Shown here: piece after piece, positions 1 to 64,000 of the stretch
How positions within the stretch are numbered: position 1 is the stretch's first letter
How the letters are laid out: the number at the start of each line of letters is the position of its first letter
NCBI RefSeq assembly: GCF_000002985.6
Contig: NC_003279.8
Location: forward strand, 8,618,001-8,682,000
DNA length: 64,000 bases
Origin: Caenorhabditis elegans
Taxonomy: Eukaryota > Nematoda > Chromadorea > Rhabditida > Rhabditidae
Direction: 5' to 3'
Translations under genes and position numbers: made by a program
Notes under the pieces: model-generated
Told to the model about the DNA's origin: nothing
What the model saw: only the letters and a program-made list of their open reading frames with translations
Databases searched by the model: none

Positions 1-889
1 CAGGTATTTAAAAAAAGCTAGAACATATGACAACTGAGATGTCAAAGATAAACTGTGGTGGGCAATACTAATAGAAGAAATACGGATAGTTACGGGACTT
101 TAATAATTGTTTGTATGGGAGAACTCAAATATAACTTTCAGGGTCCTTGAAGGCAATGAAATGCTCATGAAACACCGAGCGCGACTTCTAAAACCAACCC
201 AAAAGAGAACTACAAAGGATGGCAATTCTGAAACAGTACGTTACAAAAGTTTTCACAAGATATTTCTATCTGTTGGATGTTTTCATGTATTCAAGCTTTT
301 TTTAAACTATTACAATAGTTTTACATTTCAATAGTTCAAGTGTGTTTTTGAACCGCCTGCCTGCCTTCAATTTAGAATTGCCAAAGTCTTGGCAATCGTC
401 AAATATAGACTTTGGAACCAAGTTACAATTCTCCGGAAACCGGTGAAAAATTTCCCATTACTGCACAGCACTGGTAGGCATTGGTCATGAAGGCAGGCAT
501 GCAGGCATACGTCTTTGTGTTTACGTGGCAACTTTGAACATATCAATTCCAGCCCTCAACACATGACGGAACCAGAAAAATCGTGTTTCAAGAGAAAGGA
601 CAAATTCTTCTAAACACCAACAATGTTACTGAATATGCTGTGCGTTTTTTGTTTTAAACTTTTTAAAATTAATAACCACAACTTTCAGGTGATGGACGGA
701 GAAGACAAACCGGGCGAGAAGATAAACATCAAAAAAGTTACATTTGATTTTGGATCGTTTGTTACTTACAATGTAGGGATTGACGTGGATGAATGGGAAG
801 AGCCAATTGAGAAGATTGCGGGCTCCGCAGGTTCGGGTGGATCAGTTATGACGGCTAGTATCAAGCAGAAGTCCATTAAGAGATTTTAA
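1..889 (+). CDS. 3' end of an unrecognised plus-strand gene (last two full exons)
   Basis: Bases 1-3 (CAG, followed by gtattt) look like the end of an exon. A second exon runs 142-235 between a TTTCAG acceptor and a GTACGT donor. The terminal exon runs 689-889 and ends in TAA, with AATAAA-type signals just downstream. The frames join without a break, giving a C-terminus of about 97 residues: a basic stretch (KHRARLLKPTQKR), then DGEDKPGEKI, then a non-repetitive segment around FDFGSFVTYNVGIDVDEWEEP, and a Gly/Ser-rich tail ending KSIKRF. I do not recognise the family. The gene begins outside the window and runs toward fer-1. Its terminal exon and 3' flank (672-1195) are repeated exactly at 4495-5018, on the far side of a retrotransposon. 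Confidence 0.7.
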
Positions 890-1195
890 ATAAACAATTT
901 TTTTGTCTTTTTGAATAAATAAATTGTGGGAAAGAACTCAGAGGCAAAAACACTAAGTTTAGAAACTTCGACAATTGTTGCACCGCTGTGGTAGGTAGGG
1001 TTGAACTGACATGGAAGTAAGCCGACAAGGTGTGATTGATTTTTTGGGTGCACAGTTAATTCGCGATATGCGCATAACGACTGTAAGCAAGATGGGCATA
1101 TTACAATCGAGGTTCTTGCACAATATGCACATTTCGACTTGTTAAATCCGACTTCCTTTCGTTTGAAGTTTGTTACATATTGATTAACTTTTGAC
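672..1195 (+). repeat. Left copy of a 524-bp direct repeat flanking the RTE element
   Basis: Bases 672-1195 recur at 4495-5018 with a constant offset of 3823, with no mismatch or indel found by eye. The repeat begins ATAACCACAACTTTCAG and ends TTAACTTTTGAC. It contains a splice acceptor, a complete terminal exon and its 3' flank. It directly abuts the retrotransposon, so it is best read as an unusually long target-site duplication. RTE-class insertions are known for variable, often long duplications. Confidence 0.9.
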
Positions 1196-1262
1196 TGGCT
1201 CTTTCTGTACTAAGCCTCTTCGTGGCGAAAGGGATCAACAGATAACCACTTCAACAAACTCG

Positions 1263-1394
1263 ATGATTTCGTCACATCGAGAGTGGCTTGGTTTGGAACC
1301 AAGTGCAAATTATCTGGCCAAGAAGTACACCGTCTCACGCAGGCCAGAGGTAGTGTCGAATACTTTCTGTCCGGGCGGCTCTAGATTGGCTTAG
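1263..1394 (+). CDS. RTE ORF1, 43-aa upstream reading frame
   Basis: A 43-codon ATG-initiated frame (begins [10 protein letters not shown], ends PGGSRLA) overlaps the first 10 bases of the long endonuclease/RT frame, which lies in the -1 frame relative to it. A small ORF of this size upstream of the main frame is a described feature of RTE elements; its function is unknown. Its value here may be translational: the long frame has no ATG of its own before the middle of the endonuclease, so ribosomes may enter through ORF1 by -1 frameshifting or by termination and re-initiation at the overlap. Confidence 0.5.
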
Positions 1395-4300
1395 CAGGTC
1401 ATTATAGAGTATCTAGAGACACAACTTTTGCTCTAAACAGCAACCCATCCTGCCTCAGTCCTCCGCATCCGGCCTCTGCAAAGGGAAAGACAGTTCCTGG
1501 AGCACGTCGGAAGAGGCGATCTAATCTCGGAGTCCAAACCATATGTCAATCGGACTTGGAAATTAAGAAGCCGCGGGACAAAACAAGAAGAACTGACTAT
1601 CGCGTGTGCACCTTCAACTGCAGGTCCTTGTCTTCGGATGATCGACTTGCTGAGTTGCTAGAAGAGACGAGGCGAATCCAATTCGACGTCATCGGATTGT
1701 GTGAAACCAAACGAGCAGCCGAGGCACACTTGATACATCACGACGGTACCGGCGTCTTCTTAGGCAAACGGAATGAAAGTTCTGTATCCGGTGGGGTCGG
1801 CTTCATAGTTCGAAGCACCCTCCTTCCCAAAATCGTAGAAGTACGATTTCTTAGTCACCGCATCGGCTTACTCACCTTCAAAGTGAGCCGAAAATTCAAC
1901 TGCACGGTGATTCAAGTCTATGCTCCAACTGCGGACTCAGACCTTGAGGAAATCTGCGACTTCTACGACCGTGTTGAAGACGTCTTCAGAGAGTGCCGAA
2001 GCAAGTATAAACTTGTTATCGGCGACTTCAACGCTCGAATGGGATGCAGACAAAACAACGAAAGGTACATTGGCCCCCATGCCATGGAACCAAGAAATGA
2101 TACTGGAGAGCTTCTCGCAACATTTTGTGAAACCAACCGTCTGTGGCACACGAACTCTATGTTCAAAAAGCCTATGCACAAACGGTGGACTTTCGTCAGT
2201 CCCGACGGGAATCACAGACACGAAATTGACCACATTCTGGCCAATGGAAAGTTTGTCACAGATACCACTGTACTCCCCTCTTTCACAAATGGTAGCGACC
2301 ATAGGTTACTCCGCTGTAACCTCCACTTCAACAATTGTCTAGCAAAGTTGGAGCAGGTCAGACGGAGAAAACCTCCGAAAAGAGTGTTGGACCCGGCGTT
2401 TGCTTATGCAATCTCAGCGACAGTCACGGTTCAGAGTGATCCTGATTTAGATACCGACTATGATAATCTGATTCAGTCACTAAAAGAACTTCAAGACCAA
2501 GCTATCGTTCGACCGGCCAACCACTCATCCAACAGACTTTCGGAGGAAACCCGAAAACTGCTGAACAAAAGACGTTTTATGGATAGAAATGATCCCCAAT
2601 TCAAATCTATTTCAGATAAATGTCGTGAAGCAGTTCAGAAAGACCATGAAGCTTTTGCCAGTACTCGCCTTCTATCTGCTGCGAACCAGAAAAAGAGTTT
2701 GAAAAGAGTTGCTAGGGACATCAACGAATATAAGTCAGTTATCCCATGCCTCAAATCAACCTCTACTGGTGAAAGAATCACTTCCAGGGTGAAAATGGAG
2801 CAGGAGATTGAGAAGTTCTACACGGAGCTCTTCAAAAGCGCTGTGAGCAACTCTCAAACATCTTCAATACCCGCCACGCCAACTCCACCGCCGTTTCTCC
2901 CGGAAGAAATTCGACATGTTCTCCGTTCCTTCCCGAATGGTAAAGCTGCAGGCCAAGACAAAATCAGTGCAGATTTCTTGAAATCTTGCCACGATAACGT
3001 CATTGACCTGATAACGGATCGATTCAACAGGTACCTCCACAGCAGAAATGTACCGAAACCCTGGAAAACCTCCAAAACCACTCTCATCTTCAAGAAAGGT
3101 GACCGTGAGAATTTGGAAAACTATAGGCCCATCTGCCTACTACCCGTACTCTACAAAGTATTCACCAAGTGTTTGCTGAATAGAATGCGAAGATCCCTTG
3201 ATGAGGCTCAACCTGTCGAGCAGGCCGGATTCCGACGGTCTTTCTCTACGATCGATCACATCCACTCGCTCCAAAGACTTCTTGAAGTCGGCAGGGAATA
3301 CCAGATCCCACTGACACTTGTCTTCATAGATTTCAAGAAGGCATTTGACAGTGTTGAACACCAGGCAATCTGGAAAAGTCTCGACGAGCAAGGTGCAGAT
3401 GGAGCCTATATTGATCTACTGAAAGAGTGTTATAAAAATTGTACCACAAATTTTACCCCATTCCACAGGCCAGTCGCAGTACCTGTGACCAAAGGAGTTC
3501 GACAAGGAGATCCCATCTCTCCGAATCTCTTCTCCGCTTGCCTCGAACACGTTTTCCGAAAGCTTTCCTGGATTGAATTGAAAGGAGAAGCTGAGGATTA
3601 CGATACGATCCCTGGAATGAGAGTGAATGGCAGAAATCTAACGAACCTCAGATTTGCTGACGATATTGTGCTCATCGCCAATCATCCGAATACTGCCAGC
3701 AAAATGCTCCAAGAACTCGTACAAAAATGCTCTGAAGTAGGTCTCGAGATCAATACTGGGAAGACGAAAGCCTTGCGAAACCGATTCGCTGACCCCAGTA
3801 AAGTCTACTTCGGTAGCCCTTCCCCCACCACCCAGCTCGACGACGTCGACGAGTACATCTACCTCGGTCGTCAAATCAACGCCCAAAACAACTTGATGCC
3901 GGAAATCCACCGAAGACGTCGAGCAGCCTGGGCTGCATTCAATGGAATCAAGAACACCACCGACTCCATCACCGACAAGAAGATTCGTGCGAATCTGTTC
4001 GACTCAATTGTCCTTCCAGCGCTCACCTACGGTTCAGAAGCCTGGACATTCACCAAAGCTCTATCCGAACGAGTACGAATCACACATGCCTCCCTAGAAA
4101 GACGGCTTGTGGGAATCACACTCACTCAACAACGAGAACGAGATCTCCATCGAGAAGACATTCGTACGATGTCTCTAGTCAGGGATCCGCTCAATTTCGT
4201 GAAAAAGAGAAAGCTAGGATGGGCTGGACACGTTGCGAGAAGGAAAGACGGAAGATGGACCACGTTGATGACAGAATGGCGCCCATATGGATGGAAAAGG

Positions 4301-4456
4301 CCTGTTGGAAGGCCGCCGATGCGATGGACTGATTCGCTGCGAAAGGAGATCACCACTCGTGACGCAGACGGAGAAGTCATCACCCCCTGGTCCACTATAG
4401 CCAAGGACCGAAAACAATGGCTTGCTGTGATCCGCAGGAATACCACGAATTCCTGA
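1385..4456 (+). CDS. RTE ORF2: apurinic-type endonuclease plus reverse transcriptase
   Basis: The frame is open from just after a TAG at 1382-1384 to the stop at 4454-4456, that is 1023 sense codons. The N-terminal third is an APE-like endonuclease: TFNCRS near 1610, CETK with the catalytic Glu near 1700, GDFNAR near 2025, EIDHIL near 2225 and SDHRL near 2295. The centre is a reverse transcriptase with [41 protein letters not shown] and the catalytic FADD at about 3653-3664. The C-terminal part contains GWAGHVARR, the conserved segment usual after RT in this class. All key residues appear intact. There is no in-frame ATG until about 2039, inside the endonuclease, so translation must begin upstream by a non-AUG codon or through ORF1. 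Confidence 0.92.
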
Positions 4457-4494
4457 AGAACGGATCGTCTAAGTATCTAAGTAAGTATCTAAGT

Positions 4495-5018
4495 ATAACC
4501 ACAACTTTCAGGTGATGGACGGAGAAGACAAACCGGGCGAGAAGATAAACATCAAAAAAGTTACATTTGATTTTGGATCGTTTGTTACTTACAATGTAGG
4601 GATTGACGTGGATGAATGGGAAGAGCCAATTGAGAAGATTGCGGGCTCCGCAGGTTCGGGTGGATCAGTTATGACGGCTAGTATCAAGCAGAAGTCCATT
4701 AAGAGATTTTAAATAAACAATTTTTTTGTCTTTTTGAATAAATAAATTGTGGGAAAGAACTCAGAGGCAAAAACACTAAGTTTAGAAACTTCGACAATTG
4801 TTGCACCGCTGTGGTAGGTAGGGTTGAACTGACATGGAAGTAAGCCGACAAGGTGTGATTGATTTTTTGGGTGCACAGTTAATTCGCGATATGCGCATAA
4901 CGACTGTAAGCAAGATGGGCATATTACAATCGAGGTTCTTGCACAATATGCACATTTCGACTTGTTAAATCCGACTTCCTTTCGTTTGAAGTTTGTTACA
5001 TATTGATTAACTTTTGAC
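4495..5018 (+). repeat. Right copy of the 524-bp direct repeat
   Basis: This is an exact-looking copy of 672-1195. It follows the RTE 3' tail and runs into unduplicated sequence (GAAACAAGG) at 5019, which would be the original continuation of the locus. It carries a second copy of the terminal exon of the left-hand gene and of its 3' flank. Confidence 0.9.
4512..4712 (+). pseudogene. Duplicated terminal exon of the left-hand gene, stranded downstream of the RTE
   Basis: Bases 4512-4712 repeat the terminal exon 689-889 with its TTTCAG acceptor, 67 codons including the stop, and polyadenylation region. It has no exon 5' of it other than those beyond the retrotransposon. It could be used only if the upstream donor at 235/236 spliced over the whole RTE. 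In that case it would encode the same C-terminus, so loss of either copy would be neutral. It is most likely a non-functional by-product of the insertion. Confidence 0.8.
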
Positions 5019-5155
5019 GAAACAAGGATCCTTTTTAAACGAAACAAACAAACAAAGCAAAAAATAATTGTAGGAAACAATAATACATTGTGATTAGGGG
5101 AAGCACTAATAAATAAAAATTATGGGGGGGGGGTATGAAATGAGGGGGCATTAAA

Positions 5156-8100
5156 TTAGAAAATTGCCTTTATAATTTCGGCTAAAATTGTCGGCCAAGT
5201 GTGCAACAACACGAAAATTGTGAGAATCAGAATAACAATAATGATGAGCCAGAGCAGAATTTGAAGACCATAGTAGTGCCAGAAATACTTGATGCACGGC
5301 TTGATTCGGGACACCAACCACGAGTTGGCCCATGACTTCCGATCAGGTTTTTCCAAGAATGGGCTCTGAAATTCATCAGAATCTAAACAATTTCAAAATC
5401 ACCTAAAACTTACGTGGTTCGGCTCGGATCGTTTCTTTCCAGCTGGCTCTTGATCGGCTTCTTGTTTGGTGAGAAGTAGCATGTCCATCTCAACAAGACC
5501 CATGATCCATTTAGGATCCTTTCCAACGTCATCATTCTTCTTCTTGGCATTCTGAGGTTCCTCGTGTGGATACTCCTCGGTAAGCATTGGCCACCAACCG
5601 TACAAGTTGCGAGATTCGAAGATGTTCACAGTATCATCGTAACCTTCTGGTTCCACGAACAACTAAAATTTTAATTGAATGAAGAATATTAATTAAATTA
5701 AAATCGATACCACAGGCTTCGGGAATGGCTTCTTCTTCACTTTGCGTTTTCCACACAAGCACTTGGTCTCAAAGCAGAAGATACAGCATTTGCAGAGACA
5801 TCCTCTCCTGGTACAACACTTTGGACACTTCACTCCACGCTGTCTCTTCTTTGTTGAGTAGACACCAACGTCGGATGGAGAACCGATTCCCTCTGAAGAA
5901 TGAAAAATTATAAATAAAAGGAACGTACAATAAAAATACCAATGAAATCGAGAAGATCCAGTTCAATGTCACCGAGAAGACGATCCTTGCGGAACTTGTT
6001 CTTATCCCAAAGCTCAATGACAAGAATCGGATCGACGAGTTCTTCCACTGGTTTGCAGAAGAATCGGTTTTTGGTGTACGCGACCACCTTCTTCTCCCAA
6101 GGATTGTAGTCGAAGTTGAGCAGGAAACGCCAGTTGAACTCCCCGGTTCCATCGAGAACTCTGCAATTATTACTTGATTTAACTTTTATAGACCCAAAAT
6201 TGTAAATTTTCTTTTTTTAAAGATAAATTTGCACAAGCTTCACAAGGGTCTTCAATTTTGTTACCTGAAATGCGTATCCGTCTTGTGTCCCTTAGTCATT
6301 CCATTGATGAATGCCTTGACGTAAAGATCGGAGACAGGCTCGGCAAAGCTTCTTTTGACTGGAATCGCTCCTCGTACATCCATGACCGCGATACGTAGCT
6401 GATAGTTGATGGGTTTCCGTGGTGCAATGTTGAATGGAGCAGGAATCGCGCCATATTCCATCTGGAACGACAAACATTTTTGTGTGCAGTTGGAAAAATT
6501 CGAAAGTTGAACAATAGAAAAAGAACTTACCGGAAAGATGTCAACGAACATTCGAAGTTCTCCCTTCTGAGTTCTTCCTCCTTTATCCGAGAACAATGGC
6601 CGAGATTCGACATGCTCTGGGACCAAATTCATCTGTCGGAGAATGAAGAGAGCAATTGTTTGCAACTGAGATCCCATTATTCTCATCTTCGCCTTCTTCC
6701 TCAACTCTCCATCAGCCGTTTCTGCCTTTTCCGTTGTAACCTTCTTCAATGGCTTGCCCTTGCTCCGATGCTTCTCCCACTTTAGCTTCTCTTTCTCTCG
6801 TTCTAGATCCTCTTCATCCCAACTACCGTCTGATACGTCCTCATTTTGTTGATCAGAACCATCACTGAAATTTTCTTTTCCAGCTTTTTGACGTTGAGAA
6901 TTCAGCATAGCAATCTCTTCGCTGAAAATTTAAATATTATACGTTTCCAAAATGAAATGCCCTAAACTCACTTCTCAAAGACATGGAGAACTTCACTGAA
7001 CCAGAATGTGATCTTCTCAATGGTAATTCCCTTCTCTTCTCCTCTCTCCGTCTGCCTACTTTCAATCTTTGGAACTGATAGCATCATCTTGTAGCAGTAC
7101 GACTTCAGGATCTCCATTGGAGTCATCTGATCCCTCCATTGCAGCTCTCCTTGTACAGTGAACTGACCACTCAGCCCACCAGTTGCTCTCCATTTTGTGA
7201 GAAGACGATTTTCCAGATCGATTGTAGTTGATCCTATTTCTTGATCCGAAAGGATTCTCCGCTTGCCCATCACAGTGATTTTCAGATCTTTCTCCAGCGG
7301 AATCGTAACCGTCATGTCAACTCGTTCTCCAAATATCGGATCACAACACTCTGAGCGGTAGTTCTTCTTCAGGTTCACGTTCTGCTTTCCGCAATGAAGT
7401 TTAACGTACGAGTCGACTCGTCCTTTCCGTGCATTTGAGATCAGCCCATTTGCTTCGATGATGTAAACTCGGACGAGACATCGAGTTGGTCCAACGAAGT
7501 CGACAACGGTATTTATCGCAGCTGGAGGCTTACCCTTCTTGAGTTTCGAGATGAGAAGTCGGCATTTCAATTCTCCAGCCTTTTCTTTTTCTTCCGGATC
7601 GTCGAAATCTCCCTTCATTGATTTGACAAACGGGAATGTGTCCAGGAAATCAGAGAAGTTGTTGTATCCGTTCATCTGTTCAAGTGGTCGGCGGAAGATA
7701 CGTACATACTCCATGCCAGATCTGAAAAGTAACAGTTTTGAAACAATTTATAATCTGAGATCCGGTGTCATTCACGTTTACTTGAACGAGCTCCTCCTAC
7801 TGGCTATAGCGCATTTATCATGCAGTATCATTATAATCCTACAGTAACCAACAGAAACTCACTCTGGATATCCCGGTGATCTATGAAATTGTGACATCGA
7901 TGCATAATATCTGCTCCACCAATCCAAAGGTACCATAGGATCAGTTGTTAAAGTCGGAACACGAACCATCCTGATGATCTGATCAAACTCCTCCGTAATT
8001 ACCAAATCCAACTGTTCCCATCTTTCGGCGTGATCACTTTTGACCTGAAAGTAATATTTTGACTTTAACATCTAGAAATCATATTACAAACCTTGGGAAC

Positions 8101-11100
8101 AATATGTGAGACGTATTTATGGAGATCAGATACCAAGCATGATCCAACTAATGGCTGACGATTGAAGGCCCTAGCATCGAAGAGATTGATGATTAGTGGA
8201 GGTGATAGCTCAAGAGCAGATGGTAGGATTACTTCTCCAAAAACAATCATGGGCTCAGGGAAGTTCGGATCTCTTCGGACATCCTTGAGAGGTTGCAATG
8301 TGAACTCTTGATCCCCAATTGTCAGTCCAACAAATGGGCGACGTACGGCGAGAAGCTGAAATCAAGAAGTATAGAAACTGATAAAATAATACTCCCCGTA
8401 CCTTATGCTTCTTGAGATTTCTCACACCCCAGCATAAAAATTGCACGTGGAATTTATCGAACTGTGGTCTGAACTCTGTTGGGATCTCACTTCTCTCCTT
8501 ATAATTGTGTTTGCATTTTGGCTCCAGTGGAATCAAATCTTTATCTTCTTCTGAGTAAAGCTCGAAGCATGCAAGAACCGCTCCACGAGTACGTCCATTG
8601 GAGAACTTCAACGGAAACCATTGTGGCGTGCCACGAACATCCGTATTTCCGCAAATGACGTTTGGTTTGGTTTCGAAGTGTCCGAGGTTTGCCTCCTCAT
8701 TGTTTGAGCACTCGCCAACGACTTCAACAGAGACAACTGGCGGGTATTTCATGATATCTCGAGTTCCACCAGCGATCAGAACTGACTTGAACATGACTGT
8801 CTCATTCCAAATTGGATTTTGAGAGTTGTCCACGAGAAGCGTCTGCTTTGAGTATTGTGCAAACGAAATGCGAACAAATGCCCGAGACGAGTTCTTGACA
8901 ACTGGCAGCAAATCGTTTCCCCACATGATATAGCATCTCAGTTGCCATTTTCCAGTTTGCATTTGATATTCGTAAACGCGAAATCTTGGATCTTCACTGT
9001 CCGGGCTGAAAGTAAGATCGTACAATGAACTTTTCAAAAAGGAGATACTTACTCTTTGTTCTCAACTTCTCGTACATATCGTCTACGTCTGATCCGATCG
9101 GTTCGGTCTTCCAAATCGTGGTATGGGCCTTCCTTCTTGCTGGGGGAGTACTAAAAATTAATATTTATGAAAAAAGCATCAAAATGCTAGTCCCCGATAA
9201 GCTTTAGAAGCTTGTCAGCAACTATTTTCACAGTTGCATTTAGATCAGCATTCTATCTATCTGTGATTATTCAAAATTCCAACTAACCTCCCAATTCTCA
9301 TTTCCCATCGTTGTCCGAAAATGCTCAAAGTCCTCCAACTCCTTGTTATAGCCTTCATGCTTCCTTGGCCTCTTGATACAACGCTTTCTGAAGTTGTGGT
9401 GAACTTTTTCTTCTCGGTCTGTCAGGACTCCGCTTCCAAAAAAGACACCATTCGTCGAGTACACCCATCCTTTTTCGTCTCCATTGTTTCGAAACTTGTC
9501 TTGAGCCCAAGAGCCTACTTCCCATCCTTTCGCATGTTTGTCAAGATCCTTGGGTTTCAACTCGTCGGCGTAGCAATCCGTGTACTTAAAGTGTTTCCAC
9601 GTTCCGTCTTCAGTTCTCTTCTGGATTTCAAAAGCCTTGTCATGAACCGTGTGTTGTCCAAGTTTCGGTACAAACATATGACGAGTATTCATCACAATCC
9701 AGTGACCAACAGCATTCCATCCATTTTCGAGAGGCACTTCATTCGTCTTCTCCCATTTCCCATCGTAAATATCAGCTTCATCTTTCCATTTCAATGCGAG
9801 TCCCTTCGTCTGCACTTCGTACATTTCCATGAAACGACGGATGTCTGCGGGTTGTACGTGCTCCTTCCATTTTGTGAGCTGATCTGTACGTCCAAACCAC
9901 ATCTTTGCATGGAGTACTGCGACGTGCTGAAAGTAATTTGTATTGTCATATGGAATTGAGCTAGTTTATTGAATTACCTCTCTTTTCCTGTTTCTCTGAT
10001 CCACCAAAGTCGGCCATTGAATATTTATAGCACGGGTCCTCCCACACCATTCTCCTGATTGAGCTTCATCATCCGATTGGAAAATCTCCGAAATCGGGAT
10101 TTTGGCGAAACCGATCAACTTCCCATGGGACATCATTTTGATGAGAACGGGTGGAATGGTCATTTGAACATCTTCTGCCAACTCAAGAGTCATCGATCGA
10201 ATTTTTAGAAGCATTCGGAGCAGCTTCGCATCGACTTCTCCATCAGAATAATCTATACTGAAGGCTTCCTTCTCAAAATGCTCTCGCAGCTTCAAGATCT
10301 TTTCCTTCCGGTAGTCAAGGATATGGCGATCCAGTGCGTTGCTGCTAACGGGGTTGATGCGTCTGAAAATATATTTTAAATTTGTGAAAAGTCTTAGTGA
10401 CTCACCCCAAATACTTGCTAGCCGAATCAATTTGCTGCTCCAAGCACTCCAAAGCTTCCATTCCAACTGACGAAACATGGTCGATTGCTTTGTTTCCAAT
10501 GCGTCGAACCTCCCAAATCATCGTATCAAGCATATTCGTCATTTTCATGAGAACATTGCTCATTTCAATCCGATGCTCAATAACTTCCCACGGAGCATTG
10601 ACTTCGGCAACTGGTCGGAGATTTCCCCATGGCATCGTGAAGTACTTGCATCCATCCCAGTTTGGCTCTGCTGGCAGTGTTGAGCTATTGCATGATCTGA
10701 ACTCGTTGCTCGTGCTTCCAAATGAACCGATTGACATCATTATGCAGACTGGATCGGATGCGAATTGAGGATTGATCATGTTGAGGCCACTCATGGAACA
10801 GAAGCAGTTGTACCATTCGAGATTTTTCTGAAATTCACAAAAAAGTTTAAGCAATGTTCTACAGAAGTTCTCTTGCATGGCTTTGCAATTATGTTTAATA
10901 ACCCTAATGTCTACAGTAATCAAACATTTATGGTAACTGTTACAGAATTTGAACACAAAATGCAATTTCAAAATACAGTAAGTCTATATCCTACAGTAAC
11001 CGTATAACATAATCTACAGTATACCTATAATATAATCACCAATAATTACATGAAACATTCAATATTGTCTCCAATTTTCAATAACTTACACAAATCGATT

Positions 11101-13184
11101 CGGCTTCCATAATTGGGGAATGATCAAGATGCATGATCTGAGCATTAGCCTTCTCCATATACTCTACACAATCGATCGCAATGAACAAACGCCCAACAAA
11201 TCTGAAAATTAAACAAATTAGTTTAGTCTTCAACTCTCCAAGCCTACCTGCTCCCATCCTGCTGGGATCCTCGCATTTTTCTTGAGAAGATGCTGAATCG
11301 AGTCACGCGTTCGCAATCGAATACATTGAGAAACGCAGGTCCAAAAGTCGGAAGGTATCCAGTCTCTCCTGGCTCGTAAATCATTTTCATTGGAAGAGTG
11401 GCTTTTCCTATGCACGTTTTGCCTCGTCCCTTTTTGTCGAACAATGAGAAAATAATCTGAAAATCAGTTATAAAAATATCTTCGGAAATTGAAGAAAATA
11501 AGAGATAGGCAGGCATGTAGGCATAGACTGTCTACCATGTCTCAGAGACGCGAAAAAATACGGTCTTAAAATCCAAACTCATACCTCTGAGATGACAGTT
11601 GGCCATTGAATTGGAAGATAGATCTCTTGCTCAAACTTCACTGATGCGATGTTTGCATCTTCATCAAGAAACGCAGATTCCATTGTTGTTTCGGTCTTGT
11701 GTGCTCCACACTGAACCATCACATAGAATCTTTGCTTCTTCTTGATTTTCCTCTCATTGATCATCTGTCGGATGAGCTGTTCCACGGAGAACACTCTGAT
11801 CTGAAATGAAAAGTTATTAGTAATTAAGCATCTTCAAGTACCGTACCTTAAGAGTATAATCAATGAGATGTGCTCCACTCCAGATTTGCTCCTTCCCATC
11901 GTCATCAATCAGCGTTGGTGGTGACTCGTCGATCCGGTACACAGAGAGCGTCACCTTCAGGAATCCACAGTTCTCATAGGCGATATCGTCCGGTTCCTCG
12001 TCATCCATTCCAGGAAATCCCAGAGCGACCCATTTTGCAATGACAGATCTGTCGGGAGAGTGAATTACTTCCGAGAGGTAGCAGCTGAACTCTCCGACGC
12101 TTGATTCACCAAGTGCTGTAGGACGCACGAGCTGGAAAGTTACATATTTGGAAATTACAGAGAACATGCTTAATCACTGATAACGCTTCAGAGCAACCAA
12201 AGAAAAATATTCCAATGTTTAAAAGTTTACCCGAAGAGTCAAAACTTTGGCAGCAAGCTTCTCCAGTGGCTGGTTCTTTATTGTGTAGAGAATATTTTGT
12301 CGCCACTTTGGAATTGCATGAGTAACTGTTCTTGTCATTTTTGAATTTCCGTCAAAGATCGTTCGAACTCTTGCGGATCCTGTGCTGACATCCTTTGCCT
12401 CAATAATTCGTACAAGAACATTCCAGGTACATGGCTTGTCAGTGTCCTGCAGTTTCCGTTTTCCAAAGCTTTTTCCATCATCTGGCAGCAGCTCGATGTC
12501 AGATCCACCGTCGTCCGATAGCTCCTGAAATTTGTAAATTAAAAAAAATCAAAACGTTCTCTCATTAATCTTATACTCAGTAACAAAATTGTGGCAGCTC
12601 TAATAACTCAAATTATCAAACTCGATTAGAAGCCGAAAATCGATAATCCTAAGAAATAAATGATTGATTTGAATGAAACTAGAACTTCATTATCATCCAC
12701 TACCTACAAAACCGATACCAGTAAAATCGATTTTTGGTTTAAAAGATAACAGTTTCAATAAATAACTAGCAAACTATTGCGAAATATTATTGCCACGTAG
12801 ATCTAATATTAGATATTATAATAAATCGATACTACCAAACTATGTCAACAATCGATAAAATCACTGTGGAACTATTTCGTACTAAACAAACAAGGAAAGG
12901 TCCATCTTTGTTCTGATTCTAAACTAATATTCCGAAACTAACAGTCATCTCCGATGTTCCCGTGCTCTTTCCCGATTTGCTCTTTTTGCTGGATTTGCTC
13001 GTCTTGCTTGTATTCCTCGATTCGTTATCCGAATCGTCTTCATCCCGATCTCTCTCCGGGCCGGAATCCTGAAATATTGCAAAATTTAAAGGAATTTAAT
13101 AAAAATAAGACACACCACATCACTGGATGAATCCCCTCGCTTAAACTTTTGCTTCACTTTCAGTAGCTTTTCCTTGACCGTCAT
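5156..13184 (-). CDS. fer-1: FER-1, sperm ferlin (multi-C2, DysF, C-terminal membrane anchor)
   Basis: Founding ferlin of C. elegans, needed for fusion of membranous organelles with the plasma membrane during sperm activation. I can place 21 exons that join in frame to 2034 codons: 13184-13116, 13068-12943, 12524-12231, 12131-11847, 11800-11585, 11456-11248, 11201-11090, 10827-10406, 10362-9978, 9926-9288, 9150-9053, 9005-8402, 8355-8092, 8044-7863, 7721-6972, 6921-6531, 6461-6265, 6160-5940, 5892-5711, 5662-5414, 5365-5156. The protein starts MTVKEKLLKVKQKFKRG and has a Ser/Asp-rich N-terminus. C2-like segments follow, roughly at residues 90-240, 245-400, 940-1260, 1380-1480 and 1690-1830. 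A Trp-rich DysF region lies near 730-900 (GHWIVM, GWEVGSWAQDKF). A Cys-rich KCPKCCTRRGCLCKCC stretch comes before a single C-terminal transmembrane segment (about 2005-2025) and a very short lumenal end, the usual ferlin tail-anchor topology. Confidence 0.97.
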
Positions 13185-15948
13185 GTCGATTTGGTGGAAA
13201 TTGAAAGAAATAACTTGGTTCCCGTGAAATTTTTGCAAGGGGTGTTGGATGACGTGGCAATAAATGTGGCAAAGCTGTGAAGACAAGAGAAGCACAGGTC
13301 ACGTGAGAAAAGATACGTGATTCAACTTTTTTCACGTAAAACTTTTTTGTTTTTTTTCTCACGTATTTATTTTTGTTTCATTATTTTTCTGATTTTTAAT
13401 TGTCAGCCAAATTGTAGTACGAAATTGGAATTCTCACTAGAAAAAGATGAAATTATCATGGTAGTGGACTAGTACGGTAGGAGTACTGTATTTTTATGCA
13501 AGCGCGAGTTGGGCGGGGAAAGAGGCGCCCCGTCACGCCTCGATCGGTTTTTTTGAGATGTTGTCAAAGTTGTCACTGTCTATAAGGAGTCGGCTGCGAT
13601 TTTCGTTTGCCGAATATCAGTTTTCCAAAAGTTTTAAAAAAGATTTTTTATAAGAAAAAACGTGGTTTTTGATTTTTTTTTTTTTCCGTTTTCTTTAGAC
13701 ATACTTTGGAAATGTTGTTGCTCAAAATATTCATTGAAACTTTCGGGTGTGCTTCCTGGGTGCTCACTTCCTAATTCCCTACATTCATAATTCCGGATGA
13801 CTCCATGTCATTTCCGTCGGCTCACATCACCGAATCCTCCCGCCTGTCAAACAAACGTGAAAAGATTATGCAATTGACAAAAGACATGAGTATCTTCAAA
13901 GGGAAACAAAATGTGTCTCCTGCTGAGATATCATCATCTGGTACGAAATCGAATGAGCACACCCCCATTTTGACAGACGGCCATATGCCTTTTGCAGAAA
14001 GGAGTTGACCCCCCACGGGTACCTCTAAAAGGCATGAAGCATTGTTGATTGACGAGCCGATTAGCGAATATTATTGAGGAAAGCTTTTGGATTGAAACCA
14101 ATGTTATGTAATATGAATGATTAAATACTTTATGATTGTTGAATTATTTGAAGTTTGGCGAAACTGTAGTTATTGAAATTTTTGCCAAATGTGTGGCATT
14201 TGGAAAACAAAGATTTAAGCAGCAGTGAGGTATTTTTAAATAAAAAAAATATATCTCTTCTTTGTCACTACTTTTTATGTTCGTAAAATGAATCCATCGT
14301 TGGTTTTTACAGATGATCTCAAAATTTTCTAAGGGTATGTTAGTAATATTTTTCAAAGTGAAGGGCCTTTGTGACAAACTTCTCGGCCATCCTGTTGGAG
14401 TCCTAAATATATTTATTTTTAAACATCAATCAGCAAACTCTTAACAACAAGCATGATTTTTTTGAACATTTAGAAAATTAGATAAAAATTTGGATTCTTT
14501 ATTTGCAGAGTCTTAGCTCTTCAGTTCAACGTTCCAAATTTCAAAAACCAAAAAAAGCATCTCAATTGAACAATTGTTGGCATGTTGTACAACAAAAAGG
14601 TCGAGAGGTGTCTGAAGTGACACGTGTCTTCCTATAAATTGCACTTGATAGACTGTAATGGGTACTGAGATTGAAAACACCTGTTTTGAGGGATATGGAC
14701 ACTTGGTACATATATGACTACTACATTTTACAGTCTTTAGTGAGATAATGTGGACATATGTTTGTGAATAATATGATGTAACTTTGAGACGATTCAGATT
14801 ATGAATTCCATTAAAAATTGCAGTGCAAACCTTCAAATAATTTGCAGTGTTGTGGAAAACGGTAAAAGCATTATAATCATATATGAATGTCCCTCTCAGC
14901 CTTTTTAATAATAATTATTAAAAATAGTGTAACTCTGAAGAGGATAAAAATTAAGGAAATTTGGTCGGGATATTTTTTGTTCTAGAACTGTATTTTAGAT
15001 CTAAAAAAACAGGTTGGAAAAATCTCAATTAAACATTTTTTAATGTAAACTTTGGTCACTTTAAACTTCATGCAAGATGCTGTCAAATATTCTAATTTTT
15101 ATTTCTAAGGTCTTATTTTTCAATTTATTCAGTTCCAACTGATCAAAAAATCATTTCATTATTTGTGTAGTTTGTGTTTTGTTTCATGTATCCGAGGTCC
15201 AAAGTATTTCCAATCACTTTTTAATTGAAAAATCCAGAGATTATCCGCTTATATTCACAAATGTTCAAATTGATATATTTGGAGCATTGAGCACAAATAA
15301 ACCTACTATTTAGTCACTAGAAAATAGACAGACGGCGTTGAAATTAGGTATGATGTAACAGGTCATGAACTGTGTCACCTGTCCCATCTGCCTGCATGAT
15401 TGAGCGAGCTTAAACGGTGAGAGTACTGTAGATGGCTTATTGACAGATGAACAAAATTTGAAACTTTTTGAATCTCAATTTTTGAGATATAGCCACAGGT
15501 TTCTGTGTTGATGGTTTTCCACAGTTGAGCTACAGTACTCAATTTCGAGAGAAGCATCTACATCTACAGTTTTTCATAATTTCAAAAAATTTCCTACTTG
15601 AAATAATTGTTTAATAAAAAGTTATGTATAAAAAGTAATAATTGTTATGTTTCTAAACAAAAATCCATGTTTTTAAATCCTCTAATTTTACAATTTTTCA
15701 TTGACTAAATATCAAAACGTGTTGTAAACTCAACCATAACCGCCTCAGCCATTATATTTCTAAAATAACCTGTGTCCCTCTTGGGACCACCTACTGCGCA
15801 TGTCTACCAGCTTGTTGGAGCAATTCTTGTGGTTCCGCCTCTTCGTGAGCTCCGACCAATCAGATCGTCTCATTAAGACCACGCCCAGTCTTGTTAAGCT
15901 CAACAGATTTTGTGTGTAGTTCACAGCTTGATTCATTTCTGATAGAAT
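13185..15948. other. Intergenic region between divergent fer-1 and ces-1
   Basis: This 2.8-kb stretch must contain the fer-1 promoter (left end) and the ces-1 promoter (right end). I see a cluster of TCACGT motifs next to fer-1, a GC-rich patch near 13500-13550 and a protein-like open stretch at 13805-14008 that lacks neighbours or splice logic. Another GC-richer block lies at about 15720-15900, just upstream of ces-1. No RNA gene is recognisable. Confidence 0.5.
13298..13366 (-). promoter_or_regulatory. Cluster of four TCACGT/ACGTGA motifs upstream of fer-1
   Basis: Within about 70 bp, starting roughly 115 bp upstream of the fer-1 ATG, there are a palindromic TCACGTGA (about 13299-13306), TACGTGA (13314-13320), TTCACGTAAA (about 13331) and CTCACGTATT (about 13358). 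Core CACGT/ACGTG sites are typical of bHLH or bZIP binding. The density in this AT-rich promoter suggests a real control element, but the factor is not identifiable from sequence. Confidence 0.35.
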
Positions 15949-18044
15949 ATGATAACTACCCCGAATATTAGTTTAACACCAACTGTTGCTCCTCCAGTAG
16001 ATTTCCCCATAATTGGCAATTGTGGTGAGTTATTGAGTTTAATAGGTTCTTGATATTTCGTTAATATTTTTTGGTTTTGGAGATTGTGTCAAAATATTGT
16101 ATTTTTCCTATTAGTCTTGCACCCCCATTGCTCCAAAGTGGCAGCTCTTATTTTGGATCTATCAAAAATTGTTCAATAACAAAAATATAAAGAATAATGT
16201 ATCTGACACCTATATTTACTGTTCCACAATGTTTTAAAAAAAACCAGAGACAACCGAGATAAAAACAGTCAAAGTTGAGCAAATGTTGAGCAATCGGTGG
16301 TGATACTTATTTAACCTTTTAGTCCAAATTTTCTTTCAGATTTTCAAGCCCAACTATGGCATCTAATGAGTCTACACCTACAAATGCAAAAGTCTTCAGC
16401 TGCATCTACTTCGTCCTCTTCTAGTTCGTCAACGTCCTCTGAAAATCTGAAGAAATCTCCATCATCTGTACAAAATACCTCTGTATTCTCAATAGACAAT
16501 ATTCTAAACTCTCAAAAAGTTCCAAAACTAGAATTGGAAAACGATGAAGATGTATCTTCATCTCCGTCTCCAACATGTTCTACCACTGGATATACATTGG
16601 ATTCACTTCAAAATTTGGATAGAAGAAGCTTGAATAAAAAAGGGTTAGTGAAGTAATTGAAACGGAAGAAGACTCCCGTATAACTTTTTTTCAGACCATC
16701 CTCTCATAACAGATGTGTATGTGACAAATGTGGGAAAAGCTACGCAACAACTTCCAATCTCAGTCGACACAAGCAGGTAGGTAAAACAGTGTTTTTCTGA
16801 CAGCTATGACATAACATATTGCTTCCTTCGTGTTCCTGGATTGAGAATTCTTTTGTTTTGAAAGTAACAATTTCAGACGCACAGAGCTTTGGATAGTCCA
16901 CATGCCAAACAATGCCCTCATTGTGATCGAGTCTACGTCAGTATGCCTGCACTAAGGTAAGAGCTTTACTTTTCAAAAAGTATTATTGTATTTTATAATG
17001 AGAAACGTGTAAAACTGAGGAATTCGAGTCAATAACTTTCAGAAGTGAAGTTTTTGAATTTCTTAGAAAAAATTCTAAATCTGGTTATTACGCAGGCGCA
17101 AAATATTGTCATTTTTGAAAAATACGGTACCCGGTCTCGACACGAAAAAATTTGGTTAAATGCAAAAAGGTGTCCCTTTAAAAGAGCATCAACGAGAGAG
17201 TTTGAAAAATACAGTACTCTCAAAAAATTGTCGTGTAAAGACCAGGTACAGTACTTTGGGCGCAAAATTGCAATATTTCGCGTATAGGTAATACGTTTTC
17301 ACACCAGAGTTTATTTGAAATATCGAGCTAACTCAGTTCAAAGAATAGAGAATCATTACTTCCAAATAATATCCAGAATGTAATTGAAACCACGTTTGTA
17401 AGGTTAATCTCCTCAAGCTTTCACTTCGTATTATTTAATCACCAACAATTCGCACCTGCCTTATTCTCATCAGAAGACAATCTTCCGATTGCGCAATCAC
17501 CACCTGTACCTGTATTTCTTTGCGTCAACACACATTGTACACTATTGTAGTTAGGCGGATAATAGAAATTATATAATACATGGTAATAATAAGAATTCGA
17601 TGGAATTAGTAGTGAAACTAGCAACCAGAAAGCTGGGGCTAAGTGTTCACAATCTAGTAGAGACTTAGGATTGGACGTTAACTTTTTCTCCTAGTTTTAC
17701 AAGTTAAACTGAATTTCAGCATGCACATTTTAACACACAACGCTTCTCATGAATGTAATGTTTGCGGGAAACGATTTTCGAGACTTTGGCTGCTCCAGGG
17801 ACATCTTCGTTCTCACACAGGTCTTCGGCCTTTCTCTTGTGCTCATTGTGGAAAATCATTTGCTGATCGGAGCAACTTACGAGCGCACATGCTAACTCAT
17901 ACAGGTATTTACGCATATATTTTCACACCTAACAGTTCTTCAATATTTGTTGTTCCAGGTGACAAACGATTCGAATGTGATAAATGTGGTCGTCGATTTG
18001 CCCTGCGAGCTTATTTAAATCGTCATTTGGAAACGTGCAAATGA
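15949..18044 (+). CDS. ces-1: CES-1, Snail-family C2H2 zinc-finger repressor
   Basis: CES-1 is a Snail-related transcription factor that blocks death of the NSM sister cells by repressing egl-1 and also affects asymmetric division. Exons are 15949-16024, 16340-16643, 16695-16776, 16877-16956, 17720-17904 and 17959-18044, which give 270 residues in frame. The N-terminal half is low-complexity and Ser-rich ([18 protein letters not shown]). The C-terminal half has five C2H2 fingers: [84 protein letters not shown] and a final [21 protein letters not shown]. The spacing matches Snail proteins, with TGLRPF and TGDKRF linkers. The stop follows the last finger directly. Intron 4 (16957-17719) is long and holds repeat-derived sequence. 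Confidence 0.96.
17085..17285. repeat. Dispersed-repeat-like block in ces-1 intron 4
   Basis: The block contains ACCCGGTCTCGACACG, a run of GTGTCCCTTTAAAAGAG, short AATACAGTACT motifs and GGGCGCAAAATTG near its end. I recognise these as pieces common in dispersed C. elegans repeats, but I cannot assign a named family. It does not interrupt the finger-coding exons. Confidence 0.4.
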
Positions 18045-18372
18045 CATCCATGTTCAACCAGACCTCAAGCTCTTCTAGTCATTTGCAAATCGTCTAGTCT
18101 CATATTGTAAAATGCTTATTTGCCTACTTACAAGCTTTATTACAATACAATAAATAATTTGGACAAAAATTCTACACAAAAACATGGAAATCATTATGAG
18201 TTGTATGTTGGAACCGATGAAATTTGGAGAAGCGAATTGAATTTTCTAGAAGTGCGTGGCTTCCAGATCGATTACAGTACACTTGATAATTTGGACATAT
18301 AAAAAAATGAATAGGAAAATTTCACGTTATGATTACCAGAACCGGTTGAGAATGTAGGGAATACGTTGGAAA
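18045..18372. other. Gap between convergent ces-1 and cpn-1
   Basis: A 328-bp shared 3' region. It contains AATAAA-like signals around 18150, and a short open stretch at 18120-18302 shows no coding character. Nothing else is seen. Confidence 0.5.
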
Positions 18373-19123
18373 TTACATGTGGCGGGTGTTTCCCATGTTA
18401 AGTCCTGAAGCAGTTGCCCCTTTGTTGCTGCCCATTTGAAGACCAATCACGTTATGTCCAGCTTTCAATTGCTCATCGGTCCATTCACGACGATCTCCTT
18501 GAGCTTCCTTCGGTCCGAGACCAGATCGACCGAAGTTCTTCTCAGACTTTCGTGCCAAAGAAGCGAGACAGATGAGGACAGCATTTGGGTCCTGTCCTTC
18601 GTAGAGATCAACAGTCTGAAAACAATTGATGTCATAATGTGTTTAGTGAAAGGACAAACCTGGAAGAGTTCCGACTTTTGCACATACTCCTCAGCAAACT
18701 TCAGGAAGAAAGAGATGTTCTCCATTTTCTTGAATGCCATGGCAGATGTGTTGACCTTCTTGACGCTTCCTGGTTTCAAAGAATTGGCAAGAGTGCAGAG
18801 AAGACTTCCATCTTGAAAAACCTTGACCAAGTTGTCAGCGTCTCCTTGGGTGTCGAAAGATTGGCCAGTGACGTTCTGAAAAATGTTTCAAATCGTGAAT
18901 CGAAGAAGGAGCATAACTTATTTGTATGATTTTCTTCGTTTGCAATGTAAACATATGACTTTGCCAAGAATCAATAAACGTTTGAAAAGTTTCACAAAAT
19001 TACCTGAACCCATTGAAGAATTTCTCCGGCAAGATTCTTATCGTATTTCTCGTAGATTTTCTGCTGGGCCTCCAATGCAATTCCAGACTTTTCAGCGCGA
19101 TCCGAAGAAGCGAAAGCGGACAT
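18373..19123 (-). CDS. cpn-1: CPN-1, calponin-family actin-binding protein
   Basis: Three exons (19123-19004, 18875-18660, 18615-18373) encode 192 residues beginning MSAFASSDRAEKSG. Residues about 25-135 form a single calponin-homology domain (ILQWVQNVTG, DGSLLCTLANSLKPGS, NISFFLKFAEEYV, DLYEGQDPNAVLICLASLAR). The C-terminus carries one calponin-family repeat, GLQMGSNKGATASGLNMGN. This CH-plus-one-repeat layout is that of the small transgelin/SM22 group. The role is actin binding in muscle or cytoskeleton. Codon choice is biased toward GTC/AAG/TCC-type codons, consistent with high expression. The gene converges on ces-1. Confidence 0.95.
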
Positions 19124-20597
19124 TTTCTAGAACGAATAAGTTTGAAAGAAAAAAAGCGTATAGTTAACGACGAGAAAAAATATTTATAAACAAAAGAGGT
19201 TCTTCCACTCTCCGCTAACCAAAAATGGTGAAATTCTTCTGACTCATCGCAAAGTTTTGGTTCTCCGCCTACGTCTTGCGTTTTTGATAAGGAACATTTG
19301 ATTGAACGGTGTTTGATAAAAAAGAATTGGAAGAGTTTAATCGAAAATAGCCCAAAAATAACAATTTAAGAGTGCTCTCGGGAGAAAACTGCCGGTTTGA
19401 ATGAAGATATGAGAAATGTGCTCAGGAGCGCTCCTAAAATTCAGGCGGTCTTTTGTAGTTAAAGGAACATTCAAGAGGCAACAGTACCGGGTCCCATAGC
19501 GAAACAAAAGTTTGTGGTGATCGCTAGATTTTTGTGTTTGATTTTGAAAATACTGTTCTTTTTCTCCAACATTAAAAGAAGATGTTTTAAATAAAATTCA
19601 GCAAATTATTAATATTTCATTGTAAAAATAGATTTTTAGAACTTTCTCGAGCTCGAGGCACTCAAAATAAAGTTACTTTGGTTCTATGTCGCAATCTAAA
19701 AAGAGCGATAAAAAAATGAAAGCTACATAAGCATGGAAAAATTTTTCAAAAAGAGATTTTGCAGCTCAAATAAGAAAACTACGATCTAATATCCTGGTTT
19801 ATAAAAAACATAAAACTAATGAAAGAAAACGAAAACTACTTCTTGAAAGAAATATTACCGGTACAGAGAGTGTAGATAGTTAGAGAGTGACAGACATCCG
19901 GGACCCAATGGGGCGGGCGCGCGGAAGAGACGATTTGTGTCGATTTACGAAATGATGACAACGAGGAAAATTTCGTAAATCGGCACAAATCGTCTCTTCC
20001 GCGCGTCCCGCCCCATTGGGTCCCGGATGTCTGTCACTCTCTAACTATCTACACTCTCTGTACCGGTAATAGGACACTTTGCAAACATGCATACAAACAC
20101 GCCAATGACCCTTTTCTAATTAAAAACGCAAAACCACTTTTCAAGAGTCGACCGATCGGAAAAGGTGGCGATCGACAACACACTCCTCACAACATGATGA
20201 CGAAAACCTTGAAAAGGAATAGAAAAAAACAAGGACGAATGGTGAGCGGCTCGTTTAGGTTGAATGCATTTGAAAAATATGAAAACGAGAGTCGATATGG
20301 GAATTCTCAATAAAACATTTGAAAGTCCGAATAGGAGAGGTTCACAAACCAAATGAGGGGAGAAACGAACCGTCTGTTGGTTTTTTTTGTTTCGAACACA
20401 CAGTTGTGTTTGTCCTTTGCATTAGCTGGTATGACGAGAACTTTGAACTTTGGCGTTGAATAATTGCTACTGCAACACGTATTGTACTGGTGTATTTTAA
20501 TCGCACAATTACTCTGAAACATTTTTTATTCTTAGAAAACAAATAAATAGAAATCGAAGTACAAAAAATTGGGATTTTCAGGAATGTGCAAGCTTTT
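19124..20597. other. Upstream region of cpn-1 and 3' flank of mfap-1
   Basis: This is 1.5 kb of AT-rich sequence. The cpn-1 promoter lies at its left, and a near-perfect palindrome sits at 19854-20070. Short open stretches at 20116-20632 on the minus strand have no support as exons. Confidence 0.5.
19854..20070. repeat. Palindromic foldback element, arms about 100 bp
   Basis: The left arm starts ATTACCGGTACAGAGAGTGT and the right arm ends with its reverse complement (ACACTCTCTGTACCGGTAAT). The arms include the GC-rich GACCCAATGGGGCGGGCGCG and CGGAAGAGACGATTTGTG. The loop is only about 20 bp (around GATGACAACGAGG). Arms differ by a few bases only, so this is a MITE-like hairpin of recent origin. 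Confidence 0.85.
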
Positions 20598-22235
20598 TCA
20601 GTTCTTTCGCTTTTTTGTTGCAGGTCTCTCAAAAACTGGTCTGGATCCTCCGGCTCTTTTCGTGGAGAATTGAGAATTCAACTGATTCGTTGATGCCCAA
20701 ACACCTTGATGATCTGTTGTATCTTCTTCTGTCAAGTGCGTATACTTGGTTCGAGATGCTTTTCCAAAGTTTTTGACCTGAAATAAATAATTTAGTTCAA
20801 TTATCACTATAATAAGTTACGAGTATTTACCTGCATAACTTTCGGCAGAATAGTTTTATCAAATTGATCATCGTTGGTAGCTTCGGCAAAGTTTCTCTTG
20901 AGTACTTCATCTTCTTCATCCAAGAAGAAAGCTCCACGATGGAAATATTTTTGAAGGAACTTGTATTTTCCTTTGTCCTGTTTGTTAGTGATAACCTTTG
21001 GATTTAAACGAAGATATTTGAGTCGTTCTTCCTCGGACATTGCGTGAATCTTGTCAAGTTCTGCCTTCTCGCGTGCGGCTTCTTCACGTTCGTCACGGTT
21101 TCTCTGCAAAAAAAAATTGGATATCGGATATTATAGTGAGAATTTTTTTGAGAAATTTCTATGTCAATTTATTAAAAAACTCAAAAAAAAAACTTCGAAG
21201 ATCTACATTCAAAATTTTGCAGCAAAAATTTACCTTCAATCGTTTCATTTCTCTGAGCTTCCACGCCTCATATGCCATATTTTCAGTTTCATCGTCGGTT
21301 AGAACAGATGACAAATCAACACGATCTTCTGTTTTTCTTTTCTCAGCAGCTTCTTCCTCTTGAAGAACCTTTTCAACTAATTTTGCACTTTCTCTCTTCC
21401 GTTCTTCAGCTCTTTTTTCGTCTTCGATCTTTTTCAGAATTTCTTTTTCTTTCTCCTTCTCGGCTTCTTGCAAAGTGATACGATCCTTCTTTCTTGTGAA
21501 AATAGGCTTCAATCTTGGAACTGGATCGTCATCTTCATCTGAATCTTCCTCTTCACTACTTTCTTCTTCTTCCTCCTCTTCAACATCATCTTCTTCAAGT
21601 TCTTCTTTAATTTCTCGTTTTATTTCTTCCTCTCTTTTAATAGCTCTATCTCTGAGCATTTGACGTCTTCTTTCAAAATCTTCTTCATCTGATTCAGCAC
21701 TGTCTTCTTGTTCTTCATCTTTTTCTCTGTTATTTTCATGTAATTCCAATCTTCTCATTCTGGCTCTTTCTCTTCTCTCTTCTTGTTTCTCTTCGTCTTC
21801 TTCAGATTCCTGTTCATTTTCAGATGATTCGTCCTCTACTTTTCCAAGAACTTCTGGCTTCTCCACCTGTCGTCGTCTACCATAATCTTCGTGTCTTCTG
21901 TGGCGTCTTCTATCTTCTTCATCACTACTTTCACGACGTCTACGTCTTCTTCGATCATCATCTCGATCTGTCTCTCGGTCTGATTCACTGCTGTCACTGT
22001 CGTAGTTACGAGCATATTCTGGTCTGAAAATCAATGTTTTAAAGACTAATTCAACCATTAAACGAAAAAAAACTTACGCCTTTCCAGCCACATATCTTGA
22101 AACTTTCACTTTCTGCATAACAGTTTGTCCTTTCTCATTTTTGATTGGAATGGCTCCAAGAGTCGGAAGACGCGAATGTCCGAAACTTCGATTATCGCTT
22201 TCGCGTTGTTCAAATCCAGGTACATAATCTCCCAT
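20598..22235 (-). CDS. mfap-1: MFAP-1, spliceosomal MFAP1 homologue
   Basis: MFAP1 proteins are components of the spliceosomal B complex that associate with the tri-snRNP. Exons are 22235-22078, 22023-21234, 21103-20831 and 20777-20598, giving 466 residues from [13 protein letters not shown]. The first half is highly charged: Arg/Asp-rich blocks ([19 protein letters not shown]) and an acidic run at about residues 200-225. The conserved MFAP1 C-terminal block covers about residues 270-440: [50 protein letters not shown] and GVWAS. A splice acceptor (TTTCAGA) abuts the ATG, suggesting trans-splicing. The gene is divergent from the GCFC homologue across 291 bp. Confidence 0.95.
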
Positions 22236-22526
22236 TCTGAAAGTTATTTTTAAAATTAACCCTTTTTAATTTCGGCAAAAAATAGTCAGAAACAATAAAG
22301 AGTAAATATGTAAAATTTTTAATTGAATTTTTCGAAAAAAATAATAAGCATTAAATTGCTCGTAAGTTATAATGCATAAAGAGTACCTCACGTGGTGTAT
22401 GCAGACCCAACAGCACATCTTACGACAGTCTCGTTTACGAAAATATTTTCAAATATCAATTTTGGCCAAATTTTCTTGCTAAACGCTCATTTTTTTCTTT
22501 TTTTTTTACTCAAAACGTTTTTCAGA
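22236..22526. promoter_or_regulatory. Compact divergent promoter of mfap-1 and the GCFC homologue
   Basis: Only 291 bp separate the two start codons, so both RNA-processing genes must share this AT-rich region. No TATA box or defined operator is convincing. Each ATG is immediately preceded by an acceptor-like TTTCAGA. Confidence 0.6.
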
Positions 22527-25500
22527 ATGTTCCGTAAACCAAAGGCAAAAGGTGCTATTCGCCAACGGAAATCTGACGGATGGGATGAACCTGATGCTGA
22601 AAACCAACAAGTAGTCTCGGCTATCGAAGTGAGTTTTAATGAATTTCAACATTCTTTTTAATTTAATTTTTATTTAAAGGTCAAACAACCTGCTGTGCCT
22701 CGTCCAGCCATGAGTTTCGATGCTGATGAAGGAGCTGATTCGACGTTCAAACTTAAGAAAGACAAGAAAAAAGTTGAAGAATTGAAACGTCAACACAAAC
22801 TAGAGGAGGAAGCTGAAAAATTATATAAGGAAGAGAAAATTCGTAAGGAAGCGCTTGATAAAATTGTGAAAAAGGAGAAACTCTCAAAAGAAGACAAAAA
22901 GACGAAAAATGAGCGGCATAAATACCTTGACAAATATCGTGACAAATCTGCTAAGCACATTTCGAATTCGGAGAGCTACGAATACGAAGAAAATTTGGAT
23001 ATTGATGCAGAAGCAATTTCATCAGTTTCCAATAAATTCAATTCTGCTTTTGAAGGTATTCCCGACTCTCGTGCCGTTTTCGAAGCAAAAAAACGCCGAG
23101 AACGAGCCAGAAGAGAGGGAAATCAAGACGGATATATTCCTTTGGATGACACACAAAAACTTAAATCTAAAAGTGAACGAAATCGATTGATTCGAGAAGA
23201 TGAGAATGATGATTCGGATGAAGAGTGTACAAATAAATTCTATTCGGCTCGTGAGCTACTTCGAACAGAAGAAGATCGTCGTAGAGAAGAACAAGAAGGA
23301 TTTTTAGAACGAGAAAATGGAGATATTGATGAAGCTGAACGAATAAAAGGTGATGATGATAGTGAAAATGAGGAATGGGAAAAACAACAAATTCGGAAAG
23401 CTGTTAGTCGGAGAGAGGTGAGCTTTTTGTGGTAATAGAGATCGTGAATCTGAAAATTTAAAAATTATAGATAGGCCAACTGCGAACAGAAAAACGAAAT
23501 ACTTCTAAATTATTTGGGCATACAGTTCCTGTTGAAGATGACACAGCAATGGATATGGATATTGATCTTGATATGGATGTTCAAGTAATTGGAAAACCGG
23601 AATTTACTGGTATATTATTTTGTTTGAAGACAAATAATTTTAATTAATTTCAGGACCATCAAATACCGGAGGAGTTGTAAAAATTGAAGATATTCTTGCT
23701 AAATTAAAATTGCGGATTCAAGAACGAGATGAAGCATTGAATTTCAGAAAAGAAGAAAAACGAAAATTGGAGCAAAATATTGAAGAAAACAAATCAATGA
23801 TTGCAAAGGTAACAAGTATTTCAATAATTATATATATATATCATTTTTTAATAATTTCAGATTGAAATGGAGCTTCCTAACCAAAGTACCAAATACACAA
23901 TGTATCAAGAATTACGAGTGTATTCCCGTAGTCTTTTAGAATGTCTGAATGAAAAAGTTGGCGAAATTAATTCGATTATCGATAAGAAAAGAGATTGTGG
24001 GAAATCCAGGACTTCAAGACTCTCGGTACGTAGAAGACAAGACATGAGGGATCAACATGCAGAATGTATGCAGGGAAGAAATGCAAGAATGGGTGAGGCC
24101 GCTGGAAGAGCAGCAGAACGTGACGCCAGAAGGTACGTATTTTTTTGAAATAGTTTAATTGACAGGTCTGTGGGAAATCTGTCAATATCAATATCTGTGC
24201 TTTCTAAAAATAATCATAGCTGAAAATGATGGGTCTCGGCACGAATTTTTTTTACGAATTCAGAAAGTTTATAAATTCTAAAACTTTCCGAAAATGTAGA
24301 ACAAATATTTATGGGATTATTCAAGTAATGTAGCAAAATGTATTTAAGTACATTTGTGACGTCACAAATGTATTTAAATACATGTTTTTATCTACTTGAA
24401 TAAGGTGACGTAATTTTTCTACACTTTTTAATTTTCCGACATTACTTGAATAACCCCATTAATTATACTTTCAACCAACTAATTAAAATTTAAATATAGT
24501 CCCTTTAGTTTGAGTTCTGTTTTTATTTTCTTTCATCGCACACATAGATATTCATACTCAATTTTTTTTTCTATTTCGCAATAATCATGTGAAAATATTT
24601 CCCATATGACAATAGACGATCTCTCACAACTATGACATTTCACTTTTTAGAAAAAAAAATCTCATTCTTGTTCAGATTATTTCTATCAAAATCTATATAT
24701 TTATATATTTCAGAGGCCGTCGACGTCGAGAACGTGAATTTACACTTGCTAGAATTAATCATGAAGAAGGATTAAGTACAGATGATGAAGAACCAACTCC
24801 CCAGTCAATGAATGATCAAAAGATCTGTGATGAAGTGGAAGCAGTTGCTTCTGTTTTATTTGCAGATGCTCTAGATGAGTATTCTGATCTTCGAAAAGTT
24901 TTTGGACGGATGACGGATTGGTTGGCAGTTGATCCGAAGTCGTTTCAGGATGCTTATGTTTATTTGTGTATTCCAAAGTTGAGCTCTCCGTATGTTCGAC
25001 TACAGATACTCAGAGCGGATTTTCTTAGAGTAAGTAATTTTGTATAGCTTTACAAAACAAAAAAAAAATTTCAGAAAGAAACAATCTTAACTTCTATGCA
25101 ATGGTTCCATATCGCAATGCTTGCTGGCTCAGAAAATGCAGAAATTGATCAAAGTCATGAAATCCTAGTCGAGCTGGCGCCAGCCATCGTTGAAAAAGTT
25201 GTGATTCCATTTTTAATAGGTTTGTTTTTGAAACTTTCATCAAATTTTGGTGATTTTTCTGCTTTCCAAACAAAAATTATTTTTCAAAAACCATATTACA
25301 GATACCGTAAAAGAGGAATGGGATCCAATGTCTCTTCGACAAACTCGTCATCTCACAACATTTTGTTCACTTTTTGAAAAACTGCCAAATTTGACGGAAA
25401 AAAGCAAGCAATTCAACGCATTTCTAAATGCAATTCGAGAACGAATTTGTGATTGTATTTCTGAAGATCTTTTTATGCCAATTTTCATGCCAAATGCTCT

Positions 25501-26222
25501 TGAACAACCTATTTGTCGACAATTTCACGATCGACAATTTTGGACTTGTATTAAGGTAATACTTATCTTATCACTAAAACAATACAAAAACATCGAGAAA
25601 ATTGGTTGAAAAAAAAGATAATTGATTTCCATAGAATTAAGGGTGTTGGATTTGAGAACGTTGAAAAATTTCCTTTTTTTAAAGATTTTTCGATTTTTCA
25701 TAAACTTTTCCTTATTTTTTCTCTGAAAAACCGCGAAAACCCAAAATTTTTTGCCGACAGCTCTTTTCAGAAACTTTTTAGTACAACATAAATAGCTATT
25801 TTGAATATCTCGAAATATAATGTTTGAAACCCCTTTTTTCAAAATTTCCAAAAAAAAAATTACAGCTCATAAAATCGATAAATGCCCTCTCACCACTGAT
25901 ATCAATTGCCGCCAGATTTGAATTGGTTGTTGAAAAATGTGTCAACTCTCAATGTGTTATGGCTCTTCGTACTGGTTCGAAAAACGACGTGACTGCTGAA
26001 CGAAAGGTTCGGGGATTGCTCGCCGAGCTTGATGATTCGCTTTTGAAAATGGGTGGAAGAACATCATTTCGTCAATTAATTGGAACACTCGAGCTAATTG
26101 CTGAAGAGCAGAGTAAAGCAGGAAGGTAAGTGACATGAAATCAAATTATTCATGAAAATAATTTATTTTTCAGGAGCTTCCACAAGGAGATTCGAAAGTT
26201 TTTGGAGAAACTCGAGCGGTGA
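22527..26222 (+). CDS. GCFC-domain protein, PAXBP1/GCFC2 homologue
   Basis: Ten exons (22527-22628, 22680-23417, 23471-23609, 23654-23808, 23861-24132, 24714-25029, 25075-25219, 25302-25555, 25866-26125, 26174-26222) join in frame to 809 residues. The N-terminus MFRKPKAKGAIRQR resembles that of PAXBP1. A long Lys/Glu-rich charged region follows (VEELKRQHKLEEEAEKLYKE), then an acidic patch, then a coiled-coil-like segment (residues about 380-450). The C-terminal half is the helical GCFC domain, with DPKSFQDAYVYLCIPKLSSP, WFHIAML, DTVKEEWDPMSLRQTR and RQFHDRQFWTCIK. This family includes PAXBP1 and GCFC2, linked to intron-lariat spliceosome factors of the TFIP11/Ntr1 type. I believe this is F43G9.12 of the cosmid naming, from memory. 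Exon 2 begins at an AAG acceptor. Intron 5 holds a palindromic repeat. Confidence 0.9.
24311..24460. repeat. Palindromic MITE-like repeat in intron 5 of the GCFC gene
   Basis: The ends are inverted copies of GGGATTATTCAAGTAATGT / ACATTACTTGAATAACCCC. The centre includes CATTTGTGACGTCACAAATG. The same element occurs at 63419-63568 near egg-6, so it is a dispersed foldback family. Confidence 0.85.
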
Positions 26223-26459
26223 TTGATTTCTGAAAAAAAGCATAAAAAACCGGTTTCATCAATTAGTTTTTAATTTTTTTTATTTCCTTCTCTTTCTGTT
26301 CTGTCAAATTTACAAAATAATGAATTATTTATTTTATTTTCATTCCCATTCTATTCCTTATCAAAATGTTTTTTGATCATCGAGCTATTTTCTTGCCATT
26401 ATTTTCATTTGCTTTATGTTTCAGTTGTTCAGATTTTCACAAAAGAAATCAATTTTTAG
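26223..26459. other. Short spacer between the GCFC gene and syx-17
   Basis: 237 bp hold a T-rich 3' region with an AATAATGAATTATTT polyadenylation-like stretch. A TTTTTAG acceptor lies directly against the syx-17 ATG. The spacing and immediate acceptor suggest SL2-type operon processing, which would need transcript evidence. Confidence 0.4.
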
Positions 26460-28118
26460 ATGAGTACACTTGCTCAAAGATTTAGCACATTAGTGCGCAT
26501 GTATGAAAAAACTGCGAATCGACAATTAGGAGAGCTGAGAGTTTTACAGAGAATAGCGTTACAAGGAGGACTCAGGGATACACCTGCGCTTAGAGATTCG
26601 GTCAGTTTTTAAACCACTAAAACGAAAATTTGAGAAAAAAAAAAGTTTTTAAAAACTCCCAGCTGAAATTATAAAATTAAATTGTAAAAAAAATTTCAGA
26701 TAGCAGCATATGAAAAAGATTTGGAAGATGGATTACGTGGTATTCTCACAGTTCGTGGAGAGTTGCATGATTCACGACAAGAAAATGAATTTGATTCTAT
26801 AATTGACCCTATCAGGTATTCCAAAATTATTTAACAAAAAATAGTTAGCTCAAATTTTTGCAGACAGCAAATTAAAACCTTGTTAAATGTGACAAGATCC
26901 CTACCCGCTGTCAATTTACCCGGATCAAATCCTTTTGAACAAGCAACAGAAGACGATAATCCATATGAAATGGAATCACGAAGGTAGGAAACTATCAAAG
27001 AATTTACAATAATTTTCATATTTCCAGATACCTCCGAGAAACAACGTTGAAAGACAATGAACTACGACAATTGGCAGATGATATGAAGGAACGGGCTGAA
27101 GCGACAGTGAAAATTGAAAAGGATATGGCTGATTTAGAGAAAATATTTCAAGAACTTGGAAGAATTGTTCACGAACAACATGATGTTGTAGATTCAATTG
27201 AGGAGCAGGTTGAAAGAGCAACTGAAGATGTTAAACGAGGAAATGAGAATTTGAAAAAAGCTGTGAAATCGAAAGCGGCGAAGGTATTGATTTTATTTGA
27301 TTTTAAAGTTGGAGTATGGGGATTTTGCTTCAAAAATTTCTAGAATCGTCTCAAATTCAGAAAAAAATCCATAAATAAACAGGAACAAATTTTTATCGAT
27401 TTCATGAGCTGCAAATTTTTTGTTAGAAATTTTCAAAAAAATTTTTTATTTTATTGAGAAAAATATGAACACTTTTAATATAGAAATTATTAAAAGTGGA
27501 GTACCGAATGGCATTTTGCTTTAAAATTTTGTATTTTGTATCGTATCAATTAAGAAAACCCTCCAAGAAAAAACGAAAATAATCACGAAAAATAATCCAA
27601 ATTTTGAAATTATGATTTTTCATTTTTGGCTCTAATCTCCCGTTTGAAATTTCTCAAAAATTAAAGTTGCCACCAATCAGCGATTCGCTCCACCCACTTT
27701 TCCACCAATTAGACTGAGTGGGCGGAGTTCGAAGATGTTGATTGGTCGGGAAGTTCTCATTTTTGAGGAAATTCAAACAGGGAATTAAAAAATTGAAAAG
27801 TGGGATTTTTTCACTCTTTAGTGTTTTTTGTGCTTATTCTCTTTCTGATTTTTGAACTACTTCACCTTCAAAAATTGAATTTCAGGCTCCACTTTATGCC
27901 GGAGTTGTGGGTGGACTTGCAGTCGGAGGGCCTGTTGGATTGGCAGCTGGATCAGCTATTGCTGGAATTGCAGCTGGTGTCGGAGGTTTAGTCGCTAGTA
28001 AGTAAATAACAAAAATTAAATTAAAATAACAAAAATTAAATTAAATTAAAAATAAAAATAAAGTTTTTCAGCAATCTACACCGGGAAATTTTTCAAACGA
28101 TCGGCCACGAGTGATTGA
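26460..28118 (+). CDS. syx-17: SYX-17, syntaxin-17-like SNARE
   Basis: Six exons (26460-26600, 26700-26815, 26864-26983, 27028-27283, 27886-27997, 28072-28118) encode 263 residues from MSTLAQRFSTLVRMYEKT. The N-terminal part is helical, like a syntaxin Habc region. The SNARE coiled coil spans about residues 130-210 (LRETTLKDNELRQLADDM, MADLEKIFQELGRIVHEQHD, DSIEEQVERATEDVKRGN). The C-terminus is a Gly/Ala-rich hydrophobic hairpin (YAGVVGGLAVGGPVGLAAGS then IAGIAAGVGGLVA) and ends KRSATSD. This glycine-rich double hydrophobic tail is the hallmark of syntaxin 17, which drives autophagosome-lysosome fusion and acts at ER-mitochondria contacts. Intron 4 (27284-27885) contains a foldback repeat. 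Confidence 0.9.
27635..27786. repeat. Imperfect foldback in syx-17 intron 4
   Basis: The left arm (CCCGTTTGAAATTTCTCAAA through CCACCAATCAG) pairs with the right arm (TGATTGGTCGGG through TTTGAGGAAATTCAAACAGGG). The arms are about 45 bp with scattered mismatches. The loop holds CCACCCACTTTTCC and GAGTGGGCGGAG, which also pair. It is likely an older MITE copy. Confidence 0.7.
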
Positions 28119-28450
28119 GAGTTCTTTATTCTATCTGTATAATGTACATTATTATTTTCATCATTTTGTTTCCATTTACTGTATTATATTATTGATAGAG
28201 ATTTCCTAGACCATTGATTCGGGGTTATTTGCATGAAATTCCATCGTTTTCGGGATCATTTTTCTGCTATGTCAAAATGTAAATTAAATGAACAGCTTTT
28301 TTAGAAATACTTCAATTCTCTGGTTCTTTTCAAATTAGGTTGCGAAACCATTTTCTTATTTTTTTTCCTCGATTTTTCAAACAAAAGAAAACAGATATCC
28401 TAGATTTTCGGATTTTTTTTGAAATAAAAAAAAATCAAAAAAGTTTTCAG
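28119..28450. other. Spacer between syx-17 and sig-7
   Basis: 332 bp of AT-rich 3' and leader sequence. An AAGTTTTCAG acceptor abuts the sig-7 ATG. It is compatible with a downstream operon position, but the length also allows an internal promoter. Confidence 0.4.
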
Positions 28451-31400
28451 ATGGCAGTTTTAATTGAAACTACACTTGGTGACCTTATAATCGATTTATT
28501 CGTGAAAGAACGTCCCAGATGTTCACTTAATTTTTTGAAATTGTGCAAAAAGAAGTACTACAATCTCAACCAGTTTCATAGTATTGAGAGAAATTACGTA
28601 GCACAGACAGGTGACCCGACTGGAACTGGAAAAGGAGGAGAATCTGTTTATAGGTACGATCATTATCCGTATCAGGGCTGAATTCAAAAAAAATTGTTTT
28701 TTTGCAAAAAGAAAAAATATGTTTAACTGAACAAGAAAAAAAAAAGTTTAAAAAAATAATTTCGAGTGTAATTTTTTGGAAAAATGTCAAATTAAGAATA
28801 TTTTGCATCGTTTTGTTTTCAAAAAAAGCGAAAAATACTTTTTTTCGGCAAAAGTGAAAACAAAAAATCTACAGCCCTTGGTGTTTTTTCTCTGGAAATT
28901 TCTCAATGTATCCTTTCTATTTTCAAGACTTGCAGAATTGCCCCAAAAATTGCTTTCGTGGAAAATTATGAATACGCTGTGGAAGTTTTAAGATTTTTTC
29001 GCTGAACGTATTTTGAATTTTGCGATAAAATTGGGGCAATAATTTTTAAAAAATTAACAAGCAATAACAAAAACCCTAAAAAATATTTTCTTAAAATTCT
29101 ACAGACACTGGAAGTTGGGCAAATGCTCTTTTACTACCTCATCTTTTACTACGTTGCTCTTTTACTACGGTTTACTCTTTTACTACGGCGGTATTTTTTA
29201 CTACATTTTCCAATTTCGATTTTTTACTACGAAATGTATCTTTTACTACGGCCGTATTTTTTACTACATTTTCCAATTTCGATTTTTTACTACGAAATGT
29301 ATCTTTTACTACGGCCGTATTTTTTACTACATTTTCCAATTTCGATTTTTTACTACGAAATGTATCTTTTACTACGGCCGTATTTTTTACTACATTTTCC
29401 AATTTCGATTTTTTACTACGAAATGTATCTTTTACTACGGTCGTATTTTTTTACTACGGTTTCCGAATTTGATTTTTTACTACGATTCGTATCTTTTACT
29501 ACGATTAACGATTTTTTACTACCTAATGAAAAAAAGAATATCAAAAGTTGGAATTTGAAAGTTACCTTGTAGCAGATTTTAGGTATAATTACAATTTCAT
29601 TCTGAAATCAACATGAAAGTTTCATAGCTGTGTTCTTTTTCCAACTTTTGAAATATACTACTGTCTGAGCGGTTTTTAACTGAATCCGACGATATCATAA
29701 CGGGAAAATGAAATTTATGAAAATTTTCCAAACAAAACTATTTTGAAACCTTATTAGGCACTAATCAGTTATTGTAGAAAAATTCTCAATCTGTCGTTTT
29801 TGAAAACATTCCTGTCAACTTTGTGATTTGGCATAATAATAAGAAACTCGACAAGTAGGGCTCTATATACCCACATATCTTTTCAGACAGAGGGAATGTG
29901 AAAAATTAATCAATCGCAAACTTGTTAAGCTTAAGATAAGGAACACTTTTCCCGTGCAAACTATTTGAAAAAAAATCTGAATGGATCCAGATTCGAACCA
30001 GCAATGACTCTACTGAAGAGCGCGCGCTTTACCACTTCTTCAAACAGGCGAGTGGCGGCCGCGGTTCCAAGGAATATGTGAAACCAACCGAGCTGTACGA
30101 AGTAAGAAGCTTCCATTACTTTTTCAGATATTTAGTTCTGAAAACTTTGTCAACTCTCCTTATCAACAACTAAATGGTCCTTTTTGTAGTTATTTCTACT
30201 GGAAAAAAGAGTGTGCCTGTAAATAATATCCTGCGTATAAACGTTGTTGTCCAGTGAAAACCTTCCCTTGACTTGAAATTTATCTTGAAAACTACTTTTT
30301 TTGAGTGTATTTTTAAACATTCTAAGTACAAATTCCACTTAATAGCAGCTCGGGAACTTCTGTGATTCATCGAATGAGCTATTTTCAAAAAAAAAATTGG
30401 CCCAAAATTTGTTTCTGAAAAACGGCCCCAATCTTGTTTTTTTCCAGTAATAAATGCAATCTGAATTTTTTCGAAATTATTTTTCGCATGGAATGTCCTG
30501 TTTTTGGGTTTCAAACGCACTTTTTGTCAATTTTGCTTTTTAAAAATATGAAGTGTCGTCGAATAAAATGCACGGTACGCAAAAGTACGCAAACACCGAC
30601 ATGTACCGTACTCCGGAATTTTTTCAATTTCGATCGAATTCGATTTGCCAATAACGAAAACGACGAAAACATTACGTTTGAAGCCGGAAAATGGGATTTT
30701 GATACGAAAAATTATTTTAAAAAATATACTTTTTATATACACTCTTGGAAAAATAAGAACTGTAGTGGTTTTTGAGAAAAAACATTTTAGGCCCAAAATT
30801 TAATTTCAAATGTTTCATTTCTGTATCTCGTATCAACATGCATGTACAATTTTCTAGAAATTTCAGGTCAAGGGAAGGTTTTCACTGGACAACAACGTTT
30901 ATACGCAGGATATTATTTACAGGCACATTCTTTTTTTCCAGTAGAAATAACTACAAAAAGGACCATTTAGTTGTTGATAAGGAGAGTTGACAAAGTTTTC
31001 AGAACTAAATATCTGAAAAAGTAATGGAAGCTTCTTACTTCGTACAGCTCGGTTGGTTTCACATATTCCTTGGAACCGCGGCCGCCACTCGCCTGTTTGA
31101 AGAAGTGGTAAAGCGCGCGCTCTTCAGTAGAGTCATTGCTGGTTCGAATCTGGATCCATTCAGATTTTTTTTCAAATAGTTTGCACGGGAAAAGTGTTCC
31201 TTATCTTAAGCTTAACAAGTTTGCGATTGATTAATTTTTCACATTCCCTCTGTCTGAAAAGATATGTGGGTATATAGAGCCCTTCAAAAGTTGGAAAAAT
31301 AACACAGCTATGAAACTTTCATGTTGATTTCAGAATGAAATTGTAATTATACCTAAAATCTGCTACAAGGTAACTTTCAAATTCCAACTTTTGATATTCT

Positions 31401-33589
31401 TTTTTTCATTAGGTAGTAAAAAATCGTTAATCGTAGTAAAAGATACGAATCGTAGTAAAAAATCAAATTCGGAAACCGTAGTAAAAAAATACGACCGTAG
31501 TAAAAGATACATTTCGTAGTAAAAAATCGAAATTGGAAAATGTAGTAAAAAATACGGCCGTAGTAAAAGATACATTTCGTAGTAAAAAATCGAAATTGGA
31601 AAATGTAGTAAAAAATACGGCCGTAGTAAAAGAGTAAACCGTAGTAAAAGAGCAACGTAGTAAAAGATGAGGTAGTAAAAGAGCATTTGCCTGAAAGTTG
31701 AGGTAGAATATACTGAACAATTTCAGTTGAAAATAAATAAAATTATTTATTCAATTTCAGTGACATGTACGGAGAACAAGGACGATACTTCGAACGGGAA
31801 GATCTTCCAAAAATGCGTCACACTCGTATGGGAATTGTTTCATTTGTGAACAATGGAGATAATATGCTCGGAAGTCAATTCTTTATTACACTTGGAGAGA
31901 ATCTTGACTATTTGGATGATCAACACACTATTTTTGGACAAGTTACTGAAGGTCTTGAAACACTGGAGAAGCTCAATGAACAGTTAGCAGACACTAACAA
32001 TCGACCGTTTAAGGATATTCGGTGAGTTTGTAACTTCGTTGTTTCTAGAAAACCAGGGCTGAGGATAAACACCTCATGAAAATGAAAAACGAAAATCGCA
32101 AAAACAAATAATTTTGCTATTAAAATGAGTTTGTAGCATTTTCTTGGTATTCTTTTAAATTCTCAGTTTACTCGTACTCTATTTATATTCTCGAGTGTCA
32201 TTTTTTGAAAAAACGAGGTGTAAAATTTGAAAAATGTATGATTTTTCAGGTAAGGAAAGGGCAACAAAGTTTTTAGATTTTTTGGTCACCTTTTCTCAGA
32301 AAAATCAAAAATTGATTTTTCGCCAAAAAATGAAAACCCCCAACTTTGGTACAAATAACTAAATATAAATTTCCACAAATATTTTTCAGTAACCAAGCTG
32401 AAGATTAATTTTTATGAAACTACAGTAATCCTACCGTACTCCCACCATTAACCCCAACTCAGAAATCAAAACTTCAGAGTGTATAGACTAGAACACACGG
32501 AACAAGCGATTTTGATATATTAAATGATTTTCAGAATCTCACACACAATTGTTCTTGACGATCCATTCGATGAAGATGCTAGAATTTCTTTTCCACCACG
32601 ATCTCCATCTCCTACTTATGAGATGCTTGTAAAGGTTTAGAAAAATACTAAATTAATAATTATTAAAACTTTTTAATTTCTCAGACTGATCAAATTGCTC
32701 TCGATGAAAAAGAAGACGAAGACGAGGGAAAAACTGCAGAAGAGATTGCTGAAGAGCTGCAACAAAGAGAAATGGCTGAACAAGCTCAAATTCTTGAAAT
32801 GGTAAAAAACATTTATAAGTCTAAAAAATAATTATTTTTCACAGGTCGGAGACTTGAAAGATGCTGATGAAGTTCCACCGGAAAATGTGTTGTTTGTTTG
32901 CAAATTGAATCCAGTTACAACCGATGAAGATCTCGAGATTATTTTCTCTCGATTCGGAAAAATTAACAACTGCGAGGTGATAGTTTTGTTGGAAAACATT
33001 TCTTTACGAAAAACATGATTTCAGATTGTTCGAGACCGTCGCAGTGGTGATTCTCTTCAATACGCGTTCATTGAGTTTGACAATGCGAAAAGCTGTGAGC
33101 AAGCTTTCTTTAAAATGGACAATGTTCTTATTGATGATCGACGAATTCATGTTGATTTCTCACAATCTGTCTCTCAAAATTACAAGTACAAGCCCAGTAA
33201 GTTCTGACCAGCTTTTCTGAAAATTCAGCTTCAATTTTCAGAATCACAGCAACAAGAAGCACCAAAGAGACGGCAATCTCCTCAACGACGTCCTGAAGTG
33301 AAGAGAAGTCATCAGAGAAGTCCTTCTCCAAGAAGACGTCGTTCTCCTTCACCAAAGAAAGATAAGAAGAGAGATTATCGAAGAGAACCAGCAAGACGTA
33401 GAAGGTAGTACTGTAGTCACCATAATTCCATCTAAAGTAAAATTAATTTACAGAAGTTCTGACAATCATCGTGATCGTGATCGTAGCTATCGAGACAACA
33501 ACCGTGATCGTCGTGACAACCATCGGGACTCTGATCGGGATCGTCGTCGTCATGATAGATCTCCGGATCGGAGACGTGATCGTCGTTAA
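28451..33589 (+). CDS. sig-7: SIG-7, nuclear cyclophilin with RRM (PPIL4 homologue)
   Basis: SIG-7 is a conserved nuclear cyclophilin tied to RNA polymerase II transcription and co-transcriptional splicing. Eight exons (28451-28653, 31761-32021, 32535-32634, 32685-32801, 32845-32976, 33025-33196, 33242-33404, 33454-33589) give 427 residues. Residues 1-160 are a cyclophilin fold ([53 protein letters not shown]). Residues about 240-320 form an RRM with RNP2 LFVCKL and RNP1 QYAFIEF. The tail is Arg/Ser/Asp-rich ([28 protein letters not shown]). The cyclophilin active-site positions are only partly typical, as in other PPIL4 proteins. Intron 1 is 3107 bp, by far the largest in the gene, and is filled by a 2.6-kb foldback. 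Confidence 0.95.
29191..29442 (+). repeat. Four tandem 63-bp units rich in TTTTACTAC
   Basis: Units start at 29191, 29254, 29317 and 29380, each GTATTTTTTACTACATTTTC followed by CAATTTCGATTTTTTACTAC and a GAAATGTATC segment. A degenerate fifth unit follows. The mirrored array in the right arm (about 31480-31620) has only two units. Because 63 is a multiple of three the array is open in several frames, but the translated Tyr/Phe-rich repeats are not a protein gene. Confidence 0.9.
29985..30057 (-). repeat. tRNA-like segment with Pol III A and B boxes, left arm copy
   Basis: On the minus strand this reads an A-box-like TGGTAAAGCGC (about 30025-30035) and a B-box-like GGTTCGAATCT (29989-29999). 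It is the inverted copy of the segment at 31090-31158. The T-stem and acceptor stem do not pair properly, so it is a tRNA-derived sequence and not a functional tRNA gene. Confidence 0.5.
31090..31158 (+). repeat. tRNA-like segment with Pol III A and B boxes, right arm copy
   Basis: The plus strand shows TGGTAAAGCGC at about 31106 and GGTTCGAATCT at 31141-31151, about 35 bp apart, close to the spacing in tRNA genes. The B box matches the consensus at 10 of 11 positions. Flanks (CGCCTGTTTGAAGAAG and CTGGATCCA) do not make a normal cloverleaf. A SINE-like or tRNA-derived origin is plausible. Confidence 0.5.
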
Positions 33590-36500
33590 CAATTTGAATA
33601 TTTAACTTATTTGTTTCTCTATTTGTTCTTTTCTTATTCATTCTGTAACAGTAAAACATGCATACTGAAATCTTGTCGTCTTGTCTGTCTTATCATAATT
33701 ATAGTCTCTTCATGACCACCGATTGTCAAAATTTCAAACTTTTAAATTGATTTTTGTTCAATTAAATAACAAGCAAAACTTTATTTAAGTTAGTATCACT
33801 GATCTCTCTATTGAGACAGTTTTCCAAGGTTTTATAAAATCACACAATGACATCATCATTCATTTTCATCTCGTGTTTTTCCTTGTATTACCCAATATTT
33901 CTTGAAGAGTATGAAAAGAACATGGAAGCGATGATGCATGATATACTCTCGGGAAAATTGGATCTTAGTCTAATTACATACAACAAGAATATTTTGGACG
34001 TTTTCTAAAAACTGGTTCAATTTTTGCAACAAGAAAAATCGGATTTGTCGTCATACCTCTAGAATTTAGACTTTCGTTACAAATGTGGGAGACATCCGGT
34101 CTTTGCAAATTTTTTGATGGTTCATTGAATTTGATCAAGAATTAGAATCCACATTTTGAAATAACAAGACTCAAGGTAAGAATGAATATTTCATGTAAAG
34201 GTGGAATATGGTCAAGTTAGTTGTTTTTCAATGGCAATTACTGCTGCAGTTTTTTATCATGATTTTGAAATGAAACTTTAAAAAATGGTCTCTGCAAAAT
34301 TTTAATTTTAGATTCGCTTAAATTATTTTTATTTGAACTTTGTAGGACTTCGAACCTTCACCAATTTCGAAATGTCTCAAAAAGCCCGATTTTTCGAAAA
34401 TATGGCAAGCTCCAAAACTTTGACTCAAAATTTTGAAAAATCTTTTAAAAAACCCTCGAATTTTTATTATATTTTGTCATGTTAGGCAAATCTTTCAATT
34501 ACGGTAACCCGTATTTTGTTTAAATACTCCATTTTTAGCCTTACAAAGTCCTTTGAACCAAACCCATCCGCCCACTATTTTCGTACTTTCTATTTGAACG
34601 CAAAAACTAAAAGTCAAAAATAAATTATTAATTATTAATATCTTCTCGAAATTTCTCACTCTAAAACTATGATCAGAAAAACCAAAAAACATCTTTGAAA
34701 ATCCGGAAATTCCACGTTTCTTGAGAGATAGGTGCTTCGAATAAATAATTCTATCCAGTGACTTTAATTGCTTTTTTCCGTTTTTTTTGTTGGTACTCCC
34801 AGTTTGATCCTTCTTCCAAATCTGTAATCTCAAAAAGCTTGACGTGTCTCTACGGAAGATGCATATAATTATTATGTCATGAAGAAGACAACTACTGTAG
34901 CCATCTGATGAATAATGTATTCTGAATTTAAAAAATATATTTTTTGGCTTTCGTCGCATGCTAATTTTTTTGCTGAATTTTAGAATCAATTTCATAGCTA
35001 AAAACTTAATCCTTAGCAACAAATCGAGAATTATAATATTTTCTAGCAGTAGACACATAACTGCGGAAGAACAACAGTCCTAATGCCAGGCATGAATATT
35101 ATTTTAAATACTGCAATGATACAAATATAAACGCTTTACAAATACAAAACTTCGTCACATGAAAATACCACTTTTCCAAGTCCAGCTAATATTAATTTCA
35201 GTAGAACCTTCTAGGATAACTGCGAATTTAATCACATATTGACAACATTAATGTTTTTCAGGAAGCTCAATTAACCAGATTTGGAAAATGCCAATGTTCA
35301 TATTTTATCATTACTTACAGCTCTGGGGAAGATGCTTCAAAACATATTAATCCCAAGATTTTATGGTTTTTCAAGTTTAGAGTTATTCTCAACTATTTTC
35401 AAGGCTCTAACATTCTAGATATTTAGTTTTTGATATTTTAAATCCACATTTTTACTCATTGCCGACTGTAGTTTTAATGTCAAAAGGTATTAGGGCATAT
35501 TTTCTTGATTTTAAAGTGAACTGACTCGTTTGAAAATTGTTTCCTCGGCAATTTTCCAAGTTTTAAAACTGGCGTTCTGTGAAATGTCATGAACACATTC
35601 CCAGTAAGTTCGACACATTGTTTTTAAGAAGACTCTATTCAGAAAGATTTACCAATCTCCCTCGTAGACTTTTAAGAAATTATGATTTATTCATAGAAAT
35701 CTTTTTATGAAATGTCTTTCAATATATGAAATCGTTGAAGTCTATGAATTATCAATCGTGTTAAGTTCTAAATCAAAATCTACACTTTGTGGTGGAGCAC
35801 AGAAATATCGTAAAATTGCTGATCAACATGTTAACATAATGACAAAAATTGAAGCGGTCACCCCTCGACTTCTGATTTTTTGACAAGGAATATCTAGTTC
35901 GACTATCTTTTACTGATTTTCTTGAGAAAAGGGATGTCTCAATCCAACTCGCTCACGCATAAATACTTGAAGAAATTTTGATCAAGTTTCCTATGTCTCT
36001 CCCACAACGGTTACGTGATTTTCAGAATACAAAATTGGATTACTTTCAATTGAGAAAAAAAAAGAGAAGAAGTCGTCCCTTTGTGTGAAAATCTGACGGG
36101 AAATCAAACAACACCCGTTTTTGTCAAACAGAACTGCTCTAAACTTAAATTTAAAAATGTTTTTAAAGGAATCATTATTTGATTTAGTATCTAGTGCATA
36201 GTACGGTGATTTTTGTTGCCTACGTTTTGGTACAAACATAATGATGAACATTTTTTTGAATCTCAAAAGACACTTAACTCTGTATCCTTACAATAAAAAA
36301 TTCAAGATCTATCGAAGACTGAAGTCCACTACGTTTCGTTTACCAACAGGGCTGAGAAATTTTTTTTCAGAAATTGGACTAAAGTTTCTGTGGAAAACAA
36401 AAGTTTCAGAGAAAAATTTAATGCTCTGTACGAAACCGTAGTAGTTTTCTAGAGACTGAATCTTGCAGCCACTATTCCCTGCTACGTTTGCTTTGTCTTT

Positions 36501-39500
36501 ATTCCTTTGTAAAGTTTTCCCATCTTCTCCAGAATCATCTTCACCTTTTCGCATTTTTCTAGAATTTTTTAAAATTCTTGAAAGTCACGAAGTAAACAAA
36601 AAATGTTTCACTGCCTTCCCCGTATCCTTGTGATTTATGTCTCTATCCGTATTGGGTAAAGTTCACAAAAAAGTTTTTGAGTTATTATCCGTTTCCCAGA
36701 ACATTTTATTATTTTATAAACTTTTTGGAAGTATGATATCATTTCCAGACAACCCACACATTGATAGATGCGAATTTGTTGGAATGGAAAATTCAATAAA
36801 TCCCCTGAATTCCGGTTCAACTTTCTACTAGAGCCATAATTTGAAATATGGAACAATTTTTTGTCAAAATTCTCTGAAATCTTTGCATATATAGTTGGAA
36901 GATTTGGACCCCTTGATTCTATATTGTGTCTTTTGACACCTCACAACAACACACTATTGCTCTCCTTCTGATTGTCTCTTTTACATTTCTAAACATGGTT
37001 TTTTCTCATTTTCGTCATCTTCTTTAGCCTTCTTGTGTGTCAAAATGAGGGGTACAATTAGGCGGTTGTCGGTGGTGCCGAATGATGTCTTTTTGGTGAC
37101 ACGAAATGAGCATTTCAATGGGTTTTCTCCTTGTAGCTCCTGGTGAAGATGCTCGAAAGGAAGAAGAAGCTCAAGGAGAAGGAGCATCACACCACCTCGT
37201 ACAGAATGACGTATGGGCATTTTAATTGTAGAAAACGATGAAAAGGGGCACATGAGAGGGAAACAAGACATCAAATTGCACTGCTTTGTTTTTTTTTAGT
37301 GGAAAAATATATTTTTCGATAAGTATTATACGGTCAAATCTTGAAATTTATATTACATAATTCCATTTTCTTTTTGAATGTAGTCTTTAACTTTTCGGAA
37401 TTTTAATTATTTCATTCTTAGTATTCTTAGTAATCTTACTGATGTTTCAAATGGTAAATTTGAGAAAATTCGATAGAAAAACACAATAAAACCTAGAAAC
37501 AGACGGAATCGGTTTAAAATGCTTCCGACAACTTTCGCTGTATCTATACTGTTTAAGTCTTTAGTTTTTAATCTTGTGAACTACATGTTTTTGTGTTATT
37601 TTTTCTTTAATCCGACTCTACTCTGTGTCTCAATTTGCAATTGGAGCCCCATTGCCCTCATGATTCCTCTAATGCAAGTCCACAGAGTGTTAAGTATTTT
37701 CTTGGAATGTTTTTCTGTTTTCCCATTCTCACCGCCATTACCTCCCACTTTTTTTTTTGCTTGAGAACATTTGATTTTGATTTCGTAGTTAGCTAAATTT
37801 AATGATATTTATGAAAACAAGGTAATAATTTTTAATACTAAAATCTTTCATTTGAACTTTTTATCTACGTATTGAAACTTTGTGAATGTGAAGTCACTAC
37901 AAACGTAGCTTTTTTTGCAGAAAGAAAAATACATTTCCAAATACATTTTGAAATATAACTTGAATTTAGAGCCAACATTCAAAAAAGCTAAATAGTCAAC
38001 AACCGCTTGCTCGAGAATCATTTTCTTTATAGGCTTTAATTGTGCTCAATTTGTTCAAATCTTGTTATTTTTTTAGTACAGCTAATCGGGTTCATTTCCA
38101 ACGATTTTTGGAGCTTTTCTGTTTCACTAGAAGATCAACAATTGATGTTTTGTGTTGAGAAAATTGAAACACTTTAATACCCAAAAATTTTAACTTTTAT
38201 TTGTTTCTTAGTCAATATTCGGAATAGACATTTCAATCGGTCGACCGAACAGGCGGGTGTGAGCCTGATTGCCTTTTTTGGAATTTTTAAAACAATTGAT
38301 ATATTTGGTCATAAAATATTTTTTCAAAATAGTTTAATCAAAGTATGTATTTGAAACTTTTTATGCAAAACGTAATGTGGCATGTTTCTGTAGAAAAAAT
38401 GCCTTGCTTTCAAAGTGACAAATTCTTGTTTCTTCTAAAAGTTCATGAAAATGAATAAATTACAACGTAACCCTACACATGGGATCTTTAAATTCAAAGG
38501 CACGAGGCCTACTACGGATGTGCTACATTAAGTTGTGAGAAGTATTGGTAATTCGAAAATCGTTTTTAAAAAAATTCATAAAATTGAACGTAAATTCACT
38601 TTGAAATATCTGAAAATGAAACTCGTAATTTCTCAAAAAAAAAAAGCATTTTTGAATCTAGCTTCAATCCAAACAAATTCTAATATTTTTAAGTAAGTCA
38701 TCCTGGAACTTTTCTTTATTCATTTTTCATGACCCCACTGACTCAAGGTTCAAGTCAATTTCACTATACTCTGATTACTTTTTCTCCATTTATTCTTCCA
38801 CACATCTTCGTCTTTTTTCCATTCTTTTCCCTTCTTCATAACGTCATTGCACTCCTCTAGAAATGAAGGCGGGGCATAGGAGAGCACCGCAATTAGGCCC
38901 CGCCCACTTTTGGAGCATAAGCTCTTCTTGAATTCTAGTTTTCACTCTTCATTTACACTCACTTACATATTTTTTAATTCTAAAAATGTTTTTTTTTTAA
39001 TTTGTTTTAATGCAGTTGAATTGAGATTCTTTTTTTTCAAATTTGATCCGAAATTGAAAATATATCGTTAAAAACCCAAAAAAAAGTTTATGAAATGAAA
39101 ATATAATAAAAACTAATATTTTGAAATGAAAATAAAACATTTTAGATTATAAAGATCAGTCCTGTCACTTGCAGGAAACACCACCTAGTATATAATTTTG
39201 AAAAAAAAATTAAATCAGAAAATGCCCAATGTTTCATGAAAAATGACTGAGTCATCCATCACTTTTTGCACAGCGTTTCCTTTTTCAGTTTCATTCAATT
39301 TCCGGTACCTTTTCTCATTTGAAACGAAAATTTCACAAAAAAAATTGACAAATAAAATTGAAAAAAAAAAACGAACCCTCAGGAAATTGAGCATAAATAT
39401 TATGTGATCATTGTCGCATTCTTGACTCATTTCTTTGTTTTCATTGCATTAAATTTCTCTATTTTTTCATTATCTAACTTTTTCAGCCTTCTAGCTTTTT

Positions 39501-40911
39501 TCAGCCCAACAATTACTACCCCTGAAAAGTGAAAAAAACGCGTTTTATTTTTTTCAGGAGCTTTTATGGGGGAAGTCTCTGAAAATTGGCAATTTAATTG
39601 TTTTTCTTTACATCCAACAAGATTATCAAAATTGAGATCAAATTTCAAAATCTGGCAACTCTCGTTACCCATTTGACCCACCGAAAAGGCGGCAACTTTC
39701 TTTTTGGGAGGTGTGACGTCACGCTACTAAACATGAGGATGCCACGTGTTACTGTAGTTAAAACTATACTATCCACGAGGGCATCATATAGAAAAGACCC
39801 TCGCTTTACTTTATTCAAAAATTTAATTTAATTATTTTCAAAAAGAAAGGCATATCACAATACGTTTACATTATAATAAAAGTTTTTATATCACATCATT
39901 GTTTTCCAATATCACATGCCTTCTGGGACTATAATCCCAATTACTTTTACATTTTTTTTCGGTTAGAAAATGTGAATAGAGCAGAGCGTGAGAACAAGGA
40001 TATATTGTATATTGGCACTTGTTTTCAGTATATTTCTCCTTCTTCTTTTTCACCCACCTAACAGTTTTCTCGTTTCTCTCGCTAAGAGGGAAATTGAATC
40101 TGATGGCAAGAGAAGCATCTTCATTCCACTTGACGGTTTCCTTTTGAGCAGTGAATGTGGAAAAATTGAATTGGAACCACACTTTAGTGATCACAACAAT
40201 ATCAACGTTTTTTTTTGCGAGGGACATTCCCAGAGAAGTCACAATCTTTTCAGTGAAAATTTGAGTGTTCATACCTATTAATTTTCGGGGAAAACTTACA
40301 TTATACTTTTAAATGAAAACTATATACTCTTAAAATGACAAAGATCATTTGAAAAAGCCTTCCGGAAACCGCATATTAGTTCTGCTCAATTTGAAATAAG
40401 TAGTTCCTGAACTAGAGTTATATGATTGTTCACTGAAAAAACAGATGAATCTGAATATGTTGATCTTATTTTTAATTGCAATTATTTATTTATGAGCCCT
40501 CATTCAACTGCTTATGGGAACGTTTTGTTGTCATATAACCAACAAAAACAAAGAAAGGAAATTGAAAATATTCTGAAAATCATAATTTCCTCGGAACAAT
40601 CTGTTGTTTTTATTTTCCTTATAATAAGTGAATATTCTCAATGAACTCAATAACCATTAAAGTTTTATTTTCATTTTTCGCCGTTGTACTCTAAGCTTGC
40701 AAGTTATCAGGATCCTCTGTATGCTTCAAAATATCATTTTAAGAAGTCAAACTAACTTTATGACAAACTAAACTAATGGCTTTGCGTGACGTCACACATT
40801 GACAACATATGACTTATTGATAGTCATACCTGCAATCTCTATATTCGATTGTCTACCTTCAACTTCAATAAATATTACCAAATTAAGTTTTATTTCAGGA
40901 TATACACAAAA
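33590..40911. other. 7.3-kb gene-poor region between sig-7 and flp-22
   Basis: The region is mostly AT-rich with many homopolymer runs. I find no gene with splice logic. Points of note are an unusually long open stretch at 34495-35058 (minus), a GC-richer island at about 37025-37260, a small GGCGGGGC/GCCCCGCC inverted pair near 38870-38920, and TGACGTCA motifs near 39716 and 40787. The right part is presumably the flp-22 upstream control region, since neuropeptide genes often have long promoters. Confidence 0.5.
40787..40794. promoter_or_regulatory. TGACGTCA (CRE-like) site upstream of flp-22
   Basis: A perfect palindromic cAMP-response-element core lies about 120 bp upstream of the flp-22 ATG and upstream of the apparent 5'UTR splice acceptor (TTTCAG at about 40893-40898). 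It could bind a CREB-type bZIP factor. Other TGACGTCA copies in this window lie inside palindromic repeats, so chance or repeat origin cannot be excluded. Confidence 0.3.
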
Positions 40912-41768
40912 ATGAACCGTTCCATGATTGCCCTTTGTGTTGTTTTGATGGTATCATTGGTGTCGGCTCAGGTCTTCGATTTGGATGGACAACAGTTGGC
41001 TGGTCTCGAACAGAATGATGCACGTCTTATGGAGCAAGTATGTTTATTGGCTAGACTTCGATTCTGGGAATTTGAGCGTCAAGTTTCTTGTACTACGATA
41101 GATGACAGAACAAAACTATAAAGTTTGATCTACTATTAGTTTTGCTCAATATTTAAGTATCAACAACCATTATCATTATCTAACTTTTCTCGTCCTAATA
41201 ATTGTATATAGCGAACACAATGGTTTAGGTAAAGAAAGTTCAGGAGCAATATTAGGTGTCGAATTTCATTTTAAATTTCTCACATTTATAGCAAGTCAAA
41301 CGGTCCCCGTCAGCCAAATGGATGCGATTCGGTAAAAGATCACCATCAGCCAAGTGGATGAGGTAAGGCGAGGGAGCTGAAACCGTGGGAAATTCAAAAC
41401 GTTTTCTTTTGTGAAAATGACATCAACTTTTGAAGAATAATGTTTTTTTTTTCAAAAGTTGTTTGTGGGGGAGATGGGGGGAACACATAAAAGTTAGTTC
41501 TACAATTATAAGAATTTATGCTGGCTGAATGAGAATTTATAGGACATAAAAATATTCTCAAGTTTTTGGAACTTTTGTCATAAAAGTTAACTCCAATAGC
41601 TCAGCATGAACATTCAAAAACTCGAAAAATTTTAGCATAAATAAATTGAATTCTCATGTAATCCGGAACAATACAATTTTTAGATTCGGAAAACGATCTC
41701 CATCAGCAAAATGGATGAGATTTGGAAAGCGTAGTGGAGCTGAAGCAGTTTCTGAACAGGATTATTAA
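40912..41768 (+). CDS. flp-22: FLP-22, FMRFamide-like neuropeptide precursor
   Basis: Three exons (40912-41037, 41292-41362, 41684-41768) give a 93-residue precursor. Residues 1-20 are a signal peptide ([19 protein letters not shown]). A spacer peptide leads to a KR cleavage site, then three identical copies of [10 protein letters not shown], each ending in Gly for amidation and bounded by KR dibasic sites. A short acidic C-terminal peptide ends SEQDY. The predicted mature product is SPSAKWMRF-amide, released three times from one precursor. The exon 2/3 junction falls inside the second peptide copy. An acceptor just before the ATG suggests a 5'UTR intron or trans-splicing. Confidence 0.97.
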
Positions 41769-42836
41769 TTTATTGTTTATATTTTGTTTACTTCTATCAC
41801 CTTTTTTTCCCATCGACCTAGAAATCTGACCCATCTTCTTCTCGTTAATCACTCGACTTGGAAATTTTATTTTGTGGCTTAAAAATAATATTTTTGGACA
41901 AAAATACATTATTTTTGTTTCAGGATACAACTGTGTAATGGCTACTGAATAAATGTGATCTTTGTTAGTGTCAATTAGTGTCAATAGAAAGCGACTTTTG
42001 TGTTCACAAATGATGTGAGACTAACTAATTACACGATCGTGCACGATGCTACCCAGTTTTCCGAAGAAATCTGTCTTTAGAGACATGTTTTAATTTTTGT
42101 TCCGGTAAATGAAAGCGGGAATATTTTTCCAAAAACATTGTGACGTCAGCACGCTCTTAGCCATGTGAAATCAGATGAGATGACTGCGTCTCACTTCCCG
42201 CATTTTTTGAAGATCAAAGCGAAATAAGACATTCTGACTCCATGTGCATAAACACAAATTGGTTTTATTATTTTGCAAATAATTTTTTTTAATTCTCAAA
42301 AACTTTCGATCTATTTAAATACAGTTTTATGAAAAAGTTTTAAAACTACTGTGTACGCATTTTTACGTCAGTGTGTGCATTGCGTAAAAGACGTTAAATT
42401 ATACGCAATATCAATGAAAATTGTTTTTTTTTAATTTTAATAAATTTTAAGTTTTTTAAATCACCTCAGGCAAACGAAACCCAAGTGGATCCCACTCAAA
42501 ACCCAAGCGGATCCCACGGAAAACCTAAACCAGCCATGTCCACTTGGGTTTCGTTTGCCTGAGACATTTTTCCTTGTAAAATGGTTTATGCTGTTTTATT
42601 TTTTTGCATAGTACTGGCTGTTTCGTTTCAATACATTCTTGAGCTACTGCTGTATTGGACCGCATCATAATTTTCTCATTCAACTGTTATTCGAATAATC
42701 GAAACTTGTAAATAGAATGTTGGAATAATGACTTGAAGATAGTAGGAAAAATTTCCGCAGTGTTTGCAGACAATTCTTTTGCGTTTCAATTAAAACATAT
42801 TTATGATGAAATCCAAAGTATTGTTTACAGGCAAAA
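41769..42836. other. Gap between flp-22 and mrt-1
   Basis: 1.07 kb with the flp-22 3' region, a TGACGTCA site at 42141-42148, a 99-bp foldback at 42465-42563, and a TTTACAG acceptor just upstream of the mrt-1 ATG. No gene is seen. Confidence 0.5.
42465..42563. repeat. Small foldback with 25-bp terminal inverted repeats
   Basis: The left end CTCAGGCAAACGAAACCCAA is the reverse complement of the right end TTGGGTTTCGTTTGCCTGAG. The interior repeats ACCCAAGTGGATCCCAC and ACCCAAGCGGATCCCAC. It is 99 bp long and MITE-like. Confidence 0.8.
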
Positions 42837-45059
42837 ATGTCTACAATGCTTGAAAGACGAGTTTCAGTCGCTAGTAAATTTCAAGATGACCGATATTATA
42901 TGGTTTTTCATGCGTATTTTGACGTGCTAGCCCAAGTTCACTCAGTTGTCGAAACTAAGAACGGTTCGTGGACGCTGAGAGTTTGGAGAGCTCAGAAGTT
43001 TGGACCAGAAGCCAGGTAAACGAACAATGAGTGCTTATTATACATAAAACCGTATTTTATAGCAAGGAAAAACGGGAAATGAATCTATTTCATGTGACGG
43101 AGAATACTTTCAAATGTTACATTGTTCCTCCAGATCCACGCATTGGAAAAGCCGTTGAAGAAAGTGGAAAAGAATTTCTAATTGAAATTGATGTTTACGA
43201 TGATCATCGAATTGGAATAGAGAAACTCAACGTAATGTTTTTTCATTCAATCTCTATATTTTAACCAAAACTCTCTTGCAGTCTGGTGATTTTGTAGCCC
43301 TACAAAATGTGCATGCAGCGTCCGTGGGGCTGACCGAAATGCAAGTTCTTCACGGTGGTGGACAAGCATATAATCGCGGAATTTCGAAAGTTCCAGTCGA
43401 TTTCAGAAATGAAGCCTTTCAGATATTCAAGAAAAGGGTCGAATCTGTACTGGAAGCTGTTACTGACTGTGATAACTTCATAGAGTTCCAACAGAAAGAA
43501 AACGTAGTCCAATCTGAAACATCTACACAGACAAGTTCTTCGAATACATCAGGAGATGCAGATTTAAAACATTGCCAACAAATCAAAATTGGAGAAGATA
43601 TTTCTGTGGATTATTTTTTGTAAGTCCGGCTGCATCGAAAAGGTTAAAAATTATATCTATACTTTCAGGAAAAAGTCCGGTTCTCGGTACAATTTCTTGA
43701 CGCATGCTCATTCTGATCATTATCGTGGTCTTGACAAGAAATGGACGCGGTCTGTGTACTGTAGTCCAGAAACTGCAAAACTTTTGCCACATATCATGGG
43801 GTGATTGAATCATTAAAGTTTAAGGCTCAAAAATATTTTCCTTATTCAGGTACACCGCCGATTCTCCACCCCCAGCCGGTCTAATTAACCCTCTTGAGGA
43901 GAACGTCCCTCACAAATTTGATAGTTTTCAAGTGACACTAGTCAATGCGAATCACTGTCCTGGAGCAGTTATGTTTGTATTCGAAGGATCAAAAATTGAA
44001 GAAATCGCAGGCGGTGCTGTTCTGTGCACTGGTGATTTTCGAGCAGATAAAATGTTTTTGGAAAGTCTAAAACCAGGAAACCAATTGCATTGGATGACCG
44101 AAATAAAATTTGGAATTATTTATTTGGATAACACCTATTTTTCATTGGATATGCCGTTTCCTGAACGATGCGAGGCAGAAAAAATGTAAGAAATCTAATA
44201 ATTCGCTATTATTTAAATTTTAATCAGTTTAATTTTTTAGACTCCTGAAGGCTATTGAAGCACATCCGCATGAAAATATTGTTATTCCCTTGCATAGACT
44301 TGGGCGTGAAGAATTGATTCAAGCAATATCTCGAATATTGAATGAACCCATTATGGTTTATGATGAAAGAAAAGTTATTTCAGATTTATTAGACTTTTCA
44401 TCAAACTGTGGAGTTTTGAAACAGTATCGAGATATTAAAGTTATCAAAAAAGGAAGCTAGTACGGCTTTCCATTTTTAAACACATCAAATAATCCTTTAT
44501 TTTAGTTGTGAAATATCTCAAAATTCGGTGATAATCGACATATCGATGCTCTATTATACGTTTGGAAATGGTGTCAACGACGACGAGGGAATCATTAGAA
44601 TTCCATATTCCGACCACTCTTCAAGAAGTGAAATTCTTAAATTTCTCAGTCATTTTCACTTTAAAACGATTACGCCGTGTACTAAAAAGTATTCTATCAT
44701 TGAGCTGGCATCTTTGGAAAATGCAGGAAAACGATCAGAAGAGGACCACACAGTAGAAAAGTAAGTTAGTCTCATTATTGAAGCACGACTTTCGAAAAAG
44801 GGAAAGTTATTCATATTCCCAAAATTGTGAATTTTAATTAATAGGAACATCTTACTTTAGGACTCAATCTACTATCCAAGGAACACCCATTTCACAACTT
44901 CAAGAAGACCCTCTACCGCCTGGAGTTGTATTTCGAACGAATACATGCGATTTTATGGATATGGACTTGGACAATTGGCCGGAAGGACCTCCGAAAACAT
45001 TTGCGGAAGCTATCGCTCGGGCCAATAATTCAAGAAGGCCGAGAAATCCAGGACTATAA
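42837..45059 (+). CDS. mrt-1: MRT-1, POT1-like OB fold fused to an SNM1 nuclease
   Basis: MRT-1 is required for telomerase-dependent telomere maintenance and for repair of DNA cross-links in C. elegans. Exons (42837-43015, 43063-43231, 43282-43619, 43669-43800, 43850-44185, 44241-44459, 44506-44760, 44861-45059) join to 608 residues. Residues about 1-160 match the second OB-fold region of POT1 (YYMVFHAYFDVLAQVH, SGDFVALQNVHAA). After a Ser/Thr-rich linker comes a metallo-beta-lactamase/beta-CASP nuclease of the SNM1 type. Its metal-binding motif is HAHSDHYRG at about residues 241-249. NANHCPGAVMFVFEG, LCTGDFRA and YLDNTYF follow. The catalytic HxHxDH is intact. An acceptor precedes the ATG. 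The gene converges on syp-3, leaving only 174 bp between stop codons. Confidence 0.95.
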
Positions 45060-45233
45060 TTTATTAAAACTTCACAACGGTTGATGCAATAAAATTAAAT
45101 ATTACATGATAAGCATTCGACATGATGAAAGTTTAGGATAACAGAACGATTTGAAAAAAGATTATTCAATTTTTAATATCATTACAGTTCGATTAACAGT
45201 TGCCCACATTTTGGCTGTTCTGATTCTTTTAAT

Positions 45234-46114
45234 TCATGTAGAAAGTCGGGCTTTCAGAGCTTCTTCTTGTAGACGACATTTTTGGTACTCACTGCGCAGT
45301 TTGGCAACTTGATAATGGAAAATAATGCGAAGAGTGTTGCGCTCTTTGTAGGTCGCTCCACATGTTGGACGGAGAGAAGGAATCATTTCAGAAATAGTCG
45401 ATGATTGATCAGCGATGGCGACTTCTAGTTGTTTCTCTGCAAGTTTAGTTGATAATACCATCAAAATTTTTTTTCAACTTACTTTCAATGTTTAATTCAT
45501 CCAGATTGTTTTTGAGTGAATTGAATTGACCATTCATCGAATCATGTGACTGAAAATATAACATTCAGAAACCCACTCTTTTTAAAAATTATAAAGTTAT
45601 CGAGCAGACTTACCAAGTTGTTCATCGATTTAATTAATGAATTGAAGTGATCTCCGAACTGTGTACCCGCACTGTCCACATCCTCGTTTTCCAAATAAGA
45701 CATTAGTTCATCATAGGCTTTTTCTTGTCTCTCTTCCCAGTCTCTTTTCTGTTCAGACAGTTTATTGTCAGTTGCTGTCAAATCCTGAAGCTGTCTTTCT
45801 AGACTTTCTCGTTGAGCAGCACATTTAACCCTGTCTTCAGCAATTCGCTCGGTGAATGAAGTTTCGGCTGAAGAAAATTTTAAAGTTGAGCCTTTTTCAA
45901 TCTGTCAAACCTTCAAGCTGTTGAGTTTCGATTTGCCTCATTCCTTTTTCTATGGCCTCTGAAAATGTATTTTTAAATTCATATTTCATTGATGTTTGCC
46001 TCAAAACATACCTCTTTCCCCAGCGAGCGAGTTGGTGAACTCAGTGAGCTGCCCGCAGAAAATTTTGAATCGGTCACCATTTACTGCCTGACTGACAAGC
46101 TTTTCGAAATTCAT
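45234..46114 (-). CDS. syp-3: SYP-3, synaptonemal complex central-region protein
   Basis: Five exons (46114-46012, 45958-45911, 45867-45614, 45549-45483, 45436-45234) give exactly 224 residues from MNFEKLVSQAVNGDRFKIF. The protein is mostly coiled coil: Glu/Arg/Lys-rich heptads around KLSEQKRDWEERQEKAYDEL, and a C-terminal helix ending EEALKARLST. SYP-3 is one of the coiled-coil proteins that bridge paired homologues in meiosis. The family has little sequence conservation beyond coiled coils, so the call rests on length, start and locus context. Its upstream region holds a large palindrome. Confidence 0.9.
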
Positions 46115-46975
46115 TTATCTCTGAAATTGGAGATATTGAAATGGCCAATTCACAATAGAAAATAAAAATATTTAAAATTAACAAAAAACCGTAGCGTGTT
46201 TGCGATCGTTGCGAGACCCACATGACTTAAGAACAACGTGAGCCTTTAAACCGTATGTTTTCATGAACAGTTTTATTTTTATTCACTCATTAAACACACA
46301 AAATATTCATTTTTTAAATATGTATTCGCTTCGACAATTTTTAATTCAAATTAATTTTATTAAATTTAAGCAACAACCTACACTCAAAATAAAAAAACTG
46401 CGTGGCCTGTACTGCAGAAAACCTCATTTTTAGGCCCCGCCTTTTTCTCGTCCACTCACGGACAAAAGGCAAAAATTTGGGGACCAACCAATATCAGGCC
46501 GCCGACATCCTACGGGTTCCGCGCGCCGCTAGGATTAACTCGCTGTGGGCGTGGCGAGCTGTCTCCGCCCGCTGCGAGTTAAACATAGCGGCGCGCGGAA
46601 CCCGTAGGATGTCGGCGGCATGATATTGGTTGGTCCCCAAATTTTTGCCTCCACTCCGTGAGTGGACGAGAAAAAGGCGGGGCCTAAATATGAGGTTTTC
46701 TGCAGTACACGCCACGCAGTTTTTTTATTTTGAGTGTAGTTTGTCCCAAGCTTAGGCAAATTATAATTATTCCCAGCTTTCAATGCGACGTACTTGGTGC
46801 TTCATCCTAAATAGTTTGCTGCTAATCCAAGCGCTTGTTTTCTTTTTCAAATTTCCTCGCTCTACTTGCGGCCGCGGACGAAATTATTCGGCACGGCCAT
46901 ATGATCATCCCCGTTGCGAAATTTACTCTAACATATTTTAATATGTTTTCTTGTGATTATCAAACTTTTTTACAG
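46115..46975. promoter_or_regulatory. Divergent upstream region of syp-3 and the IBA57 homologue
   Basis: 861 bp separate the two ATGs and 362 bp of that is the palindrome at 46378-46739. The syp-3 proximal promoter is therefore limited to about 260 bp and that of the IBA57 homologue to about 230 bp. A TTTTTACAG acceptor lies directly before the ATG at 46976. Direct control sites are not recognisable. Confidence 0.5.
46378..46739. repeat. 362-bp palindromic foldback between syp-3 and the IBA57 gene
   Basis: Outer ends are CTACACTCAAAATAAAAAAA and its complement ending TTTTGAGTGTAG. The arms contain AGGCCCCGCCTTTTTCTCGT, GGGGACCAACCAATAT and GACATCCTACGGGTTCCGCG, all mirrored. The short centre around TGGCGAGCTGTCTCCGCC is unpaired. 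Arms differ at few positions. Base composition is far more GC-rich than the flanks, indicating inserted DNA. Confidence 0.88.
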
Positions 46976-48234
46976 ATGTCAACACAAAGATTAATTAAAT
47001 TGCCTCATAGAGTTCTTTTGAAACTTCATGGCTCTGACACAAACGCGTTTCTTCAAGGTTTAATTACAAATGATGTGACGTATGTTTTTATACTCTAAAA
47101 ATTACAGCGAAAATGATTACATCTTATTTTGCAGAAAACTTCAAACTCAAAATGGACTTGCTGCTTTTTTGCTCAACACAAAAGGGAGAATTGTTGAAGA
47201 TGTTCTTCTATGGAGACGAGGAACTGATGATTTGTTCTTGGAATGTTCTAAAGAAAATAAAACTATTTTAACAAAAGAAATCTTGAAATATCGATTGAGG
47301 AAACAAGTTGAAATCACCGAATCTTCCGATCAAATATTTTTCACAGAAGATGTATCGGACAAACAAGGTAGAAAATGAACGTCAAAACTTTAATAACATT
47401 TTATTTTAGCTCACCGCGATCCTCGATTTTCTGGTTTTGGAGCTCGCGTTTTCGGTAATCCGTCTTCATCGGAAGTTAGCGAAAATCGAGAAAAATATGA
47501 AAATTTGCGACGATCTGCTGGAATTGCAGAAGGATCTCAAGAATTGGCGGAGTTGCTTCCTTTTCAGGTAAAAATACAACAGAAGCAATTTAAATGAAAT
47601 ATTTCTAAAAGTTCATTTTCAAATATTATTTTTTAAGGCAAACGGTGATCTGCTCAATATGGTTTCACTTGATAAAGGATGTTATGTTGGACAGGAATTA
47701 ACTGCAAGAACTGCTCATACAGGTTACTTCAACTAAATTTAGATATTTGGAGACGTGAAATCTCACTTTCCTTTTTATTTAGTAACTTGTCAATTAAATT
47801 TTTGTAAAACCCACAAAACTAGTTCAATTTGATTTTGAAAAATTAAATTTTGACAGGTGTTATCCGTCGACGAATCTTACCATTTGAATGTGAAGGTCAA
47901 GTCAAAATTGGAGCAGAAGTTCTGGACGAGAAGAAAAATAAAGTCGGAAAGGTGTGTTTAAAAGTTATAGTGATAAAAAATTCATCTAAACGTTGGAATT
48001 ATCTGGAGTCAATTCACTGTCAAAAATTGAAAAACAATAGTTTCTGTTCAATTAAAAAATCTTCAGATTATCTCTTCTGACACAACTCGTTGCCTGGGAA
48101 TTCTTCAACTTTCTTCATTCAAATCTCAAAAATTGACAGCTGATGGAGTTTCGTTAACCGCAAAGCAACCTGAATGGATGCCTGATAAGATTTTAGCGAA
48201 TAATAAAACTAGAACTAGCTTGACGGATTCTTAA
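46976..48234 (+). CDS. IBA57/YgfZ-family protein (folate-binding, Fe-S cluster maturation)
   Basis: Six exons (46976-47079, 47135-47367, 47410-47567, 47638-47722, 47857-47951, 48067-48234) encode 280 residues. The N-terminus [20 protein letters not shown] and the signature [17 protein letters not shown] are those of the YgfZ/IBA57 branch of the aminomethyltransferase-like fold. IBA57 acts in mitochondria with ISCA proteins in late assembly of [4Fe-4S] clusters. The conserved Cys of KGCYVGQE is present. No clear presequence is visible with the chosen ATG, although the first residues ([11 protein letters not shown]) are basic and could serve. I take this to be F39H2.3 from memory. The TCF25 homologue follows 360 bp downstream on the same strand. 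Confidence 0.88.
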
Positions 48235-48594
48235 ATTTTCTATGATATTTAGGAGACATTTCTTTAAATTCGATTTTCATCTTATTCGGAAGTAGACTTT
48301 TTTTGAAACACTTTTCTTCTTTTCGTTTTATATTTTTTGTAGATTTTAGTTTCGTTTTCAAGATCACAAATGTTCGTCTTTCTTTAAATTTTAATAATTC
48401 GGTTTTATCCCACAAATTTTACGAGATTCTAGTCCCCCAACAAAGTGCTCTCTTCTTCGTATTCGTTTGCTCAATTTTTAATGAATTATAAATTCAATGT
48501 TCAGTTTTTATATTTCCCGTTAATTGGTTCACAACCATTTTTATATATATATTTTTGTAAATTTTTTTGAAAAACAGCTGAAATGTTTCATTAG
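48235..48594. other. Spacer between the IBA57 and TCF25 homologues
   Basis: 360 bp, AT-rich, with a TATATATATA run near 48545. A TTCATTAG acceptor abuts the next ATG. This could be an operon intercistronic region or an independent promoter. No other feature is seen. Confidence 0.4.
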
Positions 48595-51500
48595 ATGTCA
48601 AAAAGTCAAATCAAGCGAATCCACGAACAACAGGAGCTGGAAAAGACTGCAAATTTGGAAGAAGAAGAAGTAGAAGAAGAACATGTTCAACGGAAAGGAC
48701 CTGCCAATCGATTTGCATTTTTTGATGATGAAGATGACGATAATGGAAAAGCTGAAAATGAAACTGATGATGATGGAGAAGTTGTTGAAACAATGAATAA
48801 ACAAGGAAATAAAAAGAAAACGAAGAAAGGAAAGAAAAAGGGAAAGAAAGTTGTAGAAGAACAAGAGGAAACTGAAAATCAAATGTTGGCTCGACTAGCT
48901 GCTCTAGTAAGTTTCATCCTAATATGCACTTTTGAAAGTAACAAAAACTTACTGGAAAATTTCAAATCTTAACTTTAGAACGCGAAAGAAGCGAAAAAGG
49001 CTGTCAATGATGGAAGCACACCGTCACTGGAAGAGCTGATGAAAATTGACATGAAATTGTTCGATATGTCTGCAGAGATTAAACGAAAACTGGGAAAAGC
49101 ATTTAAAGAAGCAGTTACACCTGGACAGACTGATGAAAATCGTTGGCCACCTGGTAGACGAGCAACTGGGCGAATTGTCAAGAATAAGCCGAGATGGTTT
49201 CCTGATAGAGATTACGGTATTATTCAAAATTTTAAATATGGTGAAAAAAAAAATGAAAAAAGGTCGATTTTTAATTTATTTCAAAATTTTAGTGTTTTGA
49301 GCTCAAAACGTTCAAGAATATATCGAAGATATATATTTTTGGAAAAAAAGCTCCCATGAATATTTGCAAAGTATGGAAAAACGTTTGAAGCACGGAAAGA
49401 GATGTTTTATTCGGATCTTTTGGTGTAAAAACCCAAAAAAAATCAATTATTTGGTAAAATACCAAAAAAAAAACTAAAAAACACCGAAATATGTTTCATC
49501 CTTTCAGAAATCATTCATTTTTAAGTTTCTTATCAAAATCGAAAAAATTTAAAAGTTTGTTTCTTTTTTCGTAAACTGAAAGTTCTCGTTTTTGGATGGT
49601 TTGTCAGAATACGGACAAATCTAAAAATTTCTTTTTTTTTGTTGCTGAAAACGATTACATTTCTCTGATTTGCAGAATGACGCACGAATAAAGCAGTAAA
49701 AGTTATAAAGAAATCTCTTTCAGGCCTTTCCATGGTTGAAACCAAAAAAGAAGGATGCATCAGTTGGTTCACTCTTCGACATAATAATGCATATGAACAA
49801 AGAGAAAGGTATTTTAATACATGATATAATTCAAATTAAATATTGATTTACAGAATGTTCTGGATGGCTGAAAAACGTATGAACGTCGGAGTTGTTCAAG
49901 AAATTTTCTCCGATACACCATATCATCTCAACTCGATTTTAATGATGGCTCATATGAATCGAATGAACGAGGATTTTAACACAGGGGCTGATTTAATTGG
50001 TGAGCATTTTTTGAATTATTCTTACAAGAGTTTAAGAACTTTATTTTTTTATGCCGTGTCTACAGGCGCATTTTCAAACTTCTTTAGTTTTCTTTAAAAA
50101 GTTATTTCTTCTAAAACTAAAATATTTCAATAATTATTGCACTCACAGTAATCCAAGCAGTGTCACAAGAACGCAATAAAACTTTTCTTTACAAGTTAGT
50201 AATTTTCCAATTTTTCAGAACGCGGAATCTGGTATGTAGATCAATACGCGGCTGCTACGTTTGAGCCATTTCATTGGAAGCATAGAATGGATTATTTGGA
50301 CTATGAGAATCGTGCATTTTATCTTCTTCTGCATCGTCATATGCTTAATGCTGCACACAAAAGATGTTGGGAAACAGCTTGGAATACGGCAAAAATGATT
50401 TTCAAATTGGATCCCGTTAAAGATCCACTTGCTATTATATCACTTATAGACATTTTCGCATTGAAAGCCAAACAATATCAATGGATTATTAATACATTTG
50501 AAGCTGCAAAGGTATGTAAATCTGAAAAATTCAATTTTGAAATCCTAAGCTTTTACTGAAGCTCTCATTAAAAAATCTTACGAAAGTTACCTGTAATGTG
50601 AAAATAATTTCTAACGATCTCTGGATTCTCAATTTCTGTGTTTTCAGAAGTTCAAAAAATTGCATCTTCTTCCAAATTGGCCATATTCAGTTGCTCTTGC
50701 TCGATTCTTTACCGCAAAAACGGATGAAGACAGAGAAATTGCTGAAAATGACTTATGCACAGCTATCCGCCATTTCCCATCTGTCGTCGTTCAGCTAATG
50801 GATATTCTTCAAATTCATCCAGATTCTGCTGTCATGAACTGCAAAATGTTGACATCATTTGTAGCTGATAAGTGAGTTTAAGAAATATAAATATTATTGT
50901 AAAAATGCCAATTTCAGCGAAAGAGACAGCCTCAAACTATTGGTCAAGGTATACGCAAAGCATACAGATGAAGTTTGGAAAATGCCTGAAGCCTTGCTCT
51001 TTTTGGAAGGAGCCACTAGAAAAGTAGCCACGTCTACTGATACAAAGGAAAAAGAGGAATGTGAAGAATGGAGAGAGAAGTTCGTTTTTTAAACAAATAA
51101 TTTTACAAATATTCAATCAAAAAGCAATTTGAATTAATAGATCACTTTGTTTTTAATGATTAAAAAACTAATTAACAATTGTATATAAAGTTCACAAAGC
51201 CCATTTTCAGACGGAACAAAATGTATCATGGAAGATCTCCAAATGTTGATCGCTTTGGTCAACTTCTTGATGAAATTCCAGGACAATCTCTATCTGATCC
51301 AGTTCCACCACAAAATGGGCGATGTGGATATTCGAAAGAAGGCGGAGTTAATATTGCCAGACAAATGATGGATGACACGTTTCTTGGTGGATTCATTAAT
51401 TCGTTACTTCCACATTTCGATGGAGAACTTTCATTCCAAGAACAGCTAAATCGATATGGTGGAGAGTTTATTCGTTTCCTCACAAATCGATTAACTGGAG

Positions 51501-51694
51501 CTGAACAAGGAATCAACGATGCACTAGATATTGCCAATGGATGGAGAGAACGAAGAAATGAGTTGGATGCTCAAGAAGCTCAAGGAGAAGCCGGTGAAGC
51601 TCGTGTGATTAGATTGGAAAATCAACAGCCTATTGAATTGCCAGAAGGTAATGTGGAGGAAGATGATGTAGACGAAGAGCAAGAACTTCCGTGA
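48595..51694 (+). CDS. TCF25/NULP1 homologue (ribosome quality control)
   Basis: Eight exons (48595-48906, 48979-49216, 49724-49808, 49854-49999, 50219-50511, 50648-50871, 50918-51079, 51211-51694) join in frame to 647 residues. The N-terminus (MSKSQIKRIHEQQELEK) leads to an acidic segment (FFDDEDDDNGKAENETDDD) and a Lys-rich run (KKKTKKGKKKGKK). The TCF25 domain follows: RWFPDRDYG, MVETKKEGCISWFTLRHNNA, MFWMAEKRM, YHLNSILMMAHM, YENRAFYLLLHRHML, LPNWPYSVALARFF. TCF25 is the animal counterpart of yeast Rqc1, a factor of the ribosome-associated quality-control complex, and was earlier described as a transcription factor. The last exon encodes a low-complexity acidic tail ending EDDVDEEQELP. Confidence 0.9.
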
Positions 51695-51977
51695 ATTTAT
51701 TAATTTCTTCCAATATTTTATTGTGATTCGGTTTTCGTGGTTTCTAATTGTGTAATTTATTGCGGTTCCATAAAAATTCGTGTGTGTTTTTATTGTAGAG
51801 ATTTTTTACATTTTATTACCGATTTTGCAACAGAAAACAATTTCCAAGAGGATAATTCTACATTGCAGAAGTATTTATTCCAAAAGTAGGCACCGGGAGG
51901 TTTCAGAAAAATTACAATCTGCGAAGCTTTTTAATTGAATAACCCGTTGTAATTTGAATTATTGTTAAAATATAAAT

Positions 51978-54900
51978 CTAATTGGATCCCATCAAATGAG
52001 CAGAAATCGACGGTTTAAGCAATTCGAATAAGACAACAAGAATGACGACAGCAGCTATGTACATCGTTAGAACAAGTGTCAATTCAAGTCTGAAAAATAA
52101 TTTGTTTTTATAGATAACCGTATCTAAATTGTCTCAAAAAATCAATGCATGTTTTAACTGACTTTGTAAGAGTTACACCGACGACTTCTTCTCTATATTG
52201 GAGCTTTGAGCATTCGTTGTCTGAAATTATCGAATTTTTGAAAATTGATTTTGCAGTTATACATTTTTGTGATCTATCACTCAATGCACCATGAGCAAAT
52301 ATTTTCATATGGCCGCAGTATGAAATGTTCCTTTATGAAGTACAGTAATCCAGGCCCTTTCTCATTTGTTTCAATTTAGTTTTCCAACAGAACACTGTTT
52401 TTGTGAGAAAAATGGGGGAAAGTGGAAGAAGATTGTTGTGGGTTACTGTACTTCTTAAAGGAGCACACCATTTGTTGGTTTAGAAATATCTTGTTCATGG
52501 CGAGATGTTTTGGTTTTTGGTTTCATATATTCATACATCGGGTTTTTAACGTAATTTCCCAAATTTTTGAAACACGGATTTAAGTAAGTGGCGCGTGGAC
52601 ATATCCGAATGAGTTTCGGCTCTGAAAAGGTTTTTTGTAGAACTTTTTGATTTTAGTCTACTCATTTATCTTCTTTTCATAAAATACTGAAACTCTTAAC
52701 AAAAGTTGATAAAAACAATAAATGAATTTGCTTAGAAAATCCCGAATGAAACGAAAACGAGGGCATAGAAAATGAAAAAGTTCTACTGTAAACTTTTAAT
52801 TCTTAGCGAGTGACCCATCCGAATAATTAAGTGCGCCTTTAAAAAAAGTTTTAAAAAGCTGACAAGTTACGATCACATTATTACATACTTAATAAAGAAG
52901 GTCCTAAATTGACATTGCTATTGTGATAAATAGTTCGTGTTATCGATGAATGCATCATTTTTTGTTGTGAATAAAAGTAGAATTCAAATGTACATATGGT
53001 TACGGTAGTTATTTGACACGTTTTAAGAGGAATGAGATCTGAAAAAATGATTTGAGAAGAGTGAGAGAAGAAATCGAAATTAAAATAATATTATAAGATT
53101 TTAATTAGTTCAGATATCGTGCAGGAGTGGGCGAATCTCGCAGTTTTGCCGAATTTGGCAAAAACGATTCGGAAAAGTATTTTCACCAAGTAATGTCTTT
53201 GAAAACTCTTACAACAAATTGGAAGTCATGATTTGGCAAAAAATTTCCAACTTTCCTAACTTGCCGAAAATAAAAAGTTAAATACTGAATTTCGCCTAAC
53301 GTTTCTAAGTTTCTTTATTGAAAAATTAGTTCTGGGAAGAAAATTTTAAAAGACCAAGATAAAGCATATATTTACAGGTAATAAATTTTGAGAAGCCATT
53401 TTCAATTCCTACTAGCTTTGTGGAAAAACCACAAACAAATATTCAAACAAAAAATAGAGCAAAAGTGGAAAAAGCAAAAAGTGCTCCGGATTTGAGTGAG
53501 GTGAAAGCTATAAATTTAACGCTGACGAGCCTCGTGACGTAGACAAATTCGACAATTTTGAAAGAATTGAGGTTGACAACAAAATTCCAAAAAATAAATA
53601 TTTATTTGAAATAAGTTCAGGTTAAACTGCATTTGGAATTTTGAGTTTAAGTATAATTTTTATTTATTTTCAAATCAATTTTCAAAACAAGCCGGTTTTG
53701 TTCTTTGAAAAATTTAGTTTTGGATTCAAATTTTTTTCTTATTGATGACAACAAAATTTGAGTTTTGAAGACGTTATGTGTAACTTCACCTATTCATAAT
53801 AATATACCTAATTACTTTTAATAAACAGAAAAAATGAGGATAGAGAATGTGAAAAATATGAGAGAAAGGAAGCCAAGGTGAGGCAAAAATTGTGGTTGCA
53901 GGCACGTCTCTTGGAGACGAAAGCATTTTTCACTTCAAATTTCAAGGTATTTTTCAAAGAAAATAACAACAATTTTCAAGGATAGCACAAAATGGAATAA
54001 GTTTGTCGAAACGAGACTTGAACAGAATAAGAAACTTGAAAACTTTAAATTGTGACTCCGAAAAAAGCTCTAAGAGAAGTAATTTTATGAGACATTTAAC
54101 AATTATATAGATTCGAAATTTAGAATTATTTGTAACTGTTTTGAATGGACTTGTACAATCAGCACTTAATTTTTCAACTTAAACATTTTTGAAATAAATT
54201 TTCTCAAACTGAACTTCAGAAAGTTGCTTTGAAAACACATTAAACTTCATTAAAACTTAATGAAACTGAAATCTAATGTCAACTGTTAAAATTCGTTCAT
54301 TTTCAGAATGTTTAAGTTCTAATTGTGGAACGTTTCAGAAAACATTATTCTTGTCAAAAATTGCACAAACGTATCCCAGTGAAATTTTAAAAGATCAATA
54401 TTTCTGGAACATATTGCACCACTTTCTTATATATTTCTTGCTCTCAAAAAGACGAGAAAAAAGAGTATTAGAGAAAAGTGAAAAGTGAAAAGGAAGAAAA
54501 AGAAGAAAATTCAATGATGAGGTGATGCTGATATGATAAATAACATGTCTATACCACATGTTTTCTTTTTGCCAAGTCGTTTTAGGAGGGATCGAATGAA
54601 AGAATTTTAGAGGATTTGTGATATAGAACATGATTCATTGTTAAGTCGAATCTGTTAAGCCCGAGTTTTGGATTGTGAATGAAAATATGATTTTTTGAAG
54701 AAAAAAATCTTGTTGACTTTTCACGTTTTAAAGAGATAATTGCTATTTACGATTTTCAATATACATAAAAATTGGTTTCTTTTATTGTATTATAGTCTAA
54801 CTAAATAGAGATTCGTAGCACTACCCCCACAAAATTTAACTAAAATTTTGGGAAACCCTCAGTATCTGGTGGTTGTCAAGGCTGGTGAAAATGTTTAAAA

Positions 54901-57234
54901 TTAATTTTATGGAGCTTAAATGTCCAGTTCCTATGGTAAAACGTAGTTTTTTTTTTGTTTCACAATTTATATTTTAAAAGTTCTTACTCAGTTTTTACCT
55001 ACCATATTTTTGAAAATCGGTCATCAAATAAAAATATTTCAATTAAGTTTAATTATCTCTAAATAGATATTGTAGAAACTCAAGCCAGCAACGATTCTAG
55101 CAATTACTGAAAAAGTCCAACTGTTTTTGAAAACTGACAATTTACCAAAACTTTGACTGAAATTTCAAAAAATTCAAAATTTATTGAAGTGTTTTATTAT
55201 ATTATTCGCTCATGTTAGACTATCTAAAATAAACCCAAAACATTTGGAAGACTCTTTAAGCTTTTGAACAAAAAAAATAATTTTTAAAAAACTCAAAAGT
55301 CCTCTAAGTTTAAAACAATTTGAAAAGTTATGTTTGAACTTGTCCGGGTACAGTATTTTTATTTGAAAATTCTACATTGATTATGTTACAAGATGAGAAG
55401 ATTCAATAAATAATAGATTTTCACATTAAAATCCAAAAAACCTCAGTAGTTTTGCGAGAAAAAATTGGCTTAACCAAATAAGTAAATCTATTGAAGCGTA
55501 ACGAAAAGCTTGGTGCTCACCTGTCACAACACGCCTCGAATTGAACATTTTTCAGTTTCAAAGCACTCCGTCTGCTCAATGATAACTTGATTATCAGTGA
55601 CCCGTTACAAATGAATCTGAAAAATTTTTGCTGAGATTTTGAGAATGAGATTTCAGTTCTGGGAAAAAGAAGAAAAATATAGCATATGTGAGAAACGAAG
55701 CTCGAAACTGCATCCATGGGTAACAATTTGAAAGTAAATTTAAAAAAATAATTAAATTGGTTGTTACCTTTGATATATATTTCTTTTATTTCTCACTTTT
55801 TAGAAGCTTTTTTCGGGGAAAGAGGCCGTATAGGGGTGACTGGGCAGTTGCGCCCAAATTCTTAAATTTGGCAATTTGGCAATGTGTTTTCACAAATTTT
55901 ATCAAAGTTGTTGTTTTGAATTATGAAATTTGAAAAGGTAATAAAATAAAATGTTAACGAAACTATCTTTATAAATAACAAAATTTCTGAATAAAGAAAA
56001 AAAAAGAAAAAGAAAAAAATCGTCTTATCTTTCTAGAAATTTCTTCTAATTATAGAAAATAGAATTGAAGCCAAAATGATAATAAAAAAAGATGAAATAA
56101 AGAAAATAAAGAATTAGAGAATGTTGAAAAAAAGAGAAAAAATTGAAAACAGATGATGAAATAAAGAAGAGTGGAACATGTTGAATGGGTGGTGGTTTCT
56201 CTGTGAAATATTATTCGTTCGCCGAAACTGAGCCATCTGGGTTCATAATTTTATGGAACGCTTCTGTCGTTTTGGATCAAGTTTAACTGAGACTAGAGGT
56301 GCATACGGGTCGACCCTCATTTGTGGGTCGAACCCAAAAAGGGTCGCGGGTCGATCCGCGACCCGCCGAGTGGGTTCCGGGTCGACCCTTTTCGACCCAT
56401 CGGCACCTCTAACTGAGACAATATTGGGAAATTTCCGGTTATTTCCATAGTTCACACATTTCATTCCAAAACCTTAGCTCTTCCAAATGATGCAAAAATT
56501 TTTTTTGAAATATTGTTAAATCTTGTACGGTAACTAGATATTCCATCCGGATGAACCGTGGCGGGAGCACCTCTTCGATTGCATTCAAATTCTTCAATTC
56601 AAAAAGCTAAACATTCAAAATCAAATACTTTGTTAAAATTGGTTTACAACAAGATTATGGGGTTTGGAAAATAACAGAGAATTATGAGTAAGTCTCTTTC
56701 TAGTCTAGTTTCTTGAAAATTTTAAGAAAAAAGAAACAATTGTAAAACGAGTTGAGGTTTACTGTAGGGTTACTGTAGCTATTGAGAATACGTGGTGACC
56801 TCATTTCAAAAATAAGGTTATCACATATTTCAGAGGTCGAACGAGAAAAAGAAGTCATATGTAGATTTGTTAAACAAAAACCTTCAATTTTTCGTATTAA
56901 TATTGCACCCGTATTTCTCTAGTTTCAACACTATATGAGGGCTGGGTAATATTTGTATCAAATCATTTCCAACAAAAAGAAATAATAAAAATTTGTTTTC
57001 AAAGTTGAGATTCAAAATTATCAGAATAAATATTCTCGTCAGCTTATATTTTAGTAGGTACAGTAATACGAAATCGTGACACTTTTGCAGTTTACCACTG
57101 CTTCGCAGGATTTAATTGAGAATGAAGGAATTAGAAAAACATTTGCAGAACTCACGTCCTTGAGTATTAAATACAATGATAAGAACAACAACAACAGCAA
57201 AAAAAATGGCTATAAAAGCGACAAGCGACGACAT
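51978..57234 (-). CDS. Possible small two-pass membrane protein spread over three exons
   Basis: A start at 57234 opens MSSLVAFIAIFFAVVVVLII, an obvious transmembrane or signal-anchor segment, and runs to a donor near 57156. An exon at 55616-55521 (32 codons, ATTTTTCAG-type acceptor, GTGAGC donor) is open in the frame FICNGSLIIKLSLSRRSALK. It passes without a frame break to a last exon at 52089-51978 that encodes a second hydrophobic helix (MYIAAVVILVVLFELLKPSI) and ends HLMGSN plus stop. Together these would make about 96 residues with two membrane segments. The problem is the first junction: the strong donor (AC/GTGAGT) leaves the wrong phase, and only a weaker GTTCTG donor 8 bp further gives a continuous frame. 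A further candidate exon lies at 52220-52179. I do not recognise the protein. Confidence 0.35.
52329..52462. repeat. Short foldback with about 23-bp inverted ends
   Basis: TCCTTTATGAAGTACAGTAA at the left is mirrored by TTACTGTACTTCTTAAAGGA at the right with two mismatches. It is 134 bp long. It lies within the long intron of the putative small membrane-protein gene. Confidence 0.75.
56294..56409. repeat. GC-rich palindromic MITE with a 10-bp target duplication
   Basis: Ends AGAGGTGC and GCACCTCT are inverted. The interior is made of GGGTCG/CGACCC motifs, including GGGTCGCGGGTCGATCCGCG. TAACTGAGAC occurs at both edges (56284-56293 and 56410-56419), a 10-bp target-site duplication. The G+C content is striking in this AT-rich surrounding. 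Confidence 0.85.
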
Positions 57235-59074
57235 ATTTAGTTTTGACTGGCAGGCGAAGAGAGAAATGGAAAACGACACGAAAAGGCACCAAGCTTCTCT
57301 CTCACACCTCTTTTTTCAGTTTTCATTCTTTGAATTCTCTCTTTTTTGGAACATCTGTGACTGCTGTGGGTGTAGATTTATAAATTAAAATTTAAAAACA
57401 TCAATTCGAACTCGGAATTTTTTAAACTAATTAGGCTTATAAATATATCAGGATAATTGTTCTGAAATGCAAAACATTTTCCTGTTCAATCAGTAGAAAA
57501 ATGTTTCAGATTTCTTCTCGAGAGCACTTTTCCCAAAAAACAAAAAGCTAAAAAAACTTAATAGTTATAAATTTATGAAATGAAGAGGTTTAACAAGACT
57601 TGAGGATTAGCATTAGTAGCCTTATTGAAACATATTTGCTAACTTCAAATCTCTAAATTTGTGATTTCCTGAGTGACTACGCACTTGAAGCCGATAGCCA
57701 ATGACGTCATGAGTGATTCAAGGATACTCTGTTTGAGTTGTTCGACGAAAGATTAGAGTTTTTTATTGTTTATTGTTTTTTCCTTAATCAGTTAAGGATG
57801 GAAACACTCGAAACGTTTTTATATTTCAAAAAAATGTTCAGTTAATATTTGGTAAACGACAAAATTTTAAACTTTTCACCAGGATAACATATGAAATTTG
57901 AAGAAACAAAATTTAGATTTATATCGATTTTCAAAATTATGATTGTAAGAAATTGAGTACATACCACAATAATAATAATCTGATAAAACATTCGTAATTT
58001 TTTCCTCTAGTTTTGTAATTGATTATTTTTGATATCTTCTGTAAAATAAACGGAGATAGATTACGGTAACACAAAATTCTGAGAATGCGCAGTAATAATG
58101 TTAAAGTGGAGTAATGAGATTGAAAGACTAATAGAGGAGATACGGTAGCTATTTATATTTTCAAGTTTCCAGATATTCAATTAATTAACTCTTTCAAGAA
58201 ATGTCTTATAATCATCTGAATATGACGTTTCAATCATAGTTCTAAGTTTACCGGGAAATAATTTTTTGAGAAAATTTCATAAATTCTTTTCTAAACGAAA
58301 ACCCAGAGATCAAAGTAGGTCAACTATAAGCTTCTTGTGCCTTCTACTACATTTGTGGTAGGAGTATCAGTTACAAGACAAATCGGCTTTTCGCGGAGAC
58401 TGACTACTTAACAGAGAATGAGATGATGATGGGCGGTGGGAAAATAAATGGATAGGAGGAGGAAAATCGAACAAATATTGTTTTTTCGAAAGAAAAGAGT
58501 GTGTGCCAACGACAATGAGAGGGTAAACGAAGGGCAAAGAACTGAAGATTCACTCGAAAGTTGAATTGAAATCTGGCTTTTGCATCTGCTCCATAACTTA
58601 TTTTCTCAAACTTTTTGTTAAAATCATTTTTATAAATTTGAATGTCGAGTTCAGTAATTCTGTTTACAAAATTCGAAGGACCGTTTCGTCCTCCATCATA
58701 CTTCATTCAGAAAATGTGGGGACCTAAAATATAAATATGTAAATGCAATAAATTAGTACAAGGATACAAATCAAAGTTAGAATTCACATAGAACAGACAA
58801 ATCGGGAAAGTTTTGGCGTGGGTGATTCGGGAAAGAGCAAAACAAAACGGGTTCGGAAGGCAATCGACAAATGAGCAAAAAGTTTGAGGGAGGTGGGGGG
58901 ACTAATCTTAAACACAACAATTTAGTAATTCTAAACTACTAGTTTTACTTCGTAATGTAACCCGTAAAAGTAACACCAAGTGATATAAGTGAAGGAGAAA
59001 GACAATACCTTGGGATGTGAGTTCGAGAAAAATTAGAAATTTAAATTTTACAGAAACCATTAAGTCTGAAAATG
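57235..59074. other. Non-coding gap between the putative membrane-protein gene and egg-6
   Basis: 1.84 kb of AT-rich sequence holding the likely promoter of the upstream minus-strand exon and the 3' flank of egg-6. An open stretch at 58404-58706 (minus) lacks neighbours with matching splice phases. A TGACGTCA site lies near 57703. Nothing else is supported. Confidence 0.5.
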
Positions 59075-62000
59075 CTAATGACGACTTCTATGGCTGACAG
59101 CCTGCGGATTTTCAAGCAGTGTGGAGCACAACTGAGGTTGCCCAAATGTGCTCTCCATTGTACGGTTGTTAGGCGTCTTTGGGATGTTCATCAATGGAGG
59201 ACGAATTGGAGATGGAGCAGCGGATGAACGGCCAGATTCATTTGCAGCGTTTTGACCAGATGATCCAGATGAAGAAGGTGATGATCGGTAGACAAGGCTG
59301 AAAATTGTTTCTTGTTAAAAACTAAAAGAAGAGTGGAAGGTCGTGATAATTCACAAATAAACTTTCCAACGTACCTTTTTCTCAGCCTTCTTTGTTTCTT
59401 CGTATAGTTCACAAAAAATATGATTACAACCACCGTAACAGCTCCAACAAACGCTAATGCAATCGCAGTGATGATTCGAATATTACGATGTCGTTCATTC
59501 TGCTCTTGCTCCAAAACCATTTCACTTGTCAACTCGTTGATATCATATGGTACAAACGTTGAAAGTTCGGGTCTCACAAAGACTGGCAATTTCTCAAGAA
59601 TCTCTTCAATTGAAATATTCTTTGCGGTGGCTCCAGCGAACATTGATGTCAGGGAAGTTGTGTGTTGTTTGAAATGTTCCAAAAGGTCTTCAGGTAATAG
59701 ACGCATATCTGGTACTTCTCCACGTGTCACAGCAGCTATCACTTCCATCGGTATCTTGCTCAGATTGTATCCTGGAGGGAGCATTTTTAATAGATCAAAC
59801 ATAGCTGGATTGAACATATTATTTGCAGTCGTATTGCCTTGACTTTCCACTGGACGTGCTGGTATACCGTCCATTCCAGGCATCTGATGCGTGTAGTACT
59901 CCATAATAATCTTCGTTTGATTCTCATTGAGCCCAGGAAGTGGCTCACCAGACATTACTTGAGTTACCAAGCCCGACGGCAGCTTATCAAGCGGTGGCAG
60001 AACTTTTTCTTGACCTTCAACAGGATTTCCAGCGAGATTTGCTGCAGCGGCAGTATGCATCTTATTCATCGTCTGTTTCACAATTTTATCCAGAGTAGCT
60101 TTATCGATTCCGGGAATCTGACCACCGTTCAACACGTATTGAATCATGGTTGGATCCATTTTGCTCAAATCGATATCACCGAATCCTGGAACATTGACAA
60201 CCATGTTTGGAATAGAACGGATCAGCTGTTCGATGTCACTGGCAACCGGCTGCCCGCCCGTGGCAAATCTGACAAGAGGACCAGTGAATCCTTCGATGGC
60301 ATCATTGAGATTCTTATTGGGAACAGAAGAAGCACCAGTACCAACAGGAATATTTCCACCGAAGCCAGGGATTGAACGAAGAGCTGGGATCGTCTGAAAA
60401 TGGAACTTGATGATCGAAATAATAATTATCGAAAATCAACTAAATAAAACCTACATTTGTAAGAGTATTCACAAGAGGAATTGCTGCACCTCCAGCTCCA
60501 TTCAAAGTTCCAAGTGGACCCAACGATGGTAAGAATGATGAGAGAAGTGAATGTTGATTACTTCCCTGTGGAACTCCAAGCAATCGAGATCCCTCACTAA
60601 GTGTTTCATTTGCCTTTTTCATCATCAGATCCTTCAATCGAACTCCAGCGTACTTCTCTGGACCATGGCACATGATTTCCTGTTGAAATGGAAGGAATGT
60701 CCGAACTTTGTTTGCGATCAGATACGTCAAAAACTCATTGAATGACTCATCACAAATCAATTGATTTCCATCCAATAAAATGTTCGAGATTTTCTTCTTG
60801 AAAACACTCGTTTTGAATCCGGAAATCTTGTTGTTCGACAGATCCAACCAGAAAAGCTTGGAGAGCTTATCAAAAGTTCCTTCCTCGATATCGTGTATCT
60901 TGTTGTGTCCAAGATCGAGCGTAGTCAAATGAGCGAGTTGGGCGAACGAAGATGCATCCAGAGCTGTCAGAGTGTTGTTACGAATGCTCAACTGTTGCAA
61001 GTTCTTCATGCCGTCGAACATTCCACGCTCAATCTTTGCCAACGAATTGTTTCCGACGAGGAGCACAACCAGCTTATCCAGTGATTCAAACGAGTTCCGT
61101 GAAATCTGGACAATGTTGTTGTTCTGAAAGAATGTTGTTCTTGTATTTTATTTTTGTTGATTTCATGAGAAATACAAGAATTTACCTGAACACTGATCAG
61201 CTGCAAATTGGGATTGTTGGAGAACGCCAACGTTTCGATCTTGGTGATCAGATTCCCGTCAACACGAACTTGCTTTAGATTCGGGAGATCTTTAAGCGAC
61301 GGGAGCTGAAAATTGATGAATTTATTGGAAAAATCAACGAAAAACTTACTGCATAAAGAGCATTGTTGCTGACATCCAGAACTTCTAGGTTTTTGAAACC
61401 TTGCAGACGATTTCCATCGAGTGTCGATATGATATTATCTTGAAGATATAGATACTGCAGCTGAGGGACATTCATGAACGCCATCGGATGAATCCGGCGC
61501 AACGTGTTATTCTGTACACGAAGTTCTCTCAAAAACGGCAAATTCATCAACTCAAAATTGTTGATCTCGCTGATGTTGTTGCTTCCTAGATCCAAATACA
61601 TCAGATTTGCGGCGTTTCGAAGAATTTGAGCCGGAATAGCATCGAGGCAGTTTCCGCTGACATCCAGAAGAACAAGCGAGGCTTTGACAGCATCCAGTGA
61701 TTTTCTGAAAATATTTTTTGGTTATCAGAAAACTGAACCTTTATTCTTACGGTGGAAAATCACAAATCGCGTTGTTCTCCAGTCGAAGTTGGGTCAAAGC
61801 GGAGAGTCCGTTGAATGCCTTGTCAGGAATCGATGAGATCTGAAAATCAACATTATTTCAGTTCAGATCGCTTAATTCTTCCCAAAGTAACCTAAAACTT
61901 GCAATTTTTCAAACTTTCTCCCATCAAAACATGCAATCATTTTTTCATTCAATAGGTAACTCTCAATTAGAAGCGACAAAGTGAAAGGGGCGCCTCCGTG

Positions 62001-63237
62001 TTTTGTATTGTTCAACCATTCCCCGACAAACCTGATTACTGTTCAAATTCATCGACATGAGCGTCGATAAATTTCCAAACACGGGAACAGTCTTCAACTC
62101 ATTTCCATTGATTGTGATGTGCTCGATGGTGGCTTCCACATGTCTCCACGCCTATAAAATTACAATGTTTTACAAGCTAATTTCTTAGTTTTACTATCCC
62201 CTATTTCCTCGATATGTTCGTCACTTCGGAAGGGCGAATAACCCGAATCTAATGAACGCCGCCCGTGTACCGCACTCTCACCCGGCCCGAAGCTATCCCC
62301 TGTATCTCTCCCTCTCTTCGACTTTCTACGCGATGACCCACTTTTCACTTTCACATTGTCATCTACGTTGTCGCTAAAGCCTCTGGTATATGACTGTATA
62401 GCTGACGGCGTATATCGTTCTCATAGAGATTTTGAAGCCATGGAGGCGTAGGGTGATGGAAAAATTGGAATTATCCTAATGATAAACAAATTCTAGTAAC
62501 TTCAAGACAATGAAGATACAAAAATCATGTCTGAGTCTACATTGTCATATCAATATTACCAAGTATGCCTGTCAAGCAGAGATTAAGTCCTGCGCCTATT
62601 CAACACTTCCTACAACTTCAGCCATCGCCGCGGCGCCCCTAACAATGCCAGGTCAAGAGCTATCCGTGCCCGCAATCTCACTCAAAACGATTTCAACACA
62701 TCATTCTAAGTGATGCAAATCGTTTTTCTCGTTGTCGTTTCGATCAAATAGTCCTAAAGGAACGGAACGTGAATCCGCGAAAAACCAGCCAACGCTGAGT
62801 GACTCGAAAAATCAAGTATTTTGCGCAATACTTCGGGCATTCTATCGCAGTTTTTTGAAAAAAACGAGAACACGGGGAGGCTATTTCTAGTTTCGTACCG
62901 TCGGTGAGAATGATTGAAGCGTGGAGTTCAAGATGGCGATTGTCCGCAGTCCATTGAACGGGAGGCTCTCGATTTTTACATCTGTCCCATTTAAAATGTG
63001 CAATTCGTCGATTTGACTGGTCCCGACAGTCTGCGCGATCGTTTTAACGTCCTCGCCATTGCAACTCAAAATGATCATGCTTTTCGAGATCTGGAAACAT
63101 GTTCGAATCAACATTTAAATATTCGACCTGAAACTAACCTTGCAGTCGCATTTTTCTGGGATCCGCGGGCAGGTTATTTCTGCCGATGAGAGGAAGGCGA
63201 TGAGATGCGCGACGGCTATCAGGGTCAGCCACCTCAT
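59075..63237 (-). CDS. egg-6: EGG-6, extracellular leucine-rich-repeat transmembrane protein
   Basis: EGG-6 is an apical eLRR protein needed for eggshell integrity, epithelial junctions and lumen maintenance in the excretory duct. Nine exons (63237-63139, 63090-62899, 62151-62032, 61839-61751, 61704-61350, 61305-61186, 61123-60455, 60393-59375, 59297-59075) join to 961 residues. I chose the ATG at 63237 because it begins a signal peptide (MRWLTLIAVAHLIAFLSSA). An in-frame ATG at 63300 would bury it. A Cys-containing cap (CPRIPEKCDCK) leads to a long run of LRRs (residues about 60-500; LxxLxLxxNxI, e.g. LMYLDLGSNNISEI, FWLDLSNNKISGF) and a C-terminal cap. A Gly/Pro-rich juxtamembrane region with MPGMDG and LPPGYNLSKIP motifs follows, then one transmembrane helix at about 853-876 and an 85-residue cytoplasmic tail. 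Intron 2 is long and GC-richer than usual. Confidence 0.94.
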
Positions 63238-64000
63238 ACCGCTCCTTCTGATGGTCGACGAAAGAATCCTGGGTATAGTGAGAGAGCACTTCCGAGCCAA
63301 TCGCGTAGATCGTGTGCTCTGACTCCTGCAAACTGAGAAAATAATAAAGAGGGAAATAGAGGGGCATAGAAATAGGTACGGATTTGAAAATGATTGAAAG
63401 TTTTGAGCTTTTTTTAATGGGGTTATTCAAGTAATGTCGGAAAATTAAAAAGTGTAGAACAATTACGTCACAACTGTATTCAAGTATACAAAAACATGTA
63501 TTTAAATACATTTGTGACGTCACAAATGTATTTAAATACATTTTGCTACATTACTTGAATAACCCCATAAAATAATTATCGACTCTAATTACTTGAAAAA
63601 GTCAACAGAAGAAGAAAAGTTTAAATCAAAACAAAAAATATTAGAATGAGATAAATGACGAATAAAATTTTAGGACAGAATTGTTTTCTGATTTCTAAAA
63701 AACTAAAATTCAGAACTTAGCGGGCCTTTTTGAACATTCGCTGCGAAACCTGTCGATACAATGTTACGCGCCTTTTCGAAACGATGTTACTGTAGAAAAT
63801 TTATTGGCCTGGAATTTATTTTCAATGCGAAATTCTTCTTGTAAAGAGTGTTTCTATGACAAAATACAATTTTAACTAATTGAAAAAATTATTTAAAAAA
63901 CATTATCTATAAAAAATTGGTGTTTTTTCAAAATGTTACTTACGAAATTTTAAAAGCAAATAAAGAACTCAATTAATTGTTTTTGGATTACATCACATTT
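63238..64000. other. Upstream region of egg-6
   Basis: The sequence up to about 63330 resembles 5'UTR and includes an in-frame ATG at 63300. An acceptor-like TTTCTCAGTTTGCAG (minus strand, about 63330-63344) may mark a 5' splice or trans-splice. Further out lie a palindromic repeat (63419-63568) and AT-rich sequence to the window edge. Confidence 0.45.
63419..63568. repeat. Second copy of the palindromic MITE found at 24311-24460
   Basis: The ends GGGGTTATTCAAGTAATGT and ACATTACTTGAATAACCCC are inverted, and the centre is CATTTGTGACGTCACAAATG. It is closely similar to the copy in the GCFC gene. It lies about 180 bp upstream of the egg-6 start codon. Confidence 0.87.

Follow-up and report, generated by a model that had tools for sequence, protein, structure and literature searches.

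An RTE-1-type LINE in Caenorhabditis elegans flanked by a 524-bp target-site duplication that carries an apparent terminal exon

RTE-1 of C. elegans is said to go back to Youngman et al. in 1996 and to Malik and Eickbush in 1998, and the first copy described by Youngman et al. reportedly carried a direct repeat of ~200 bp. A repeat of comparable length (199–200 bp) flanks one of the copies identified here (L007), whereas the 524-bp, exon-bearing repeat that is the subject of this work is particular to its locus. RTE-1 is given as 3,291 bp in length with a frame of 1,066 amino acids (aa) and a possible first open reading frame of 43 aa (PMC1291365). The element examined here lies in a 64,000-nucleotide stretch of C. 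elegans DNA (the window, C1:8618001-8682000) and resembles RTE-1 in its length of ~3.3 kb, its endonuclease and reverse transcriptase, and its very short, repeat-bearing 3′ untranslated region; however, its frame comprises 1,023 aa from stop to stop rather than the 1,066 aa quoted (PMC1291365).

Target-site duplications (TSDs) of APE LINEs are in general 10–20 bp in length, and the second half of LINE integration is very poorly understood (PMC6895275). Values quoted include 10–12 bp for SR3 (PMC1291365), 20 bp in one element and 10 bp in another in a source that also describes Bombyx elements as differing in TSD length (PMC2887409), and 10 bp in the RTE clade (PMC1852546). The TSD of the rotifer element R9 (126 bp; PMC6895275) is, like those described here, well over the usual 10–20 bp, but R9 is specific to rDNA whereas the RTE-1 repeats lie at scattered sites and have lengths of between ~15 and 1,395 bp. 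The ZfL2-2 LINE in chicken DT40 cells likewise generated a long TSD (1,228 bp in one of 25 wild-type insertions) and has microhomology or extra bases at its junctions (PMC2666801). Long TSDs are exceptional in that system, whereas seven of the 12 repeats counted here are at least 181 bp. A survey of transposon presence and absence in wild strains of C. elegans mentions RTE1 (PMC5850821). The literature covered consisted of open papers, in which nothing was found on long TSDs with RTE, and we do not present the RTE-1 TSD lengths as unpublished. The features of the locus are as follows, in window coordinates.

142..235, + strand: inferred penultimate exon with acceptor TTTCAG and donor GTACGT, in frame with the terminal exon (conceptual)
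672..1195, + strand: left copy of the TSD, 524 bp, identical to 4495–5018, with exact borders and two places in the genome
689..889, + strand: putative terminal exon, copy 1, 66 codons plus stop (codon score 9.4)
889..923, + strand: three AATAAA signals (889, 914, and 918) at or after the copy 1 stop, with counterparts at 4712, 4737, and 4741
1196..4494, + strand: RTE-1-type non-LTR retrotransposon of 3,299 bp that ends in a short run of TAAGTATC-like repeats and has nine other approximately full-length copies at 98–100% identity
1385..4456, + strand: stop-to-stop frame of 1,023 aa with matches to AP-type endonuclease and reverse transcriptase domains
4495..5018, + strand: right copy of the TSD, identical to 672–1195
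4512..4712, + strand: putative terminal exon, copy 2, identical in sequence to copy 1

The 1,023-aa frame matched the Pfam families Exo_endo_phos (residues 75–306, E = 6.7e-17) and RVT_1 (residues 570–823, E = 2.8e-33). The 3′ end of the element is very short, with the stop at 4456 followed by the tail of TAAGTATC-like repeats to 4494, and neither AATAAA nor ATTAAA occurs within 1196–4494. Transcripts of this copy might take the AATAAA signals of exon copy 2 (4712–4741). The domains, length of ~3.3 kb, short repeat tail, lack of LTRs, and dispersed copies together indicate, as judged from sequence, an RTE-1-type LINE; the name RTE-1 (published record AF054983) is applied on the basis of these features. 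No match to structured RNA was obtained in the window at Rfam gathering thresholds.

Comparison of 672–1195 with 4495–5018 base by base revealed no mismatches (524 of 524 identical), and an offset of 3,823 was common to all 495 repeated 30-mers in window positions 1–6500. The first bases outside the repeats differ on both sides (671/4494 and 1196/5019), such that the repeats start and end exactly at the borders of the element. When used as a query against the genome (100,286,401 bp in seven contigs), the 524-bp sequence returned two matches (two candidates, two scored), both at this locus. These repeats are the TSD of the element between them. The dinucleotide AT at 672–673 is assignable to the tail of the element or to the target, and the length of the TSD is therefore 522–524 bp.

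The repeat contains what looks like a terminal coding exon with an acceptor, in-frame coding sequence, stop, and polyadenylation signals. The exon begins 17 bases into the repeat, with the acceptor AG ending at 688 in copy 1 and at 4511 in copy 2. Positions 689–889 had a codon score of 9.4 and the other five frames were negative, as trained on 2,367 codons from long open frames of window positions 5101–64000 rather than on annotated genes. None of 2,000 base shuffles reached 9.4, in a control that is easy because shuffles with stops are penalised (10 of 2,000 further shuffles were stop-free). Conceptual exons joined from L033:9400 to window position 889 would encode an open 241-aa protein whose last 66 codons are those of 689–889, in a model that requires an acceptor of untypical look at L033:9925. 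Two pieces of the gene product, 117 aa and 97 aa long and without exon 3, matched no Pfam family above the cut-off, the best matches below it being WLS-like_TM (E = 0.015) and US29 (E = 0.2). F43G9.12 and F43G9.13 were considered as names for this left-hand gene, and neither was adopted. A minus-strand gene at approximately 5150–6930, presumably fer-1, converges on the insertion.

An initial annotation of this DNA had described an RTE-1 insertion flanked by repeats that keep a constant offset, coincide with the borders of the retrotransposon, and copy a terminal exon with its splice acceptor, stop, and 3′ flank. The base-by-base alignment that it proposed bears out the identity of the repeats, and the offset, the differing outer bases, and the LINE with its endonuclease/reverse transcriptase frame agree with that description; the copied exon is likewise upheld, as a conceptual exon with the expected signals.

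A genome search with the element yielded at least 47 match rows, including fragments and relatives at 69–78% identity. Ten approximately full-length copies were among the matches listed, the window copy included, and the 1,023-aa frame is present in five of these ten, again including the window copy. Many others are truncated at the 5′ end and share the 3′ end: 14 of the 30 located rows begin at an internal position of the element and run to 3292–3299. With the ends left out, the window copy differs from its four closest full-length relatives by only 8, 9, 9, and 17 substitutions, which suggests that the family has moved recently, and from the other five by 53–64 substitutions. At the 5′ borders of six copies (L003, L004, L006, L007, L008, and L009), G or TGN precedes CTCTTTCTG. 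Among these six, L003 is the only one in which the TSD shows the bases at the 5′ border (TGG) not to be target; the G at the border of L007 may be target.

Border repeats were then sought in 26 oriented copies as direct repeats of at least 14 bp and at least 90% identity lying no more than 60 bp from both borders. Of the 47 match rows, 30 were assigned loci, of which 26 were tested, and the 17 rows without a locus were outside the test. Four loci (L020, L025, L031, and L032) were excluded as pieces without a 3′ end, although L025 and L031 supplied left flanks for checks of broken copies; L013 lacks a 3′ end yet was kept among the 26 and was negative. Thirteen of the 26 copies passed and 12 were counted, each with repeats of at least 98% identity. 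In a control pairing the left flank of one copy with the right flank of another, four of 650 comparisons passed, the longest at 16 bp. The 15-bp match of L021 falls within this range and was therefore not counted, and the 18-bp, A-rich repeat of L004 (15 bp in another register) barely exceeds it and is weak.

The other counted repeats measure 25 bp (L018), 44 bp (L017), 68 bp (L015), 70 bp (L019), 181 bp (L012), 199–200 bp (L007), 248 bp (L030), 404 bp (L022), 442 bp (L011), 524 bp (window copy), and 1,395–1,396 bp (L005), lengths that shift by a few bases under other scoring. Seven of the 26 tested copies, or seven of the 12 counted, thus have repeats of at least 181 bp. The window repeat is the second longest of the 12; without L005, the counted range is ~15–524 bp and the window copy is the longest. 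The earlier statement that long duplications are typical of RTE elements therefore holds among these copies, where they are common, but not for the RTE clade at large, for which 10–12, 20, and 10 bp are quoted (PMC1291365, PMC2887409, PMC1852546).

Fourteen of the 26 copies lack a convincing border repeat (13 with nothing, plus L021), which counts against the TSD explanation. No border-anchored repeat was detected at L009, L010, or L014 even with flanks of ~3.5 kb, nor did L016 and L028, the 3′ parts of broken copies, share a repeat with the left flanks of their own 5′ parts. The flanks of L006, L008, and L021 are repetitive, which makes a negative result weak there. In five copies (L004, L011, L017, L019, and L022), the repeat stops 8–38 bases before the 5′ border; such gaps resemble the extra nucleotides and template jumps described for ZfL2-2 (PMC2666801). 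By eye, the intervening bases in L017 resemble element sequence. The start of the 199–200-bp TSD of L007 (C3:6998095-7001391) looks coding by eye, and exon pieces may occur in other TSDs too.

The best explanation for the window locus, and one that we hold with high confidence, is that a full-length RTE-1-type LINE inserted by target-primed reverse transcription with a long TSD that copied the last exon. We infer the cut positions and the order of steps as follows. The element would have integrated just 3′ of a small plus-strand gene, with its sense strand on the plus strand. cDNA synthesis would have started at a first nick placed 5′ of the last exon, at 671/672 of the bottom strand, with an overlap of 1–2 bases between the element tail and the target. 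The top strand would then have been cut or released at 1195/1196, ~524 bp from the first nick, and fill-in of both long single strands would have copied everything between the cuts. Such fill-in would account for the presence on both sides of the element of the last exon, from its acceptor through the coding part and stop to the AATAAA signals, and the empty site would have held a single copy of the exon.

The identity of the two repeats does not on its own separate a recent insertion from an older one whose repeats have been held identical by gene conversion, and the identical blocks at L005 and L020 make exchange between long repeats plausible. Only 8–9 substitutions, however, separate the element itself from the three full-length copies nearest to it, such that recency needs no conversion, and we consider an older, converted insertion improbable.

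Which exon copy serves the gene bears on what the insertion did. Copy 1 keeps every signal seen, namely the acceptor, coding part, stop, and AATAAA, and the last of its AATAAA signals ends 272 bp before the element. From these signals, copy 2 should be dispensable for the gene. Because copy 1 retains the 3′ end of the gene, the insertion was probably neutral and copy 2 is probably an unused relic. The initial annotation had instead proposed two alternative, identical last exons; the copies are indeed identical, but alternative use is not favoured, since copy 1 has full 3′-end signals and copy 2 lies beyond these and a 3.3-kb element. That both terminal exons are used, the insertion having created a working alternative last exon, is consistent with the retention in copy 2 of 17 pre-exon bases with the acceptor, the coding part, the stop, and the AATAAA signals. 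Yet transcripts are expected to end at the signals of copy 1, the T-rich stretch upstream of 672 was lost from copy 2, and even a used copy 2 would make nothing new, as the mRNA is identical through the repeat; we thus regard a working alternative exon as unlikely. Splicing from 235 to either copy gives a product that is letter-identical through the repeat, so spliced RNA cannot tell the copies apart, and reads joining 235 to 4512, the RNA test suggested earlier, would be unrecognisable.

Tandem duplications occur, and a 524-bp tandem duplication that preceded the arrival of RTE-1 exactly at its junction would also place two copies around the element. This order of events is very improbable and was rejected: it needs an exact junction insertion without a TSD of its own, with the right copy following directly on the tail, and eleven other RTE-1 copies have border repeats of other lengths at other loci (L004 and L005 being doubtful). 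Origin of exon copy 2 by 3′ transduction, considered for an element without AATAAA or ATTAAA, was rejected because the genome search with the 524 bp returned only the two copies at this locus, and the flanks are not LTRs because they are present only at this site and the element is a LINE.

At C6:15396122-15405223, L005 and L020 are accompanied by three copies of a 1,395-bp block. Along this locus, a first block is followed by a full RTE-1, a second block, RTE-1 positions 4–1607 joined to the tail, and a third block; the second RTE-1 is internally deleted, with ~1.7 kb missing. Block 1 matches block 2 without a difference across 1,396 bp, and the identity extends to block 3 for 1,395 bp. The triplication perhaps arose through a 1.4-kb TSD, followed by unequal exchange between blocks and then by deletion inside one element, although the 1,395-bp repeat of L005, lying within this triplicated stretch, might have another origin. 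The C6 blocks suggest that long TSDs may seed further duplication. A tentative generalization, possible but not one that we favour, is that second-strand cleavage by RTE-1 occurs at no fixed short distance, yielding TSDs of ~15–1,395 bp that then seed unequal exchange, as at C6. If true, a single LINE family would generate duplications of exon size in one step.

The copied exon is a striking but recognizable product of an element family whose target duplications can be unusually long. Among the tested RTE-1 copies, long TSDs are common (seven of 26 at least 181 bp) as compared to the 10–20 bp given for APE LINEs (PMC6895275), and RTE-1 is therefore naturally suited to the study of the second half of LINE integration. 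It also lends itself to the question of how frequently TSD repeats undergo further recombination. The window insertion adds a clean and probably recent case in which a LINE duplicated an apparent whole exon in a single event, at no evident cost to the gene.
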